Assembly: GCF_016735595.1 (NCBI RefSeq)
Contig: NZ_JAERRB010000011.1
Coordinates: forward strand, 1 to 64,000
DNA length: 64,000 nucleotides
Direction: 5' to 3'
DNA from: Chryseolinea lacunae
Lineage (GTDB): Bacteria; Bacteroidota; Bacteroidia; Cytophagales; Cyclobacteriaceae
Numbering within the stretch: the stretch's first letter is position 1; every line of letters starts with the position of its first letter. The position numbers and the translations under genes were made by a program. The notes beneath the pieces are model-generated. The model did not search any database. It saw nothing but the letters and a program-made list of their open reading frames with translations, and was not told the origin of the DNA. Shown here in pieces: positions 1-64,000 of the stretch.

Positions 1-1
1 T

Positions 2-151
2 GCGAAGGATTCTGCGCGGCCACTCGCGAAGCCCTTGACTTATTTGGAGCGGTGGCTACCTTTGCCTAGTAGGAAGGAATCCCTAGCTCAACTGTCAGAT
101 CAAGTACTAGCTATTACAATTTACGTGAGTGTTGTCAGTGAATTTTTTTAA
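2..151 (+). CDS. Possible 3' end of an unidentified gene (truncated by window edge)
   Basis: One plus-strand frame is open from the window edge to a TAA at 149-151, giving 49 residues with a plausible composition (a run around PLPSRKESLAQLSDQ, then a hydrophobic stretch). It would be the C-terminus of a gene converging on the XRE gene at 156. No domain is recognisable, and an open frame of this size can occur by chance, so this is only a possible partial gene. Confidence 0.25.
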   Translation, partial: AKDSARPLAKPLTYLERWLPLPSRKESLAQLSDQVLAITIYVSVVSEFF

Positions 152-155
152 ATTT

Positions 156-593
156 TTATTTTTTCTCACCCAAAATTCTCTCCAACAATGCAATCTTCTC
201 ATCCTTCTCCTTCAATAATGCCGCATTCAATTTCTTAATCTCATCATGAGCTTCAATCAACTTATCCAAAGGATTGAACGTGCAATGATAGTTCTCTATG
301 TTCGGGCCTTGATTATTTGAACCCTCATAATTATTCTGAATGTTATAGAATACCGTTTCTTCACTATAACTTTTAATTTCGTCAGCCGAAACATTCAACG
401 CCTTCGCCACTTCCGCCAGCACATCCGGATCGATCGTCTCTCTTGCTTCCAGTTGAGAAATCTTCTTCTGCGTCCATGGGTCGCCGAGCAGGGCGGCGAG
501 GTCTTCTTGTTTCAGCTTGTTGCGTTCGCGGAAGCGGCGCACGTTCTGGCCCAGGTGGCGGGCGCGTGCGGGTTGGTCGGGTTGCGTGGTCAT
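156..593 (-). CDS. XRE-family helix-turn-helix transcriptional regulator
   Basis: A 145-residue cytoplasmic DNA-binding protein. Residues about 14-72 form a Cro/C1-type helix-turn-helix: LGQNVRRFRERNKLKQEDLA, then a recognition-helix region WTQKKISQLEARE, then VLAEVAKALNVSADEI, a typical XRE ending. A polar linker rich in Asn follows (NIQNNYEGSNNQG), then a C-terminal amphipathic helix (LDKLIEAHDEIKKLNAALLKEKDEKIALLERIL) that looks like a short coiled coil for dimerisation. Small XRE proteins with an Asn-rich linker and coiled coil are common in Cytophagales; their targets are usually unknown. It stands alone and divergent from the next gene, so the 280-bp gap between them could hold its own operator. 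The start gives an intact HTH and no better ATG is visible. Confidence 0.85.
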   Translation of the reverse strand: MTTQPDQPARARHLGQNVRRFRERNKLKQEDLAALLGDPWTQKKISQLEARETIDPDVLAEVAKALNVSADEIKSYSEETVFYNIQNNYEGSNNQGPNIENYHCTFNPLDKLIEAHDEIKKLNAALLKEKDEKIALLERILGEKK

Positions 594-875
594 AGAAACA
601 AAGATAGGTCATTTTAGAATTTCTCAAACAGGGCGCCGTGCACCAATCGGTGTCGTGCCGGGTGGGGCAGAGGTGGTGGTTTAGCCGCGCCTACAGATAC
701 ATGCACCGCCCTATAGCCGATTTGCGCATGCTGCTGCGCGTGGCTTACTTCGTCACAACAAAAAAACAATCGCCATGCCCAACGCACCACCCACACGTTA
801 GCCCTTCGTCCAATTATTTTTTTGACCCTCATGCTGATGAACATTTTCACCACTACCAAAACTTGTTTCAACACC

Positions 876-1184
876 ATGAACCCGCTCTTCAAACTTCCTA
901 CGCACACCGAGCTGGCGGTGTGCCTGCTTCGCGAAGAACTCAAAATGAGTCGCTTCTTCACCGACCTCTACAACCTGGGTCTCGAAAACCATTCGCCCCA
1001 CCAGCTCGACCTCGCGCCCATCATCTTCGCCTGCCTGGGCCTGCAAGGCAGCGACGCCATGTTCGAACGCTATGTGGAGCTGCTCGCCCACCACACCGAA
1101 GTGGTGCACCTCACCAACGAATCGCTCGCCAAAGAAGCCCTCGCATTTTGCACAGCCCTGGTGGTGTTCAAAAACAGTGGGTGA
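876..1184 (+). CDS. Hypothetical protein, about 102 residues
   Basis: The ATG at 876 (MNPLFKLPTHTELAVCLL) is preferred over an in-frame ATG at 822, which would add an unlikely Met/Thr-rich leader. The protein is predicted to be soluble and mostly helical, with no signal peptide or clear membrane segment. Segments such as ELAVCLLREELKMSRFFTDL and YVELLAHHTEVVHL look like packed helices. No family was recognised. G+C-rich codon use resembles confident genes nearby, which supports it over the overlapping frames. The 21-bp repeat array begins about 110 bp downstream. Confidence 0.55.
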   Translation: MNPLFKLPTHTELAVCLLREELKMSRFFTDLYNLGLENHSPHQLDLAPIIFACLGLQGSDAMFERYVELLAHHTEVVHLTNESLAKEALAFCTALVVFKNSG

Positions 1185-1297
1185 GGGGGCGGGGATGTTG
1201 CCTTTCAGAATGGCCTTTAAAATCCGCCGGTTGGCGTGTTTCCTGTCTGCAGTCCCGAGTCCGCAGCCCGGGGCTGCAAAGGCGATGTTCTTCACCC

Positions 1298-2022
1298 CAA
1301 CGTCGGCACTCCACCCGCCGATGTTTGCGTTCAAACATACAACACCGGAGAAAAAACACGCAACGATCCCCAATAAACACCCAGCCGCCGCACATCGCCG
1401 GGCAACATCCTTGATTTAGGTGACAATCACCGCAAAAAAAGCCCGAAAGTTTCACAAAAAAGTGTCAACGTCGGCACTTTACTATGCGACGTCGATATGT
1501 AGAACTCCGACGTTGTCAGTTTACTATGCGACATCGGAGCAGAAACCTGCGACGTTGCATATCCACATATCAGTGACGGATGTTGAAGTAGCAACGTTGT
1601 CATGTTTTTGGCGAAGAAGTCACACTTTTTTCTCCGACGTCGGCATCGCGAGCTGCGACGTTGATACTTTGCATACCGACGTCGCAGCTTTTTTCGCCGG
1701 CGTTGGATAGTAAAGTGACAATGTTGCAGCTTTTCAGCCGGAATCTCCACAAAAACATGACAACGTCGGAGGTCTACCTATCGACGTTGATATGTACAGC
1801 TCCGACGTTGATATGTAGAACTGCGATGTTGCTACTTGAAGTGAGGACGCTGAGTAGTTGAGCACCGACACATGACAAATTTTCCTCTCGGAACCTGACA
1901 CGCGAAGTGTAGAAGTGCGACATCGGTGCTCGGAACACCGGCATCGGAGTTCTGAATGCCAACGTCGGTGTTCTGAATACCGGCATCGGTGTTCTGGTTG
2001 ATCGGCGGGATGTTGGTTTTGA
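1298..2022. repeat. Degenerate 21-bp tandem repeat array, about 34 units
   Basis: Units recur every 21 bp, most beginning with CRACGTYG or a one- or two-base variant (CAACGTCG, CGACGTTG, CGACATCG), followed by variable sequence often ending like ATATGTAGAACT. Unit starts were counted at 1298, 1319, 1340, 1361, 1382, 1403, 1424, 1445, 1466, 1487, 1508, 1529, 1550, 1571 and 1592. After a 1-bp phase slip near 1613-1634 they continue at 1635, 1656, 1677, 1698, 1719, 1740, 1761, 1782, 1803, 1824, 1845 and 1866. After a roughly 10-bp slip they resume at 1918, 1939, 1960, 1981 and 2002. The core motif is closed under reverse complement. Short open frames in it encode heptapeptide echoes (NTDVGIQ-like on the minus strand, ATSxxxx on plus) but are interrupted by stops, so the array is treated as non-coding. 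Confidence 0.85.
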
Positions 2023-2042
2023 GCGGGCCGGGACGCGTTGCC

Positions 2043-4469
2043 TCACTCACACTTCAACGTCTCTGCCGGTTTTGTCAACGCGGCCTTTAAGGTTTGTGAG
2101 ATCACCGACACAAATGCAATCATCAGCACAATGGCTCCGGAAATGGCAAAGGTCCAGAGGCTGATGTGGGTGTGGTAAGGAAATGATTCGAGCCAGTGGT
2201 GCATCAGCCACCAGCCCAGGGGGCAGGCCAGCACAATGGCGATCATCACGGGTTGGAGAAACCCTTTGGAGAGCAGCACGATGATGCCCGGCACGGTAGA
2301 GCCGAGCACTTTGCGGATGCCGATTTCTTTGGTGCGTTGCAGCGTCATGAACGAGGCGAGGCCGAGCAGACCGAGCGAGGCAATGAAGATGGCGAGGGCG
2401 GTGAAGAGTGTGAACACCTGGCCGAAGCGATCGTCGCGGTCGTATTGCCGGTTAAAGAACTGGTCGAGAAAAAAATAGTCCATGGGGTTGCCGGGAAAGG
2501 TTTGTTTCCAGGGAACATCGAGCGCCTGGAGCACATCGTGATAGTTATCGGTTTCGAGCTTCAGCGAATAGAAAGCTGCCGAGGGCGCGAAGCGAAACAC
2601 CACGGGAATCACTTTCGCCTTGAGCGACATCTGGTGATAGTCTTCCAGCACACCTGCAATTTGAAAGGTGTCTCTGCCCAACCTAACCCATTCGTCCACG
2701 GCGGCGGCAGGGTCCTTGAACGCCAGCGCCTTCGCCAGCGATTCGTTTATCAAAACTTTTTTGTTGTCGCTAATGAACCTGCGGTCAAAATTTCTACCGG
2801 CCACAACGGTGATGCCATACTGCGGAATGTGTTCCTGGTCGAGGGCCACGGTGGTCACAGTGAGGGCGCCTTCCGGTCCGCCCGAGAGTCGCGTGATGCC
2901 GCCGGTCCAATAGTTTTCTTCGCCGGGAATGCTCGACGACGCGCTGATGCCTTTCACGCCTTTGATGCGCAGCACTTCGGTCTTGAATGTCTCGTAGTTT
3001 TTCAGATACAACGAGTCGGTCACACTCGGTCCTTTCAGCACCAGCGTCTGGTCAATGTTCACGCCCAGGTCGAGCGTCTTCATGTATTGCAGCTGCTGGT
3101 AAACAATCAACGAACCGCTGATGAGAAACACCGAAGCTGCGAATTGAAAAACGACCAACCCCTTTCGCAAGTAGTTGCCACGGGTAGACGAAATAAATTT
3201 TCCTTTCAACACCGAAATGGGTTTGAACGACGAGAGCACAATGGCCGGATAAAAGCCCGAGCAAACGGCGCCCATCACAAACAACGCAGCCACCAGGAGC
3301 CAGAAGTTTCGTGTATAGAAAAAGTCGAGCGGAATGTTCCAGCCGGTGAGTGCCGCAAACGACGGCCACGACCCACGCACAATGGCCAGCGCCAGCCCCA
3401 CAGCAATGAGGTTGAGCAGCAGCGACTCGGTAAGAAATTGAGTGATGAGCTGGCCGCGAAAAGCACCCACCACTTTTCTGACGCCCACTTCGCCCGCTCT
3501 CTTCAGCGACCGTGCCGTGGCCAGGTTCACATAGTTGACCCAGGCAATGAACATGATGAAGAGGGCAATGATGCTGAGCGCATGCACCGAGTCGCCATCG
3601 CGAAGGTCTTGTGGCGACGTTTCGTAGAGCAGGTTCGAGTAGAGGTGAATGTCGGTGAGGGGGCGAAGAATAAACGCCTGCTTTTCATTTTGTTTTTCCC
3701 AGTCGTCTTTGCGCACACGGGCGAGGTAGGCATCCCACTTTGCCTGCAGGGCCTTCACATCGGTGCCGGGCTTGAGCAACACAAAGCAATAGAAATCATA
3801 CCATCCCCACGAGGTTTCCGAGCTGTTTTTAGTGAGCGCGTTCAGGGTGGCGTATGAAATGAGGAAGTCGAATTTGATGTGCGAGTTTTCAGGCACGTCG
3901 TCAAACACACCGGTCACTTCCAGGGGCATGTCGCCATTGTATTGCAGGCGCTTGCCGATGGGGTCGTCGCTCTTGAAATATTTTTTGGCGGTGCTTTTGG
4001 AAACGATCACGGTGTTCAGGGCCTTCAAACACGTTTTGGCATTGCCCGACAAAAGCTTGAAGTCGAACACAGTGAAGAGCGAGGTGTCGGCAAAGTGAAT
4101 GCGCTCTTCGCGGAACGCGATGGGCTCCTGTCCGGGCGCTTCATATTTCACCACACCGTCGCTGGGAAGAAAGCGCGTGTGGGCTTCCACTTCCGGAAAA
4201 TTCTGTTTCAGCGCAGCACCCGCAGCGGGCACGGCCACGGCACTCTCGAAGCTAAGCTGCCCGTTTTGCCAATTGTTATATTGAAGACGATAGATGTCGC
4301 CCGCGCGCGAATGAAACGTGTCGAAACTTTTCTCGTACGCCACATACTGCACAATGAGCAGGCAAGCCGCCATGCCCAGCGACAGCCCAATCACATTCAA
4401 CACCGTATAGACTTTCTCCCTCCCAAAATTCCGGAAGGCAATGACGACGTAGTTTCGAATCATGTTCAT
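2043..4469 (-). CDS. MacB/FtsX-family ABC transporter permease
   Basis: An 808-residue inner-membrane protein with two FtsX-type permease halves and MacB-like periplasmic domains. The N-terminus MNMIRNYVVIAFRNFGREKV leads into a first membrane helix (VLNVIGLSLGMAACLLIVQY), then a periplasmic domain to about residue 270. Three membrane helices follow, including the FtsX signature region ATARSLKRAGEVGVRKVVGA. The second half repeats this layout and contains LQRTKEIGIRKVLGS before the last helices. The start at 4469 is chosen because an upstream in-frame ATG (4649) adds a non-conserved leader. Such double-FtsX permeases are abundant in Cytophagales, often without an adjacent ATPase, and are thought to act in mechanotransmission or efflux of peptides and lipoproteins. 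No ATPase gene is next to it here. The gene is flanked on both sides by the 21-bp repeat family. Confidence 0.92.
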   Translation of the reverse strand: MNMIRNYVVIAFRNFGREKVYTVLNVIGLSLGMAACLLIVQYVAYEKSFDTFHSRAGDIYRLQYNNWQNGQLSFESAVAVPAAGAALKQNFPEVEAHTRFLPSDGVVKYEAPGQEPIAFREERIHFADTSLFTVFDFKLLSGNAKTCLKALNTVIVSKSTAKKYFKSDDPIGKRLQYNGDMPLEVTGVFDDVPENSHIKFDFLISYATLNALTKNSSETSWGWYDFYCFVLLKPGTDVKALQAKWDAYLARVRKDDWEKQNEKQAFILRPLTDIHLYSNLLYETSPQDLRDGDSVHALSIIALFIMFIAWVNYVNLATARSLKRAGEVGVRKVVGAFRGQLITQFLTESLLLNLIAVGLALAIVRGSWPSFAALTGWNIPLDFFYTRNFWLLVAALFVMGAVCSGFYPAIVLSSFKPISVLKGKFISSTRGNYLRKGLVVFQFAASVFLISGSLIVYQQLQYMKTLDLGVNIDQTLVLKGPSVTDSLYLKNYETFKTEVLRIKGVKGISASSSIPGEENYWTGGITRLSGGPEGALTVTTVALDQEHIPQYGITVVAGRNFDRRFISDNKKVLINESLAKALAFKDPAAAVDEWVRLGRDTFQIAGVLEDYHQMSLKAKVIPVVFRFAPSAAFYSLKLETDNYHDVLQALDVPWKQTFPGNPMDYFFLDQFFNRQYDRDDRFGQVFTLFTALAIFIASLGLLGLASFMTLQRTKEIGIRKVLGSTVPGIIVLLSKGFLQPVMIAIVLACPLGWWLMHHWLESFPYHTHISLWTFAISGAIVLMIAFVSVISQTLKAALTKPAETLKCE

Positions 4470-4667
4470 ACCGATAGGGGATAGGGTGAGGATGAAGTTG
4501 CCAGAAGTTAAGATAATAAATAATCTACCCTGATTTTGTTTTGGCGCCCTAAAATGTTTGTTCTGTATTAGGTTTTGGTTGGATTTATGGCAGCGATTAG
4601 CCTGAACGGTAATGTGAGTTCGGCATGCAATAGATCGGTCAGAAGGCACGCCGTTTCAGAGGAATAC

Positions 4668-4730
4668 CAACGTTGGAGTTTGGAATACCGGCATCGTTGT
4701 TCTGGTTGATCGGCGGGATGTTGGTTTTGT
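4668..4730. repeat. Detached three-unit block of the 21-bp repeat
   Basis: Units start at 4668 (CAACGTTGG), 4689 (CGGCATCG) and 4710, again exactly 21 bp apart. The 47 bp at 4683-4729 match 1975-2021 at the end of the main array with one mismatch. The permease gene therefore lies between two near-identical repeat ends in direct orientation. Confidence 0.85.
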
Positions 4731-4791
4731 TTTCGCACGGGTTGCATTGTCGGCGAAGCCCATAACCTTTAAAATCTTTCTTCAGGCCTGA

Positions 4792-5112
4792 CTAATCCTT
4801 CTTGTCTCGATCAAAGCGACGGAGTGCAGTTTCCACATCAACAATTGAAATCAATAATAGTGACAGCGTGAAAATCATCAAATAGATACTGTTCACCTTG
4901 CCATAGCAAAAGACAACGCCAGCCACCGTAGAGAGGACGCCGATGATGACCGCGTGGAGTGCCATGCGCTGGTTGGCAAAGGTCCAGTGCGCCGGCGATT
5001 TCATGGACCGTGGTGTCCTGTAGCCGAGCCAATAGTTTCGATCGATTTTTGAATATTTAATGATTAGTCCAATCACCAATATGGTCAGGCCTGCCACGAT
5101 GTAGGAAAGCAT
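4792..5112 (-). CDS. SdpI-family small integral membrane protein
   Basis: A 106-residue protein with three predicted membrane helices: residues 3-20, about 52-70 and about 76-93. Between the first two is the family signature WLGYRTPRSMKSPAHWTFAN, matching the SdpI/YhfL domain pattern (W-x-G-x-R-T-P, then W and N). In Bacillus, SdpI is an immunity protein and signal receptor for the SdpC toxin. In Bacteroidota, short SdpI-like proteins are usually single genes of unknown role, and no SdpC-like toxin is visible nearby. The C-terminus is charged (RRFDRDKKD) and probably cytoplasmic. It is a single-gene transcription unit facing away from the hydrolase at 5517. Confidence 0.8.
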   Translation of the reverse strand: MLSYIVAGLTILVIGLIIKYSKIDRNYWLGYRTPRSMKSPAHWTFANQRMALHAVIIGVLSTVAGVVFCYGKVNSIYLMIFTLSLLLISIVDVETALRRFDRDKKD

Positions 5113-5516
5113 ATAGTTTGTGTTTAGGTTGAAGCAAGCTTAGGCAAGTGTTCTGAATATAGTTGATAATTCAGGGCGCCGTGATTTCTTTAGGTAATAG
5201 TACATGATCACACTGAAATTATTCTTCAGTATGCAAAATGCGGATTCGGTCAGTCGACAAATTTGCATTGTGTTTGCCCTGTACATTACCCTCCCTTCAT
5301 TCGGATAGCCTATTATTCATCGCCAGTTTTTTCAGGTAAATCCTTCGCCTACTCCACGTTTCAAAATCCGAAAGGAGTTTAGAAAATGCACAAATTCTAT
5401 ATCCAACCCCAGCGTAATCGTTAGCAGTTGCGATATGTACATGCGATTATGCCATACCGCCTTTTACACAAAAAACCATATTCCCTATCTTTATACTGTC
5501 ACTTAAACCCCTACCC
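5113..5516. other. Intergenic region with a promoter-like element
   Basis: No gene was found in this divergent 400-bp gap. The sequence is AT-rich near 5460-5516 and contains TATCTTTA at 5486-5493, close to the Bacteroidota -7 consensus TAnnTTTG and about 24 bp before the hydrolase ATG. It is the best promoter candidate for that gene. Confidence 0.5.
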
Positions 5517-6287
5517 ATGTCAAAATCAAAATCGATTATCCTTATCCACGGAAACTTTGTGAACAACATTAGTTGGGCAAAGTGGAAAACCTACTATGAA
5601 CAAAAAGGCTATAGCGTTCACACCCCGGCAAACCCCGGTCACGATGGGAAGCCCGCCGACCTGCGAAGCAAGGTTCATCCCAACCTCACCAAAACAGGAT
5701 TTATAGATGTAGTCAACAACATCTCCCGACTCATCGACACCTTGCCTGAGAAGCCATTGGTCATTGGTCATTCCATGGCGGGCATGGCCGCTATGAAGTT
5801 GTTGGAGCTGGGAAAAACTGCGGCGGCGGTGAGCATTGACGGTGCGCCGCCAAAGAATGTGTTTCCTCCCTTCACAACACTAAAAGCAGTGTTGCCTGCA
5901 TTTGGTTTCTTTTCGTCGAAACCCTACTTCATGGGGAGTCGTGAATGGTACGACAAATGTTTTTTCAACACCTTGCCCGAAACAGAAAGAGGTCCGGCGT
6001 TTGAAAGCGTTGCCGTGCCCGAAAGTTATAAAGTGAGCCGCGAACTGGTGTTAAATTCTTATTCGAATATTGATTTCGGCAAACCTCACGACCCCGTGTT
6101 GTTTATTGGTGGCGGAAGCGACAACATATTCCCGCCGTCTCTCACCCGAACCCTGGCCGGCAAATACAAAGACAAAAACAGCCGGGTAAACCTGAACATC
6201 TTCGAAGGCAAGAGCCACTTTATATGTGGCGAACCGGGCTGGGAAAAAGTAGCGGACTACATTCTGGATTGGTACGAAAAACTCTGA
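5517..6287 (+). CDS. Alpha/beta-fold hydrolase
   Basis: A 256-residue cytoplasmic enzyme with no signal peptide. The opening strand SIILIHGNFVNN carries the oxyanion-hole HG motif. VIGHSMAG places the nucleophile Ser at residue 86. Likely acid and histidine residues are in the C-terminal third: DNIFPPS around 203-209 and GKSHFICGEPGW near residues 234-245. It resembles the AB-hydrolase_6 group, which includes esterases, haloalkane dehalogenase-like enzymes and other small-molecule hydrolases, so the substrate cannot be named. It stands alone between a promoter-like element and the aminotransferase gene, which starts about 110-130 bp later and could be cotranscribed. Confidence 0.85.
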   Translation: MSKSKSIILIHGNFVNNISWAKWKTYYEQKGYSVHTPANPGHDGKPADLRSKVHPNLTKTGFIDVVNNISRLIDTLPEKPLVIGHSMAGMAAMKLLELGKTAAAVSIDGAPPKNVFPPFTTLKAVLPAFGFFSSKPYFMGSREWYDKCFFNTLPETERGPAFESVAVPESYKVSRELVLNSYSNIDFGKPHDPVLFIGGGSDNIFPPSLTRTLAGKYKDKNSRVNLNIFEGKSHFICGEPGWEKVADYILDWYEKL

Positions 6288-6414
6288 CGCGGCATTCGAG
6301 GCCTGGTGCCGGGAAATAGTTGTATTTTAGAACGACCGCTGTCGGAATAGTTTTTCCATTCGGCAAACGGATCTTTAGTTCAACAACACCCCGCGCACCA
6401 TGCACTACCGACGA

Positions 6415-7509
6415 ATGCCCATCGAGATAGAAGCCCCCGAAGGTTTCGGATATGAGAACATTGATTGCAATCTGTCCGAAAGCTCCTTCACCGATCAGAA
6501 GCTAAGCGACCTGGGCATTTCCATCGACAACCTCACCTTGTTCTATGGCGACCACCTGGGCAAGCCCGCGTTGCGCGAATGCATTGCCGCCGCTGCAAAC
6601 CTGTTGCCCGATCACGTGCTCGTCACGTCGGGCGCCGCTACGGCTTTGTTCATTGTGGCCACGTCGCTGCTCAGTGCGGGCGATCACATGGTGGTGGCCA
6701 AATCAAACTACGCCACCAACATCGAAACACCCCGCGCCATCGGGGCAAAGGTTTCTTATCTCCCCATGCTGTTCGAAAACAACTTCGCGCTCGACCTGGC
6801 CGCCCTCGAAGCATTGATCACCCCGCAAACAAAACTGATCAGCATCACCTACCCACACAACCCCACAGGCGTGATGATCGACCTGGCCAAGCTGAAGGCT
6901 GTTGTGGCATTGGCCGAACGCAAAGGATGTTATGTGTTGCTGGACGAGACCTATCGCGAAATGTCGTTCGTAGACAAATTGCCAGTGGCGGCCACGTTGT
7001 CCGATCGCGTCATCAGCATCTCGTCGATGTCAAAATCGTTTGGCCTTCCCGGCATCCGCATCGGGTGGCTACTCTCCACAAACAAAACGCTGATGGAAAC
7101 TTTTCTCGCAGCCAAAGAACAAATCTGCATCACCAACTCGGTAGTCGACGAAGAAATTGCCTATCAATACCTTCAACGCAAAGACGCCCTCTTCGCCCCC
7201 GTGCAAGCCACCATTCTGAAAAACTTCAACATCCTCAAAACCTTCATGGCCCATCAACACGTGCTGGAATGGGTTGAACCCCAGGGCGGCTGCGTATGCT
7301 TCCCCCGCATAAAACAAAACGTCGCCATCAACACCGACGCCTTTCACCATACACTGCTCCACACCTATGCCACCTATGTGGGCCGCGGCCATTGGTTTGA
7401 GGAAGACCCCCGATATTTACGCATTGGCTACAGCTGGGACACGTCTGAAAAACTGAGCAAGGGGTTGAATAATATTTTGAAGGCGATTGAAGAGACGCGG
7501 GTGGGGTAG
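6415..7509 (+). CDS. Class I/II pyridoxal-phosphate aminotransferase
   Basis: A fold-type I PLP enzyme of about 364 residues. Visible motifs are VTSGAATALFIVATSLL (cofactor phosphate region), ITYPHNPTGVMI (the conserved NPTG), LLDETYREM (Asp that pairs with the pyridine nitrogen), and SISSMSKSFGLPGIRIGWL, where the Lys of SKSFG forms the Schiff base and the following Arg-Gly region binds the substrate carboxylate. The C-terminal RIGYSWD contains the second substrate Arg. An in-frame ATG at 6400 would add MHYRR; MPIEIEAPEGFGYE at 6415 looks like the conserved start. Relatives act on amino acids in primary or secondary metabolism; specificity is not evident here. No pathway partner adjoins it. 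Confidence 0.87.
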   Translation: MPIEIEAPEGFGYENIDCNLSESSFTDQKLSDLGISIDNLTLFYGDHLGKPALRECIAAAANLLPDHVLVTSGAATALFIVATSLLSAGDHMVVAKSNYATNIETPRAIGAKVSYLPMLFENNFALDLAALEALITPQTKLISITYPHNPTGVMIDLAKLKAVVALAERKGCYVLLDETYREMSFVDKLPVAATLSDRVISISSMSKSFGLPGIRIGWLLSTNKTLMETFLAAKEQICITNSVVDEEIAYQYLQRKDALFAPVQATILKNFNILKTFMAHQHVLEWVEPQGGCVCFPRIKQNVAINTDAFHHTLLHTYATYVGRGHWFEEDPRYLRIGYSWDTSEKLSKGLNNILKAIEETRVG

Positions 7510-7893
7510 GGGTGATGAATGTTTTTTTTCTATGTAGAGCTCGCGCCCCACACGCGCATTTTTTAAGACAGTGATGTGATTCTCCAACGGTCTCAACAGG
7601 GAAGAGTATCATGAAAAGTTACGCTCGTGACTGAAGGCACGGGCACAAACGGCATCATTGTTTTCTGTGATATGCCAACAAGCATCCAAGGCTGAAGACA
7701 ACCAAGAAACAGGATTATCGCCGCTGGCTGGTTTGTGATGACCACTGTTTATGGGGGTGCACCATTTTGGTGTCATCGGTAGGAAGAGCAAGATGCGTTT
7801 GGTACATTCGAAATTATGGAGCCCATCCAACACTGGCAAGGTTGTTGGAAGGGCTTTGTTGTTTTTTATGTTGTCACGTAACCCCCTTTATAT
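7510..7893. other. Intergenic region without a supported gene
   Basis: A 384-bp gap. A minus-strand open frame covers much of it (7609-7839) but has no domain, no good start context and a composition unlike neighbouring genes. No convincing terminator or RNA structure was seen. The 3' part probably holds the promoter for the gene at 7894. Confidence 0.4.
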
Positions 7894-8610
7894 ATGAACC
7901 CCATCTCACCCCAGGATTTTCTTCAGCTCATGATGACCGGTGGCGTCATCGAAAATATGAGTGTGACCGGCAACGTTGAAGCCATGATGCAGAATTTCCA
8001 GAACCCCGTCATCATCCTCAATTGCGAGATACCCATGCTTGCGCTAAACGAGTCGCCCGTGCAATCGCTCACCATCGCGGGCACGCTGACGCAGATCCCG
8101 TCATTAGTTTTGGTAGGTCAGAACACCAACTTCTCGTTGCTCTGCATCGAAGACGACGCCTCCATAGGAAGCCTGTCACTCTCGGGCATGGGCCAGTCCA
8201 CGACGTTAACGGTTGACGGCAATGTCAATTCGGTGTCGCTCAACGACTGCTCGATCCAAACCGTTGAGGTCGTAGCAACAAACCAAATAAACACGGTTTC
8301 GCTAACCAGTGTCGTGTTCATAAACAGCCTTAGGCTTATTGGCCCCTATCAAACCGTGACCGCCGGCTTCTCCTCGTGCAACACCTTGATTTTCGAAGAT
8401 ACCACCGTCACCACAATCAACATAAATTCATCACCCATCGTCAACTATCAATTCACCAATCACCAGGGCGGCACCCTCAGCTTCGACTCCACCTCCTTCA
8501 AACAATCCCGCTCCCTCGCATTCAACGAAACCTCATTCGAAACCATAACCGTAAACGGCGACCAGAACCGGACGTTTGCAAATTTGGCGGTGACGTTGAC
8601 GGGGCAGTAG
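7894..8610 (+). CDS. Beta-solenoid-like hypothetical protein
   Basis: A 238-residue protein made almost entirely of short beta-strand-like segments with a recurring pattern of a hydrophobic strand, a polar turn and Ser/Thr/Asn ladders, e.g. VQSLTIAGTLTQIPSLVLVG, IGSLSLSGMGQSTTLTVDG, VNSVSLNDCSIQTVEVV, INTVSLTSVVFINSLRLIG. The roughly 20-24 residue periodicity suggests a right-handed beta-helix or another solenoid. There is no signal peptide, lipobox or membrane helix, and no catalytic motif. Low Lys/Arg and high Ser/Thr/Asn content would suit an extracellular or structural protein, yet no export signal is visible. No family was recognised. It lies directly upstream of a REP-like element and the IS110 element. 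Confidence 0.65.
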   Translation: MNPISPQDFLQLMMTGGVIENMSVTGNVEAMMQNFQNPVIILNCEIPMLALNESPVQSLTIAGTLTQIPSLVLVGQNTNFSLLCIEDDASIGSLSLSGMGQSTTLTVDGNVNSVSLNDCSIQTVEVVATNQINTVSLTSVVFINSLRLIGPYQTVTAGFSSCNTLIFEDTTVTTININSSPIVNYQFTNHQGGTLSFDSTSFKQSRSLAFNETSFETITVNGDQNRTFANLAVTLTGQ

Positions 8611-8666
8611 CAATGCTTTGATAAAAACATAGGTGAGTTAACACATTGTACAATTGGAGGTCGTAG

Positions 8667-8753
8667 CATAGTCTGCGCTTCGTGACTATGCGTTTTAAAT
8701 GAGCAATGTCCTTTGCGATCAACGTTTGGCTTCGGAATACGCCAAGTCCCCGA
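8667..8753. repeat. REP-like palindrome pair, copy A (right palindrome interrupted)
   Basis: At 8667-8690 lies a palindrome with CATAGTC and GACTATG arms (P1). After a spacer containing CTTCGGAATACGCC comes CAAGTCCCCGA at 8743-8753, the left half of a second palindrome (P2). The intact P2 at 10175-10198 continues with GACGGGAGACTTG. Here that right half is missing and the IS110 element begins instead. Confidence 0.75.
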
Positions 8754-8763
8754 TTTCTATGTT

Positions 8764-9771
8764 TCAAGCAAGGGCATTTTGGTAATTTTTTTGATATAGT
8801 CTGTTGTTGTTGACGCAAGCAAAAACGCGACTTATCAACTTATTACGCACAGCGTTGATAACACTCATTTTGTTTTTACCCTCTAATACTTTCCTGTGAT
8901 AGTATGTTTTTAAGTCGTCGTCGTGGACCATAGCTGTCATGGCTGCCATATGCAACAATTTCTTGAGGGTCATATTGGCCATTTTGGATACCCGTGTCTT
9001 TCCTCTAACAGAACTTCCTGAACTGTGTTCAAACGGGGCCACTCCCGAGTAACAGGCAAACTTCTTTGCATCCTTGATACGAGTGAATTCTGCTGTGGAG
9101 ACAATTATATTCAATCCTGTGATCTTGCCCAGCCCGGTGACCGAGGTTACCAATTGATATTGTCGATCTATTTCAGTGTCGCTTTTGACCAGAGCATCTA
9201 TTGTCTTCTCAATCTTTTGAATATCATTTTTCAGGCTTTTAATCGAACTTTGACAACTCTTCGCTATCGCTTTGTATAATGACTCTTCGATAAATTCCTC
9301 GCATTCTTTTATTGGTCCCTGCAGTTCAGTTTTGACTTTCACCAGGCGTTCTCGGGTTACCAACAGGGCTTTTAGTTTCTGGATAATCAATCTCTGAGGA
9401 GTCCAGAATTTGAGACTTTCGCGGTTTTTGTAAGCGTATAGCGCGATACGCTGAGCATCAATTTTGTCAGTCTTTCCACGCACAAGGCCCTGGGATTGCT
9501 TTATTTGAAATGCGGATTCAACACATACCTGAATCTGATTTCCGATCAGAAACTCAAGCAACGGCCGACAATAAATCCCCGTGTGCTCCATACACACAAC
9601 AAGTTGATCGTACGAAATTGAAAACTTCTTCTTTAGATCACTAAACAAGGCCTGGATTGGCTTGCTTGCATTTTCGGCTTCAATCGGGTGGAAATTCTTG
9701 CCATCCACGGTGAGGGCACCATCGAATTTTTTCTTTGCGATGTCTATCCCTAAAAAATAAACAGTTTTCAT
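8764..9771 (-). CDS. IS110-family transposase (DEDD recombinase)
   Basis: A 335-residue recombinase. The N-terminal RuvC-like domain starts MKTVYFLGIDIAKKKFDGAL with the first catalytic Asp at residue 10. VCMEHTGIYCRPL supplies the Glu, and GKTDKIDAQRIALYA the Asp pair. A helical middle region rich in Lys/Glu follows. The C-terminal transposase_20 domain has VTSVTGLGKITGLNIIVS (HhH-like) and CYSGVAPFEHSSGSSVRGKT, with the Ser region thought to carry the catalytic serine. The length is normal for the family and the frame is intact, so the element may be active. It is the only gene of its IS. Confidence 0.95.
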   Translation of the reverse strand: MKTVYFLGIDIAKKKFDGALTVDGKNFHPIEAENASKPIQALFSDLKKKFSISYDQLVVCMEHTGIYCRPLLEFLIGNQIQVCVESAFQIKQSQGLVRGKTDKIDAQRIALYAYKNRESLKFWTPQRLIIQKLKALLVTRERLVKVKTELQGPIKECEEFIEESLYKAIAKSCQSSIKSLKNDIQKIEKTIDALVKSDTEIDRQYQLVTSVTGLGKITGLNIIVSTAEFTRIKDAKKFACYSGVAPFEHSSGSSVRGKTRVSKMANMTLKKLLHMAAMTAMVHDDDLKTYYHRKVLEGKNKMSVINAVRNKLISRVFACVNNNRLYQKNYQNALA

Positions 9772-9780
9772 AAATTAGTC

Positions 9781-9949
9781 TTTTGATAATTAATGTATCC
9801 GTTAACGCTTCTAAACACTATCAAAACCTTAATAATAGGCCTGCTAACCTAAATTTCTATTTGATGCTTGTTTAGAAAAACTGACTGAGGATTAAATCGA
9901 GGAATAGGCCGAAAAGCCTTGCGGCGAGATTAAGTCACCTCAGTCAGTT
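9781..9949 (-). ncRNA. Candidate IS110 bridge RNA region
   Basis: The non-coding DNA just upstream of the transposase can form two hairpins. The larger pairs 9879-9890 (AACTGACTGAGG) with 9938-9949 (CCTCAGTCAGTT), a perfect 12-bp stem around a 47-nt interior that itself has partial pairing (AGGCC with GCCT, TTAAATCG with CGAGATTAA). The smaller pairs TTTTGATA at 9781-9788 with TATCAAAA at 9819-9826. Two structured loops in the 5' non-coding end match the known architecture of IS621-type bridge RNAs, where one loop reads the target and one the donor. The RNA would be read on the minus strand like the transposase. The boundaries and the loop-target pairing are inferred and untested. Confidence 0.55.
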
Positions 9950-10065
9950 GTTAACGTTATCCACAAATTCACATCCTTCAACAAAAGAAAAAAGAACCAA
10001 AAAAGAAAAAATCACTATGATGATGGTGAAGTGATGTCTTATTGTGAATACAAGTCTAAAGGAGG

Positions 10066-10198
10066 CGGGAGACTTGCCTTTGACGAGTGTCCCAACATAG
10101 TCTCCCGCTTCGGGGACTATGTTGTTTTGGAACGACAAATGTTCTTACGAATGAATTACAGCTTCGGAATGCGCCAAGTCCCCGAGACGGGAGACTTG
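10066..10198. repeat. REP-like palindrome array, copy B
   Basis: Contains the right half of P2 (CGGGAGACTTG at 10066-10076), a full P1 at 10096-10121 (arms CATAGTC and GACTATG with an inner CCCG/CGGG stem), a spacer with CTTCGGAATGCGC, and a full P2 at 10175-10198 (arms CAAGTC and GACTTG with an inner CCCG/CGGG). The P2-P1-P2 alternation resembles bacterial interspersed mosaic elements. Confidence 0.75.
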
Positions 10199-10257
10199 CC
10201 TTTGACGTTGGGGTTAGAACAAATGTTAAACTTCGCCACGACATCAAAAGACACACG

Positions 10258-11067
10258 TTACTTTTTCCTCTTCCGCTGCTTCAAATACACCCCGAAATCC
10301 CAATTCGCCTTCATTCTCTTTTCCTTCGCGGTCATGGTGGGATGTTGATCGATGAACTCTTTGTAGTAGAAACCCTCGCACTCAATAGTTTTCTGATAAT
10401 ACAGCACCATCTCAATCGACTCATATTCAGAAAGGAAATTATTGTGAGGAAACTCACTCGGCAGGTGATTTCTAAATAAAGTACTGCAAATGAAATAATT
10501 GATAAGGTTGGACTTGTTAGTGTCCGTGTCGTAAGAATTGAGAATAAGCTCCAACGGTGGTCCGGATTCATAAAGCACCTGCATTGCTAGCGTGATGCCG
10601 CCGATGGAGATGGTATACGTTGTCTTGTAAGGAAAGCAAAAGTTGAAAGAATCGATGCGGATAACAAAGTCACGCGGAAGTTCAAAGTTCAGGTCGTAGC
10701 GGCTGGCTTTGGCTGCGGTTTTTAAGGTGTTGTAGTCCAGGCCAAGTTCGTCAGGGGTGAAAAGATTTTTCCCGGCCGTTTTCCATTGGAGAACTCTCGC
10801 AACGCTGTCTTTAGTTAACATGGCCGTTTCGCGTAGCGCGATTTCTTTTTTGTCCTTATGCATTGTTGAGGCCACGAAATCGCCATTCTCGTCTTTCTTA
10901 AATTCCAGTGCATAAAGTGGGCGGCGACCTTCTTTTGTTGGGGGTTCGTCGACCATTTGGCTGGTGAGAATGATTTTTTTGACGACTTGTCCCCATGAAG
11001 GAACCGCCGTCGCGAAGAGAGGCAAAGTCAGAACTATGAATTTCAGGAAGCTTTTCGGCTGCATCAT
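10258..11067 (-). CDS. Exported hypothetical protein, about 269 residues
   Basis: The ATG at 11067 (MMQPKSFLKFIVLTLPLF) gives a clear Sec signal peptide ending near AVPSWGQ; an upstream in-frame ATG at 11085 only adds six residues before it. The mature protein is mixed alpha/beta with many charged residues and no membrane segment, so it is probably periplasmic or extracellular. Recognisable stretches include RRPLYALEFKKDENGDFVAS and YDLNFELPRDFVIRIDSF, but no domain was identified. The C-terminus is strongly basic (YLKQRKRKK). It stands alone between REP-like copy B and the SMI1/KNR4 gene, transcribed divergently from the latter. Confidence 0.65.
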   Translation of the reverse strand: MMQPKSFLKFIVLTLPLFATAVPSWGQVVKKIILTSQMVDEPPTKEGRRPLYALEFKKDENGDFVASTMHKDKKEIALRETAMLTKDSVARVLQWKTAGKNLFTPDELGLDYNTLKTAAKASRYDLNFELPRDFVIRIDSFNFCFPYKTTYTISIGGITLAMQVLYESGPPLELILNSYDTDTNKSNLINYFICSTLFRNHLPSEFPHNNFLSEYESIEMVLYYQKTIECEGFYYKEFIDQHPTMTAKEKRMKANWDFGVYLKQRKRKK

Positions 11068-11238
11068 AAACACAAACGTAGCCAAGCAACGTGATTGTTT
11101 ACGGTATCGGGAAAAATTTCTTCATGCTCCAGGGGATTTAGGTGTTGACGCCAGCGGGTTAATTCTGGTCGCCACTAAAATAAAAATCATCCCAACCCTT
11201 ATGACGCATCCTTTTCGAACCCTATCTTTTCGCCCGCT

Positions 11239-11760
11239 ATGGAAAAGAAGATATTTCACGATTTTGATTTGACCGCCTTCTGGAAAGACAGCGACTATGC
11301 CCGCAAGCGCTACATCAGCGAACCCCTCACCGACGATCTCATTGCCGGGATTGAGCAGGAGTTGGGCTACAAGCTGCCAGCGTCCTATATAGAATTGATG
11401 CACTCGCAAAATGGCGGCATTCCTGTTCACAATGGATTTCGTACAACTGAAGTGACTACCTGGGGAGGCAAACATATTGAAATTGCCGGCATCTTGGGCC
11501 TTGGTCGCACCAAAGCCTATTCGGTGTGCGGCCACTCGGGAAGCAAATTCATGATCGACGACTGGGGTTATCCGGCGCTCGGCGTCTACATCTGCACAAG
11601 CCCCTCGGCCGGGCACGACATGGTGCTGCTCGACTATTCGCAGTGCGGCAAAGACGGTGAGCCGCAGGTAGTGCATGTGGATCAGGAGTCGGACTATAAG
11701 GTGACGTTTGTGGCCAAAGACTTTGAAACGTTTGTGCGAGGCCTCACCACGTTGGATTGA
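11239..11760 (+). CDS. SMI1/KNR4 (SUKH) family protein
   Basis: A 173-residue cytoplasmic protein with the SUKH fold. Visible markers are LIAGIEQELGYKLPASYIELMHSQNGG (helix, then the family L-P-x-x-Y-x-x-L core followed by NGG) and FMIDDWGYPALGVYICTSPSAGHDMVLLDYSQCGKDGEPQVVHVDQE, the strand core typical of this family. SUKH proteins often act as immunity proteins against polymorphic toxins, but many bacterial members are orphans. No toxin gene is adjacent, so an immunity role is not supported here. A TATCTTTT element at 11223-11230 is a likely -7 box, which gives a very short leader. Confidence 0.85.
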   Translation: MEKKIFHDFDLTAFWKDSDYARKRYISEPLTDDLIAGIEQELGYKLPASYIELMHSQNGGIPVHNGFRTTEVTTWGGKHIEIAGILGLGRTKAYSVCGHSGSKFMIDDWGYPALGVYICTSPSAGHDMVLLDYSQCGKDGEPQVVHVDQESDYKVTFVAKDFETFVRGLTTLD

Positions 11761-11848
11761 ATAGGATGAGTGACGACGTGATGTCGTGTTTCAGATCCGT
11801 CTCTGCTTGAATTTTTTGTGTTGACAGCATCTTTTGTTGCAAAGGCCT

Positions 11849-14800
11849 CTACACTTTGCTTCCCTTCCGCTTATTCACATATTCCTTCGGTCCCATACCA
11901 AACTGCTTGATAAAACACTTGTCAAAGTAGGAGTGACTGTTAAAGCCAACTTCCAACGCGACCTGGCTGATCGTGAGCCTGCCTTCCAGCAAAAGTTTCA
12001 AACTCTGCTTGAGACGAATGGACTTGATAAACTCATGCACACTCTGGCCGGTGAGCGTTTTTATTTTTGTATAGAGGATGCTGCGGCTGATGCCGAACTC
12101 TTCGCCAAGAATGCGGGCATCAAGCGTGGTGTCGCTCAGGTTTTGGTTGATGAACTCGATGAGGCGGTTCAGGAATTCTTCGTCGCGTTTGTTCACCACA
12201 ATGTTTTCGGAATGGGTGGTGTTGTCGCCGAGGATGTTGTCGCGCATGCGTTCGCGCACTTTTTCCTGGTTTTGGATGAGGTTCAGGATCACCTGGATGA
12301 GAATTTCTTTTTTAACGGGCTTGGTCAGATACGCATCGGCGCCCGCTTCATAGCCCGACAGCTGACTTCGCTCTTCCGATTGGCTGGTGAGCAGGATCAC
12401 GGGAATGTGGCTGGTAGAGGTGTTGCCTTTTATTTCTTTGCAAAACTCGATGCCGTTCATCTGGGGCATGATGATGTCGGAGATGATGGCGGTGGGTTGA
12501 ACTTCAAGGGCCAGCGCCAATCCTTCTTTGCCATTCTCGGCTTCAAAGATTTCGAATGTTTCGGAGATGAGCAGCTTCAGGTAGGTGCGCAGCTCGCGGT
12601 TGTCGTCGACGATCAGGATTTTCTTGCCTTTGATTTTGGTGAGCTTTTCCATGGGGAATGCTTCCCAGAAACCGAGGGCAAGCGAGTCGTTGGCCACCGT
12701 CATCTTTGTGAGCTTTGTTTTTCCTTTCGTGGCGGCCACGGCTTTCGGCAGGGTGATGAGGAACGTGGTGCCCTTGCCTGCTTCGCTCTGCACCTCGATG
12801 CGACCTTTGTTTATTTCGATAAACTCTTTCGACACGATCAGTCCCAGGCCGGTGCCGCGTTCGCCGGCGGTGCCTACGGAGATGTTGCTTTTGTCGAGCT
12901 TGAACAGGGCTTGCAGTTGGTCGCGTGTCATGCCCACGCCGGTGTCGGACAGGCTGAGAATAATTTCGTCGTCGTGTTCGTGTGAGGTGATGGTGACGGT
13001 GCCATTGTATTCGGTGAACTTGACGCTGTTGCTCAGAATGTTCCGGATCACGGTGTTGGTCATGTTATAGTCCGCGAAAATGAAGTGCTCGGGGTTTACG
13101 TTAATTTGCAAAGTGATGTGTTTGTTCGTGAACTGTTGTTCGAGCAGTGTGGCATTCTCTTGCACGAGCTCCTTCACGCTCACAGTCACGGGCGAATATT
13201 CAATGCTCTTCGATTGCGTCTGCGACCAGTTTAGTAAGTTGATCAGCAAATCGTAGATGGCGTTCGACGATTTGTAGATGCTGTTCAGATATTCCTGTGC
13301 ATCCTTCTTTTCCAGCTTGGTGAAATTGTTCTTCACAAAATCAGAAATACCCGTCAGGGCTGAGATGGGGTTCTTCAGGTCGTGGGCCAGGATGGAGAAG
13401 AAGTGATCTTTGGTTTTGTTCAGCTTCTGCAGTTCATCCACGTGATGCTCCAGCTTTTGGTTTTGACCGGAGATGTGCATTTGCTGATCAAGAATTTTGT
13501 CGGACTGCCGCAGGATCTCTTCGTTAAATTCTTCGAGGCGTTCTTTCTGTAGATTGATCTCTTCATTTCGTTCGATCAGAAATTCATTGGCTTCGCTCAG
13601 CTCGTGTGTGCGCCGTTGCACTTCGTCTTTCAGAAACTCGTTTCGTTTTTTGATGGCATTCACTCTGATGTAGAATACACCACTGATGACTGTGATGGCC
13701 AGAATAACTACTGCGAACTTAAACCACAACGTCTTCCACCACGGGGGCAGAATAACGATGCTGAATTTGTTTTCAGCCTTGTCCCACGCGCCTGCAATGT
13801 CCGTGTAGCGAACGCGGAGTGTGTAGGTTCCCGGATCAAGGTTGGTGAACGACACCTTTCTTTCTTTTTGCAGATCGATCCATTGGTCGTGCAGCCCTTC
13901 CAGGATGTAGGCATACTGCGTCTTTGTGGGCGAATAAAAATTAACGGCAGCAAACTCAATAGAGAAGAACGACTGCTCATGGGTGAGTGTGAGCTGATCG
14001 GTGAGCGACAACACTTTTTTGAGCGGCGACGTGCTGCTGTTGGGTGTTTGCTTTTGATTGTAGATATAGAGGTCTGTCAAATAGAAGTGCGAGGGGATGG
14101 GCAAGGCCTTGAGGCTGTCGGGATGAAATGCGTTGAAACCTCGCGGACCACCCAGGTAGAGTTTGCCGTTCTTTGCACGCAGCGCGGCTTTGTGAAAGAA
14201 GGTGTTGCCCTGCAAGCCTTCCGAAGCGTCGTAGCGTTTCAGCGTGTGGGTGTCTTCATTAAAAGAGATGATACCTTCGTTAGAAGTGATCCATAGCGTG
14301 TTGCGCTCGTCGGCCACAATAGCCTTCATGGTTTCGGGCAGGTGAAACTTTTCGCTGAGGCGCACAAAGTTGTTGGCGCGTTCGTCGTAGCGGTCCAGTC
14401 CGCCCGATTCACTGATCACCCAAATCCTTCCGGTGTTGTCTTCCGTCACCATGTTCACGGAGTTGCTGCTGATGGTGAGGGTGTCGGTGGAGTGCGTGTA
14501 GTGGTCCAGGCGTTTGCCATCGAACACGAACAGGCCGCCATAGGTGCTGATCCAGAGACGTTGTTTCGAATCTTTATACAGGTGGTTTATCCACGCGGGC
14601 AGGTTCAGGTTGAAGGGGAAGACGGTGTTGTTTTTGTGATGGATAAACGCGCGGCGTTTAAAGTCATAGGCCGTCAGCCCTTTCCCGTGTGTTCCGATCC
14701 AGAGAATGGTGTCGTCTACCAGCAGCGTTTTGGCGTCGTTATATATTAAGGAGTTCTCGTTGGCCGGGTCGTTCACAAAGTTGGCGACGCGATTGGTTTG

Positions 14801-16084
14801 CGGATCGAATTGAATAACACCACCGTGCCAGGTGGTGAGCCACAGGTTGCCGTGCGCATCGCCTTTGATGTCGCTGATGGCGTTGCTGCTGAATTTATGG
14901 GTGGCCGCCGTGAAGCGTGCGAACGATTTGTTGCGTGGATCAAACTTCAGCAGCCCGCCGCCGTCGGTGCCGATCCAGATGTTTTGGTTCGTGTCTTCAT
15001 AGAAGCACGTCACGGTGTTCGACTCCAGTCCTTTCACATTGCCCGTAGTGCGCAGGTAGTTTTCAAAAACGTTTTTGGTGGCGTTGGTATAGAACAGGCC
15101 GTTGCCGTTGGTGGCAAACCAGATGTTGCCAAAGCTGTCTTCACAAATCGAACTGACAGAGAGAAATTGATTTTGATTGTTGTCGTTCAGCGTTTCGGTG
15201 AGTGGTTCGGGATGGTCGCCGTCCATATAGAATAAAGACTCGCGGCCCACGCCAATCCAAATGGTTTTGCGCTTGTCTTCATAGATGCAATTGATGGTGC
15301 CTTGAATGGCCGACTGATCTTTGGTGAAGTGCGGATAGTGTTTCAAAACTTTCCCATGCGTGTTCACTACCGACACACCGTTGTCGGCCGTGCCCACCCA
15401 GATTTTGTTTTCGTGGTCGATGAGCAGACTTTTTATTTTGTCGCTGGCAATGGTGCGCGCATCGTTTTTGGTGTGGCGAAAGCTGGTGAACGTTTTGGTT
15501 TCGGGCGAGAACATGCGCAGGCCGTCGTTGAAGGTGCCTGCCCAGATGTTGTCGCTGGCGTCTACGGCCAGGGCAAAGATGATGTCGTCGCTGCTTTGGT
15601 TGTTGTGCCACTCCGATGTGCCGCGCGTGTGGTCGTAGGTGCAAAGCCCGAACGAAGTGCCCAGCCAAAGTCTGTGTTTAGAATCTTCGAGAATGGCGTT
15701 GACGGGAATTTTCTGGCCCTGTTGGCCGATGGTGCATTTAATAAAACCGTCGATGGCGCGGTCGTAGAGGTTCAGGCCTTCTATGGTGCCGATCCAGAGG
15801 TGACGTTGGCTGTCCTCAAACACCGAATAAACGATGTTGTGATTCAGGCTGTTGGGATCTTTTTCGTTGTGATAATATTTTTTGAATGCATAGCCGTCCC
15901 AGCGAAAGAGTCCATCATAAGAAGCGAGCCATAAAAAACCATACGAATCCTGATACACAAACTGGAAGTCGCTGGTAGGCAGACCGTTTTCGCTCGATAG
16001 ATTATAGATGTTATAGTTGCCGCGTTGTGCAAACGCGAGCAGGGTTGTCAACACTAAAATTGCGGTGATGCTGAATCTTCTCAT
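11849..16084 (-). CDS. Hybrid two-component system regulator (propeller sensor, kinase, receiver, AraC HTH)
   Basis: A 1411-residue one-protein signalling system. The start at 16084 (MRRFSITAILVLTTLLAFAQ) gives a signal peptide. Residues about 25-690 hold many regulator-propeller repeats (e.g. FLWLASYDGLFRWDG, HLWIGTIEGLNLYD). A Y_Y_Y domain with LDPGTYTLRVRYTDIAGAWD follows, then one membrane helix near 785-805. In the cytoplasm come a coiled coil, HisKA with the phosphorylated His near residue 900 (ILAHDLKNPISAL), HATPase (GTGLGLIVSKEF), a receiver (ILIVDDNREL, acceptor Asp in SDIIMP near 1202), and an AraC-type HTH ending at the C-terminus. Such regulators sense oligosaccharides in the periplasm and activate the linked utilisation locus. 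It diverges from the susC-susD-GH26 operon, so beta-manno-oligosaccharides are the likely signal by inference. Confidence 0.95.
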   Translation of the reverse strand: MRRFSITAILVLTTLLAFAQRGNYNIYNLSSENGLPTSDFQFVYQDSYGFLWLASYDGLFRWDGYAFKKYYHNEKDPNSLNHNIVYSVFEDSQRHLWIGTIEGLNLYDRAIDGFIKCTIGQQGQKIPVNAILEDSKHRLWLGTSFGLCTYDHTRGTSEWHNNQSSDDIIFALAVDASDNIWAGTFNDGLRMFSPETKTFTSFRHTKNDARTIASDKIKSLLIDHENKIWVGTADNGVSVVNTHGKVLKHYPHFTKDQSAIQGTINCIYEDKRKTIWIGVGRESLFYMDGDHPEPLTETLNDNNQNQFLSVSSICEDSFGNIWFATNGNGLFYTNATKNVFENYLRTTGNVKGLESNTVTCFYEDTNQNIWIGTDGGGLLKFDPRNKSFARFTAATHKFSSNAISDIKGDAHGNLWLTTWHGGVIQFDPQTNRVANFVNDPANENSLIYNDAKTLLVDDTILWIGTHGKGLTAYDFKRRAFIHHKNNTVFPFNLNLPAWINHLYKDSKQRLWISTYGGLFVFDGKRLDHYTHSTDTLTISSNSVNMVTEDNTGRIWVISESGGLDRYDERANNFVRLSEKFHLPETMKAIVADERNTLWITSNEGIISFNEDTHTLKRYDASEGLQGNTFFHKAALRAKNGKLYLGGPRGFNAFHPDSLKALPIPSHFYLTDLYIYNQKQTPNSSTSPLKKVLSLTDQLTLTHEQSFFSIEFAAVNFYSPTKTQYAYILEGLHDQWIDLQKERKVSFTNLDPGTYTLRVRYTDIAGAWDKAENKFSIVILPPWWKTLWFKFAVVILAITVISGVFYIRVNAIKKRNEFLKDEVQRRTHELSEANEFLIERNEEINLQKERLEEFNEEILRQSDKILDQQMHISGQNQKLEHHVDELQKLNKTKDHFFSILAHDLKNPISALTGISDFVKNNFTKLEKKDAQEYLNSIYKSSNAIYDLLINLLNWSQTQSKSIEYSPVTVSVKELVQENATLLEQQFTNKHITLQINVNPEHFIFADYNMTNTVIRNILSNSVKFTEYNGTVTITSHEHDDEIILSLSDTGVGMTRDQLQALFKLDKSNISVGTAGERGTGLGLIVSKEFIEINKGRIEVQSEAGKGTTFLITLPKAVAATKGKTKLTKMTVANDSLALGFWEAFPMEKLTKIKGKKILIVDDNRELRTYLKLLISETFEIFEAENGKEGLALALEVQPTAIISDIIMPQMNGIEFCKEIKGNTSTSHIPVILLTSQSEERSQLSGYEAGADAYLTKPVKKEILIQVILNLIQNQEKVRERMRDNILGDNTTHSENIVVNKRDEEFLNRLIEFINQNLSDTTLDARILGEEFGISRSILYTKIKTLTGQSVHEFIKSIRLKQSLKLLLEGRLTISQVALEVGFNSHSYFDKCFIKQFGMGPKEYVNKRKGSKV

Positions 16085-16183
16085 AAACCTTCCTCCGGTC
16101 AAAATCGCAAGCCGCTCGTGCCTTCTATATAATAAGGAGATTGGCGCCCTTCAAAATTAGCAAGTTTTGCAGGCAGATGGCGC

Positions 16184-16212
16184 ATTCGATTTTTTGAACG
16201 GTTCAATCGAAT
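16184..16212. promoter_or_regulatory. Candidate operator between the hybrid regulator and susC
   Basis: The perfect 13-bp palindrome TTGAACGGTTCAA at 16194-16206 is framed by ATTCGAT (16184-16190) and ATCGAAT (16206-16212), forming a larger inverted repeat with a 4-T insertion in the left arm. It lies about 90-118 bp before the susC ATG and 100-128 bp before the regulator ATG, a sensible position for binding by the AraC domain. A TACTTTTA -7-like element follows near 16264. Confidence 0.55.
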
Positions 16213-16301
16213 GAAATTTTTAGGAATCCGGACTATTGTACAAGAGTCCGAGCAGCGTCGCCGCTACTTTTAGGCCCATTATTCAACTAAAAACATCATT
16301 T

Positions 16302-19300
16302 ATGATAAAACGACGACTACTCTATTACCTGACGGTGCTATTCTTTTTAGTCCCCTGGGTTGTGCAAGCACAGTCCGATGGGTTAGTCACAGGCACAGTA
16401 AAGGACGGCCAAAGCCAGCCCTTGCCCGGTGTCTCTATCATGGTTAAGGGAACGTCCACCGGCACCACCACCGACGCCGACGGCAAGTTCAAACTTCAGG
16501 TCGGAAGTGCCGACGCCACACTGGTGTTCTCGTTTGTCGGCTTCCAATCGCAGGAAGCTAAAGTGGGTTCGCAAACCGAATTCAACATCGTGCTCACCGA
16601 AGACATCAGCACCTTGCAAGAGGTTGTGGTGGTGGGCTATGGCGAAATGAAAAAGAGCGATCTCACCGGTTCGGTGGCCACATTGAAAGGTGACAACCTC
16701 AACAAAACACCGGCGTCGTCGATGGACCAATTGCTGCAAGGAAAAATTGCTGGCGTGCAAGTCATCACCAACGGTGGTCAGCCGGGGTCGGGTGCCACCA
16801 TCCGTATTCGCGGTGCCAGCTCACTCAACGGCTCGAAAGATCCACTGGTTGTGGTTGACGGGTACCCCTGGGGTGATGCCGGTAACTTGAAACAGATCAA
16901 CCCCGACGATATTGAATCGATTGAAGTGTTGAAAGATGCATCGGCTGCCGCCATCTATGGATCGCGCGGTGCCAACGGTGTCATCCTCGTCACCACGCGC
17001 AAAGGTCGTTCGGGCTCGCCCCGCATCACGTTCAACACGCTGCAAACCGTATCTACACTTGCTGTGAAGCCCGACGTTTGGCGCGATCCGGTTGAGCAAG
17101 CGACCTACGATAACGAGGCGGCCACAACAGGCGGCTCATCACCTGCCGACATTCCGTTCATCGGCACCACACGCGGCGGCGTTTATTATCCATCTATAGC
17201 CGAGCTGCGTGGCCTTGATCCCAACAAACCACAATGGCCATACAACACCGATTGGGTTGACCTTGTATATCGCAATCCACATTCGCAGAGCTACACACTC
17301 ACGGCCGATGGTGGTTCGGATAAAACAAAATATTCTATTTCGGGCAACTACTATAAAGAAGACGGTCTTGTCATCGCCAACGGCTACGACAAATACACCG
17401 GGCGCATGAACCTCGACCAAAAGCTCACCAACGCGGTGACGGTGGGAACAAATGTGATTCTCGCCTACACCAACAGCCGTGGTCAACAGCTCGGCGCCGG
17501 GCGCTCGCCCATCTGGCCGGTCTATGATGCCAACGGCGACTACTTCAAAACCAGCGCCACCGATTTTGGAAACCCCATTGCCCTGGCGAATGAGTTGTAT
17601 AATAAAACAAAAACATTCGACCTGCTGGCCAGTGTGTATGCCAACATCAAGATCACAGATTGGCTGCAGTTCCGCACCACGCTTAACACAAAGTTTGGCA
17701 ACTCGGTGCAGGATCAATACGATCCCATCAACAGCACACAACGCGCACTTGACAACAAAGGCAGCTACGGCTCCATTGTTAACGGCAACTACAACGACTT
17801 GCTGAACGAAAATTATTTCACCATCAACAAGACGTTTGGCGATGTGCATGTGATCACGCTCACGGGAGGTTTCTCCATTCAGAAAACCACGAACCGCTTC
17901 AGCACACTCACCGGTCAGAATTTTGTGAACGACGTGTTGCAGAATGAAAACCTGGGGTCGGCCGGCACTATGCTCATCTCGAACGATCTGCAACGTTTTG
18001 GATTGCAGTCGTGGTATGGTCGCGCCAACTATGTGCTGAAAGATCGTTACCTGTTCACGTTGACGGGTCGTGCCGATGGTTCCACAAAGTTTGGTGCCGA
18101 CAACAAGTGGGCGTTCTTCCCTTCGGGCGCCGTGGCGTGGAAGATTCACGAAGAAAATTTCATGCAAGCCATTCCGGCCGTGTCTGATTTGAAACTGCGC
18201 GCCAGCTATGGCCTCACCGGTAATCAGGGCATTGCGCCGTATCAAACACAGGATCGTTTTGGTTCTTACAAATATTATGTGGGCACCGGTTTCAAAACCG
18301 GTTTTGGTCCTGGCTTTGCCGGCGCCAACGACGAGCAGGGACGCACCGTGGTGTCGGGCCTTGGCAACAGCAAGCTGAAGTGGGAAACCACCAAGTCGTT
18401 TGATGTGGGCCTGGACATCGGCATCCTCGATCAACGCTTCACGCTCACCGCCGACTATTACATCAAGAACACATCGGACCTGTTGCGTCTTCAAACCATC
18501 GCCCCGTCATCGGGCTTCGATCGCCAGTGGATCAACGACGGCGAGATCAGCAACCGTGGTGTGGAGTTGGGCCTCAACGCAGAAGTGTTGACAACCGATG
18601 CGTTGACATGGACCGTGGGTGCAAACTTCACCATGAACCGCAACCGCGTGGTGTCGATGGGCGAGAGCGACAGGGTGCTTATCGGAACACTGTATGAATC
18701 GGTGCGCCAACAGATCAGCACCTACACCGTGAACCAACCGATGTATGCGTTCTATGGCTACAAAACCGACGGCATCATTCAGACGTTGGAAGAAGGCATC
18801 AAGGCAGGCCTGACGGGTCGCGACGCAGAACCTGGTGAAATAAAATACCTCGACATCTCCGGTCCCGAAGGCAAACCCGATGGCGTGGTGAACGAATTGG
18901 ATCGCACCATCATTGGCAATCCCAATCCGAATTTCATCTACAGCTTCAACACCAATGTGCGCTACAAACAATTCGATTTCTCGGCACAGCTCTATGGCGT
19001 GCAAGGCAACGACGTGTTCGATTTTCAAAAGATGTCGCCCAGCCGCCAGCTGCAGCGCTGGACACTCGACAACCCCAGCAACGACTATCCCCGCGCCAAC
19101 AACTCGCGAGGTTATCGTGCCTCCGACTTTTTCCTGACCGACGGTTCGTTTCTGCGCTTGCAGAACGTGACGGTGGGCTACAACCTGCCCTCCGAAACCA
19201 TCAAAGGTGTGAAGAGCCTGCGTGTGTTTTTCTCAGGCAACAACCTCTACACCTTCACCGGCTTTCACGGCGGGTTTGATCCGGAAGTGGGAGAGCTGAG

Positions 19301-19364
19301 CATCAACAACGGCAGCTACCCCAGACCGCGTGCCTTCACACTCGGGTTGAACATTGGTCTCTAA
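16302..19364 (+). CDS. SusC/RagA-family TonB-linked outer-membrane transporter (mannan locus)
   Basis: A 1020-residue outer-membrane import protein. The ATG at 16302 (MIKRRLLYYLTVLFFLVPWV) starts a signal peptide ending at VQAQS; the longer frame from 16236 is rejected because it buries this signal. Next comes a carboxypeptidase-regulatory-like domain (VTGTVKDGQSQPLPGVSIMV, then DGKFKLQV), a TonB-box-like LQEVVVVGYGEMKKSDLTGS, the plug (IAGVQVITNGGQPGSGATIRIRG, DIESIEVLKDASAAAIYGSRGANGVILV), and the 22-strand barrel ending in PRAFTLGLNIGL. It pairs with the SusD at 19378 (13-bp gap) and imports oligosaccharides. The neighbouring GH26 suggests beta-mannan fragments. Confidence 0.95.
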   Translation: MIKRRLLYYLTVLFFLVPWVVQAQSDGLVTGTVKDGQSQPLPGVSIMVKGTSTGTTTDADGKFKLQVGSADATLVFSFVGFQSQEAKVGSQTEFNIVLTEDISTLQEVVVVGYGEMKKSDLTGSVATLKGDNLNKTPASSMDQLLQGKIAGVQVITNGGQPGSGATIRIRGASSLNGSKDPLVVVDGYPWGDAGNLKQINPDDIESIEVLKDASAAAIYGSRGANGVILVTTRKGRSGSPRITFNTLQTVSTLAVKPDVWRDPVEQATYDNEAATTGGSSPADIPFIGTTRGGVYYPSIAELRGLDPNKPQWPYNTDWVDLVYRNPHSQSYTLTADGGSDKTKYSISGNYYKEDGLVIANGYDKYTGRMNLDQKLTNAVTVGTNVILAYTNSRGQQLGAGRSPIWPVYDANGDYFKTSATDFGNPIALANELYNKTKTFDLLASVYANIKITDWLQFRTTLNTKFGNSVQDQYDPINSTQRALDNKGSYGSIVNGNYNDLLNENYFTINKTFGDVHVITLTGGFSIQKTTNRFSTLTGQNFVNDVLQNENLGSAGTMLISNDLQRFGLQSWYGRANYVLKDRYLFTLTGRADGSTKFGADNKWAFFPSGAVAWKIHEENFMQAIPAVSDLKLRASYGLTGNQGIAPYQTQDRFGSYKYYVGTGFKTGFGPGFAGANDEQGRTVVSGLGNSKLKWETTKSFDVGLDIGILDQRFTLTADYYIKNTSDLLRLQTIAPSSGFDRQWINDGEISNRGVELGLNAEVLTTDALTWTVGANFTMNRNRVVSMGESDRVLIGTLYESVRQQISTYTVNQPMYAFYGYKTDGIIQTLEEGIKAGLTGRDAEPGEIKYLDISGPEGKPDGVVNELDRTIIGNPNPNFIYSFNTNVRYKQFDFSAQLYGVQGNDVFDFQKMSPSRQLQRWTLDNPSNDYPRANNSRGYRASDFFLTDGSFLRLQNVTVGYNLPSETIKGVKSLRVFFSGNNLYTFTGFHGGFDPEVGELSINNGSYPRPRAFTLGLNIGL

Positions 19365-19377
19365 CATGTATTAAAAA

Positions 19378-20898
19378 ATGCTGAACATGAACTACAGAAA
19401 ATATTTATACGGAACCTTCCTCACGGCCGCACTGCTCAGTTGCTCCGACATGGAAGAGCAACCCTATGGCATCATCAACTCCACCACGTTCTATAAAACA
19501 CCGGAGGATGCCGAGTCGGCCATTGTGTATTGCTATTCGATTTTGCCCGAAGTGGGCTACTATTCCAGAGGCTACACCATTGTGACGGAGTTGCCCACCG
19601 AAAACCTCACGCAGAAAGGCGACGCAGGCACGTCGAACTTTGAATTGGACGAGTTGCGCACCACAGCCACCAACTCCAACCTGGACGATATGTGGACCTA
19701 CATCTATCGCGGCATATCGCGCGCCAACGGTGTCATCACCAACGTGCCCAACATTGCCATGAACCAGACCACACGCGATCAGATTGTGGGTGAAGCCTAC
19801 TTCCTGCGCGCCCTGCACTACTTTAACCTCGTGCGTATGTTTGGTGAAGTGCCCATTCGGTTGCAGACCATCGATACGCCAACGCAAATTCCCCTGGCAA
19901 AGTCGCCGGTGAAAGATGTGTATGACCTCATCATTGCAGACCTGAAACAATCGGAACAACTCATCACGGTGCCCCGCATCAGCGAAGGCCGCGCCAACAA
20001 AGTGGCCGCACAAGGTTTGCTGGCGAAAGTGTATCTGCACCTGGCGTCATCCAAAAGCTCAGCCTCACCAGGCTATGAGTTTGTTAGCAATGCCGACGAA
20101 ATGTATACACAAGCCGCTGCCTACGCAGGCAAAGTGGTGAACGAACAAACCACCTTTGCCTTCACCGACAACCTGGTAGACATCTGGAACACCGAGATCT
20201 ACAAGAAAGCCGCCGTGAGCGAACACATCTTCGATGCGGCCGTCGATCGCAGTGGCGACCGCGAAGGAAGTTTCTCCAAACTGCCCAACATGTTTCTTCC
20301 GGCCGACAGGCCCATGGAGATCGTGTATAACCCCAGCGATCCGGCCAGCGCAAAGATCAACATCGGTCAGGGCTGGAGTCACTTCAGAACAGAAGCGAAC
20401 CTCTATAACAACTATGCCGACGACGACAAGCGCAAGACCGACTTGATCGTGTCCAAATACTGGAACGCCGGAACAGAATACAACCTCGACATCACCAGCA
20501 GCTCGCGCCCGTTCACGCGCAAGTATATCGATCCCCTGCGCATCGGCGACGCCAGCAGCTGCAACACACCCATCGTTCGCTACTCTGATATTTTATTGGT
20601 GTATGCAGAAGGCGTTGGACCCACAACCGAAGGTTATGCGGCCATCAACAAAATTCGCGCACGTGCCGGTGTGGGCGACCTGGCCCCGGGACTTAGCGTT
20701 GACGCCTTCCGCAAGGCGGTGGTAGAAGAACGCGCCAACGAGCTGGCCTTTGAAGGCAATCGCCTCTTCGACTTGCGTCGGACAAACAGCATGGAAGAAG
20801 TGTTGGTGAACAAGTATGGCAAGACCATCACCAGCGGCGCCTATTTCTTTCCCATACCCCAACGGGAAATTGACACCAATCCTTTAATGAAGCCTTAA
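19378..20898 (+). CDS. SusD/RagB-family glycan-binding lipoprotein (mannan locus)
   Basis: A 506-residue surface lipoprotein partnering the SusC before it. The signal peptide is followed by a lipobox (TAALLSC) and mature start CSDMEEQPYG. The SusD layout is clear: N-terminal AESAIVYCYSIL, the TPR-like LDDMWTYIYRGISRANGVI, YFLRALHYFNLVRMFGEVPI (the RAxxYFxLvrxfGdvPl signature) and the C-terminal RKAVVEERANELAFEGNRLF, which is diagnostic for SusD/RagB. The second ATG at 19387 (MNYRKYLYG) is an equally good start. It binds the glycan at the cell surface and acts as the lid of the SusC channel. Confidence 0.95.
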   Translation: MLNMNYRKYLYGTFLTAALLSCSDMEEQPYGIINSTTFYKTPEDAESAIVYCYSILPEVGYYSRGYTIVTELPTENLTQKGDAGTSNFELDELRTTATNSNLDDMWTYIYRGISRANGVITNVPNIAMNQTTRDQIVGEAYFLRALHYFNLVRMFGEVPIRLQTIDTPTQIPLAKSPVKDVYDLIIADLKQSEQLITVPRISEGRANKVAAQGLLAKVYLHLASSKSSASPGYEFVSNADEMYTQAAAYAGKVVNEQTTFAFTDNLVDIWNTEIYKKAAVSEHIFDAAVDRSGDREGSFSKLPNMFLPADRPMEIVYNPSDPASAKINIGQGWSHFRTEANLYNNYADDDKRKTDLIVSKYWNAGTEYNLDITSSSRPFTRKYIDPLRIGDASSCNTPIVRYSDILLVYAEGVGPTTEGYAAINKIRARAGVGDLAPGLSVDAFRKAVVEERANELAFEGNRLFDLRRTNSMEEVLVNKYGKTITSGAYFFPIPQREIDTNPLMKP

Positions 20899-20909
20899 AC
20901 ATTCGAACC

Positions 20910-21842
20910 ATGAAGATGAGAATCAGTATTCAATATAGTTTTGTGATCGCGGCGCTATTGCTGTGCAGCTCGTGTCTGAAAGATCCCTATAACGATGTGG
21001 TGAGCAACGAACGCTCCATCGAAGCGGTGACTTTGGGTGGAGGACTAACGCAGGTTGGTCCCGCCATTGTGGATCGCGAAGCGGGAAAAGTATCGGTGCA
21101 GGTGTTGATGGAAGCCAACACCAAGCTCGACAACGTGTCGCCCATTTTGCAGGCATCCTATCACGCCACCACATTTCCCGCATCGGGTGAGCCGGTAAAT
21201 TTTGAGGCAAGCAACAACCAATATACCTACACGGTAACGGCGCAATCGGGCCAGACACGCGAGTGGGTGATTGAGTTGGTGCCCTTCACCGAAACACTTC
21301 CGGGCACCTACAAAATCACCGGACAAGTTTTGTATGGCGGCACCGGGCCCGAGTATGGCGGCGGCGGTGTGATGAAACTCACTGATAAATCGTGGGTATG
21401 GCCCGCAACGGGTGGCCCGGCGGCAGAAGATGACAACATACTCACGTTCGAATTCAAAGGCGTGACTCCTGAAGGCCACACGTTTGGCGCCGTGAGCAAC
21501 ACCGCCGGAACCGACGGTCTCTATGCCGACTATCAATTCATAGACAAGGTTCCCACAGACGTGAACAAGTTCTATCGCAAAATTCCCAAAGGCGAAGGCA
21601 CATGGGAACGCGACTACAGCAAACAAACCATCACGTTCAAGTTTGCCGACGGCACCACAACCACCGGCTCAGTCTCTGACGCGAAGACCATCGACCTCGG
21701 CAACGGCCTTTCCAAAACCATTGCCGACAAAGCCTTCGACTTCATCCTGAACGGCACCGACGACTGGGGAAACATCTATTCCGACTACGACAAGATTGTG
21801 AAGAAGCCACGACGCTTCTGGATTGACGTGAAGAAGCAATGA
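20910..21842 (+). CDS. Putative surface glycan-binding lipoprotein
   Basis: A 310-residue lipoprotein with signal peptide and lipobox (ALLLCSSC). The N-terminal half (RSIEAVTLGGGLTQVGPAIV, then TATGxx-like ANNQYTYTVTAQSGQTREWVIEL) looks like the Ig-like domain common in Bacteroidota surface proteins (DUF5018-like). The C-terminal half begins PGTYKITGQVLYGGTGPEYGG and is rich in Trp, Tyr and Gly, as expected for carbohydrate binding. It sits 11 bp after susD and before the GH26 gene, the usual position for a SusE/F-like or SGBP protein. No catalytic motif was seen. The function is inferred from architecture and position. Confidence 0.75.
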   Translation: MKMRISIQYSFVIAALLLCSSCLKDPYNDVVSNERSIEAVTLGGGLTQVGPAIVDREAGKVSVQVLMEANTKLDNVSPILQASYHATTFPASGEPVNFEASNNQYTYTVTAQSGQTREWVIELVPFTETLPGTYKITGQVLYGGTGPEYGGGGVMKLTDKSWVWPATGGPAAEDDNILTFEFKGVTPEGHTFGAVSNTAGTDGLYADYQFIDKVPTDVNKFYRKIPKGEGTWERDYSKQTITFKFADGTTTTGSVSDAKTIDLGNGLSKTIADKAFDFILNGTDDWGNIYSDYDKIVKKPRRFWIDVKKQ

Positions 21843-22004
21843 TGCTCGTTCACGTTCGGGATCTCCACCGCGCAACCGGCAGGAGAGATTGGAATAACAA
21901 CACTAACACAAAGCAACAGCTGGGTTAGGCTGGCGAGGCGTTGGCGATCCTGCGGGATTGTCAACGCGCTTGCGGCTTTGAACCGGTTGACTATCTAACG
22001 CCTT

Positions 22005-23054
22005 ATGGTAAATATTAAAAAACGTAGCATGCATATATTCCTGTTCCTAACGGTACTGTCATGTGGAACGCTGATTCACTGTGAAAAAGAAACTGACCCC
22101 GTTACCATTGTGCCCGGAGACACCACAACCATACATCCCGACACGGGCTTCAAAACCCTGAACTATCTCTACAAGATTTCGGGATCGTCTACGCTGTCGG
22201 GCATTCACAACCGCGAGCCCAACAGCGCACCGGCAAAGTGGACCAACGAAATTTTTAACACCACAGGAAAATATCCTGCCCTGTGGAGCGGCGACTTTTT
22301 GTTCCAGCAAGACAACATCAACAACCGCCAGATCATGGTGGAAGAAGCATTGAAGCAATGGAGGAAAGGCGCTGTCGTGAACCTGATGTGGCACGCATGC
22401 AACCCCGCGCTCTCGCAACCCTGCGAGTGGAACACCGACGGTGTGCTCAGCAAAATGACCGACGCCCAATGGACCGAACTCCTCACCGACGGAACCCCCA
22501 TCAACACCAAATGGAAAGCGATGATGGACGAAGTGGCCACCTACCTGCAATTCCTCGAAGACAACAAGGTGGAAGTGTTGTGGCGCCCTCTTCACGAAAT
22601 GAACCAGGGCGCTTTTTGGTGGGGAGGTCGCCCCGGCGCCAACGGCACACGCAAACTCTATCAACTCACACACGACTACTTTAAAAACACCAAAGGCCTC
22701 ACCAACCTGATCTGGGTCTGGGATGTGCAAGACTTCGAAACCCTGACCAGCGACGTAACCAGCTACAACCCCGGCGACGAATACTGGGACGTGCTGGCCC
22801 TCGACTTCTACGACAACGGCAGCGGCTACTCAACACTAAAATACACCACCATTGTGAACGCCGCCAAAGGCAAACCCATTGCCATCGGCGAATGCCAGAA
22901 GCTTCCCACCGTCGCTCAATTGATCGCCCAACCCAAGTGGTCCTTCTTCATGAGCTGGTCGGAATTAACGTTTGATAGTAATTCAAATGAAGAGATAAAG
23001 GCGTTGTATAAAGGTTTATATGTGAAGACGCTTGATGAGTTGCCGGGGTGGTGA
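22005..23054 (+). CDS. Glycoside hydrolase family 26 beta-mannanase lipoprotein
   Basis: A 349-residue enzyme that should cleave beta-1,4-mannosidic bonds at the cell surface. The signal peptide ends in a lipobox-like LIHC followed by EKETDP. The GH26 signature LWRPLHEMNQGAFWWGG contains the acid/base Glu at residue 198, and AIGECQKLP contains the nucleophile Glu at residue 296. Other family features are SGIHNRE, VVNLMWHACNP and LIWVWDVQD. The length is normal for a single-domain GH26. It is the last gene of the locus, 160 bp after the surface lipoprotein, and is followed by a strong terminator. It is the best clue that the locus targets beta-mannan or galactomannan; a few GH26 members act on beta-1,3-xylan or lichenan. 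Confidence 0.93.
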   Translation: MVNIKKRSMHIFLFLTVLSCGTLIHCEKETDPVTIVPGDTTTIHPDTGFKTLNYLYKISGSSTLSGIHNREPNSAPAKWTNEIFNTTGKYPALWSGDFLFQQDNINNRQIMVEEALKQWRKGAVVNLMWHACNPALSQPCEWNTDGVLSKMTDAQWTELLTDGTPINTKWKAMMDEVATYLQFLEDNKVEVLWRPLHEMNQGAFWWGGRPGANGTRKLYQLTHDYFKNTKGLTNLIWVWDVQDFETLTSDVTSYNPGDEYWDVLALDFYDNGSGYSTLKYTTIVNAAKGKPIAIGECQKLPTVAQLIAQPKWSFFMSWSELTFDSNSNEEIKALYKGLYVKTLDELPGW

Positions 23055-23099
23055 TTGTGTTGAGTAGTAAGTTTAGACGAAGAGTAGTTTAGGTAAACG

Positions 23100-23126
23100 A
23101 AAGGCCCGGCGATGAACCGGGCCTTT
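23100..23126. terminator. Bidirectional intrinsic terminator
   Basis: A perfect 10-bp GC-rich stem (AAAGGCCCGG with CCGGGCCTTT) and a 7-nt loop, with T-rich sequence on the plus side and A-rich on the minus side. It separates the convergent GH26 and DUF4139 genes. Confidence 0.85.
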
Positions 23127-23206
23127 TATTTTGATCGTAATAGCAGTAAAGAATGCAAGAACATGACATTGAAATTCGTCGGGTTCCACCCGACGAACGA
23201 TGTGCA

Positions 23207-24805
23207 TCAATGCCTGTATCGCGGCGATCGCACGGTTCGGCTCTTGCGAATGCTCACCGTTTTGTTTTTGGGATAACGCACGGTGAACGCAATCTTAAAC
23301 TTCGACGTCTCACCCGAACCCAGCGTCTTCACCCATTGAAGACGGCCCGAAGGAGCGTTGAGGTTTGCGCCGGAAAGTTCTGAGGTCTCTACGGTGATGT
23401 CCTTTTCCTGCGACACAGGAATTTGATCCTGCACGCGAATAGAGACAGGCACCTTTCTATTGTTGCGCAGCTGAATTTCATAGACAAACGATTCGCTCCG
23501 TTTGCCGCCAATAGACGGTGTGTTGCCGGTGTCTTCCACTTTGCTGCGGCTCACCACAATCTGGTTGTCGCGGCCCAAGGAAAGTTCGAGTGTGTCGCCG
23601 ATGAGGCGTGTGTTGATGTTCGACTCGCCCACATAGGCATTGCCGAAATAGACTTTGGCCGTGCCGTCCATCAGGTTCAGTTTTTCCCAGCCGGTGACTT
23701 TGGCCAGCAGGAAGGCGCTCATCTCAAGTTTCGGGAGTGTGATGTATTCGAAAGATGCCTGAAGCGATTCGTCTTGCAGGGTGATGTGGTAGGGTTGACC
23801 GTTCGCGGCAATGGTGTGGTGCTGGTCCAACACGAATGAAGTGTTTAGTTCAGACACGGTTCGTTCTTCTGTTTCGGCTGAGGCAACGCTTTTGTCTTGC
23901 GATAGGTTTTGGGCGGTCGCGTTCAACGTTCCTTCGTTGGCTTGCGAGGTGTAGTTAAGAATCCAGGTGGTGAGGTAGGGGCGGGTAGCATTTTGGGAGA
24001 TATCGCCGGTGGAGAGAGACAGTTTCACGTCACGCCAGTCGATGTGGGTTTCGTTATAGATGTCGGCTTTGTATTTCAGTGTGACAGGCTTGCCGATTTC
24101 GGGAGCAACAATGTCGTAGGAAGCTTCCCATCCGCAGTCGTTCACGAGGTGGCGCAGGCGGAACTCAACTGCTTGATCGGTTTTTGAGTTCACGGTTACC
24201 ACCACCGTGTAGCGCAAGGGGTTGGTCTTTTGACTTTCGGCCGTAAGCTCGTTGGTTTTTTGCTGGAGCAGTTGCGTGAGTTTGCTCTGCGTTTTTGTCA
24301 ATCCAAAAAGAGCCTGATTAATTTTCAGCGTTCGTTCGCGAAAAAAGTCTGCGGCTTTTGTCAGTTCCACTAGCGACACGGCAGCCTGCGCGCCGCCGAG
24401 GTGTTGATTCTGCTCCAGCATTTTTTTCTCCACCTGGTAGGCGTCAATCTGATTGTTGACAAGGGCGATGTTATCGGCCAGCAACGCCGTGGTGTCGGTG
24501 AGCGCTTTCACACGCGGGTTGATGTCTTGCGCGTTCAACGTTTGTGTTTCGGTAGACACCGAAACCACATCCACCGTGCTGCCCACCACCACCTGCACGC
24601 TGTTTTGTTCCAGCGCTGGCGACAGGCCTTTGAAGTGAACCACGTTGGTTCCTTTTTTTAACGACACAGATTCCACAAACTGAATTTCGGCGCCGCTCAG
24701 GTAAACGACAACTTCCTGGATTTTCGGTTTGAGAACAATGGGTTGCTGACTAAATGCCGTGAACCCACACAGCAGGGCGATCAATGCGAAACTAACTTTT
24801 TTCAT
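23207..24805 (-). CDS. DUF4139/MuiA-family exported protein
   Basis: A 532-residue exported protein. The start at 24805 (MKKVSFALIALLCGFTAFSQ) is a clean signal peptide; a longer frame reaches 25000 but runs into the REP-like element and is rejected. Residues about 25-125 are the DUF4140 N-terminal domain (KIQEVVVYLSGAEIQFVESV, VHFKGLSPALEQNSVQV). A helical coiled-coil region with many Gln and Lys residues follows. The DUF4139 core is visible in YTVVVTVNSKTDQAVEFRLRH, WEASYDIVAP and IDWRDVKLSLSTGDI. Related proteins were named mucoidy inhibitor A, but their biochemistry is poorly known. It is probably periplasmic or outer-surface. It stands as a single gene. Confidence 0.88.
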   Translation of the reverse strand: MKKVSFALIALLCGFTAFSQQPIVLKPKIQEVVVYLSGAEIQFVESVSLKKGTNVVHFKGLSPALEQNSVQVVVGSTVDVVSVSTETQTLNAQDINPRVKALTDTTALLADNIALVNNQIDAYQVEKKMLEQNQHLGGAQAAVSLVELTKAADFFRERTLKINQALFGLTKTQSKLTQLLQQKTNELTAESQKTNPLRYTVVVTVNSKTDQAVEFRLRHLVNDCGWEASYDIVAPEIGKPVTLKYKADIYNETHIDWRDVKLSLSTGDISQNATRPYLTTWILNYTSQANEGTLNATAQNLSQDKSVASAETEERTVSELNTSFVLDQHHTIAANGQPYHITLQDESLQASFEYITLPKLEMSAFLLAKVTGWEKLNLMDGTAKVYFGNAYVGESNINTRLIGDTLELSLGRDNQIVVSRSKVEDTGNTPSIGGKRSESFVYEIQLRNNRKVPVSIRVQDQIPVSQEKDITVETSELSGANLNAPSGRLQWVKTLGSGETSKFKIAFTVRYPKNKTVSIRKSRTVRSPRYRH

Positions 24806-24964
24806 AACAGGAGGGTAGGTACAAAGTTTTAGAGAAGTAGAATGAGGCACCCATTTAGGGGTAAGCGATAAACGCACGGTATGTGTCGTTGCGTGTTTAA
24901 GTATACAAGTTTTTTGTGATTGAACAACTGGTTTAACGACCGGCGTTTCTACTTCGGAATGCGC

Positions 24965-25062
24965 CAAGTCCCGGGGCGGGAGACTTGGCTTCGACAACAT
25001 GCTTAAGGTAATATTTAAATAGGGTGACTATCACTATATAGTCTCCCGCTTTGGGGACCATG
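24965..25062. repeat. REP-like palindrome pair, copy C
   Basis: A P2 palindrome at 24965-24987 (arms CAAGTC and GACTTG) is preceded by the same CTTCGGAATGCGC spacer seen in copies A and B. About 50 bp later a P1 copy at 25037-25062 (TATAGTC and GGACCATG arms, slightly diverged) is followed by TTGTTTTG as in copy B. The pair lies in the divergent promoter region between the DUF4139 gene and the propeller regulator. Confidence 0.75.
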
Positions 25063-25236
25063 TTGTTTTGAAACCACTACCTTTCCTGACGCTAAAATCT
25101 CCCTGTCAGTTTTCATGTCGGCCACGTTTTTCCAGATACAAAATCCCCATTCAGCTTTGGCTGGTGTATCAGCTCCGGGCTTCTTTTCAAACATTTTTTA
25201 TATTTACACTTCCTGACCTTGATTTGCCCTGTGAAA

Positions 25237-28203
25237 ATGTTGAAATGGCTTCTTCCGATCGTGTTGTTGTGTGGGATATTCCAGGGTGGTGTTGCGCAGA
25301 AGCGTAGCCGCCTTCAGCACATTTCGGTGGAGGAGGGGCTTTCACAAAACACCGTCAACACCATTTTTCAGGACAGCCGCGGCTATATGTGGTTTGGCAC
25401 ACAAAACGGACTGAACCGCTATGACGCCTCCAACTTTCTCGTCTTCAAACATTCGCCCGAAGATTCTACCAGCATTGCCAGCAGCGACATCTACGCCATG
25501 CACGAAGACCGTCGCGGCACACTCTGGATCGGCACCCGCGCGGGCCTCTCGAAATACAACCGCGACCTCGATCGTTTTCTGAACCTGGAAGACGATGCCC
25601 AAAACGAATTTGCCATGCGCCCCGTGTGGTGCATGGCCGGTGCAGCCACCGACGACGACCTGTGGCTGGGCGCATCGGGCGGACTCTTTCAGTTTAACAC
25701 CGTCACCCAAAAATTCAGGCACTTCAAGATCAACGACAGCTTGCAGAACGCGAACTCCATCCGCGCCATCTGCCGCGACCGCAGTGGCAAGCTTTGGGTT
25801 TGTCCCACCATTGGCAAAGTGCGCGTGTTCGACAAGGCCACGTCGTCGTTCATGGATGTGAATGCAGCCGTGGCCCACCACATGCACGACGTCACGTCCA
25901 TCATGGAAGACTCCGAAGGGTTTATCTGGATGGCGCGCGAAGATGGTTCGTTGTTAAAGTACAACCCGGGCGAAGGCACGCTGCAGGAACTGAATGCGCT
26001 CAAAGGCAAATATCCCATCCGTGTCATCACCGAAGATCACGAAGGAAGAATCTGGATCGGCACCGACAAAGGCGGCGTGTTTCTGCTGAACCAGGACAGC
26101 AATTGCTTCATTGGCCTGCCCGACAAACAGGAGAACGGAACCAACGTGGTGCTGTCTTTTTTCAACGACGCCAAGGGCGACATGTGGCTGGGCACGTATC
26201 ATGGCGGCGCCTATCTGTTTGATAAAATCGACACCACGTTCAATCACTTCAGTCCCTATCCCGAAGTGAAACACGCCAACGAAAGCAACTCGGTGCTGGC
26301 GGTGTTCACCGAAGGAAAAGAAGTGTGGCTCGGCACAGACGGCGGCGGCCTGGTGCGCCGGCGCGACGGTTTGGTAACGTACTTCCGGAACGAACCCGGC
26401 AAGAACAGTCTCGCAGGCAACACGGTGCTGAGCATCTCGAAGGACAAGGCTGGACTGTTATATCTGGGCACCTATGCCGACGGCCTTTCGGTGTTTGACC
26501 GAACCACAAACAAATTCACCACCTACAATCAAACAAACGGCCTCAACGACAACAGCGTGTGGACCGTGTTTCACGATGGCGACCATGTGTGGATCGGGAC
26601 AAACCGAGGCGGCCTCAACCTCTTTAATAAGAAAACAAAACGTTTCCGCTACTTCACCAACACGCTCAAAGACAAAAGCAGCATCAGCTCCAACACCATC
26701 CGCTGCATCTATAAAGACAGCCGAAGCAAACTTTGGGTGGGCACCGTGTCGGGGTTGAATGTGCTGAACGAAAAAGACAGCACGTTCTCGTCGTTCTTTC
26801 ATCGCGAAGGAAACACCATCAGCGATGCCAACGTGCTCTGCATCTATGAAGACTCCCGGCGCAACGTGTGGTTTGGCACACATGGTGGCGGCATCAACCG
26901 CTATAACTATCGCACCAATGAGTTTGAGCGCTGGCAGGAAAAAGATGGGCTGGCCGGAAACATCGTGTATGGCATTCTCGAAGACGGCCAGGGCAACCTG
27001 TGGGTGAGCACCGACAAAGGCATTTCGAAATTTGACATCGAACGCAAGGAGTTCAAAAACTTCGACACCAAGAGCGGCCTGGAGAGTTCGCAGTTCAACA
27101 CGGGTGCCTACTTCAAGCAGAGCGACGGCAGAATGTATTTCGGCAACATCGAAGGCGTCACATTCTTCTATCCGCACAACATCCGCCAAAATGCATTTGT
27201 GCCTCCCATTGTGTTCACAGATTTTTACCTGTTCAACAAACCCGTGAGCGTTGGCGAAAACTCGCCACTAACTGCTGCCATCGACGAGACGCATGAGATT
27301 GTGCTTGACCATTCGCAGTCGGTGTTCAGCATCCGGTTTGCCGCGCTCAACTTCACCCACGCCGACAAAAACCAGTTTGAATATCAGCTCGAACCCTTTG
27401 ACAAGGAATGGATACGCACCAACAACACGCACACAGCAACCTACACCAACCTGGATCCGGGCACCTACACCTTTAAAGTGAAAGGCTCCAACAACGACGG
27501 CGTGTGGAACGAAACCTTCCGCACACTAACCATTGTGATACGGCCGCCCTACTGGAGCACGTGGTGGTTCCGCATGCTGGTGGTGGGCATGCTGGCCATG
27601 GCGTTGTATGTGGCCTACCGTCGCAAAATTAGCCAGATCAAAAAGCAGAAGGAACTGCTGGCATCGCTCGTGGCTGTGCGCACCGCCGAGATCGAAGAGA
27701 AAAACAATCTGCTCCTGGAAACCGAAAAGCAAAACGCGCAGCTCATGAACCAGAAGCTGAACGACGAACTCTCGTCGCGCAGCAAGGAACTGACCAACTA
27801 CACCCTGCTCATCATTCAGAAAAACCGCCTGCTCGACGAGCTCAAAGGCAAGCTGAAAGAATTTATACGCCACCCCGGTTCATCCAACCTGCGCGACTTC
27901 CGCCAGCTGGTGCAAATGATCAGCCTCAACTTCAGTTCCGAAAAAGAGTGGCGCGACTTCGACGAGAACTTCAACCGCCTGCACGAAGGCTTCAGCGACA
28001 AACTACGCACCCGCTTCCCCGACCTCACCGGCAACGACATTAAACTCTGCACCCTCTACCGCATCGGCATCCCCACCCGCGACATCGCCGAAGCCATGGG
28101 CATCTCCCAAACCAGCGTGAAAATGGCCCGCTACCGCCTGCGCAAAAAACTACAGCTTTTGCCGGACGAGGATATTCAGGTGTTTCTTCAAAATATCGAG
28201 TAA
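25237..28203 (+). CDS. Propeller sensor with LuxR-like helix-turn-helix
   Basis: A 988-residue membrane-spanning regulator without kinase domains. The ATG at 25237 gives a signal peptide (MLKWLLPIVLLCGIFQG). Residues about 25-680 carry repeated regulator-propeller motifs (YMWFGTQNGLNRYD, TLWIGTRAGLSKYN, NVWFGTHGGGINRYN). Next are a Y_Y_Y domain (LDPGTYTFKVKGSNNDGVWN), a membrane helix near 771-793, and a coiled coil. The C-terminal HTH has DIKLCTLYRIGIPTRDIAEA and GISQTSVKMARYRLRKKL, a LuxR/GerE-like pattern. Proteins of this design couple an outside signal directly to transcription. A TATATTTA -7-like element lies at 25199-25206. It may control the susC locus starting 1.6 kb downstream on the same strand, but a toxin-antitoxin pair lies between them. 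Confidence 0.88.
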   Translation: MLKWLLPIVLLCGIFQGGVAQKRSRLQHISVEEGLSQNTVNTIFQDSRGYMWFGTQNGLNRYDASNFLVFKHSPEDSTSIASSDIYAMHEDRRGTLWIGTRAGLSKYNRDLDRFLNLEDDAQNEFAMRPVWCMAGAATDDDLWLGASGGLFQFNTVTQKFRHFKINDSLQNANSIRAICRDRSGKLWVCPTIGKVRVFDKATSSFMDVNAAVAHHMHDVTSIMEDSEGFIWMAREDGSLLKYNPGEGTLQELNALKGKYPIRVITEDHEGRIWIGTDKGGVFLLNQDSNCFIGLPDKQENGTNVVLSFFNDAKGDMWLGTYHGGAYLFDKIDTTFNHFSPYPEVKHANESNSVLAVFTEGKEVWLGTDGGGLVRRRDGLVTYFRNEPGKNSLAGNTVLSISKDKAGLLYLGTYADGLSVFDRTTNKFTTYNQTNGLNDNSVWTVFHDGDHVWIGTNRGGLNLFNKKTKRFRYFTNTLKDKSSISSNTIRCIYKDSRSKLWVGTVSGLNVLNEKDSTFSSFFHREGNTISDANVLCIYEDSRRNVWFGTHGGGINRYNYRTNEFERWQEKDGLAGNIVYGILEDGQGNLWVSTDKGISKFDIERKEFKNFDTKSGLESSQFNTGAYFKQSDGRMYFGNIEGVTFFYPHNIRQNAFVPPIVFTDFYLFNKPVSVGENSPLTAAIDETHEIVLDHSQSVFSIRFAALNFTHADKNQFEYQLEPFDKEWIRTNNTHTATYTNLDPGTYTFKVKGSNNDGVWNETFRTLTIVIRPPYWSTWWFRMLVVGMLAMALYVAYRRKISQIKKQKELLASLVAVRTAEIEEKNNLLLETEKQNAQLMNQKLNDELSSRSKELTNYTLLIIQKNRLLDELKGKLKEFIRHPGSSNLRDFRQLVQMISLNFSSEKEWRDFDENFNRLHEGFSDKLRTRFPDLTGNDIKLCTLYRIGIPTRDIAEAMGISQTSVKMARYRLRKKLQLLPDEDIQVFLQNIE

Positions 28204-28364
28204 GAGATATTGAATAGCAATGACGGGAGATGCCTTGTGTTCAACGTAGCGGTGAGGTAGGCCGCTGAACAGATATCATGAAGGATAATAAAGTAAGGAT
28301 GAAACACTCTGATAGAAGGAAGATATTTTACCTGAAATTTGATTCGCGCGATATCTTAGATTCC

Positions 28365-28694
28365 CTAATCAGCTTTCGAAGTATTTGATCCGTCCGCCTT
28401 TTGAATTACACCCGATCGTCTTAATAATTCAATGTATCCTTCTTTTGTTAGAGGACAATCGAAGAAATTCTCTGCGTCGTGGCTGTTGGTGAAGTAGAGT
28501 TGTGTTTTGATGCGAGCCATTAAGTTTTTATCGTATTCAATGGCTCCGTGACTGAGGTATATGAAAACTTGTGATTTCTTCCCCTCAACTTTCAGGTGGA
28601 AATATTCGTGGTGGCTTTTTTGTTTGCCCGAAATCTTCTCGAAGCCCTTCTTTAAGAGTGCTTTTTCGATGTCTCTTGTTTTCCTAGGTTTCAT
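28365..28694 (-). CDS. HicA-like toxin (YcfA family)
   Basis: A 109-residue protein. Residues 1-60 match the HicA double-stranded-RNA-binding-like fold: RDIEKALLKKGFEKISGKQK, then SHHEYFHL with the His expected at the HicA active site, then a strand region SQVFIYLSHG. Proven HicA toxins are mRNA interferases of about 60-80 residues. This one has a 45-residue extension (TNSHDAENFFDCPLTKEGYIELLRRSG), as seen in a longer group usually annotated only as hypothetical. It overlaps the upstream HicB-like gene by 11 bp, which supports a toxin-antitoxin operon with the antitoxin first. Toxicity is inferred, not shown. Confidence 0.65.
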   Translation of the reverse strand: MKPRKTRDIEKALLKKGFEKISGKQKSHHEYFHLKVEGKKSQVFIYLSHGAIEYDKNLMARIKTQLYFTNSHDAENFFDCPLTKEGYIELLRRSGVIQKADGSNTSKAD

Positions 28695-29019
28695 TTTGGT
28701 TAACGGATTTGATAATATTTTGTAATGCCTGCTTCACGGCGATGGCTTCCGTAGTAAGATTTTTATCATCTTCCAGATAGATCGATTCGATGAAGGAGAT
28801 AAAGGTGAAACTAAATGCTTCCTCTGCTTCTTTTCGATCTTGTCCCCATGCAGTGATGTTAAAGGGAGGATAGGATATAATGAAGTGGCCCGTTTCTTCG
28901 TCGTATGACACAGGTGCAGAAATAGTATTATTAAACACAATTCTTTTGTCTTCGAAGTGTAAAGTGTTGACTTGATACGGATATATTGGCTTCACAGGTT
29001 CTTCAAATATACGATGCAT
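28684..29019 (-). CDS. HicB-like antitoxin
   Basis: A 111-residue protein preceding and overlapping the HicA-like gene. It contains a HicB-type partial RNase H-like core: strands ISAPVSYDEETGHFIISYPPF and NITAWGQDRKEAEEAFSFTF, the usual pattern in which two strands are followed by a helix starting with a D/N-R/P-x-E-A-x-x motif. No DNA-binding domain (Arc or Xre) is evident at the C-terminus (AIAVKQALQNIIKSVNQNET), so autoregulation by this protein is uncertain. The start gives a sensible N-terminus and no better ATG is seen. Confidence 0.65.
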   Translation of the reverse strand: MHRIFEEPVKPIYPYQVNTLHFEDKRIVFNNTISAPVSYDEETGHFIISYPPFNITAWGQDRKEAEEAFSFTFISFIESIYLEDDKNLTTEAIAVKQALQNIIKSVNQNET

Positions 29020-29857
29020 CTGATCTTAATTTTCTGGAAGAAACGGCTGAGTTTATTTTAGTTCGCCTTTTAAATAAGGGCTTTCGTGTTCAAAAAGCAA
29101 ACGCTCAGGCGTGGTGGCCCGAATCAAGAGAAAACGACGTGACCGTTCTTTCGACGAATACCATAGATTCGCTAGCGATATGTTCATATTTGCTACCGAA
29201 CCGTTAGCCAGTGAGTCAAATAATTCGAGTTAGAATTATTTTTTTAATGCCATGAGTTGCAGCATTAAAAAGCAGATTTCAAGTCTGCATTCCCTGGAGC
29301 CATTTAACGAACCTATCGATTTAAAGAGAATGAGACATTGCGCGACAATTGCTCGGTATCGAAAATGCAGGTTTATACAACCGTCAAGATCCACGAAGCT
29401 TTGGAGTATTGAAATGTTAGAATTGACTCTTTTGCTTTTCTGAATCGGAAATATGTATCCTACAAATCCATCACCCCAAATCCTTGCGGGAACTAAAGTT
29501 AACGGCCTCCAAAGGGGTAAAACCACTTCACGTGCCGATTCGGCGTTGTTCGTTTTGGACATCGTGGGTGCTGTTCATGATAGAGGATATGGCATAAGAA
29601 CCCACCCACAGCCCTTGAAATCGGTTGCATCTCTCATCTCCTCCAATTCGCCCGTCCAGCCAAACCCATACACTCCCCTGTAGCCCACTAAATCCGCGTA
29701 GTCGTCTCAAAATCCACATTTATCTCATCATTGTAGCCCCAAAAATGGGCTTGGTAGGTTTTATTGTAGCCCCATAAAGTTTCGGGTTTTGGGTTGTTAA
29801 GGGAATATTGTATCGCCAATACGCCCTATTCGTAAATTTTTATTAACCCTAACCTAC
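29020..29857. other. Long intergenic region without a supported gene
   Basis: Several short frames exist here (28986-29207, 29236-29562, 29453-29683), but they overlap on opposite strands, lack domains and have composition unlike real genes nearby. The direct repeat TTGTAGCCCCA occurs near 29731 and 29765. The region may contain decayed genes plus the promoter of the susC at 29858. No tRNA was recognised. Confidence 0.4.
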
Positions 29858-32800
29858 ATGAAGAACAACTTTACAAAAATCGGGATGACAGCCCTGTTGC
29901 TGCTGTTCGTGTTGTGCTGGAGCCGACAGGTTCATGCGCAATCCGTCGTTCTTTCCGGGGTGGTCACGTCTGCAGAAGACAAGACGCCATTGCCGGGAGT
30001 TTCCATCGTCATCAAGGGCACGTCGTCGGGCACGGTCACCAACTCGGCCGGCAACTACACGCTGGAAGTGCGGCGTGGAAGCACCCTCGTCTTTTCCTTT
30101 CTTGGAACCAAGACACAGGAGGTCACCGTAGACACACAAACCCAAATCGACATCGCCCTGATCACCGACATTACCAACCTCGATGAAGTGGTGGTGACGG
30201 CCCTGGGCATTAAGCGTGAGAAAAAAGCGATTGGCTATTCCGTGTCCGAACTGTCGGGCTCGCAATTGTCTACCGCTGTGGAAGTGAACGCCGTCAACTC
30301 CCTTTCGGGAAAAGTGGCCGGTGTCGACATCTCCACCAACACGGCTGGCCCCACGGGCTCCACCCGCGTGGTGATTCGCGGCGCCACACGCCTCGACACC
30401 AAAAACCAACCGCTCTATGTTATTGACGGTGTGCCCATGGACAACTCCGATATGGGTTCCGACGCCACCAACTGGGGCGGCTATGATCTGGGCAACGGCA
30501 TTTCGAACCTGAACCCGAAAGACATCGAAACCATTTCGGTGTTGAAGGGCGCGTCTGCTTCGGCGCTCTATGGATCGCGTGCATCGAACGGTGTCATCCT
30601 CATCACCACCAAATCGGGCAAAGCACAGAAGGGCCTGGGTGTGGAGTTCACCAGCAACTTCACGGTAGAGAAAGTGCTGTCGAAGTTCGACGACTATCAA
30701 ACCGAATATGGCATGGGCCGCAACGGCGAATTGCCTTTGGAAAACAATGCACAGAGCACGCAGGTGGCGTGGGGCGCAAAGCTTGACCCCACTCAAAACG
30801 TGAGCATCTATAACGGACAACAAAAACCTTACGGTGTTGTAGACAACAACATACTGAGTTTCTTCCGCACGGGCACCACGGCTACGAACACGGTGTCGGT
30901 TTCGGGTGGCACAGACAAAGCAAAAATTCTGGTGTCGGCATCCGACATGCGCAACCGCGACATTGTGCCCAGCACAGGATTGAACCGGAACACGTTTCTG
31001 GTGAACACGTCGGTTACACTCGGCGAAAAACTCACGCTCTCCGGCAAAGCCAACTATGTGGTAGAGAAAGTGAAGAACCGTCCGGCGCTTTCCGACAATC
31101 CCAACAACGTGGGGCTTGCCTTGCTGGGCATCGCGCCCAACTTCGATCAGCATTGGCTGGGCGAAAACTACAAAGACGATCAGGGACGCTATGAAGACTG
31201 GAACGGTGGCAACATCTACCGCATCAATCCCTATTGGACCATTAATGAATTGCAAAACGAGTCGTCCAAAAACCGTTTGATGGGCTACCTGCAATTGAAC
31301 TACAAGTTCACCGACTGGCTCAGCCTGCAAGCCCGCGCGGGCACAGACAACACACGCTTTCGCTACACCAACTATTCGCCCAAGGGAACACCCACGGTTG
31401 AGTTAGGTCAGATTGAGGAACAATCAACCGATGTGACGGAGAACAACTACGAAGCCATGCTGCGATTCGATAAGAAATTTTCGGAAGACATCACGTTGGG
31501 CGCGTTCGTGGGTGGCAACATCATGAGTTACAAACGCGAGAACTTCGGCTTGCTGGGGCAGGACATTATCCTGGAAGACATTCATCCGATCAACAACTTC
31601 AAGACCATACGTCCTTCGTATGCCTATTTCCAGAAGCAGGTAAACTCTGTGTTTGGTTCGGCGCAAATCGGTTATAAGGAAACGTATTTCCTCGATGCCA
31701 CCTTCCGCAACGACTGGGCATCGACGTTGCCGGATGCAAACCGTTCCTATTTTTATCCTGCCGTTTCGGGAAGCTTTGTGTTCTCGAACGTGCTGCCCGA
31801 CAGCAAAGCATTGTCGTTTGGCAAAGTGCGCGCTTCGGTGGCACAAGTGGGTGGCGACACCGATCCTTATCGCCTCACGATGACCTATGGTCTTCAGGAC
31901 TTCACACACCTTGGCAAACCACTGGGTCAGATTTCGAACACACAAATTCCCAACGCCAAGCTGAAGCCCACCGAAACCCTTTCGTGGGAAGTGGGCACCG
32001 ACCTGCAATTCTACGAAGGAAGAATCCGGTTAGACCTTGCTTACTACAGCGCAAAGACGGTGAACCAGATTCTCGGTCTCAAGATTCCCCGCACCGGTGG
32101 CTATGAAGCCGCCGTGATCAACGCGGGCGAAATCACCAACAAAGGTTTCGAGATTGCTTTGTCGGGCACACCCGTGTCAACCGCGAGCGGCTTCAAGTGG
32201 GATGTGGGCGTGAACTTCACACGCAACGTCAACAAAGTGGTGTCGCTGCACGAACAGATCAAATCGGTTGAACTGTCGGCGGCCCGCTGGGCAGGTGCTG
32301 TTATTCAGGCGCGCGAAGGTGCTGCTTATGGTGTGATTGTGGGCAAGAAGCTGAAACGCGATCCCAACGGAAACATCATCCACACGGCCGCAGGTTTGCC
32401 GGTGGCTACAGACGAGTCTGATCAGACCATACTGGGCAATGGTGTTTACAAATGGATGTCGGGTATCAGCAACACCTTCACCTACAAAAACATGACGCTG
32501 AGTGCACTGGTGGATGTGAAGGTTGGCGCCGACATCTATTCCATGAGCAACGCGTTGGCCTATCAAAACGGAACGGCTACTGAAACGCTCGAAGGTCGTG
32601 CCGCATGGTATGCATCCGAAGAAGCACGTCAGGCCGCCGGTGTTGCCGAAGGCGCATGGACACCTACGGGCGGTTACATTGGCAAAGGTGTGGTGAACAC
32701 CGGCACCAGCGACAACCCGGTGTACACGCCCAACACAACACCCGTAAATCCTCAGGACTACTGGCAGAATTTTCTGCAGAACTCTCCCGAGACATTCATC

Positions 32801-33049
32801 TACGACGCCACCTATGCAAAACTGCGCGAAGTTGTTTTCTCCTACAATTTCCCGTCGCGCATTCTGGGCAAGTCGCCTTTCCAAAACATCTCGCTGTCGT
32901 TTGTGGCGCGTAACCTGTTCATCCTCTATAGCAACATTCCGAACATCGATCCGGAGTCGGGCTATAACAACGGCAACGGACAAGGTTTTGAATATGGATC
33001 ATTGCCTTCGCGCAGAAGCTATGGTTTGAGCCTGAACGCTAAATTTTAA
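29858..33049 (+). CDS. SusC/RagA-family TonB-linked outer-membrane transporter (GH18 locus)
   Basis: A 1063-residue transporter. MKNNFTKIGMTALLLLFVLC starts a signal peptide ending at VHAQS. A carboxypeptidase-regulatory-like domain follows (LSGVVTSAEDKTPLPGVSIV, GNYTLEV), then a TonB-box-like region (NLDEVVVTALGIKREKKAIG), the plug (VAGVDISTNTAGPTGSTRVV, DIETISVLKGASASALYGSR) and a barrel ending in RSYGLSLNAKF. The sequence TALGIKREKKAIGYS is typical of the SusC group that pairs with SusD-like_2 proteins, and exactly such a gene follows 8-20 bp downstream. The GH18 genes at the end of the operon suggest import of chito-oligosaccharides or GlcNAc-containing glycans. Confidence 0.95.
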   Translation: MKNNFTKIGMTALLLLFVLCWSRQVHAQSVVLSGVVTSAEDKTPLPGVSIVIKGTSSGTVTNSAGNYTLEVRRGSTLVFSFLGTKTQEVTVDTQTQIDIALITDITNLDEVVVTALGIKREKKAIGYSVSELSGSQLSTAVEVNAVNSLSGKVAGVDISTNTAGPTGSTRVVIRGATRLDTKNQPLYVIDGVPMDNSDMGSDATNWGGYDLGNGISNLNPKDIETISVLKGASASALYGSRASNGVILITTKSGKAQKGLGVEFTSNFTVEKVLSKFDDYQTEYGMGRNGELPLENNAQSTQVAWGAKLDPTQNVSIYNGQQKPYGVVDNNILSFFRTGTTATNTVSVSGGTDKAKILVSASDMRNRDIVPSTGLNRNTFLVNTSVTLGEKLTLSGKANYVVEKVKNRPALSDNPNNVGLALLGIAPNFDQHWLGENYKDDQGRYEDWNGGNIYRINPYWTINELQNESSKNRLMGYLQLNYKFTDWLSLQARAGTDNTRFRYTNYSPKGTPTVELGQIEEQSTDVTENNYEAMLRFDKKFSEDITLGAFVGGNIMSYKRENFGLLGQDIILEDIHPINNFKTIRPSYAYFQKQVNSVFGSAQIGYKETYFLDATFRNDWASTLPDANRSYFYPAVSGSFVFSNVLPDSKALSFGKVRASVAQVGGDTDPYRLTMTYGLQDFTHLGKPLGQISNTQIPNAKLKPTETLSWEVGTDLQFYEGRIRLDLAYYSAKTVNQILGLKIPRTGGYEAAVINAGEITNKGFEIALSGTPVSTASGFKWDVGVNFTRNVNKVVSLHEQIKSVELSAARWAGAVIQAREGAAYGVIVGKKLKRDPNGNIIHTAAGLPVATDESDQTILGNGVYKWMSGISNTFTYKNMTLSALVDVKVGADIYSMSNALAYQNGTATETLEGRAAWYASEEARQAAGVAEGAWTPTGGYIGKGVVNTGTSDNPVYTPNTTPVNPQDYWQNFLQNSPETFIYDATYAKLREVVFSYNFPSRILGKSPFQNISLSFVARNLFILYSNIPNIDPESGYNNGNGQGFEYGSLPSRRSYGLSLNAKF

Positions 33050-33068
33050 CAACACCATGCAACGAACT

Positions 33069-34682
33069 ATGAAAACAAATCGATATACAAAATGGATCGC
33101 GGTGGCCCTCACCGTTGTGTTGCTGATGCGGTGCGAGAGCTTTGATGAAATGAATCAGAACCCCACCACATCAACCAACATGGACCCCAACATCATGCTG
33201 TCTACCATACAGCTGCAGTTGTCGGGTTCGCAATTTGAAGCGCTACGCAACGGCTTCATCTATTCCGGTCACTGGATGCAACAATGGACGGGTGAATACT
33301 CGTCTACCGAATATGGCGGAAAGTGTATACGCAACGAAGCCTACATGAGCGCGTTGTGGGTAACACAATATTCCCGCGAAATCAAGAACATCGTCGACAT
33401 GGTGGAAAGCACCCGGGGCGACGCGGCCAGAGTGAACATCAACTCGGTGTCGCGCATCATGAAGGTGTACATCTTCTCGCGGCTCACCGATTTGTATGGC
33501 GACATTCCCTACTTCAATGCAGCCAAGGGATATTACACCGGAACCTACGCGCCGGAATACGACAGCCAGGAAGCGATCTACAACGATTTTTTCAAAGAGC
33601 TTGACGAAGCCACCAAAGCCATCGACGCCACCAAAGACAAAGTGACGAGCGACTACTATTTTGAAGGCGACCTTGCCAAGTGGAAGAAATTCGGAAACTC
33701 CCTGCGTCTGCGTCTGGCCCTGCGCCTCACCAAAAGAGACGAAGGCAAAGCCAAGACCGAAGCCGAAGCCGCCATTGCCGGTGGCGTGATGACCAGCACG
33801 GCCGACATGGCCACCATGAAACACACCAAGGTGTCGTGGAATGGCGGCACGTTTGGAGGCAACGCCGTTTCGTATGTGTTCATGAACCAGGCGCTTGATG
33901 CCGAGAAGAGTTTGTTCCGCATCTGCACAACGTTTGTCGATCACCTGGTGAGCACCGGCGACCCGCGCCTGCGCTTGCTGGCTGGCAGCTATCTGGAAGG
34001 CGCCAAGCGTCCCAACGACATCACCGACCAGGTGCTGGCCAAAGTGGGAAGTTATCACGCCATGGCTTTGCCCCCCAGCTATTTCACCTACGAAGCCAAC
34101 CAGCTTGGCGGCGCTGTGGAAGTGACGGTGGCTGGCGCGCCCGTGCAAGTGACGCGCGAATACCAGAGCCTCCAGCCCTCGCGTTGGATTTCTGAAATTG
34201 AAGCACCCTACATCATGATGAGCTATGCCGAAGTGGAACTGTGGCTGGCCGAAGCGGCCTTCCGCACCTGGAACACCGGCGCAACCGCAGCACAACACTA
34301 TGCCAATGCCCTCGAAGCCGGTGTGAAAGAAATGACCGTGTATGGCGCACCCGAAGTAGCACAAAACGTGATCAGCGATTTTGTGGCAGACAACGCACTC
34401 ACAGCAGGGCAGGAGCTGAAACAAATCAACACGGCGTTGTGGGTTGAGTTTGCCCTGAACGGACAGGAAGCTTATGCCAACTGGAGAAGGTCGGGCTTTC
34501 CCGCGCTGGTCTATCCAAACCGCGACCCGGGTGTGAACGAATCGAATGGACAGATTCCCAGAAGAATGCAATATCCGCAGGAGGAATTTGACTACAACAC
34601 GGCAAACGTGCGCGCCGCCGTGGCACTGCTGCCCGCAGGCAAAGACGATTGGACAAGTCCGGTTTGGTGGGATAAACAATAA
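33069..34682 (+). CDS. SusD-like_2 family lipoprotein (GH18 locus)
   Basis: About 537 residues from the ATG at 33069 (MKTNRYTKWIAVALTVVLLM); an in-frame ATG at 33057 adds only four residues. The signal peptide ends in a lipobox-like VVLLMRC followed by ESFDEMNQNP, the conserved mature start of this family. Other markers are IYSGHWMQQWTGEYSS, SRIMKVYIFSRLTDLYGDIPY, WKKFGNSLRLRLALRL and IMMSYAEVELWLAEAAFR. It belongs to the SusD-like_2 branch, distinct from the RagB-type SusD at 19378. It binds glycan at the cell surface with the SusC before it. Confidence 0.93.
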   Translation: MKTNRYTKWIAVALTVVLLMRCESFDEMNQNPTTSTNMDPNIMLSTIQLQLSGSQFEALRNGFIYSGHWMQQWTGEYSSTEYGGKCIRNEAYMSALWVTQYSREIKNIVDMVESTRGDAARVNINSVSRIMKVYIFSRLTDLYGDIPYFNAAKGYYTGTYAPEYDSQEAIYNDFFKELDEATKAIDATKDKVTSDYYFEGDLAKWKKFGNSLRLRLALRLTKRDEGKAKTEAEAAIAGGVMTSTADMATMKHTKVSWNGGTFGGNAVSYVFMNQALDAEKSLFRICTTFVDHLVSTGDPRLRLLAGSYLEGAKRPNDITDQVLAKVGSYHAMALPPSYFTYEANQLGGAVEVTVAGAPVQVTREYQSLQPSRWISEIEAPYIMMSYAEVELWLAEAAFRTWNTGATAAQHYANALEAGVKEMTVYGAPEVAQNVISDFVADNALTAGQELKQINTALWVEFALNGQEAYANWRRSGFPALVYPNRDPGVNESNGQIPRRMQYPQEEFDYNTANVRAAVALLPAGKDDWTSPVWWDKQ

Positions 34683-34703
34683 TCACAGTAAAGAAATCAG
34701 ATT

Positions 34704-36047
34704 ATGAAAAGAATACAGTATATAGGAATATGCCTGATGGCGCTGGTGATGGGGTTGTCGGGTTGTGAAGACCCTATAGAAAACCCGTCGTTTGGTCCCG
34801 ATGAACAACCGCGCATCTTTGGATGGAGCACCGTCAACAAATATTTTGTCGACATCAAAGACTCGCTGGTCATCGACATGAAAATTTCGCCCAGTGCGGG
34901 CGCCACCTACAAGTGGTTTGTGAACGACGTGGAAGTGAGCAGCAAACGCCGCTTCAGCTATAAGTTCAGCGACACCGAAACCTACCGGATCAAGTTTGAA
35001 GTGGACCGCAACGGTGTGAAGAACTCACGTCAGGGCGATGCCATCGTGACCAAACCGTTTGTGGCAAAAACCTACAACAAAAAAGTGGTAGGCTTCATGA
35101 CACGCGACGGTTCGCTGGAAACCATCAACCTGAAAAACCTGACACACCTGGTGATCTCTTCGGCCGTGGTGGAAGAAATTGGCGATCAATTGGTAGACAC
35201 CACATTCACCACGCTCAACATTCCGCTCATCATCAAGGCTGCACACAACGAAGGCGTGTATGTGTTGCTTGACGTGACGGGCAGACTGGTGAACATGACC
35301 GGCGGCGGCGAATATGCCAGCTATGGTTTCTATAACGTTATCAAAGATGTGGACAAGCGCGACAAGGCCATCGCGGCATTCCTGAAGTTTGCCAAGAACA
35401 ACGCCTTCGACGGGGTGAACATTTATCTGAACAACGCGTCGGAAGATGCGGGCATTCTGAAACCCGCCATCACGTTGCCGTTCTATCAGGCCGTGGCCGC
35501 AGCGTTGCCCGAAGGACCAAACGGCAAGTTCTTCTACACGGCATCTGCCATGGGCGGATGGCTCACCAGCGAGCTCAAGCCCATCACGCAAGTGGAAGAA
35601 ATTGATTGGGTAAACCTGCATCCCTTCCGCTATGGTGCACCCGAAATTTCGGAAGACGCACCCTATAGCGGCTTTGTTGATCTGGCCGCCACATGGGAAA
35701 GCTTTGGCATGCCGAAGGAAAAAATCGTGAACGGCATTCCCGCCTTTGGCCTGCACTACATCTATCCGCACGACGGCACCACCGTGGGCTGGGGCAACAT
35801 GTGGCTCTATACTTCCTACGATAGCTACAAGAGCATCCTGGCGCGCGACGCACAAGCCTACACGAAAAACAAACTGGATGTAGACGACGGCATCTTCTAT
35901 GACGGCCATCCGGCTGCGCAGAAAAAATCGCAGTATGTGCTGGATCAGGGCTTGGGTGGTGTGATGGTGTGGGGTATTGAAAACGACACACAAGACCAAT
36001 CCAAATCGTTGGTGAAAGCCGTGAGCACGGCGTTGGGCAATGACTAG
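34704..36047 (+). CDS. GH18-fold lipoprotein lacking the catalytic motif (probable glycan-binding protein)
   Basis: A 447-residue lipoprotein with a signal peptide and lipobox (VMGLSGC). Residues about 45-115 look like a PKD/Ig-type domain (AGATYKWFVNDVEVSSKRRF). Residues about 125-445 follow the GH18 TIM-barrel pattern: KVVGFMTRDGSLETINLKN, THLVISS, VYVLLDVTG, and the C-terminal GGVMVWGIENDTQ. The GH18 catalytic motif DGxDxDxE is replaced by DGVNIYLN (residues 236-243), so Asn239, Tyr241 and Asn243 stand where two Asp and the acid Glu should be. The active neighbour at 36091 keeps all three. This points to a binding protein or pseudoenzyme. It lies 21 bp after susD, the position where surface glycan-binding proteins are usually found. 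Confidence 0.85.
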   Translation: MKRIQYIGICLMALVMGLSGCEDPIENPSFGPDEQPRIFGWSTVNKYFVDIKDSLVIDMKISPSAGATYKWFVNDVEVSSKRRFSYKFSDTETYRIKFEVDRNGVKNSRQGDAIVTKPFVAKTYNKKVVGFMTRDGSLETINLKNLTHLVISSAVVEEIGDQLVDTTFTTLNIPLIIKAAHNEGVYVLLDVTGRLVNMTGGGEYASYGFYNVIKDVDKRDKAIAAFLKFAKNNAFDGVNIYLNNASEDAGILKPAITLPFYQAVAAALPEGPNGKFFYTASAMGGWLTSELKPITQVEEIDWVNLHPFRYGAPEISEDAPYSGFVDLAATWESFGMPKEKIVNGIPAFGLHYIYPHDGTTVGWGNMWLYTSYDSYKSILARDAQAYTKNKLDVDDGIFYDGHPAAQKKSQYVLDQGLGGVMVWGIENDTQDQSKSLVKAVSTALGND

Positions 36048-36090
36048 AGCTCAACATGCAACAGGACCACAGGATAACTTGAAAGACGCT

Positions 36091-37341
36091 ATGAAAAACA
36101 AATTTAAAATCATGAAGGCAGGCATCCTGTGGGCCTTCATGCTACTGGGTGGCGTGGCCTCGGCGCAACTGAAAGTGGTGGGCTATGTGGGCAACGAAGA
36201 TCCGCTGGTTTCGGTCGACTACTCAAGGGTCACACACCTGAACATGGCCTTTGTGAATCCCACCGATGCCGCAGGAACGCTGAGCTTCACCAACTGGCAA
36301 CAAAGCGCCATCCCGATGAAGACACAGTATGTGACAAGCGCACACGCGCAGGGACGCAAAGTGCTGGCCTCACTGGCCGGTGGCACGGCGTCCGAAAATG
36401 CCGCCATGCGCAACCGCTACTTCAACCTCATCAGCGATGCGAACCGCGCGGGCTTTGTGCAGAAGATTGTCGACTTCGTGAAGAACAACAACCTCGACGG
36501 CATCGACGTGGACCTGGAAGGTGCGGCCATCAACGCCGACTATGGAAAGTTTGTGATCGCCCTCTGCAACGCCCTTCAACCCCAGGGCAAACTGGTGACG
36601 GCCGCATTGTCGCACCTGAACGGCGCCGCGAATGTTCCCACCGATGCCATGAATCGTTTCGACTTTCTGAACATCATGGCCTACGACCGAACCGGTCCGT
36701 GGAATCCATCATCGCCCGGACAACACGCGTCGTTCGATTTTGCCGAGGAGAGCGTGAACTACTGGACGGCCAGGGGACTGGCACCCTCGAAATGTATTCT
36801 GGGTGTGCCCTTCTATGGCTACAGCTTCGGCGCCGACAACACCGCGCGAACCTATGCCTACATTGTTGACAACTTCCCCGGCGCCGAAAACAAAGACGAC
36901 GTGACGGCCAATGGCACCACGATCTATTACAACGGCACGGCCACCATACAACAAAAGGCGCAATACGTGAAAGACCACGAACTGGGCGGCATCATGATCT
37001 GGAACGTGAGCCAGGACAAACCTTCGTCAGACACCAGGTCGTTGCTCCGCGCCATTGACGATGTTCTGAAAATTTCGTCTATCGTGACAGACGCTGCCGA
37101 TGAAAGAAAGGAGAACAGCATAAAGGTTTTTCCAAACCCCGCTAGTTCCCTACTAACCATCAAGGCGGGTGATGATTATAGGAAAGGAACAATACGCATT
37201 GTAGACAGTATGGGAACCGTGCGCGTCTATGAAAAGTATTCCGGAACAGACGTCGACGTGTCATCTTTTTCACCGGGTGCCTACCTGGTGTTGTTGGAAA
37301 ATGGCAGCCGGTCGGCCACTGTGAAATTTGTGAGACAATGA
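36091..37341 (+). CDS. GH18 chitinase or endo-N-acetylglucosaminidase with type IX secretion tail
   Basis: A 416-residue exported enzyme. The start at 36091 (MKNKFKIMKAGILWAFMLLG) gives a signal peptide ending VASAQ; a frame from 36040 would overlap the previous gene and hide it. The GH18 barrel runs to about residue 330, with KVVGYVGNEDP, KVLASLAGG, the catalytic NLDGIDVDLEG (Asp136, Asp139, Asp141, acid Glu143), the product-binding FLNIMAYDRTG, and GGIMIWNVSQD. The last 80 residues form a type A type IX sorting domain (SIKVFPNPASSLLTIKAGDD). GH18 enzymes hydrolyse beta-1,4 bonds next to GlcNAc in chitin or N-glycans; the substrate cannot be decided from the sequence. It is the last gene of the locus. 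Confidence 0.9.
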   Translation: MKNKFKIMKAGILWAFMLLGGVASAQLKVVGYVGNEDPLVSVDYSRVTHLNMAFVNPTDAAGTLSFTNWQQSAIPMKTQYVTSAHAQGRKVLASLAGGTASENAAMRNRYFNLISDANRAGFVQKIVDFVKNNNLDGIDVDLEGAAINADYGKFVIALCNALQPQGKLVTAALSHLNGAANVPTDAMNRFDFLNIMAYDRTGPWNPSSPGQHASFDFAEESVNYWTARGLAPSKCILGVPFYGYSFGADNTARTYAYIVDNFPGAENKDDVTANGTTIYYNGTATIQQKAQYVKDHELGGIMIWNVSQDKPSSDTRSLLRAIDDVLKISSIVTDAADERKENSIKVFPNPASSLLTIKAGDDYRKGTIRIVDSMGTVRVYEKYSGTDVDVSSFSPGAYLVLLENGSRSATVKFVRQ

Positions 37342-37363
37342 AATAGTGATGTAGTATTCCTGA

Positions 37364-37417
37364 AGCAGTGGGGTAGCCGGAATTTGGGTTTTCCCGGAAT
37401 ACTCCGCTGCTTTTTTT
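37364..37417 (+). terminator. Intrinsic terminator after the GH18 gene
   Basis: An imperfect long stem pairs AGCAGTGGGGTA-like sequence at 37364-37380 with CCGGAATACTCCGCTGCT ending at 37411, followed by a run of T. It lies 20-76 bp after the GH18 stop codon. Confidence 0.75.
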
Positions 37418-37480
37418 GATGACGGATTTATGGTTAACAAGTTGTTCGTTGTGTAACAACCGTTGTATGTGTTTTTTTGA

Positions 37481-37515
37481 AGCGCTGACTTTTGTGTAGA
37501 GTCAGCGCTTTTTTT
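37481..37515 (+). terminator. Second intrinsic terminator
   Basis: A perfect 10-bp stem (AGCGCTGACT with AGTCAGCGCT), a 9-nt loop and a tail of seven T. It insulates the GH18 locus from the flavin reductase-like gene. Confidence 0.85.
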
Positions 37516-37604
37516 ATGGAGCATGCCGCGGGTTTCTTTCCGCAAGAATCAGGTTGATGACCATTGGTGAAAACACAAGCTTTGTGTATACAAAAAGAAA
37601 AGGT

Positions 37605-38240
37605 ATGCACATCACATCAGAACCCGCCATTCTTTATTTTGGCACCCCGGTGGTGCTGGTCAGCACCGTGAACGAAGATGGAAGCTACAACCTCGCGCCG
37701 ATATCGTCGGTGTTCTGGCTGGGATGGCGCTGTGTCATTGGCATGGGCGCGGTGTCGAAGACGGTAGAGAATCTGTTGCGCACAAAACACTGCGTACTCA
37801 ACCTGCCCTCTGTGCACGAAGCAGCCCAGGTCAACGCACTGGCGCTCACCACGGGCTCCGACCCGGTGCCCGAAGGAAAAAAGCTGAAAGGCTATCAAAC
37901 TGTGCGCAACAAATTTGAGCGCGCAGGATTCACACCCGAAGCCTCATTGCACGTGGCGTCGCCCCGCGTGCAGGAATGCCCTGTTCACCTGGAAGCCGAA
38001 GTGGCCACCGTGCACGGCCTGGCCGAAGACGATCCCGCCAAGGCCGGCCGCATCGTCACCATCGAACTGCGCATTGTGAAGGTGCACGTGGACCACACCA
38101 TCCTTGCCGACGGCGAACCCAACCGCATCGACCCCGACAAATGGCGACCGTTGATGATGAGCTTTCAGAAATTCTATGGTCTTGGCAAACAGGTACATGC
38201 GTCCACGCTGGCCGAGATACCCGAGCACCTCTATCGGTAG
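37605..38240 (+). CDS. Flavin reductase-like domain protein
   Basis: About 211 residues from the ATG at 37605; an upstream in-frame ATG at 37554 adds a 17-residue leader that is not typical of the family. MHITSEPAILYFGTPVVLVS and GSYNLAPISSVFWLGWRCVI are the FMN-binding core of the DIM6/NTAB flavin-reductase domain; SKTVENLLRTKHCVLNLPS continues it. A central insertion and ending ELRIVKVHVDHTIL match the family's C-terminal strand. It is cytoplasmic. Members are NAD(P)H:FMN oxidoreductases or flavin-binding proteins that supply reduced flavin to partners; no partner enzyme is adjacent. It stands between the GH18 terminators and the phosphatase operon. Confidence 0.85.
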   Translation: MHITSEPAILYFGTPVVLVSTVNEDGSYNLAPISSVFWLGWRCVIGMGAVSKTVENLLRTKHCVLNLPSVHEAAQVNALALTTGSDPVPEGKKLKGYQTVRNKFERAGFTPEASLHVASPRVQECPVHLEAEVATVHGLAEDDPAKAGRIVTIELRIVKVHVDHTILADGEPNRIDPDKWRPLMMSFQKFYGLGKQVHASTLAEIPEHLYR

Positions 38241-38343
38241 GTAAAGAAAACGTCTTAAAAAGGTAACATGAGCCCATTGTAATCTGACGTCACAAGCTAT
38301 TCTTTTGCGGGATCTAAGCCGCCGGGGGTTTACCTTGCGACTG

Positions 38344-38351
38344 TATCTTTG
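38344..38351 (+). promoter_or_regulatory. Bacteroidota-type -7 box (TATCTTTG)
   Basis: An exact match to TAnnTTTG ending only 6 bp before the ATG at 38358. If used, the mRNA would have an extremely short leader. No convincing -33 TTTG partner was found at normal spacing. Confidence 0.4.
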
Positions 38352-38357
38352 TTGCTC

Positions 38358-40175
38358 ATGAAAAAAACATATTCACTCCTCATCCTCATCCTCATCCTGC
38401 TGGCCTGCCACGCGGGCGCACAAAACGCGGCCCCGAAAATGCACGCCCACAATGACTATATCCACCCCGTGCCTTTCTGGGAAGCGTTTGCCAATGGCTA
38501 CGAATCCATTGAAGCCGATGTGTTTCTTCACAACGGCGCCGTGGTGGTGGCCCACGAAGAAGAAAGCATTTCGCCCCAGCGCACCCTCGAAGCCTTGTAT
38601 CTCGCGCCCTTGCGTGAAGCCTTTTCGCCCGCACTGGGCAAGCGACGCAACCTGCAGTTTTTAATCGATATCAAATCCGATCCCTATCAAACCCTGGCCC
38701 AGGTAGTGAAGGTGCTGGAGCCTTACAAAGACCTGACGCGCACTGCCGATCGCGCAGGCGTGGAGGTGGTGATTTCCGGAAACCGCCCCGCGCCCAAAGA
38801 CTATGTGAACTATCCCGACTATATCCGCTTCGACTATCAAAGCATCGACCGCGGCGCCGATGTGCCATGGCAAAAAGTGGCCATGGTGAGCTTTGCGTTC
38901 AAAACATTTTCGGAGTGGAATGGCCTGGGCCGCATGACCGATGCGGATAGGCACGCCGTGTCAGACATCATTACCAAAGTGCACGCCACCGGCAAACCCA
39001 TTCGCTTCTGGGCCACGCCCGACATTTCTACTGCATGGCGCGCACTGGCCGACTTGGGTGTGGACTTCATCAACACCGATCACCTGTTTCAGGCCGCAGC
39101 CTTTGTGCACAACATGCCCCGTGAGCGTTACATCGCCAAAACAAAAACAACGCCCTACACACCCACCTTCGCCTCCGACGGAAAAGAAAAGAAAATCAAG
39201 AACGTGATCCTCTTCATTGGCGACGGCATGGGCCTCGCACAGGTAACGGCTGGCATGGTGGGCAACGGCAACACATTGTCGCTTACACAACTGAAAAACA
39301 TCGGCCTCAGCAAAACCCAATCGGCCGACGATTTCACTACCGACTCAGCGGCAGGAGCAACGGCACTATCAACCGGTAAGAAAACAAAGAACCGCTACAT
39401 CGGCATGGCTGCGGACGCCACGCGTCTCGAAAACCTTTCTGAATATGTGCGCCGTTTTCAATTCAACACCGGCGTGATCACCACCGACCGCGTGACAGGT
39501 GCAACACCGTCGTCGTTCTATGCACACCGAACCGACCGGGGCATGACCGAAGCCATCGCAGGCGACCTGTCAACCAGCGGCCTCACCGTGTTTGTGGGTG
39601 CCGGTGAAGAAGATTTTACGACGAGCCGCAAGGCCTTGCAGGATGCAGGATTTACGTTGACAACTTCGCTGAAAGACATTTCCACATCGCACGACAAACG
39701 CGTTGGATTTTTTGCAGCCCCGGGCGACCTGCCCGGCAAAACTTCCGGAAGAGACAACTACTTGCCCGAAGCCGTCGACGCCACACTCGCGTTTCTGACG
39801 GAAAAGAAACAACCCTTCTTCCTGATGGTGGAAGGCGCCAAAGTGGACTCGGGCGGACATGCCAACGACCTGGGCACCGTGGTGGAAGAAATGATCGACA
39901 TGGACAAAGCCCTTGCCTCGGCACTTCGCTTTGCCGACGCCAATGGAGAAACCCTCATCGTTGTGACGGCCGATCATGAAACAGGAGGACTGTCGTTGCC
40001 GCAAGGTGACCTGGCACAACGCCAGGTGGCCGGCCAGTTTCAATCCAACGATCACTCGGCGATTATGGTGCCAGTGTTTGCCTATGGACCACACGCTGGT
40101 GCCTTCAGAGGGGTGTATGAGAACACAGAGATCCACCGTGTCATCGTGGAGTTGTTGAAGAAATATTACAAGTAG
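38358..40175 (+). CDS. Fusion of PI-PLC/GDPD-like phosphodiesterase domain and alkaline phosphatase
   Basis: A 605-residue exported two-domain enzyme. MKKTYSLLILILILLACHAG is a signal peptide, possibly a lipoprotein signal because of the Cys. Residues about 25-265 resemble the AIM6-like PI-PLC/GDPD TIM barrel: KMHAHNDYIHPVPFWEAFAN, YESIEADVFLHNGAVVVAHE, and FWATPDISTAWRALADLGVD. Residues about 275-605 are a metal-dependent alkaline phosphatase: KNVILFIGDGMGLAQV, the nucleophile Ser330 in TDSAAGATALSTG, VEGAKVDSGGHANDLG, VVTADHETGGL and HSAIMVPVFAYGPHAGAF. The pair could split a phosphodiester and then remove the phosphate. It is followed 2 bp later by a metallophosphoesterase gene, which suggests an organic-phosphate scavenging operon, by inference induced under phosphate limitation. 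Confidence 0.88.
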   Translation: MKKTYSLLILILILLACHAGAQNAAPKMHAHNDYIHPVPFWEAFANGYESIEADVFLHNGAVVVAHEEESISPQRTLEALYLAPLREAFSPALGKRRNLQFLIDIKSDPYQTLAQVVKVLEPYKDLTRTADRAGVEVVISGNRPAPKDYVNYPDYIRFDYQSIDRGADVPWQKVAMVSFAFKTFSEWNGLGRMTDADRHAVSDIITKVHATGKPIRFWATPDISTAWRALADLGVDFINTDHLFQAAAFVHNMPRERYIAKTKTTPYTPTFASDGKEKKIKNVILFIGDGMGLAQVTAGMVGNGNTLSLTQLKNIGLSKTQSADDFTTDSAAGATALSTGKKTKNRYIGMAADATRLENLSEYVRRFQFNTGVITTDRVTGATPSSFYAHRTDRGMTEAIAGDLSTSGLTVFVGAGEEDFTTSRKALQDAGFTLTTSLKDISTSHDKRVGFFAAPGDLPGKTSGRDNYLPEAVDATLAFLTEKKQPFFLMVEGAKVDSGGHANDLGTVVEEMIDMDKALASALRFADANGETLIVVTADHETGGLSLPQGDLAQRQVAGQFQSNDHSAIMVPVFAYGPHAGAFRGVYENTEIHRVIVELLKKYYK

Positions 40176-40177
40176 AG

Positions 40178-41698
40178 ATGACGACCAAATCGATCTTGCT
40201 GACTGGACTGTTGCTGACATTTTTTGTTGTCGGTGCCAGCAGCCAACGCTCCAGGGAAACGGTGAGCGGTCGTGTGTTTTTGGATGACAACCACAACGGC
40301 ATTTTTGAAGCTTCAGAAAAACCGTTGGCTGGTGTGATGATTTGCAACGGAGAAGATATTGTCCGCACCGACCCGCAGGGACACTACAGTCTTTCCCTTC
40401 GCAAGGATCGCGCTGTGTTTGTGGTGAAGCCCGCCGGATATAGTGTGCCACAAACAAACGACCATCGTCCGCAAGGTTATCGTCTGCCCGCACAAATCGC
40501 AACGCAGAAAGGACGCGTCGACTTTCCACTCTACAAAAATGAAGAAGGCGATTCCTTCACCATCGCCCTGCTGGGCGACCCGCAAGTGGACGCCATGGAC
40601 GACATCCATCATGTGAGCAAACTGGTTACGGAAGAGCTGGCCTTGCACAAACCTGATTTCATGGTGCCCCTCGGCGACCTCACGTTCGACAACCTGTCGA
40701 TGTTCGATCCGCTGGCCAAGACACTGGGTCTTGTTGGTTCTCCCCTCTACTACACCATCGGCAATCACGACCTCAACTTCGGCAAGTCACACCTGCACGA
40801 ACGCGACGACAGTTTTGAAGCAGCCTTTGGACCATCCTATTATGCGTTTGAATATGGCGCATCCCTTTTCCTGGTGCTCAACGATATCTATCCCACTTCG
40901 GCGCGTGCCTATGAAGGCCGCATCGACGACCAGCAGATGCACTTCATCCAAAACCTGCTTGCGCTGGAGAGTCGCGACAAACCCGTATACATCTTTCTTC
41001 ACATTCCCCTGGAGTTTGTAGAAAACCGGCAAGCCTTGCTCGACCTTTTGCAGGAACGCGAGAATGTGTTTGTGGGGAGTGGTCACACGCACACCCAATA
41101 CCACAACTACTATGCGCGCCCGGGTCGCAAGCCCGTGCACGAACTGGTGGCCGGTGCCGTGTGTGGGGCATGGTGGCAAGGCCCTCACGATGTGCAGGGG
41201 ATTCCATTCGCGCTGATGTATGACGGCACACCAAAAGGTTATTGGTACATGCACATCAACCAATCAACATACACGCTCGACTACAAGGCGTCATCATACG
41301 CACCCGAAAAGCAAATGGATTTGTGGGCACCCGAAGTAAACGAATGGGACACGGTGCTGAACGTGCTAAACACCGACACGCTATACGCCAACATCTATGC
41401 CGCCGACGCCTTCACCACGGTGAAGCTGCAATGGGACAATGCCGGCCCATGGCAATCCATGGAACGACACGAAGGCGTGGCACCGTTGTTTGCGCGCTTG
41501 CAGAAACTTCAGGCACTGGGCCGCTTTGCATCCGCACACGGCTCGCCCATTCCCGACGAGCAAACGTCAAGCAAGCACCTGTGGAGATTCGCCATCCCGA
41601 AAAACCTTTCCCCCGGCCCACACCTGGTGACGGTGACGGCCGAACGGGAAACCTACGGACTCAAAGCCATTGGAAAGAAAGTGGTGTGGGTGAAATGA
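40178..41698 (+). CDS. Exported calcineurin-like metallophosphoesterase
   Basis: A 506-residue protein with a signal peptide (MTTKSILLTGLLLTFFVVGA). Residues about 28-120 form the N-terminal beta-sandwich domain of this family (VSGRVFLDDNHNGIFEASEK, GHYSLSLRKDRAVFVV). The catalytic domain carries ALLGDPQVD, VPLGDLTFD, YTIGNHDLNF, FLHIPLEF and VGSGHTHTQY, supplying the binuclear metal ligands. A C-terminal domain (about 370-506) matches the MetallophosC type. The start lies 2 bp after the stop of the phosphodiesterase-phosphatase fusion, so the two are cotranscribed and probably share phosphate scavenging. The exact substrate is unknown. A strong terminator follows. Confidence 0.9.
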   Translation: MTTKSILLTGLLLTFFVVGASSQRSRETVSGRVFLDDNHNGIFEASEKPLAGVMICNGEDIVRTDPQGHYSLSLRKDRAVFVVKPAGYSVPQTNDHRPQGYRLPAQIATQKGRVDFPLYKNEEGDSFTIALLGDPQVDAMDDIHHVSKLVTEELALHKPDFMVPLGDLTFDNLSMFDPLAKTLGLVGSPLYYTIGNHDLNFGKSHLHERDDSFEAAFGPSYYAFEYGASLFLVLNDIYPTSARAYEGRIDDQQMHFIQNLLALESRDKPVYIFLHIPLEFVENRQALLDLLQERENVFVGSGHTHTQYHNYYARPGRKPVHELVAGAVCGAWWQGPHDVQGIPFALMYDGTPKGYWYMHINQSTYTLDYKASSYAPEKQMDLWAPEVNEWDTVLNVLNTDTLYANIYAADAFTTVKLQWDNAGPWQSMERHEGVAPLFARLQKLQALGRFASAHGSPIPDEQTSSKHLWRFAIPKNLSPGPHLVTVTAERETYGLKAIGKKVVWVK

Positions 41699-41766
41699 CA
41701 AAAAGGAGCGTGTCGTTTTTTAGGTTGACACTTCCGATTCAACATTGTCAAACGCTATTTAAAAAA

Positions 41767-41796
41767 GAAAGCACCCCGACTTGTCGGGGTGCTTTC
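41767..41796. terminator. Bidirectional intrinsic terminator
   Basis: A 13-bp stem (GAAAGCACCCCGA with TCGGGGTGCTTTC) and a 4-nt loop, A-rich on the left and ending before AAAC on the right. It separates the phosphoesterase operon from the convergent gene ending at 41844. Confidence 0.85.
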
Positions 41797-41843
41797 AAAC
41801 AGCTAACAATTACTCGTCAACTGTGTAAGCAATGTAACGTGCG

Positions 41844-42233
41844 TTACGGTTTGGGATTAGGAACCAGCTTACCTTTGTCGTCGAAACGATAGGTCTGTGG
41901 TTGTCCTCCCTGATTCATCATCTGAACCGTGTAGCCGGAGTTAGCGTCGCTTTTGTAGATCGTAGAGTTCGTTTCCCAGCCCTTGTATTCGGGGCTTTGC
42001 AACGTTTGACGCAACGAGGCAGGAATTTCGGCAGTCTTTATTTGCGTCATGCCCTTGGTGGCATCGTTCGAATAGTTCTGGCTTTGTTGAGGCGCGGGCT
42101 GCTGTTGTTCAGGAGGAGCAGGTTGCACGCGGGGCTCACCGTTGCGTTGCGTTTTGGTGGTATCAATTTGAGCGAAGGTTGCGGCCGTTCCTACGAACAG
42201 CATGCCGGCGGCGAATAACATTATCTTTTTCAT
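41844..42233 (-). CDS. Exported hypothetical protein with PepSY-like C-terminal half
   Basis: A 129-residue protein. MKKIMLFAAGMLFVGTAATF is a signal peptide ending FAQ. Residues about 30-55 are low-complexity Pro/Gln (PAPPEQQQPAPQQ). The C-terminal half (TAEIPASLRQTLQSPEYKGW, then STIYKSDANSGYTVQMMNQG, then TYRFDDKGKLV) has the strand-helix pattern of small periplasmic PepSY-like proteins common in Bacteroidota. No catalytic role is expected. It is a single gene; its promoter lies in the 220-bp gap to 42457, which contains no other gene. Confidence 0.75.
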   Translation of the reverse strand: MKKIMLFAAGMLFVGTAATFAQIDTTKTQRNGEPRVQPAPPEQQQPAPQQSQNYSNDATKGMTQIKTAEIPASLRQTLQSPEYKGWETNSTIYKSDANSGYTVQMMNQGGQPQTYRFDDKGKLVPNPKP

Positions 42234-42456
42234 ATCGATTTTGTTTTTTTTGGTTTACGGCTTTGATTAATCCTATTCAAAATTTCGTGCCACATCAGGA
42301 TCACGCGAATTGTAGTGGCTGATTGGCGTTGTGTGAGACTGCATTGTGTCACTATTGCTCACATTGATGCGTTATGACGAGAAATGTCTACAACCACCGG
42401 TGTGCACGCAATCGTATATCGAAACCTCGTCACACAATTTGTCGGCGATTCGGGAA

Positions 42457-42636
42457 CTATTCGTCGGGGCGTTTCGGAATTTCCGGAGGAGCCGACGGGG
42501 GCGTGGTGAGTGGTTCGTGCCCGGGAATGGTCTCCGGTTCCTTCTTTGGCCACACGGTGGGTTCGGGCGTTGGGCCCGGCTTGATTTCAGGTTCCCTTCC
42601 CGGAACCGGAATTTCAGTTGGTCTTTCCATTTTCAT
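42457..42636 (-). CDS. Short proline-rich hypothetical protein
   Basis: About 59 residues from the ATG at 42636 (MKMERPTEIPVPGREPEI), consisting almost wholly of Pro, Glu, Thr and Lys (PGPTPEPTVWPKKEPETIPG, then TTPPSAPPEIPKRPDE). There is no signal peptide or domain and it is probably disordered. Similar tiny proline-rich proteins occur in many Bacteroidota, so it is likely a real gene. A longer frame to 42693 adds a start (MKCRFGLAQF) inside the divergent regulatory palindrome's vicinity and is less likely. It is divergent from the HAD phosphatase gene. Confidence 0.55.
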   Translation of the reverse strand: MKMERPTEIPVPGREPEIKPGPTPEPTVWPKKEPETIPGHEPLTTPPSAPPEIPKRPDE

Positions 42637-42687
42637 AATGCGTTCTTTCCAGGAGTCATCGAAGAACTGTGCCAACCCAAACCTGCA

Positions 42688-42701
42688 TTTCACATGTGAA
42701 A
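42688..42701. promoter_or_regulatory. Perfect 14-bp palindrome (candidate operator) upstream of HAD gene
   Basis: TTTCACATGTGAAA is a perfect palindrome between the divergent proline-rich gene and the HAD gene. A TATTTTTG -7-like box follows at 42710-42717, 22-29 bp before the HAD ATG, so the palindrome covers the -33 region, a classic repressor position. The binding protein is unknown. Confidence 0.5.
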
Positions 42702-42738
42702 ACTTCGCGTATTTTTGCCTCGCTCAAAAGCCACGCAA

Positions 42739-43404
42739 ATGAACACACCCCAAGCCATCATCTTCGACCTGAACGGCACCATGATCGACGACATGCAATT
42801 CCACCTCGAAGAGTGGTATAACGTGATCGTGAACCACCTCGGCGCCAACCTAACCCTGCAGCAGGTGAAGGCCCAGATGTATGGCAGCAACTTCGAATTG
42901 TTCGAGCGCGTGTTTGGAAAGGGACGCTACACCCCCGAAGAAATAGAAGCCATCGCCATGATGAAGGAGCGACAATATCAGGAGCGCTTCCGGCCGCACC
43001 TTCGCCTCATTGAAGGTCTTCCTCTTTTTCTCGACCGCATTGCACGCAACCAAGTCAAGCTCGGCATCGCTTCGGCTGCACCGCCATTCAACATTGATTT
43101 TGTGCTCGATGCCCTCGACATCCGAAAGCAGTTCGGCGCCGTGGTGAGCGCCGCCGATGTTAAAAAAAGCAAGCCCGATCCGGAGCCTTTTCTGAAAGCT
43201 GCCCAGCAACTTGGCGTAGCTCCCGAACACTGCCTCGTTTTTGAAGACGCTCCCAAAGGCATCGAGGCCGCCCTGCGCGCGGGCATGAAGGCCGTGGCAA
43301 TCACCACGATACACACCGCAGCCGAGTTCAGCCAATATCCCGACGTTCTCTTCTTTATTAAGGACTATACCGACCCCCGGCTGTCCACCCTGATCCCGGA
43401 ATAA
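42739..43404 (+). CDS. HAD-superfamily phosphatase (beta-phosphoglucomutase-like)
   Basis: A 221-residue cytoplasmic enzyme. The ATG at 42739 (MNTPQAIIFDLNGTMIDDMQ) gives motif I DLNGTM; the usual second Asp of DxDGT is Asn here, a change that occurs in some family members and may lower phosphatase activity. LGIASAAPP carries the motif II Ser/Thr position, KKSKPDPEPF the motif III Lys, and VFEDAPKGIEAALRAGMKAV motif IV. The cap insertion after motif I is of the beta-phosphoglucomutase type. Substrates of such enzymes are small sugar phosphates. It precedes the arabinose operon by 72 bp and could serve sugar-phosphate homeostasis, although the araB operator lies between them. Confidence 0.85.
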   Translation: MNTPQAIIFDLNGTMIDDMQFHLEEWYNVIVNHLGANLTLQQVKAQMYGSNFELFERVFGKGRYTPEEIEAIAMMKERQYQERFRPHLRLIEGLPLFLDRIARNQVKLGIASAAPPFNIDFVLDALDIRKQFGAVVSAADVKKSKPDPEPFLKAAQQLGVAPEHCLVFEDAPKGIEAALRAGMKAVAITTIHTAAEFSQYPDVLFFIKDYTDPRLSTLIPE

Positions 43405-43420
43405 TAATTGCCCGATATTT

Positions 43421-43447
43421 TTATAAATGTTTATTATACACTTATAA
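43421..43447 (+). promoter_or_regulatory. Candidate AraR operator before araB
   Basis: An inverted repeat TTATAAATGT (43421-43430), 7-bp spacer, ACACTTATAA (43438-43447), 9 of 10 positions symmetric. It overlaps the region upstream of a -7-like TATCTTCA at 43457-43464 and ends 30 bp before the araB ATG, so binding would block transcription. The likely ligand-responsive repressor is the Nudix-family protein encoded at 49212. Confidence 0.6.
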
Positions 43448-43476
43448 AATAATATGTATCTTCACCGTTCAAACGA

Positions 43477-45174
43477 TTGAATGGAATGAACGATGCTTAT
43501 GTGATTGGGCTGGATTATGGAACCGACTCGGTGCGGGCCATGATTGCCGATGCCCGTTCGGGGGAGGAGATAGCTTCCTCCGTCTATTATTATCCGCGGT
43601 GGCGCGATGGTTTGTTTTGTGATGCTTCGCGCAATCAATTCCGCCAACACCCGCTCGACTATGTGGAAGGGTTGGAGGCCGCCATCAAGGCGTGTCTGCA
43701 ACAGGCGGGCCCTTCGGTTCTCAGTGCCATCAAAGCCATTGCCATAGACACCACCGGATCAACACCCGTGGCCGTAGATAGCAAAGGCACACCGCTGGCG
43801 CTCACACCCGGGTTCGAAAAAAATCCCAACGCCATGTTTGTGTTGTGGAAGGACCATACCTCCACCAAAGAAGCAGCCGAGATCAACCGGCATGCCCTCA
43901 AGTTCGATGTGAACTACCTGCAATTTGTGGGCGGCATCTACTCGTCGGAGTGGTTTTGGGCAAAGTTGCTCCACGTGTTGCGCGCCGATGCCGACGTGCG
44001 GCAAGCATGCCACTCGTGGGTGGAACATTGCGACTGGATTCCCTTCCTGCTCACCGGCGGCAACGACGTGCGCGCCATGAAGCGTGGCGTTTGTTCGGCG
44101 GGACACAAAGCGTTGTGGGCCGCTGAATTTAACGGCCTTCCGCCCGACGTATTTTTCTCGTCGCTCGATCCGTTGCTGAAAGGATTTACCGAACGCCTTT
44201 TCAAAGATACCTACACCGCCGACAAACCTGCCGGAACATTAAGCCCCGAATGGGCTACACGCCTCGGTCTCAACACCAACGTTGTGGTGGGTGTGGGAGC
44301 GTTCGACTGCCACATGGGCGCGGTGGGTGGACAGATAGAACCCTACCACCTCAGCAAAGTGATGGGCACATCCACGTGCGACATGATGGTGGTGCCCGTG
44401 GCCGACATGGAAGGCAAACTGGTGCGCGGCATCTGTGGCCAGGTGAACGGCTCGATCATTCCCGGCATGATGGGACTTGAAGCGGGCCAGTCTGCCTTTG
44501 GCGACACCTATGCCTGGTTCCGGAATTTCCTGCTGTGGCCCACCGAAACATTTTTGAAATCGTCGACGCTCATCTCTCCCGAGATAGCCGAAAAACTAAA
44601 AGCCGAAATTGCCGACAAGATGGTGCCCGAACTTTCGCGCCAGGCAGCAGCCCTGCCGTTGACGGAAGAAAACGAGCTGGCCATCGACTGGCTGAACGGC
44701 CGCCGCACACCCGATGCAAACCAATTGCTGAAAGGCGCCGTGACCGGTTTAAGTTTAGGCTCCGATGCGCCGCGATTATTTAAGGCCTGGGTTGAAGCCA
44801 CATGCTTTGGTGCCAAAGCCATTGTGGATCGGTTCAACAACGAAGACGTTCCCGTGAAAGGCCTTATTGGTCTGGGCGGTGTGGCAAAAAAATCGCCCTA
44901 CATCATGCAGGTGATGGCCGATGTAATGAACATGCCGTTGCGCATTCACAAGTCGGAGCAAACCTGTGCTGCGGGTGCCGCGATGTTTGCGGCGACAGCG
45001 GCGGGGTTGTATCCGTCTGTTACCGATGCCATGAATGCGATGGGGCAGGGGTTTGATGCGGAATATAAACCCGAGCCAAAAGCGGCGGCGTTGTATGCCA
45101 AACGCTATCAGCAATATCTCGACCTCGGCACGGTTCTCGAAAACAAGGAAGCTTCTGTCGAAGCTGCACAGTAA
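43477..45174 (+). CDS. araB: Ribulokinase
   Basis: A 565-residue FGGY-family kinase that phosphorylates L-ribulose to L-ribulose 5-phosphate. The N-terminal ATPase loop is YVIGLDYGTDSVRAMIADA, and AIAIDTTGSTPVAVD and FVLWKDHTSTKEAAEIN match AraB closely. The second domain includes VVGVGAFDCHMGAVGGQIEP and KVMGTSTCDMMV, and the C-terminal nucleotide-binding region GLIGLGGVAKKSPYIMQVMA. The length is normal. A second ATG at 43486 (MNDAYVIGL) is an equally good start. It is the first gene of araB-araD-araA-symporter-regulator; the gap to araD is 18 bp. Confidence 0.96.
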   Translation: MNGMNDAYVIGLDYGTDSVRAMIADARSGEEIASSVYYYPRWRDGLFCDASRNQFRQHPLDYVEGLEAAIKACLQQAGPSVLSAIKAIAIDTTGSTPVAVDSKGTPLALTPGFEKNPNAMFVLWKDHTSTKEAAEINRHALKFDVNYLQFVGGIYSSEWFWAKLLHVLRADADVRQACHSWVEHCDWIPFLLTGGNDVRAMKRGVCSAGHKALWAAEFNGLPPDVFFSSLDPLLKGFTERLFKDTYTADKPAGTLSPEWATRLGLNTNVVVGVGAFDCHMGAVGGQIEPYHLSKVMGTSTCDMMVVPVADMEGKLVRGICGQVNGSIIPGMMGLEAGQSAFGDTYAWFRNFLLWPTETFLKSSTLISPEIAEKLKAEIADKMVPELSRQAAALPLTEENELAIDWLNGRRTPDANQLLKGAVTGLSLGSDAPRLFKAWVEATCFGAKAIVDRFNNEDVPVKGLIGLGGVAKKSPYIMQVMADVMNMPLRIHKSEQTCAAGAAMFAATAAGLYPSVTDAMNAMGQGFDAEYKPEPKAAALYAKRYQQYLDLGTVLENKEASVEAAQ

Positions 45175-45192
45175 ACAAGACTTACCTACGAC

Positions 45193-45894
45193 ATGAGTCA
45201 CTACGATCATATCAAAGCGGCCGCCTACGCCGCCAACATGCAATTGCCCAAGCTAGGCCTGGTGGTTTTTACTTTTGGAAATGTGAGTGCCGCCGACCGC
45301 GCACTCGGCGTTTTCGCCATCAAGCCCAGCGGTGTTCCTTATGAAGACCTCACGCCCGACAGTATGGTGATTGTGGACTTCGAAGGAAAAACGGTGGAAG
45401 GAAAACTCCGGCCCTCGTCCGACACGCGCACGCACGCCGTGCTCTATCGCCACTGGGCCCACATCGGTGGCATTGTGCACACGCACTCCACCTATGCCAC
45501 GGCCTGGGCACAGGCCCAGCGCGACATCCCCATCTTCGGCACCACACACGCCGACCACAACACTGTAGACATTCCCTGCGCACCGCCCATGGACGATGCC
45601 ATGATACAAGGCGACTATGAATATGAAACCGGCTTTCAAATCATGAACTGCCTCAACGACCGCAAGCTTCGCTACGAAGAAGTGGAAATGATACTGGTAG
45701 GCAACCATGCGCCATTCACCTGGGGCAAAACGCCCGAAAAGGCCGTGTATAACAGTGCCGTGCTGGAGTCGGTTGCGCAGATGGCGTTGTTGACGGAACA
45801 AATAAATCCGAGAGCCCCGCGATTGAAAGACTCTCTGATCAAGAAACATTTTGAACGCAAGCACGGCCCCGATTCTTATTACGGCCAGGCATAA
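45193..45894 (+). CDS. araD: L-ribulose-5-phosphate 4-epimerase
   Basis: A 233-residue class II aldolase-fold enzyme converting L-ribulose 5-phosphate to D-xylulose 5-phosphate, which enters the pentose phosphate pathway. The phosphate-binding [20 protein letters not shown], the [20 protein letters not shown] segment, and the metal site [17 protein letters not shown] (HTH) with FGTTHADHN are diagnostic. The C-terminal [20 protein letters not shown] supplies the third metal His. The length is normal for AraD. It lies between araB and araA in one operon. Confidence 0.96.
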
Positions 45895-45944
45895 CAATCA
45901 TCAAAACATTTTTACAGGAAATTAAAACTGACGATAGAATCATC

Positions 45945-47435
45945 ATGAACGATCTGAAAAAACTCGAAGCCTGGTTTGTCACCGGTAGTCAACATTTGTA
46001 TGGCGAAGAAACACTGAAGAAAGTAGCCGAACATTCACAACAAATTGCCAAGGCATTGGATGCTGCTGCGGGCATACCCGTGCGCGTGGTGTTCAAGCCC
46101 GTGTTGAAATCGCCTGAAGAAATATATCAGCTCTGCCAGGAAGCCAACGCGGCAAAAGACTGCATCGGCATCGTGGCCTGGATGCATACTTTTTCACCGG
46201 CTAAAATGTGGATTGGCGGGTTAAAGATTTTGCAAAAGCCCCTCATGCACCTGCACACACAATTTAACCGCGACATTCCCTGGAAGGACATCGACATGGA
46301 TTTCATGAACCTGAACCAGAGCGCGCACGGCGATCGCGAATTTGGTTTCATCATGTCGCGCATGCGTCTGAACCGTAAAGTGGTGGTGGGTCATTGGGAA
46401 GACAAGGGCGTGCAGGAAAAACTGAACGTGTGGATGCGCGCCGCCAGCGGATGGCACGACATGCAAGGCGCAAAGTTTGCGCGCTTTGGCGACAACATGC
46501 GCTACGTGGCCGTTACCGACGGCGACAAAGTGGAAGCAGAAATTAAGTTCGGCTACTCCGTGAATGGCTACGGCATTGGCGATCTCGTGAGTGTGATCAA
46601 CGCCGTGTCGGATGGCGACATCGCTTCGCTCATGGCAGAATACGAATCAAAATATGTGTTGGCCGAAGGCTTGCGCAAGGGCGGACAACAACACGCCTCC
46701 CTGCGCGAAGCGGCGAAGATTGAAATTGGCTTGCGCACATTTTTGAAGCAGGGAAATTTTAAAGGCTTCACCGACACGTTCGAAGACCTGCACGGCCTTG
46801 TGCAGTTGCCAGGCCTTGCCGTGCAACGCCTCATGGCCGAAGGCTATGGATTTGGTGCCGAAGGCGATTGGAAAACCGCCGCGTTGGTGCGCGCCATGAA
46901 AGTGATGGGCAGTGGTTTGAAAGGGGGCAACTCGTTCATGGAAGACTACACCTATCATTTTGACCCGGCACAACAAATGGTGTTGGGTGCACACATGCTG
47001 GAAATTTGTGAATCGATTGCCGATGGAAAACCGTCGTGCGAAATTCACCCGTTGGGCATTGGTGGCAAAGCCGATCCGGTGCGACTGGTGTTCAACAGCG
47101 CCCCCGGTGCAGCGCTCAACGCGTCCATCATCGACATGGGCAACCGCTTCCGATTGCTGGTGAACGAAGTGGAGGCCGTGAAGCCTTTACACGATTTGCC
47201 CAAGCTTCCCGTAGCCCGCGTGTTGTGGAAACCTTATCCCGACATGCTCACCGGTTGTGCCGCGTGGATACTGGCCGGCGGTGCCCACCACACATGCTAC
47301 AGCCAAAACCTGACGGCAGAGCATCTTCAGGACTTTGCCGAGATGGCCAACATTGAGTTTGTGCTCATCGGAAAAGAAACCAAACTCTACGACTTCAAAA
47401 ACGAGCTTCGCTGGAACGAAGTGTATTATAAGTAA
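45945..47435 (+). CDS. araA: L-arabinose isomerase
   Basis: A 496-residue enzyme converting L-arabinose to L-ribulose with Mn2+. It starts with [20 protein letters not shown], the standard AraA N-terminus, and contains [64 protein letters not shown] with a catalytic Glu, and [14 protein letters not shown] with a metal His. The C-terminus includes [16 protein letters not shown], typical of the family. The length matches E. coli AraA (500). The 50-bp gap after araD contains no terminator, so it is cotranscribed. Confidence 0.97.
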
Positions 47436-47486
47436 GAGCCCAAACCCACAGCCCTAAACCAAAACCAAGACCTCAACCTTTGCCCT

Positions 47487-49175
47487 ATGAATAAAGCGCT
47501 TGTATTTGCCGACTATGCCGTCTTTGTCGTATACTTTTTTATCGTCGCCGGCTATGGCTACTGGGTATACCAACGAAAGAAAAAGGCGGTGACCGACACC
47601 AAGGATTTTTTCCTGGCCGAAGGGTCGCTCACATGGTGGGCCATCGGTGCGTCGCTCATTGCGTCGAATATATCGGCGGAGCAATTCATCGGCATGAGCG
47701 GTGAAGGATATTTTGTGGGCATTGCCGTGGCGGCCTATGAATGGATTGCGGCCATCGCGCTCATCATCATCGCAGTGTGGTTCATACCCATTTATCTCAA
47801 GAACAAGATCTACACCATGCCGCAGTTTTTGAAAACGCGCTACAACGAAACGGTGGCGTTGATCATGGCGGTGTTCTGGTTGTTCCTCTACATCTTCGTG
47901 AACCTCACGTCCATCTTGTATCTCGGCGCCGTGGCCATCAACGGACTGGTGGGAGGGGAGTCGCTGCACATGCTCATGATTGGCCTCGCTGTGTTTGCGT
48001 TGGTCATCACCCTGGGCGGCATGAAAGTTATCGGCTACACCGATGTGATTCAGGTTGGGGTGTTGATCATTGGCGGGCTGGCCACCATCTATCTGGCGTT
48101 GGTGATGGTGAGCGAAAAATTTGGAATGGGCTCCAGTGCCATCGAGGGATTTGGCGTGTTGATGAGAGAAGCCCCCGATCACTTTCACATGATCCTTTCG
48201 AAGCCGGGACCGGACGCGTCGCAGGAGTACATCAACAAATACCTTGTGTTGCCCGGCATCGCCATGTATTTCGCAGGACAGTGGATCGTGAACCTCAACT
48301 ATTGGGGATGCAACCAATACATCACACAACGGGCGCTGGGTGCCGACCTGCAGACGGCGCGCACCGGCATTCTCTTCGCCGGACTCATCAAGCTGATGAT
48401 GCCCGTCATTGTGATGTTGCCCGGCATCGCGGCCTATGTGTTGTATAAGAACGGCCACCTGCCACAACTGGAAGGCGGAAGCAAAGACGGCGCTTATTCG
48501 GCCATACTTGGTTTTCTGCCCAGCGGTCTGAAAGGCCTCTCCATCGCGGCCCTCACGGCGGCCATTGTGGCGTCGCTGGCCGGAAAGCTCAACAGCATCT
48601 CGACAATTTTCACACTCGACATCTACAAAAAATACATCAAGACATCGGCCGATGAAACGGGTATGGTTTGGGTTGGACGTGTCACGGTGCTGGGCGCCAT
48701 GGTGCTGGCCTTGATCTTCACCTGGAAAGATTTGTTGGGCATTGGTGGCGAAGGCGGGTTCACGTTCATTCAAAAATACACGGGCTTTATCAGTCCCGGG
48801 GTGTTTGCCATGTTCATACTCGGCATGTTCTGGAAGCGCACCACGGGTGCGGCGGCCATTGCGGGGGTGATCACGGGCTTTGTGTTGTCGGTGTTCTTCA
48901 ACCAGTTTGCACCGGAGGTGCTGGGGCATGAGACCCTATTCTACACTGCCTTTCCCAATGGAAAGGGCGGGTTCGAAATACCGTTTCTCATCTGCATGGG
49001 CTTGTCGTTCTTCTTCACCATGGCGGTGATGATTGTGATGAGCCTTGCCGGGCCAAAAGTAAACCCGAAGGCCTTTGCCATCGACGCGTCCATGTTTAAG
49101 GTGAGCGCCACCACGCAGGTGCTGATCATCGTCACACTTTTATTGTTGACGGCACTATACGTGAAGTTTTGGTAA
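47487..49175 (+). CDS. Sodium:solute symporter (SSS/SGLT family), probable arabinose transporter
   Basis: A 562-residue inner-membrane protein with about 13-14 membrane helices, beginning ALVFADYAVFVVYFFIVAGY. Family motifs are FFLAEGSLTWWAIGASLIAS, NISAEQFIGMSGEGYFVGIA, QFLKTRYNETVALIMAVFWL and AAIVASLAGKLNSISTIFTL, the last near the sodium site. It couples sugar uptake to the sodium gradient. The same AraB-AraD-AraA-symporter-AraR gene order occurs in Bacteroides arabinose loci, so L-arabinose is the likely substrate; family and position support this rather than any residue-level evidence. It starts 51 bp after araA. Confidence 0.9.
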   Translation: MNKALVFADYAVFVVYFFIVAGYGYWVYQRKKKAVTDTKDFFLAEGSLTWWAIGASLIASNISAEQFIGMSGEGYFVGIAVAAYEWIAAIALIIIAVWFIPIYLKNKIYTMPQFLKTRYNETVALIMAVFWLFLYIFVNLTSILYLGAVAINGLVGGESLHMLMIGLAVFALVITLGGMKVIGYTDVIQVGVLIIGGLATIYLALVMVSEKFGMGSSAIEGFGVLMREAPDHFHMILSKPGPDASQEYINKYLVLPGIAMYFAGQWIVNLNYWGCNQYITQRALGADLQTARTGILFAGLIKLMMPVIVMLPGIAAYVLYKNGHLPQLEGGSKDGAYSAILGFLPSGLKGLSIAALTAAIVASLAGKLNSISTIFTLDIYKKYIKTSADETGMVWVGRVTVLGAMVLALIFTWKDLLGIGGEGGFTFIQKYTGFISPGVFAMFILGMFWKRTTGAAAIAGVITGFVLSVFFNQFAPEVLGHETLFYTAFPNGKGGFEIPFLICMGLSFFFTMAVMIVMSLAGPKVNPKAFAIDASMFKVSATTQVLIIVTLLLLTALYVKFW

Positions 49176-49211
49176 TATGTTGATATTAGCGCAACGTCAA
49201 CGTCGGGCGAA

Positions 49212-49901
49212 ATGGATATTGGAAAATACAAAAGTCACGATCGCATACTGGTAGCCGTAGATTGCATCATCTTCGGGTTCGATGGCCAGCACCTGCAAGC
49301 CTTGCTCATCAAACGGGGTTTTGAACCGGAGAAGGGCAAGTGGTCGCTCATGGGCGGCTTTGTGAACCAGGACGAAAGCACCGACGACGCGGCCATCCGA
49401 ATCCTGAACCAGCTCACGGGCATGGACAACATCTATATGGAGCAGCTCTATTGCTTCAGCGATGTGAACCGCGACCTGGCGGGCCGGGTCATTTCCATTG
49501 CCTATTTTGCGCTCATCAACATCGCAGACTATAACGAACAATTGCAAAGCGAACACGAGGCCCGTTGGTTTCCGTTAGATAAAATTCCAGCCCTCGTGTT
49601 CGACCACAAAGAAATGGTGGCCACGGCCAAGGCGCGCCTGCAAGCCAAAGTAACCAACCATCCCATTGGCTTTGAGTTGCTGCCCGAAAAATTCACACTG
49701 CCCCAATTGCAAAACCTCTACGAAGCCATCTACGAAAGCGAATTGGACAAGCGCAACTTCACCAAAAAAATACTGGCCCTCGGCATTCTCAACAAGCTCG
49801 ACGAAAAGGAAAAAGCGTCGTCCAAGAAAGGTGCCTTCTATTATGTGTTCGACAAGAACAAATACCGCAAGCTGCACAGCGAGGGCGTGAAGTTCATTTA
49901 G
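49212..49901 (+). CDS. araR: Nudix-fold transcriptional regulator of arabinose use (AraR type)
   Basis: A 229-residue regulator with an N-terminal Nudix-like domain (about 10-145) and a C-terminal winged helix (about 150-229, TLPQLQNLYEAIYESELDKR then FTKKILALGILNKLDEKEK). The Nudix box is degenerate: GGFVNQDESTDDAAIRILNQ keeps the frame of GxxxxxE but not the REUxEE catalytic glutamates, as expected of a sensor rather than a hydrolase. In Bacteroides, a protein of this family represses the L-arabinose regulon and is released by L-arabinose. Here it closes the arabinose operon, 36 bp after the symporter, so it probably controls its own transcription through the palindrome before araB. Confidence 0.85.
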   Translation: MDIGKYKSHDRILVAVDCIIFGFDGQHLQALLIKRGFEPEKGKWSLMGGFVNQDESTDDAAIRILNQLTGMDNIYMEQLYCFSDVNRDLAGRVISIAYFALINIADYNEQLQSEHEARWFPLDKIPALVFDHKEMVATAKARLQAKVTNHPIGFELLPEKFTLPQLQNLYEAIYESELDKRNFTKKILALGILNKLDEKEKASSKKGAFYYVFDKNKYRKLHSEGVKFI

Positions 49902-50233
49902 GCCAGCCGTTACATTTTTTTAACCCACAAAAATCCCAAAGTTCCCGGGAGGAGCGGTATGCCGTGCTAGCCAATTTTTGTATACTTTTAGATTGAGAAA
50001 TCAAGAAGACATCCAATAATCCCCATTTGGAGCTTGATTTGGGCGATTTTTGAAGGGTTTTGATAGCGTAAGCTTCCCTGAGTAGCTACACTCGAATGTA
50101 ATAATTATCATCGTAAAATGTCTAGCAAGGGAATCTGTAAATTGACCAGTTGACTCACCAAATGCCTTGGTCCTTGGCAAGGGGCACCTGGAGTACCCCT
50201 GAGGTAGTGTGCCCAGGGAAAAAAGAATTTCCG
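49902..50233. other. Intergenic region with a short repeat shared with 59.5 kb
   Basis: No gene was found in these 330 bp between convergent units. TGAGTAGCTACACTC at 50079-50093 recurs exactly at 59551-59565, in both cases followed by an AT-rich stretch. No clear terminator after araR was seen apart from a T-run near 49915. Confidence 0.5.
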
Positions 50234-50374
50234 TTACATTCGAGAAATAGCTATTACGATAATGGCAACAATGATAATTGTGATTACCAACAATATAGCA
50301 AATGTTGCCACAATACTTTTCATTTCGGACGGAGTGGCTTCTTCATCCTCATTATCATAAAAATTGCTCTTCAT
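50234..50374 (-). CDS. Single-span membrane microprotein, 46 residues
   Basis: An ATG at 50374 opens MKSNFYDNEDEEATPSEMKS, an acidic cytoplasmic or periplasmic start, followed by one very hydrophobic helix (IVATFAILLVITIIIVAIIV) and a short tail ending ISRM. The acidic head plus a single Ile/Val-rich helix is coherent as a protein and unlikely in random AT-rich DNA. It starts 16 bp after the stop of the exported small protein at 50390 on the same strand, so the two may form a unit. No family was recognised and the function is unknown. Confidence 0.55.
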   Translation of the reverse strand: MKSNFYDNEDEEATPSEMKSIVATFAILLVITIIIVAIIVIAISRM

Positions 50375-50389
50375 AATCACGTTTATAAA

Positions 50390-50575
50390 TTATTGAATGG
50401 TCTTCCTGCTGCGCCTATAGATGAACCAGATACCTAAAATCGCGCCCAAGAAAATGAGTATACTTGTGCCTTCTAACGGCACAGGCTCAGCTCGCTTGAC
50501 TCCGGGCTGGCCGTACACAACTGTGTTTGCTAGTACGAAAAGAAGCCCCGAAATTATTTTTGCACGACTCTTCAT
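50390..50575 (-). CDS. Small exported protein with a PID-CTERM-like C-terminal sorting signal
   Basis: A 61-residue protein with a signal peptide (MKSRAKIISGLLFVLANTVV, cleavage near YGQ), a 12-residue polar segment, then PVPLEG directly before a hydrophobic helix (ILIFLGAILGIWFIY) and a basic end RRSRKTIQ. A short motif, one helix and a basic tail are the tripartite layout of exosortase-type sorting signals. PLEG resembles the PIDG motif of Bacteroidota PID-CTERM proteins. With almost no mature sequence left, it may be a tiny surface or extracellular-matrix component. The assignment to that class is tentative and no exosortase is present in the window. Confidence 0.55.
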   Translation of the reverse strand: MKSRAKIISGLLFVLANTVVYGQPGVKRAEPVPLEGTSILIFLGAILGIWFIYRRSRKTIQ

Positions 50576-50686
50576 GTGTCATTTTATTTATTTAAATACT
50601 TGTGTCTTATGCACGGCAATAGTCATCATGTGTCCGTGGCGCAAGGAGCAATATCAAAATGATTCACTTGCACATATTGTTTGAGG

Positions 50687-51256
50687 TTATTCATAGAGCC
50701 GAATGAATATCTGCACATTGTGGGGAGCAGGGATGTGGCCACCGAAATACGGCCAAAGCATATAATACACACCACGTTCACATGTGTTGCCACGCTTTAT
50801 GAATACCGGGGGGTCATTATTTAGAAAGAAGGCGTAGTGATCTTCTCTGATCTCAATTCGGTAATGATTGAATTCATTCAGATCAACAACACCGACAAAT
50901 TGTTCAAGACGTTCCCGGTTTGCATAGCAGTAGGCATAAATCTCCAGCCTTCCGTTGAGCCACTGCCAGGCAAATCGTGCGCTGTTCTCATGATGAAGGG
51001 AATTGCAATCTGAAAATCCAAGCAACTTGTTTTTATTACTCTGTAGTGCGGGATCACCAAAATCATAGATCGCAGTTTCGTTGAACATAGCATCAAATGC
51101 TAACGTCCGGCTTTGAAGACTTTCTACCACTCGTGGAAGCGCATAGTGTTCACCTTGTCGTGTGACAAACGTTCTAATGAGCTCCACTTCAGGTTCACAA
51201 CCCTGGCCGAGTAAAAGCGCTAACGAAGCCAATAGTCCAAACCCCTTGTGCATCAT
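50687..51256 (-). CDS. Hypothetical lipoprotein, last gene of the exported-protein/kinase cassette
   Basis: A 189-residue protein with a signal peptide (MMHKGFGLLASLALLLGQGC) and a possible lipobox ending LGQGC followed by EPEVEL. The mature part is rich in Tyr, Asn and aromatic residues (YDFGDPALQSNKNKLLGFSD, FNHYRIEIREDHYAFFLNND) and predicted to be mainly beta, perhaps a jelly-roll or binding domain. No family was recognised. Its ATG overlaps the stop codon of the upstream 55-residue membrane protein in an ATGA, so translation is probably coupled. The cassette likely acts at the envelope. Confidence 0.7.
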   Translation of the reverse strand: MMHKGFGLLASLALLLGQGCEPEVELIRTFVTRQGEHYALPRVVESLQSRTLAFDAMFNETAIYDFGDPALQSNKNKLLGFSDCNSLHHENSARFAWQWLNGRLEIYAYCYANRERLEQFVGVVDLNEFNHYRIEIREDHYAFFLNNDPPVFIKRGNTCERGVYYMLWPYFGGHIPAPHNVQIFIRLYE

Positions 51257-51420
51257 ACCAACGAAGATTTAGTTACAATGTATGCCACGGCCGACCATGT
51301 AACTATGTTTACAATGACAAGCCATTTTATCATTCTGGTGCAATGGTCCATACGTTGTTCAAACCATATTTTATTCAACTCTGGATAACCGGGATCAAGC
51401 AAATCATTTGACTTGTTCAT
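51253..51420 (-). CDS. Single-span membrane microprotein, 55 residues
   Basis: This reads MNKSNDLLDPGYPELNKIWF at its start, a charged helix EQRMDHCTRMIK, and then one membrane helix (WLVIVNIVTWSAVAYIVT) before a short tail. The start at 51420 is 3 bp after the stop of the outer-membrane gene at 51424, and its TGA overlaps the next ATG as ATGA. Tight packing on both sides is strong evidence for a real gene although it is very short. No family was recognised. It may be an inner-membrane accessory to its neighbours. Confidence 0.7.
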   Translation of the reverse strand: MNKSNDLLDPGYPELNKIWFEQRMDHCTRMIKWLVIVNIVTWSAVAYIVTKSSLV

Positions 51421-51423
51421 AGT

Positions 51424-51849
51424 CTATATTTTAATGTTCATGGATGTTTGAGCTGACAGGTATCCTTTCCGGATACTGATGGCAACGTTTAGGTGAAATC
51501 GCTTTAGAAGTTTCAACTCCGTAGCAACTGCGGGGCACAACACCAGGAAGTATTTGTTAACGAAGCCCACTCGACTGTTGCCGTAAAATGTTATTCGGTC
51601 CGCTTTCATCAGCGGAGCGGAGACGGTCATGCCCCAAAATTGGTCGTGTGGTCTGGTCTGTTCCAGCCTTGATAAAGAGGTTTGGTAGAAAACTCCAAAC
51701 CTCCATTGAGATTGAACTTCCAGTGAGATTGAACCTCCATATTGATAGTTGTTGATTGTTTTTTCAACCATTGGTGATACTACTACGTGCTGAGCCGACA
51801 GCCATGCTGGCGTCACGAAAAGAACCGAGAAAAGTATCTTCCGCTTCAT
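51424..51849 (-). CDS. Putative small outer-membrane beta-barrel protein
   Basis: A 141-residue exported protein with a signal peptide (MKRKILFSVLFVTPAWLSAQ). The rest alternates polar and hydrophobic residues in short strands (YQYGGSISLEVQSQWRFGVF, WGMTVSAPLMKADRITFYG, RFHLNVAISIRKGYL), as in an 8-strand barrel or a fragment of one. It overlaps the kinase gene upstream by 4 bp (ATGA) and lies 3 bp before the 55-residue membrane protein. No specific family was recognised. Confidence 0.65.
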   Translation of the reverse strand: MKRKILFSVLFVTPAWLSAQHVVVSPMVEKTINNYQYGGSISLEVQSQWRFGVFYQTSLSRLEQTRPHDQFWGMTVSAPLMKADRITFYGNSRVGFVNKYFLVLCPAVATELKLLKRFHLNVAISIRKGYLSAQTSMNIKI

Positions 51850-52565
51850 GCTGCTTTTTTCAGATTAGGTATAACGATCGAACACGTTGTCCCTTCGTGT
51901 TCTTGCGAATGAATGGAGAATTCAGCACCCAGTTTTTCTGTCAAGGTCTTTACAAGGAACAATCCCAGGCCACCCTGTGATTGAGTCGATGCGCGAAAGA
52001 AAGGCTGACAAATTGATGTTTGCTGTTCCTTGCCTATACCGATTCCATTATCACGAATGTTGATCAGCATTCCCCTTTTATTCGACCTTGCACGGATATC
52101 GACCTGTCTCACCCGTTTTTCATGGTCGGAAAATTGAATAGCATTTCCGATCACATTTTTAAGGATCAGAAAATTGCAATCGTGATCAGAAACCCATTGG
52201 TGACTTTGCTCAATGCTTGCTACAACCTGAAGCCCTTTGTCTCTGATTTCCGGTTTGTACTGATTCAGGATAATATCTACCATGTTGCCGGCATCTAATT
52301 CATCACAACTCAGGTCGCGTTGTGAGTGTGTTATGTAGGCTTCCAGATTGCGGATCATCTCCTGCATGTTTTTCGCGCAGCATTGAATAAGGTTGAGACA
52401 ATTACTCAACTCGTCGGCATTTGCATGGCGGGCTATTTGGGTTAATCCCTGTATGGAAGCCAATGGTCCGCGGAGATCGTGTGAACAACTGCGAGCAAAG
52501 CGTTCAATGATCATTTTGCTTTGTGCCAATTCTTCTTTGATTCTATTTTCGCTTTTCTGTTTCAT
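51846..52565 (-). CDS. Soluble histidine kinase
   Basis: A 239-residue kinase with no membrane segment or sensor domain. The HisKA dimerisation region has the phosphorylated His29 in SCSHDLRGPLASIQG. The HATPase part shows the N box (LKNVIGNAIQFSDHE), the G1 box (INIRDNGIGIGKE) and the G2 box (GGLGLFLVKTLTEKLGAEFS). The F box (PFFRAS) is present. It overlaps both neighbours by 4 bp (ATGA) and sits between two exported-protein genes, an unusual place for a kinase. Its response regulator is not in this cassette; the LuxR-type regulator at 53642 is a candidate. Sensory input may come through protein partners. Confidence 0.88.
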   Translation of the reverse strand: MKQKSENRIKEELAQSKMIIERFARSCSHDLRGPLASIQGLTQIARHANADELSNCLNLIQCCAKNMQEMIRNLEAYITHSQRDLSCDELDAGNMVDIILNQYKPEIRDKGLQVVASIEQSHQWVSDHDCNFLILKNVIGNAIQFSDHEKRVRQVDIRARSNKRGMLINIRDNGIGIGKEQQTSICQPFFRASTQSQGGLGLFLVKTLTEKLGAEFSIHSQEHEGTTCSIVIPNLKKAA

Positions 52566-53338
52566 TTGCTGCGTTCTTTAATTTTCCCAAAACTGATTCC
52601 AATACTTATCGAGACAGGGTTTATGATACGGGTGTGGTCAAATACCTCGCGGGTACAATGCATTGCCACAGGAACACCGCACGCAACTTCTGCAAACAGA
52701 TGAATGAAATCTCCATGATCGTTCTCTAGTTGATATTCAGCACCCAAGCCAACATTGAATTGTGTGGTAATTCCTTTTCCCAGAAACTGTTCTTCGGATG
52801 TACTAAAGTTGCGTGTGGCGTTCTTATCAAGATAGTTGCCATAGAACTTAATGTGCTGCTGGGAGATACCGCCAATAAAGTATGGCTCTACAGTGTGATG
52901 CTTGGGACTGCTGATTCGCAATAAGTACGCATGAGCGGACAAGCCCCCCGTAAACAAGTCGAAGCTATAAGGAAGGGAGGCATCGGAATAGTAGAGCCCT
53001 GCATTAACCTTGAGTTTGCCAAACGTATTGGCGACAACACCGCCAACAATAACGCCCAGGTTGCTTACGCGGAGGTGATTAAGTTCGGTAAGGTTACTTT
53101 TCAGCGTGTAGATAGGTCTGCCCAAGGCAAGTTCATATCCCAGGTAAACAGGTTTGTTAGTTCTCTTGCTGACACTATCGGTCTGCAGGTAAGACTCTGC
53201 TGTATAACCATACTCCTTGATAGTGGTCGTTGGTGCCTGGCCTTTTACCACACACGACTTGAACGATAGAAACAAGCACAAAATGGCAATCAGCCATCGC
53301 GTGAGGCTGTCGCCTTCGAGTCTTCTTTTTGCTGTCAT
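52562..53338 (-). CDS. Putative outer-membrane beta-barrel protein
   Basis: A 258-residue exported protein, first gene of the cassette. A signal-like segment (WLIAILCLFLSFKSCVVKGQ) follows a basic start (MTAKRRLEGDSLTR), longer than usual, so cleavage near VKGQ is plausible. The mature part has many alternating beta strands: VYLGYELALGRPIYTLKSNL, NAGLYYSDASLPYSFDLFTG, TVEPYFIGGISQQHIKFYGN and a C-terminal INPVSISIGISFGKI, resembling an OmpA-like or porin-type barrel. The stop overlaps the kinase start as ATGA. The 300-bp upstream gap probably carries the promoter. Confidence 0.7.
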   Translation of the reverse strand: MTAKRRLEGDSLTRWLIAILCLFLSFKSCVVKGQAPTTTIKEYGYTAESYLQTDSVSKRTNKPVYLGYELALGRPIYTLKSNLTELNHLRVSNLGVIVGGVVANTFGKLKVNAGLYYSDASLPYSFDLFTGGLSAHAYLLRISSPKHHTVEPYFIGGISQQHIKFYGNYLDKNATRNFSTSEEQFLGKGITTQFNVGLGAEYQLENDHGDFIHLFAEVACGVPVAMHCTREVFDHTRIINPVSISIGISFGKIKERSK

Positions 53339-53641
53339 AACTTTGCTGTTTAGTATGGCTAAAGTGCAACTCAGAAGCGCAGGAAAAATCAGCTATAGCT
53401 GATTCCAAAAAATCAGATAATGGGAATCGTCAAGGATAATTATATGCCTTGACGCGAGTGACGATCGCGCCTTGGGCTATTAAGAACACGCACAAGTGCG
53501 TGGGCAGGCTACAGGAATTATCTTAATCCTGTTCAGGGCGAGTGAAATTTGCGTGGCGAATAGATCCGGCCAGACAGACGGAGGCATCAGATAAATCTGA
53601 TCTGAGTAAGATCAAGACTACAATTAAGCTAAACGGGTATT
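53339..53641. other. Intergenic region with an inverted repeat
   Basis: No gene was seen in this gap. CACGCAC (53487-53493) and GTGCGTG (53496-53502) form a perfect 7-bp inverted repeat with a 2-bp centre. It lies between the response-regulator gene end and the cassette promoter region; it could act as a terminator remnant or a binding site. No T-run follows, so termination is doubtful. Confidence 0.45.
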
Positions 53642-54304
53642 TTAAAATTCAATCAATTCATTTTTGATTGCATACTTGACCAGTTCAGCGGTGTTTTTTA
53701 ATCCGAGTTTGTCAAGGATATGCATTTTATGCGTATTCACTGTCTTTGTACTGATAAATAGTTGGTCCGCCACTTCCTTGTCGGACTTTCCCGATGCGAC
53801 CAGTTGAAGAACTTCCATTTCGCGTTTACTCAGGTTTGTGAGCTCAAGGTGCTGTTTTGTCTGGCGTGCTGAAACTTCCCTGCTATAGAAGTCTTCAAAA
53901 ACCAGGCTCGTGATCGCTTCATTGAAATATTTCTCGCCTTTACTCACAACGCGAATGGCCTCTATGAGGGTGGATTTTTGCACATCTTTCGGAAGGTAGC
54001 CGTCAATGCCAGATTGTATTCCGGCAGATACAAGTTCCTTCTTTACCTCCATAGAAAGTAAAATCACTTTTACTTTGTTGTTGCGTTCTTTCACCCAGCG
54101 CGTTGCCTCAATTCCGGTCATACCTTTCATGTGTATATCCATGATGATGACGTCGGGATTAAGATCTCTCATTTTACTGATCAGTTCTTCACCACTTGAG
54201 AGCGACCCAACGATTTGTATATCATCGAACTGCGCCAACATGATGGCGATTGAATCGCGAACGATAGTGTGATCATCGACTAGTAAAACTTTGATCCGTG
54301 CCAC
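53642..54304 (-). CDS. LuxR/NarL-type response regulator
   Basis: A 220-residue DNA-binding response regulator. The receiver domain (1-120) starts KVLLVDDHTIVRDSI and has the acceptor Asp56 in VIIMDIHM, then VILLSMEVK and GYLPKD. The LuxR-type HTH (about 155-215) shows LTNLSKREMEVLQLVASGKS, then DKEVADQLFISTKTVNTHKM and HILDKLGLKNTAELVKYAI. Phosphorylation should switch on dimerisation and DNA binding. It begins 24 bp after the stop of the MEDS-PAS kinase on the same strand, its likely partner. Confidence 0.93.
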   Translation of the reverse strand: MARIKVLLVDDHTIVRDSIAIMLAQFDDIQIVGSLSSGEELISKMRDLNPDVIIMDIHMKGMTGIEATRWVKERNNKVKVILLSMEVKKELVSAGIQSGIDGYLPKDVQKSTLIEAIRVVSKGEKYFNEAITSLVFEDFYSREVSARQTKQHLELTNLSKREMEVLQLVASGKSDKEVADQLFISTKTVNTHKMHILDKLGLKNTAELVKYAIKNELIEF

Positions 54305-54328
54305 GAGCTTTTATTTAATTACAAGTTG

Positions 54329-56533
54329 TCATTTCGCTGGTATCGTAACCGAAAACACTGAACCATTTCCCGGTTTACTCAATACATCAATGGTGCCACC
54401 CATCAGGTCGACTGCCTTCTTCGCAATGGAAAGGCCCAATCCTGTTCCCTGGATTCCTTTTGTATTCTGTCCTCGCTCAAAGGGCTCAAATATTTTTATT
54501 AAATCCACTTCGTTTATACCTATGCCTTCATCTTTAATCTCAATCCGTAAGTTTTCGCCAAGATCGTGGACATGTACCCAAACCTGTGACTTGCCTGGCG
54601 AGAATTTGATCGCATTGCTCAAAAGATTGACAAATATATTGCGGAGTAAGTCATCGTCAGCATCTATGTATTTACTTTCAAAGTCAAACTGGCAAAGGAT
54701 GGAGTGGGAACCATTACTGATTTCTTCCAGGTCATTTTTCAGGGACTCAAAAAAGGATCGGATTTCAACTTTCCGCTTAACCACTGCAATCTTGTTCTCA
54801 TCAGCACGGCCGAGCACCAACAAATCCTCCATCATTCGATTCATGAGGTCAACCTGTGCAAGCACTATTCCGATCTTATCATTTAAAGATTCCGGTTCGA
54901 TACGATCTCTATACCTTCGAACGTAGTTTGCCGTATTTCTTATTGCCGCCAATGGCGTTCTGAATTCATGCGATACCATCGAACCAAACCTGGCTTTCCA
55001 TGCTGTCAATTCTTGCTCCTTCTCTAATGCCTTCTGTAATTCCTGCGTGCGAAGAAGCACTTTTGCTTCAAGCGCTTTCCTGAACTGGATTAACTCCGTG
55101 ATGTCGTTCGAAAAACATCCGATTCCAATGATGGTATTGTCTTCACTTCTGACCGGGTTCAGTCTTATTTCGTGATAAAATTCTGAACCATCCGGTTCTA
55201 CTACGTGGGTGATATCCACAACGTTTTCTCCCCCTAATGCCTGCCGATAAAGCCGCTCCCATAGATCTTTCGCTTTTTTAGTCAGACCTGGGAAAATCAA
55301 AGAGTCGCCTTCTGCGATTTCTAAGTCGGTAATTTTTTTTAAGCTTTTGAAAAATGCTCGATTCGCCTTTACTAATCTTAGATCCGTGCTCGCCAGCCAT
55401 ATTTCGCCAGGCGAACTATTGATCAGTACATCTAAATTTTGTTCGCTTTCCTTTAGCATTCTTTCCGCAACCTTTTGTTCCGTAAAGTCAAGTGCCATCG
55501 ACAGCACTTTCGGGCCATCGTTCATTGGGATTGCGATCATTGAGAAGCGGACATCCAATAGCTTTCCATTCTTATCCTTAAGTTTAACTTCCTCATTATT
55601 GACCACTCCGCCATGCTTAATATTTTCGACCAATGCGTCTCTTTGGACTGGGTTAAGCCAGAAATCCAGATCTCTGATTGTTTTGCCCACTACTTCATCA
55701 GACGTAAATCCAAAAAGATTTGTGAAAGAGGCATTTACATCGATGTACCTGCCATCATCAAAATCGGAGAGAACCATTGGAAGGAATGGATTGAGATGAA
55801 ATAGCCTTGAGAAGCGTTCAGCAGAGACCTTTACCTCCTGAAGGGCTTGCAGGAGTTGACCGTTTCGCTCTTCCACAAGTTTTTCAACCTCTTCTTTTAA
55901 TTTTTTAATTTCTGCTTTGCTTCGTTTTAGTTCTGGTTTCTCAAGGATCTCCAATTTCCCATTTCTCATGGTAGCAGCCATCTCATGTGCATGCGCAACA
56001 TCCAGCACATCCGCCGCCTTACATTTGTCAAGCGGGTACGTGCACAGAACAATCATACGTTTACCCGTTATCCAATTGTTAAGTTCACGTTCATACTCGA
56101 TGAAATCTTTCCAGACGTGGCGCTCGAGCCAAGCTTCGTTGCCATTCACGCGCATGCCTTCGTGTCCTCTTGCCAAAGCAGCATTCAGTTTCTCGTCCCA
56201 TCCGTGAATGACACGCGCGGGGTCGAATACATCATCTTTTAAATACCAGTCTGCATGCGGCAAAACTTCGATGGCGTTGGAGGTAATATATCGGTCAAGA
56301 AGTGGAATGCCATGGCGAAGGCTTGCCAGAGCGTCCTTCACAGACACAGGATCGCTTGTTATCCAAAGACAAAATTCATTGTTTTCCAAACCAGCCTTGA
56401 AGTACGGAACCAGCGTTTCCAACAGGTCTTGCTTGGAATAAAAGAAATTACAGAAATGTGTACCCCACGGTGCATTACCGATAACATCAATACCGGTATA
56501 TCTAGACTGATTCCCAAGGTCGGCACTTTCCAT
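54329..56533 (-). CDS. MEDS-PAS histidine kinase
   Basis: A 734-residue soluble kinase if it starts at 56533 (MESADLGNQSRYTGIDVIGN). Residues about 15-190 form a MEDS domain (PWGTHFCNFFYSKQDLLETL, FCLWITSD, RMIVLCTYPLDKC), a sensor named for methanogen and DcmR proteins. A coiled coil follows, then two PAS domains (about 235-350, PMVLSDFDDGRYIDVNASF; about 370-490, VDITHVVEPDGSEFYHEIRL). HisKA has its His near residue 521 (SMVSHEFRTPLAAIRN), and HATPase shows NLLSNAIKFS, IKDEGIGINE and GTGLGLSIAK. In-frame ATGs further upstream (56623, 56710) would extend it, but the sequence there is not family-like. It pairs with the response regulator 24 bp downstream. Confidence 0.9.
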   Translation of the reverse strand: MESADLGNQSRYTGIDVIGNAPWGTHFCNFFYSKQDLLETLVPYFKAGLENNEFCLWITSDPVSVKDALASLRHGIPLLDRYITSNAIEVLPHADWYLKDDVFDPARVIHGWDEKLNAALARGHEGMRVNGNEAWLERHVWKDFIEYERELNNWITGKRMIVLCTYPLDKCKAADVLDVAHAHEMAATMRNGKLEILEKPELKRSKAEIKKLKEEVEKLVEERNGQLLQALQEVKVSAERFSRLFHLNPFLPMVLSDFDDGRYIDVNASFTNLFGFTSDEVVGKTIRDLDFWLNPVQRDALVENIKHGGVVNNEEVKLKDKNGKLLDVRFSMIAIPMNDGPKVLSMALDFTEQKVAERMLKESEQNLDVLINSSPGEIWLASTDLRLVKANRAFFKSLKKITDLEIAEGDSLIFPGLTKKAKDLWERLYRQALGGENVVDITHVVEPDGSEFYHEIRLNPVRSEDNTIIGIGCFSNDITELIQFRKALEAKVLLRTQELQKALEKEQELTAWKARFGSMVSHEFRTPLAAIRNTANYVRRYRDRIEPESLNDKIGIVLAQVDLMNRMMEDLLVLGRADENKIAVVKRKVEIRSFFESLKNDLEEISNGSHSILCQFDFESKYIDADDDLLRNIFVNLLSNAIKFSPGKSQVWVHVHDLGENLRIEIKDEGIGINEVDLIKIFEPFERGQNTKGIQGTGLGLSIAKKAVDLMGGTIDVLSKPGNGSVFSVTIPAK

Positions 56534-57503
56534 ACAGGTGTTTGCTTCTAAAAAGCTAGGAAATAAATCATTAAAACTACAGGTTCCGTGTGATTTTGTT
56601 TTATGTATGAAGGGGGCGTCCATCTTTTGCAGTGTTGCCCTGACCATCAATTTAGCTTGCTTGTACCACCCAATTCCTCTACCATTTGACCAGAAACGAG
56701 TCAGCGGCAATCAGGAAGTTTCCAGGTGAATAAGCTTAGCAACCCAATTTATGCAAACGCTTCGGGCAAAGAAGTTGTCTGTTGATAAATTCAAGTATTT
56801 CAACTTAAGTATGTAGATGGTGGCGCGGCGAATTGGCTAACGAACACGCAAAGGCAGTTTGTGCTATTTCTTAGGCGCGGTGCCTGGTGCTCACTGAGTC
56901 CAATCATTACACCAGAACAATGGCTGCATTTATAAAAAACTGAACTCCTTTTTTTGTTTAAGGCATGTGATGGGAAGGCGAAATTTGAAGCCTGGGATCA
57001 GGAAGGCGTATCGGCTATTTGCAATTGAATCATTCTTGTTAGGGTCAGTCTTCCGAGAGACGTGAAAAGTAGTTGAATGCAACTCGTTTAGTCAAATGCA
57101 CATAGGCCTGTCAAAATGATCCACATCGGATCTGTGATTTGTATAAGTCTTTTTATGGTTCAGGATATTTAAGCTGTGAAAAAATTAACATTTATTTTCT
57201 CTTACCCGCCGGTTAAAAAAAATGATATTGCTGCATTTGAAATGGCCTAAAACATAAAATACCGTTAGCGTTTAAATCGTTTATTCTTGCGAATAATGGT
57301 GGTAGCGTAACAGAAGTAGTCTTCAATTGCAGTGGCGGGGTTAGCGAATCCTGATTAACCTGGTGGAGATTGAGACGGTGGCGTTTAAGAAGGAGAAGAA
57401 ATAATCATCCACATACTTCTGTAAAATAATCTTCCAGTAAAAAAAAGCGGAAGACTATTTTATAGATAATGTCTTAGGCAAGCACGCCAGCATTCTTTAA
57501 GGG
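56534..57503. other. Long intergenic region, possible gene remnant
   Basis: No intact gene was found in about 950 bp. Near 57296-57405 two short adjacent frames, shifted relative to each other, read like protein sequence (GGSVTEVVFNCSGGVSES, then NLVEIETVAFKKEKK before a stop). This could be the tail of a decayed gene, but that is a weak reading. The region is AT-rich with several stops in all frames. The promoter of the MEDS kinase must lie at its left end. Confidence 0.35.
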
Positions 57504-58451
57504 CTATTGTACCCAATCAACAGACACCGCTGTATTGCTAGTGTAGTTGGTCAGCGTTTCTTGGAGAATGTCAGATAATCCTGTGTTGGCGTAGGCGTCG
57601 GTGCCAAGATATACGGCCTTTACGAAATAGTTTGTGCCGTCCCATCCTCCATAAACAAGTACTTCAATGCTGGCGTTAAATGTTGGTGATCGCATGGATC
57701 CCTCACGCCACATGAAGTAATTATAGTCGTCGTAGCCAGTCCGGCAACCAACGCGGTCAAAGGTGCCGCCAAAGCCATTCCGGTTTCCGAGCATAAACCC
57801 ACCTTTGTTGTCAAAAAAGTCGATATAGTTGTAGGATCCCCCTTCGGAGAAACCCAACCCATCATCGATTTTGCCGGCTGCCGATTGATAGATCAGGCGA
57901 TCGTTGCCACCATAAGCCTCGATAAAATATCCGTGCTCGTCAAGGCTGTTCATGGAGAAAGACAAAACAGCGTCCTTGCTGTAGTTCGTGACCGGCTGCT
58001 CGATGTCGATGCGCTCGCCATACCATTCAACCTTATTGTTCACCAGCATGTATAAAGTGGAGGTGTTTCGTACCCAGCCCATCTGGTCTATATGAGTGTA
58101 TTGCCACAATGTTTCGATCACCTTTCCGTCGGTGGCGCTGATAATGACGGGATGTCCGCCCTCATTGAGATAGGCCACCTTTTTGCGGTCGCTGGAGAGT
58201 TTCACATCGGTCTTTTCTTGGGTGGCGCTGTTGGTGAGTCTGCGCGGCACGGTGTCTAGCCGGTTGAAGTAGTAGACGTCGTTGTTTATGATGGCTACAA
58301 CATTTCTCACCGCTTTGAGGGGATTGCGCGAGTCGTTAATGTTGTCTGCGATTCGCTGTGCCTCTTCTTTGGAAAGATACGGCGAGCTGCTGCAACCTGT
58401 CAGCACGGCGAGGCCGAGCATGATAAGGGATGTTAGTTTGGGGAAATGCAT
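57504..58451 (-). CDS. Hypothetical lipoprotein, TolB-propeller-like
   Basis: A 315-residue lipoprotein with a signal peptide and lipobox (LGLAVLTGC, then SSSPYLSKEE). Repeated segments such as VVAIINNDVYYFNRLDTVPR, VKLSSDRKKVAYLNEGGHPV and TLYMLVNNKVEWYG resemble the blades of a TolB-like or WD40-like beta-propeller (strand, polar turn, strand). No catalytic motif was seen. Its ATG overlaps the stop of the outer-membrane gene at 58451 by one base (TGATG), so the two are probably translated as a unit and may form an envelope complex. Confidence 0.7.
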   Translation of the reverse strand: MHFPKLTSLIMLGLAVLTGCSSSPYLSKEEAQRIADNINDSRNPLKAVRNVVAIINNDVYYFNRLDTVPRRLTNSATQEKTDVKLSSDRKKVAYLNEGGHPVIISATDGKVIETLWQYTHIDQMGWVRNTSTLYMLVNNKVEWYGERIDIEQPVTNYSKDAVLSFSMNSLDEHGYFIEAYGGNDRLIYQSAAGKIDDGLGFSEGGSYNYIDFFDNKGGFMLGNRNGFGGTFDRVGCRTGYDDYNYFMWREGSMRSPTFNASIEVLVYGGWDGTNYFVKAVYLGTDAYANTGLSDILQETLTNYTSNTAVSVDWVQ

Positions 58452-59122
58452 CAGAATGAATAGTTTAAGGCAAGGCTTGTCGAATACAGATGTTGCGTGG
58501 TGCCGAGGTTCGGATTGTAGTCGACCGATTCGGGATCGTTGCTGCCCACTTGCACCATGAACGAGTATGAAATCGATGGGATTATGCTGAGAGCGCTGCT
58601 GAGCTTAAATTCTATTGCCGCCTGCGGGCCCATTGTCGCCCACATAACAGATTCGTCATACGATTCGCCGCCACCAGTAAACGTGGTGAACTCGAAACTC
58701 TGAGAGCCGTACATGCCGCCAATGGCAATTCCCGGCTCAAAGAAGATCTTTTTCTTTTTGAGGGAAATCGCGCGATGAATGAATAGCTGAAATTGCAGCA
58801 TTTTATAGGGACTGAATACCGCCGTGCCCAAACCAACGCTCTCGTTCGACAGGCCATCTACATCGCTATCAATCACATAAAACAAGGTGTCGGCTCGGGG
58901 CTGCAATTTTGTGTAGCTCAAAGTCAATCCAGTGATGAAGCGCGGCACTCCTTTTTTATGCGACTGAACATAGACGAACGAAACACTGGCGCCCGGGCTA
59001 GGCAAGTAGCTCCAGGAAAGTTTGCCGAGCGGAATGGTGTACGTCGGCGCAATGCGCACGGCGTTGTCTTGCGAAAACGAACAGACCGGCAAAAAAAGCA
59101 ACACGAAGACGAACGTCCCCAT
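58451..59122 (-). CDS. Putative outer-membrane beta-barrel protein
   Basis: About 223 residues from the ATG at 59122 (MGTFVFVLLFLPVCSFSQ), a good signal peptide. The open frame extends to 59395 but that leader lacks protein character, so the shorter form is chosen; a GTG start a few codons upstream is also possible. The mature part has strand-like alternation ending in a Phe (YSTSLALNYSF), the classic outer-membrane barrel terminus, with SYLPSPGASVSFVYVQS, KKIFFEPGIAIGGMYGSQSF and LSSALSIIPSISYSFMVQVG. It is first in a two-gene unit with the lipoprotein at 57504. Confidence 0.72.
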   Translation of the reverse strand: MGTFVFVLLFLPVCSFSQDNAVRIAPTYTIPLGKLSWSYLPSPGASVSFVYVQSHKKGVPRFITGLTLSYTKLQPRADTLFYVIDSDVDGLSNESVGLGTAVFSPYKMLQFQLFIHRAISLKKKKIFFEPGIAIGGMYGSQSFEFTTFTGGGESYDESVMWATMGPQAAIEFKLSSALSIIPSISYSFMVQVGSNDPESVDYNPNLGTTQHLYSTSLALNYSF

Positions 59123-59810
59123 AACGACAACGCGTTTAAGGTGTTGACCTTGCCTCAAGTTTTCAAGGCAGCCGGCCAACCATTGCACCAAAGAATGGAC
59201 AGCGCACACTGTTTTTGTTTGCGCCTTAACCGTGAACCAGGCATCTGCGAATAGCCATGCAACAGAACTAGATGATCTCATAAGTATTAAAAAGTTAATG
59301 GTAGAACAACATGATACCGGCGCACCGCTCTGCCATGCAATGCCGGACTGGTTTGGCAAAAGTCCGACTTCACACTGCAATGAAATTGCAGTCAAAAAAA
59401 AATTGTGCGATTGAAGTCTGGAGTTTGCGTTGTGTGCCTGGCTGGAGTGTTAGCGTAAAACGAAAAAAAGGCACTTTGCTTTAGTGTAGAGTGATGCCCT
59501 ACCTTATCCTAGAAACTTGCGATCACACTTACGGTCATTTAATCATTTTTTGAGTAGCTACACTCAGATTTGATAATTTGTCACCTGGATACAAAGCCTT
59601 CGTAGGGATGGGGTTCAAGTTATTGACTTGCAACCCTCTTAGGAATTTTGAGTAACAAAGGAGTAACAAAACGGACCTAAAACGCCATCAGAATACATAG
59701 CCAAACCGGGTCTCATTGGAGCTAAAAAATGCGAAAACAGGGGAATTTTACGGGTTTTCTTATACCTTGGTGGGCTTGTCTAATTTAAGATTGGTAAAGT
59801 TTTCCTTTTT
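59123..59810. other. Long intergenic region with hairpin and shared short repeat
   Basis: No gene was found. The 15-bp TGAGTAGCTACACTC at 59551-59565 repeats 50079-50093. A hairpin pairs GGGTTCAAGT (59611-59620) with ACTTGCAACCC (59626-59636) with one bulged base. It is followed by GAGTAACAAAGGAGTAACAA, a local direct repeat. This resembles the layout of some integration sites but no tRNA or integrase is evident. The right end holds the promoter of the gene at 59811. Confidence 0.45.
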
Positions 59811-61370
59811 ATGAAAGTGTGGATTCTCTTGGGGGTGATGCTTGTGACGGGGTCGGCCATGGCCCGATCGACAAGCGACAGCTTGCTGGTGGCGCTGAAC
59901 AAAGTGATTGAACGGCGCGAAGAGTTTACAAAACCGAAACTGGATCGGCTCGAAGACCTGCACCGCCAACTGAGCGGCCCCAACGGCCGCGACGACCAGT
60001 TCCGTTTCCTGGTGCTCCAAAATCTGTCGGACGAATACAAAGCCTTCATTTATGACTCAGCCTTTGCCAACATCCAGCGCCTGCAATTGCTGGCCCGCAA
60101 AATAGACGACCCCGTTAAAATCGCCTATGCCAAAGTGAAACTGGGGTTCATCCTGCTCTCGTCAGGCATGTTCAAAGAAACCATCGACTCGCTGGGCGGC
60201 CTGCAGGTGCGCGGTTTGCCCGACAGCATCCGCGTTGACTACTACTCCATTCTGGCCCGAACCTACTATGATCTTGGCGATTTTGACCGCGACGGTTTCT
60301 ACACGCCCCGCTACACGGCCATGGGCAACAAATATGTGGACTCAGCCAAGGCGTTGTGCAAACCCAACGACTACAACTTTTTGTACCTGAGCGGCCTGAA
60401 AAACCTGAAAAACGAAAACACCAGCGAGGCACTAAACAACCTGAACGAGCTGATGGGCCACTATCCGCTCACCCCACACCAGCTGGCGGTAACGGCCTCG
60501 ACCCTCAGCTACTTCTACATTTCGCGCGACGAAACCGACCAGGCCATCAACCTGCTGGCCCGGGCCGCCATTGCCGACATCCAGTCGGCCACCAAAGAAA
60601 CAGCCGCCATGTGGAGCCTGGCCGAGTTGCTCTATAATAATGGAGACGTCAAAAATGCCTACACCTTCATTCAACAAGCCATGGAGGATGCCATTTTTTA
60701 TGGCGCCCGCCAGCGCAAAGTGCAGGTGGGTTCGGTGTTGCCCGTGATCGCCGCCGCCAAAGTGCACAATGTGGACGAGCAACGCAGGCTTTGGTTGATC
60801 TACTCCACGGCCCTCACCGTGCTGGCCGTGTTGGTGATTGTGTTTGCCGTGGTCATTTTCAAACAACTCAAAAAGCTGAAACGCACCGAAAAGGCGCTCA
60901 TGGAGGCCAACACCATCAAGGAAGAATACATCGGCTACTATTTCAACATCAATTCCGAATACCTCGGCAAGATCGAAGCCTTCAAGAAAGCGGTGGAAAT
61001 GAAGCTGATCACCAAAAAGCTGGAAGACATCAAGTTCATTGTCAACAACATCAACGTGAAGAAGGAGCGTGAGGAGCTCTATTTCAGTTTCGACAAAGTA
61101 TTCCTGAAACTGTTCCCGGACTTCATCAGCGTGTTCAACTCCTATTTTAAGGAGGAAGACCGGATCGTATTGAAAGAAGGCCAGCTCATGAACACCGAGT
61201 TGCGGATCTTCGCCCTCATCCGCATGGGCATCCACGACACCGAGAAAATTGCGAAGATTCTGGACTACTCCATCAATACCATCTACAACTACAAAGCCCG
61301 GGTCAAAGGCAAGTCCATTATCCCGAACGAGAAGTTCGAACAGAAGATAATGGAGATACAAACGATTTAG
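59811..61370 (+). CDS. DUF6377-type membrane-bound transcriptional regulator
   Basis: A 519-residue regulator. MKVWILLGVMLVTGSAMA is a signal peptide; the next 300 residues are helical repeats like TPRs (IQRLQLLARKIDDPVKIAYA, QAINLLARAAIADIQSATKE). A membrane helix follows (LIYSTALTVLAVLVIVFAVV, about residue 330-350), then a coiled coil and a C-terminal DUF6377 region (EEYIGYYFNINSEYLGKIEA, FPDFISVFNSYFKEEDRIVL). The last 50 residues look like an HTH (FALIRMGIHDTEKIAKILDY, then SINTIYNYKARVKGK). In Bacteroidota such proteins sit beside glycan loci and probably activate them. Here it precedes the GH97-susC genes. Confidence 0.88.
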   Translation: MKVWILLGVMLVTGSAMARSTSDSLLVALNKVIERREEFTKPKLDRLEDLHRQLSGPNGRDDQFRFLVLQNLSDEYKAFIYDSAFANIQRLQLLARKIDDPVKIAYAKVKLGFILLSSGMFKETIDSLGGLQVRGLPDSIRVDYYSILARTYYDLGDFDRDGFYTPRYTAMGNKYVDSAKALCKPNDYNFLYLSGLKNLKNENTSEALNNLNELMGHYPLTPHQLAVTASTLSYFYISRDETDQAINLLARAAIADIQSATKETAAMWSLAELLYNNGDVKNAYTFIQQAMEDAIFYGARQRKVQVGSVLPVIAAAKVHNVDEQRRLWLIYSTALTVLAVLVIVFAVVIFKQLKKLKRTEKALMEANTIKEEYIGYYFNINSEYLGKIEAFKKAVEMKLITKKLEDIKFIVNNINVKKEREELYFSFDKVFLKLFPDFISVFNSYFKEEDRIVLKEGQLMNTELRIFALIRMGIHDTEKIAKILDYSINTIYNYKARVKGKSIIPNEKFEQKIMEIQTI

Positions 61371-61603
61371 ACGACCTGAAAACGGCCCGAAAACCCCTCA
61401 CATGGGTTTATATTTTTGCCTGTTCCATATTTTCGCAATCGATTGATATTCAAATTTCTAGGCATTTACATGCCCCACTTTTATTTACATTTTTAGTGGG
61501 ATAATTCATCCGTCCTTTTCCGCAGGCGTGCTTTGTTGAGCTAACGCAAACGGTGGCAGAGACCCTTTCTGCTCCTTTTGTCCCTAACCCAAACGCTCAA
61601 CAC

Positions 61604-63607
61604 ATGAAGGCATTCTACGTCGTTTTACTGATTTTTCTCTTCGCCCTGATCGCTTTGACGGGCACTACCAAAGACCGACCGGTGGAGGTGTCGTCGCCCA
61701 ATGGAAAGGTGACGGTGCAGTTTGAACTGAAGGACGGCGTGCCGTTCTATAGCGTGCTCCGTAACAAAGTTGCGGTGCTGAACCCCTCGGCTCTCGGCTT
61801 TGTGCTGAAAGACTTGCCCGCCCTGAACAAGGATTTCAAGATTGTGTCGTCCACACCCGCGTCGTTCAACGAGACCTGGACGCAGGTTTGGGGTGAAGCG
61901 AAGACCATCCGAAACCAATACAACAGCCTCACGCTGGCGTTGGAAGAACGCTCCAACCTGAAGCGCAAGCTCAACATCATCTTCAAAGTCTATAACGACG
62001 GCATAGGCTTCCGCTATGAAATTCCCGCCCAGCCTAATCTGAAAAACTTTGTGATCCTGGACGAGCTCACCGAGTTTGCCCTCGCACAAGATCTTTCGGC
62101 GTGGTGGATTCCTACCTACGGCAACGACATTGATTCCGAATATCTCTTCACCCAGAACAACGTGAGCGAGCTGAAAGAGACGGTGAACACACCCCTCACA
62201 CTCTCGGCCGGCAACAAAAACTTTGTGAGCATTCACGAAGCTGCACTGGTAGACTATGCCTCTATGGCGCTGGTGAAAAAAGGTCATCACACCCTCAAGG
62301 CCGACCTCGTGCCGTGGGCAAACGGAAATCGCGTGGAGGCTGCGGCCCCGTTGCAAACACCCTGGAGAACCATACAACTGGGCGACACCCCCGGCGACCT
62401 CGTCACATCATACCTCATCCTGAACCTGAACGAACCCAACAAACTTGCCGACGTGTCGTGGATCAAGCCCGGCAAATATAACGGCATGTGGTGGGGCATG
62501 CATTTGAAAACATTCACGTGGGAAGGTGGTCCTCACCACGGAGCCACTACGGCAAACATGAAAGAGCTGATCGACTTTGCCAGCACTCACCACCTCTCGG
62601 CCACACTGGCCGAAGGCTGGAACGAAGGCTGGGAAGGCGACTGGACCAAAGGCGAGAACTTCAATTTCACCAAACCATATTCCGACTACGACCTCGCCGA
62701 AGTGAGTCGCTATGCACACGAGAAAAACGTAGGCATCATTGCCCATCACGAAACCGGCGGCAACATTGCCAACTATGAGAAACAGCTGGAAGATGCTTTC
62801 AAGCTTTGCGCGCAGTACGATATTCACCGGCTGAAGACAGGCTATGTGAATCGCAAGCCCGCCGGTGAATTGCACCAGGGACAATTTATGGTGCGTCACT
62901 ATCAAAAGGTGATGGAGATGGCCGCGAAGTATAAGGTGATGCTCGACGTGCACGAACCCATCAAAGACACGGGCTTGCGCAGAACGTATCCCAACATGAT
63001 GACACGCGAAGGTGGTCGTGGCACCGAGTATGAAGCGTGGAGCACAGGCAACCCTCCGGCACACACCACCATCATTCCGTTCACCCGTTGTCTTGGTGGC
63101 CCGTTCGACTACACACCCGGCATCTTCGACATTCAGTTCAAGACCGATGGCAACTTTCGCGTGCACACCACATTGGCAAAACAACTCGCCTTGTATGTGG
63201 TGATCTACAGTCCCATGCACATGGCCGCCGACCTTCCGCAAAACTATGAAGGCAAACCCGCCTTCAAATTTATCGAAGATGTTCCCACCGATTGGGACGA
63301 CACCAAAGTCTTGAACGCCGAGATCGGAAAGTATGTGACCACCGCGCGCAAAGACCGCAACAGCAACGACTGGTTTGTGGGCAGCATCACCAACGAAGAC
63401 GCGCGCACGCTTCCGGTGAAACTCGACTTCCTCACGCCCGGAAAAAAATATACAGCCACGATCTATCAGGATGGTAACGGCGCCGACATGGTCACCAATC
63501 CGCTGCCGCTAGACATTGTGTCGAAAGAGGTAGATGCCACCACCGTGCTTGACTTGAAACTGGCACCCGGTGGTGGCGCGGCAATACGATTCCAGGAGAA
63601 ACCCTGA
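61604..63607 (+). CDS. GH97 alpha-glucosidase (SusB-like)
   Basis: A 667-residue exported enzyme. The ATG at 61604 (MKAFYVVLLIFLFALIALTG) gives a signal peptide; the frame from 61553 hides it. The N-terminal beta-sandwich (EVSSPNGKVTVQFELKDGVP) and TIM barrel match GH97. Glu383 (IAHHETGGN), Glu451 (DVHEPIK), Glu469 (TREGGRG) and Glu475 (GTEYEAW) have the same spacing as Glu439, Glu508, Glu526 and Glu532 of Bacteroides SusB, the calcium- and water-activating and acid residues of the inverting subgroup. It should therefore release glucose from alpha-glucans rather than act as a retaining alpha-galactosidase. It is followed by susC, so it starts an alpha-glucan locus. Confidence 0.93.
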   Translation: MKAFYVVLLIFLFALIALTGTTKDRPVEVSSPNGKVTVQFELKDGVPFYSVLRNKVAVLNPSALGFVLKDLPALNKDFKIVSSTPASFNETWTQVWGEAKTIRNQYNSLTLALEERSNLKRKLNIIFKVYNDGIGFRYEIPAQPNLKNFVILDELTEFALAQDLSAWWIPTYGNDIDSEYLFTQNNVSELKETVNTPLTLSAGNKNFVSIHEAALVDYASMALVKKGHHTLKADLVPWANGNRVEAAAPLQTPWRTIQLGDTPGDLVTSYLILNLNEPNKLADVSWIKPGKYNGMWWGMHLKTFTWEGGPHHGATTANMKELIDFASTHHLSATLAEGWNEGWEGDWTKGENFNFTKPYSDYDLAEVSRYAHEKNVGIIAHHETGGNIANYEKQLEDAFKLCAQYDIHRLKTGYVNRKPAGELHQGQFMVRHYQKVMEMAAKYKVMLDVHEPIKDTGLRRTYPNMMTREGGRGTEYEAWSTGNPPAHTTIIPFTRCLGGPFDYTPGIFDIQFKTDGNFRVHTTLAKQLALYVVIYSPMHMAADLPQNYEGKPAFKFIEDVPTDWDDTKVLNAEIGKYVTTARKDRNSNDWFVGSITNEDARTLPVKLDFLTPGKKYTATIYQDGNGADMVTNPLPLDIVSKEVDATTVLDLKLAPGGGAAIRFQEKP

Positions 63608-63710
63608 CGTGAAGAGCAACCTGCAGCAGAAGCAATTCCGCTGCATGAAAAAATATACCTGCATGCCGGATAGAACCGGTGTGCAAGAAACAAACCCACA
63701 ACCCTAACCT

Positions 63711-64000
63711 ATGACGAAAACATTACCAAGAATTTTATTCGCCATGCCTTCCCTCATCACACTGGTGGTGCTTCTGCAGCTGTTCGCCGTGTGGGATGTG
63801 CAGGGGCAGGCCACGGCGGGGCGCCAGATTTCAGGGCGCGTAACGGATGCGAAGAGCGAACCTATTCCCGGTGTGAGCATCTATGAAAAGGGCACCACCA
63901 CGGGAACGCTGAGCGACGGCGAGGGAAACTTCCAGTTGCAGGTGTCGCCCGAGGCGGTGATCGTGTTCAGCTCCATCGGTTTCATCACCAAAGAGATTCC
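63711..64000 (+). CDS. SusC/RagA-family transporter, 5' part only (cut by window end)
   Basis: The first 96 residues of a TonB-linked transporter. MTKTLPRILFAMPSLITLVV is the signal peptide (cleavage near VQGQA), followed by the carboxypeptidase-regulatory-like domain: ISGRVTDAKSEPIPGVSIYE, then GNFQLQV and IVFSSIGFITKEI. The plug and barrel lie beyond the window. It begins 103 bp after the GH97 gene and probably belongs to the same alpha-glucan locus, with a susD expected next. Confidence 0.9.
   Translation, partial: MTKTLPRILFAMPSLITLVVLLQLFAVWDVQGQATAGRQISGRVTDAKSEPIPGVSIYEKGTTTGTLSDGEGNFQLQVSPEAVIVFSSIGFITKEI

Follow-up and report, generated by a model that had tools for sequence, protein, structure and literature searches.

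At one locus in the window, a 64,000-nt stretch at the start of contig C3 of the 7.9-Mb Chryseolinea lacunae genome, a transposable element separates the two halves of a short palindrome, which raises the question of whether the element was directed there and, if so, by what. A preliminary description of this DNA had proposed an IS110 element inside a REP-like palindrome. We consider it very likely that an IS110-family element inserted into the apical loop of such a palindrome because the guides of its bridge RNA specify this repeat family.

The element and its insertion site

Just as had been described, the split palindrome (P2) breaks off after its left half, CAAGTCCCCGA, at 8753 and continues with its right half, CGGGAGACTTG, at 10066; the transposase stop indeed lies only 10 bp from the left break (the ORF ends at 8764, the break follows 8753). 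The intact P2 reported at 10175-10198 has a pattern without any other match in the window (chance expectation, 0.00), and the copy reported at 24965-24987 with both halves contiguous is present as well, in diverged form. Repeat finding paired 8729-8753 with 10161-10185 and 10062-10085 with 10184-10207 (96% in both cases). The element splits the palindrome exactly at its apical loop, and the features of the site are as follows.

8667-8690, plus strand: P1 palindrome, inverted-pair partner of the split palindrome (model R1, 49.0 bits)
8743-8753, plus strand: left arm of the split palindrome, CAAGTCCCC, with core GA at 8752-8753 (sequence, repeat finding)
8754-10061, minus strand: body of the IS110-family element, 1308 bp, LE at 10061 and RE at 8754 (junctions, conserved ends in relatives)
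8764-9771, minus strand: IS110 recombinase, 335 aa, with DEDD_Tnp_IS110 (PF01548) and Transposase_20 (PF02371)
10062-10076, plus strand: second core copy GA at 10062-10063 and right arm of the split palindrome, GGCGGGAGACTTG (sequence, repeat finding)
10096-10121, plus strand: P1 palindrome of the intact neighboring pair (model R1, 58.8 bits)
10175-10198, minus strand: P2 palindrome of the intact neighboring pair (model R1, 53.9 bits)
24965-24987, minus strand: P2-type palindrome, second locus in the window (model R1, 51.5 bits)
25037-25062, plus strand: P1-type palindrome, second locus in the window (model R1, 45.0 bits)

The 2-bp core found at both junctions reads GA on the plus strand and TC in the orientation of the element. 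The junctions, in transposase orientation, read ...CAAGTCTCCCGCC-TC-CTTTAGACTTG (left) and ...ACATAGAAA-TC-GGGGACTTGGCG (right). The recombinase combines a RuvC-like DEDD domain with a Transposase_20 domain carrying the conserved serine, and the layout is that of the IS110 family, with 290 nt of noncoding DNA upstream of tnp (LE), 10 nt downstream (RE), and core TC. Solved relatives of the protein are IS621 and ISCro4; by motif, its residues D10, E62, D102, D105, and S251 match the IS621 active-site residues D11, E60, D102, D105, and S241 (PMC11208158). None of the five inverted-repeat pairs listed joins the two ends of the IS as terminal inverted repeats.

With a GC content of 39.7%, versus 50.8% in the rest of the window, the element is AT-rich relative to its surroundings, suggesting acquisition from elsewhere, probably by horizontal transfer. 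It lies between convergent ORFs, 7894-8610 (plus) and 10258-11085 (minus). Its recombinase is the only PF02371 match in the genome, which contains no second copy of the element, and a DNA-level match was found in none of five congeners; with one copy only, there is no replicate insertion. An unoccupied site, for which the preliminary description had proposed to look, was sought through the right-hand flanking gene as an anchor; this gene has no homologue in the five congeners, and no unoccupied allele was found. Further copies of the IS, expected to define its ends and core, were likewise absent from the genome and these congeners, yet more distant relatives place the ends at corresponding positions.

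These relatives come from the same order; a search for the recombinase in 390 genomes was positive in 151 (E ≤ 0.001), if distant matches are counted. From 150 loci with a recombinase hit, we kept those with a recognizable CATAGAAA-type RE and CTTTAG-type LE and removed duplicates, which left 48; three of these had no flank (L016, L027, and L034), giving 45 elements with our own included. The surveyed relatives share 39 to 50% amino acid identity with our recombinase. Across the 45 elements, the right junction is TC in 44 (in L080, the RE is probably misplaced and the core was read as AA), while the left-junction dinucleotide is GC in 20, CC in 15, TC in 6, and AC in 4. Target and donor may differ in their first core base, and the one retained at the left junction seems to be the target's. 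Two Rhodocytophaga elements, L148 and L149 (∼49% amino acid identity), occupy different sites and have the same donor ends, CTTTAG and CATAGAAA-TC. Given that relatives end at CTTTAG and CATAGAAA without palindrome arms, the arms at our locus are target DNA and the element body spans 8754-10061.

A dispersed family of REP-like palindromes

P1 and P2 belong to a single family in opposite orientations, the minus strand of P2 aligning with P1. The core stem, AGTC-T-CCCG nnn CGGG-GACT, comprises 11 bp with a bulged T. An independent alignment of nine copies contained 12 double-change cells, versus 3.7 in shuffles, and the pairing was lost when partners were slid. A covariance model built from these copies (R1; E ≤ 0.1) yielded at least 32 matches in the genome and, in the five congeners, at least 47, at least 30, at least 35, at least 21, and 0, with 150 candidates scored per genome. 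The R1 matches from 16 sources in the C. lacunae genome (the window plus 15 loci) form a set of 28 copies, whose alignment, fitted to the model, has 39 double-change cells versus 9.7 when shuffled; two of the five covariation measures did not rise above the shuffles (pairs with a double change, 163 of 500; pair types, 142 of 500). In line with the check that had been suggested, these alignments and model searches place P1 and P2 in one dispersed REP-like family with compensatory stem changes, the stem subfamilies of which include CCCG/CGGG and CTCG/CGAG.

An NGTC head precedes the hairpin on its 5' side in 24 of the 27 full-length copies in the genome (CGTC in 9, TGTC in 9), with a spacer of several nucleotides between this head and the bulged stem, and 18 of the 28 copies form nine inverted pairs. 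When compared with mechanically predicted ORFs, 10 of the 28 copies lie under no ORF of at least 60 aa, 14 under ORFs of 60 to 140 aa, and 4 under ORFs of 203 to 598 aa, so that 24 are under no ORF longer than 140 aa. As in REP and BIME sequences, the repeat is a short imperfect palindrome, dispersed and in many copies, with pairs in alternating orientation; a cognate RAYT flanked by the repeat was found at none of the 16 Y1_Tnp loci of the six genomes. A RAYT as the mobilizer of the palindrome was accordingly rejected: Y1_Tnp occurs in all six genomes of the genus, yet there is no R1 match at any of these loci. An Rfam scan of 8400-10600 returned four matches, none reaching its gathering score (best E, 0.13).

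CGTC-tagged REPs, for which stems of 8 to 9 bp and loops of 4 to 5 nt have been described, list Bacteroidetes among their phyla (PMC3733652). Our repeat resembles them in its NGTC head, its inverted pairs, and its absence from Y1-transposase hits (16 of 16 in the genus), but it differs in the spacer between head and stem and in the 11-bp stem with a bulged T, a distinction drawn from the published description.

Other repeats are found nearby or next to the family. An apparent second palindromic repeat family adjoins a REP pair at G000:C3:145,579-145,900 (L096:680-1001), with the units CAGGTGACTCCTATCGGAGTC and GGATGCTCCTGACGGAGCG each present twice. In the window itself, a repeat scan revealed a cluster of direct repeats with a 21-nt period and long inverted repeats at 1443-2021 and 4662-4729 (CGACGTCGG / CGACGTTG, GAATACCGGCATCGG).

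The predicted bridge RNA and its targets

The 5' noncoding region of the element is predicted to encode a bridge RNA, with target and donor loops complementary to target and donor DNA. Its proposed parts are as follows.

9821-9949, minus strand: predicted bridge RNA core; stem of the target-binding loop 9949-9938 with 9890-9879, donor-binding loop downstream
9921-9929, minus strand: left target guide UCUCGCC followed by core positions GC; UCUCGCC against TCCCGCC with one U.G, first core position mismatched
9897-9904, minus strand: right target guide UUCCUCGA; last 7 nt pair with TCGGGGA with one U.G, first U unpaired
9852-9860, minus strand: left donor guide AUAGAAAUU, matching the RE end ATAGAAATC with a U.G at the last position
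9821-9835, minus strand: probable right donor guide region UUAUUAAGGUUUUGA, with partial, discontinuous pairing to LE TCCTTTA

The minus-strand segment 9956-9806 folds with a minimum free energy of −43.5 kcal/mol (z = −3.75). In an alignment of 18 sequences, our own and 17 relatives, 17 of the 25 consensus pairs change on both sides; the stem of the target loop accounts for 10 of these, out of its 11 pairs. Across these sequences, the left donor guide does not vary at all, unlike two short blocks next to the first loop's apical hairpin, which stand where the bridge RNA presented in PMC11208160 has its left and right target guides. A discontiguous right donor guide is described in the same source, and given the partial pairing with LE, we infer that this guide lies in the region listed above.

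The guide register was taken from relatives in which guide and target agree, L148 and L149 among them; the left block of L148, GCGGTTGCC, is identical to 9 nt of its own left target, and its right block can pair with the target on the right. In this homology-fixed register, our target guides pair with 14 consecutive bases at the tip of the palindrome, two of them as U.G. Against TCCCGCC-TC-GGGGA, all seven left positions and the last seven positions of the right guide, core included, are paired, with one U.G on each side. Two bases are left without a partner: the outermost one of the right guide and, in the left guide, the first core base (G against target T), a position that pairs in 38 of the 45 elements when positions are picked for the highest score. 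Our insertion site obtains 14.0 of 17, a value reached by none of 7623 other TC dinucleotides on both strands of the window (8600-10100 excluded), and the next-best sites, at 13.0 each, are the neighboring palindromes at 10109 (plus) and 10185 (minus). When the register was left free, 224 of the 7623 sites (2.9%) reached 14.0, and 3.5% of 1442 mismatched guide-target pairs scored as high. Over the 45 elements, the mean for own pairs was 14.54, compared with 11.61 for the 1442 mismatched pairs, which leave out element pairs with similar targets. Since the free-register scan is weak, the case for the guides rests on the register fixed by homology.

The preliminary proposal is borne out by the PF01548 and PF02371 domains, the dispersed family, and guides that match it, which support the element being an IS110 member in a dispersed REP-like repeat with predicted guides for that repeat. 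The junctions, the core, the donor ends, the repeat family, the covarying RNA fold, and the guide-target complementarity can all be read directly from the sequence. In the mechanism that we envisage, left guide UCUCGCC and right guide UCCUCGA would bracket the core TC of the target, where the recombinase would join the circular donor (RE CATAGAAA-TC-CTTTAG LE) to it. The guide would fit a CTCG/CGAG stem by Watson-Crick pairing, and the occupied CCCG/CGGG site would be read through one U.G per side. For this, as we infer, the RNA must be expressed and must direct insertion, and U.G pairs must be tolerated.

The guides spell TCTCGCC-TC-GAGGA, a version of the palindrome in which one stem pair has changed, in compensation, to T-A; the two guide positions that face a covarying stem pair in the repeat are both U. 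The guide predicted a CTCG/CGAG subfamily, and the repeats of the genome proved to include one. The pattern TCYCGYCTCGRGGA (at most one mismatch) has 14 sites there, versus 6 for the reversed pattern; 11 of the 14 are inside model R1 matches among those listed, and of all 14 sites, 6 carry CTCG/CGAG and a seventh has CTCG/TGAG. When the whole variant palindrome was searched in 295 genomes of the family, five were positive: C. lacunae, with seven sites, and four from a single other genus, g182 (G450 with two sites, G552 with four, G541 with three, and G563 with three). The reversed variant pattern gave two matches, in two other genomes. Palindromes in G450, G552, and G541 read AGTCTCTCGCCTCGAGGACT, matching the guide exactly over 14 nt, and G563 has near variants only of the 14-nt target. 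At locus L285 of G552, three AGTCTCTCGCCTCGAGGACT-type palindromes occur in dimers with CCCG/CGGG copies. No IS was found at the g182 palindromes in the seven stretches examined. We offer as a tentative idea, to which we would give somewhat less than even weight, that a wobble-degenerate guide is advantageous, reading CTCG/CGAG by Watson-Crick and CCCG/CGGG by U.G pairing and so tracking the compensatory evolution of the palindrome, and that the element may have come from g182, a genus of the same family with exact guide matches and with dimers of both subfamilies.

Relatives, competing explanations, and significance

Copies of the IS in unrelated sequence had been named as evidence that would count against a palindrome target. 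No second copy of this IS was found in the genome or the five congeners, and the relatives at 39 to 50% identity do lie elsewhere, with correspondingly different guides. Guides that differ along with the sites are what bridge RNA targeting predicts. Among fold z-scores of the 45 joined target sites, ours ranks third (−2.77), and 39 of 45 are above −2. A hairpin shape as the general target rule of the clade was rejected on this count. Strong hairpins being a minority among the relatives' sites, it seems that the guide leads our element to the palindrome, and not that the clade requires hairpins.

Some relatives have other repeats at their sites. L021, another Bacteroidota element, has the same donor ends and RNA layout as ours but different guides and a different dispersed repeat, GTCATTGCGAGGAACGAAG. 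Matches to this pattern number 31 in the genome of L021, 50 in that of L034, 37 in that of L038, and 96 in that of L039, against none when the pattern is reversed; it is exact only in the target of L021, that of L038 has one extra T, and those of L034 and L039 are different sequences with a similar beginning. All four elements are in or near GTCATT-type dispersed repeats, and their guides spell such sequences. L038 and our element have identical right guides, the 8-mer TTCCTCGA. In G387:C1, four near-identical IS110 copies (L144 to L147) all occupy a CGGGGCCGC/CGTGCGG site, and a distance of ∼1.6 kb separates two of the copies.

Three other explanations of the locus were weighed against guidance by a bridge RNA. 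In the first, the element would recognize the palindrome by its shape, as a hairpin or cruciform, or would recognize a protein that binds it, with the guide match being a coincidence. The core does lie exactly at the apical loop, and it has been suggested that some REP-targeting transposases may recognize palindromic REPs in the way regulators recognize palindromic sites (PMC1525189). However, relatives insert where their own guides fit, 39 of 45 such sites having a fold z above −2, and none of the 7623 other sites in the window fits the guide as well as the palindrome tip, so that we regard recognition by shape as very unlikely. That the guide match is equaled by none of these sites also speaks against chance, by which an insertion between convergent genes happened to fall on a repeat. 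A single copy at a place where insertion is likely tolerated would agree with chance, but its position exactly at the loop would not, and we give this reading very little credence.

Finally, the palindrome arms could be terminal inverted repeats of the IS instead of its target, as their symmetry around the element might suggest. Intact palindromes free of the IS are present in this and related genomes, however, and relatives end at CTTTAG and CATAGAAA without such arms, which makes this explanation the least credible of the three, with a probability close to nil. Guidance by a bridge RNA programmed for the repeat family is therefore the reading that we retain.

IS110 elements that target REPs, to which the preliminary description had pointed, are indeed on record in Proteobacteria (PMC1525189, PMC11208160). 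The guide of E. coli IS621 spells ATCGGGCCTAC, and 74.5% of its mapped insertion sites are reported to read ATCAGGCCTAC (PMC11208160); by pairing rules, this one-base difference would be a G.T wobble. Our element resembles IS621 in its recombinase domains, its active-site residues, the position of the bridge RNA upstream of the recombinase gene, and insertion in REP elements. It differs in its core (TC versus CT), its repeat family and phylum, pairing of the right guide over seven positions versus four, and insertion at the tip of the loop. ISPpu9, ISPpu10, ISPa11, and ISRm19, all from Proteobacteria, are reported to split a REP in 7/7, 7/7, 6/6, and 4/4 copies, respectively (PMC1525189). Our element splits a REP as well, but whereas these are multicopy elements in proteobacterial REPs, it is present in one copy and its guide can be read out.

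Literature searches, which covered titles and abstract openings of open-license PMC papers, brought up no REP-targeting IS110 element from Bacteroidota. The present case adds to proteobacterial REP targeting an element of the Cytophagales type, from Bacteroidota, with a REP-like family of its own. It also documents a guide system that has a TC core and pairs over 7 nt per side, in an IS110 lineage that is widely represented in the order. It shows that a target can be deduced in advance from a predicted bridge RNA, as CTCG/CGAG repeats were expected from the guide before they were seen. U.G pairs are suggested to widen the choice of targets within an evolving repeat family, which raises the testable question of whether natural bridge RNAs cover REP subfamilies through wobble positions.
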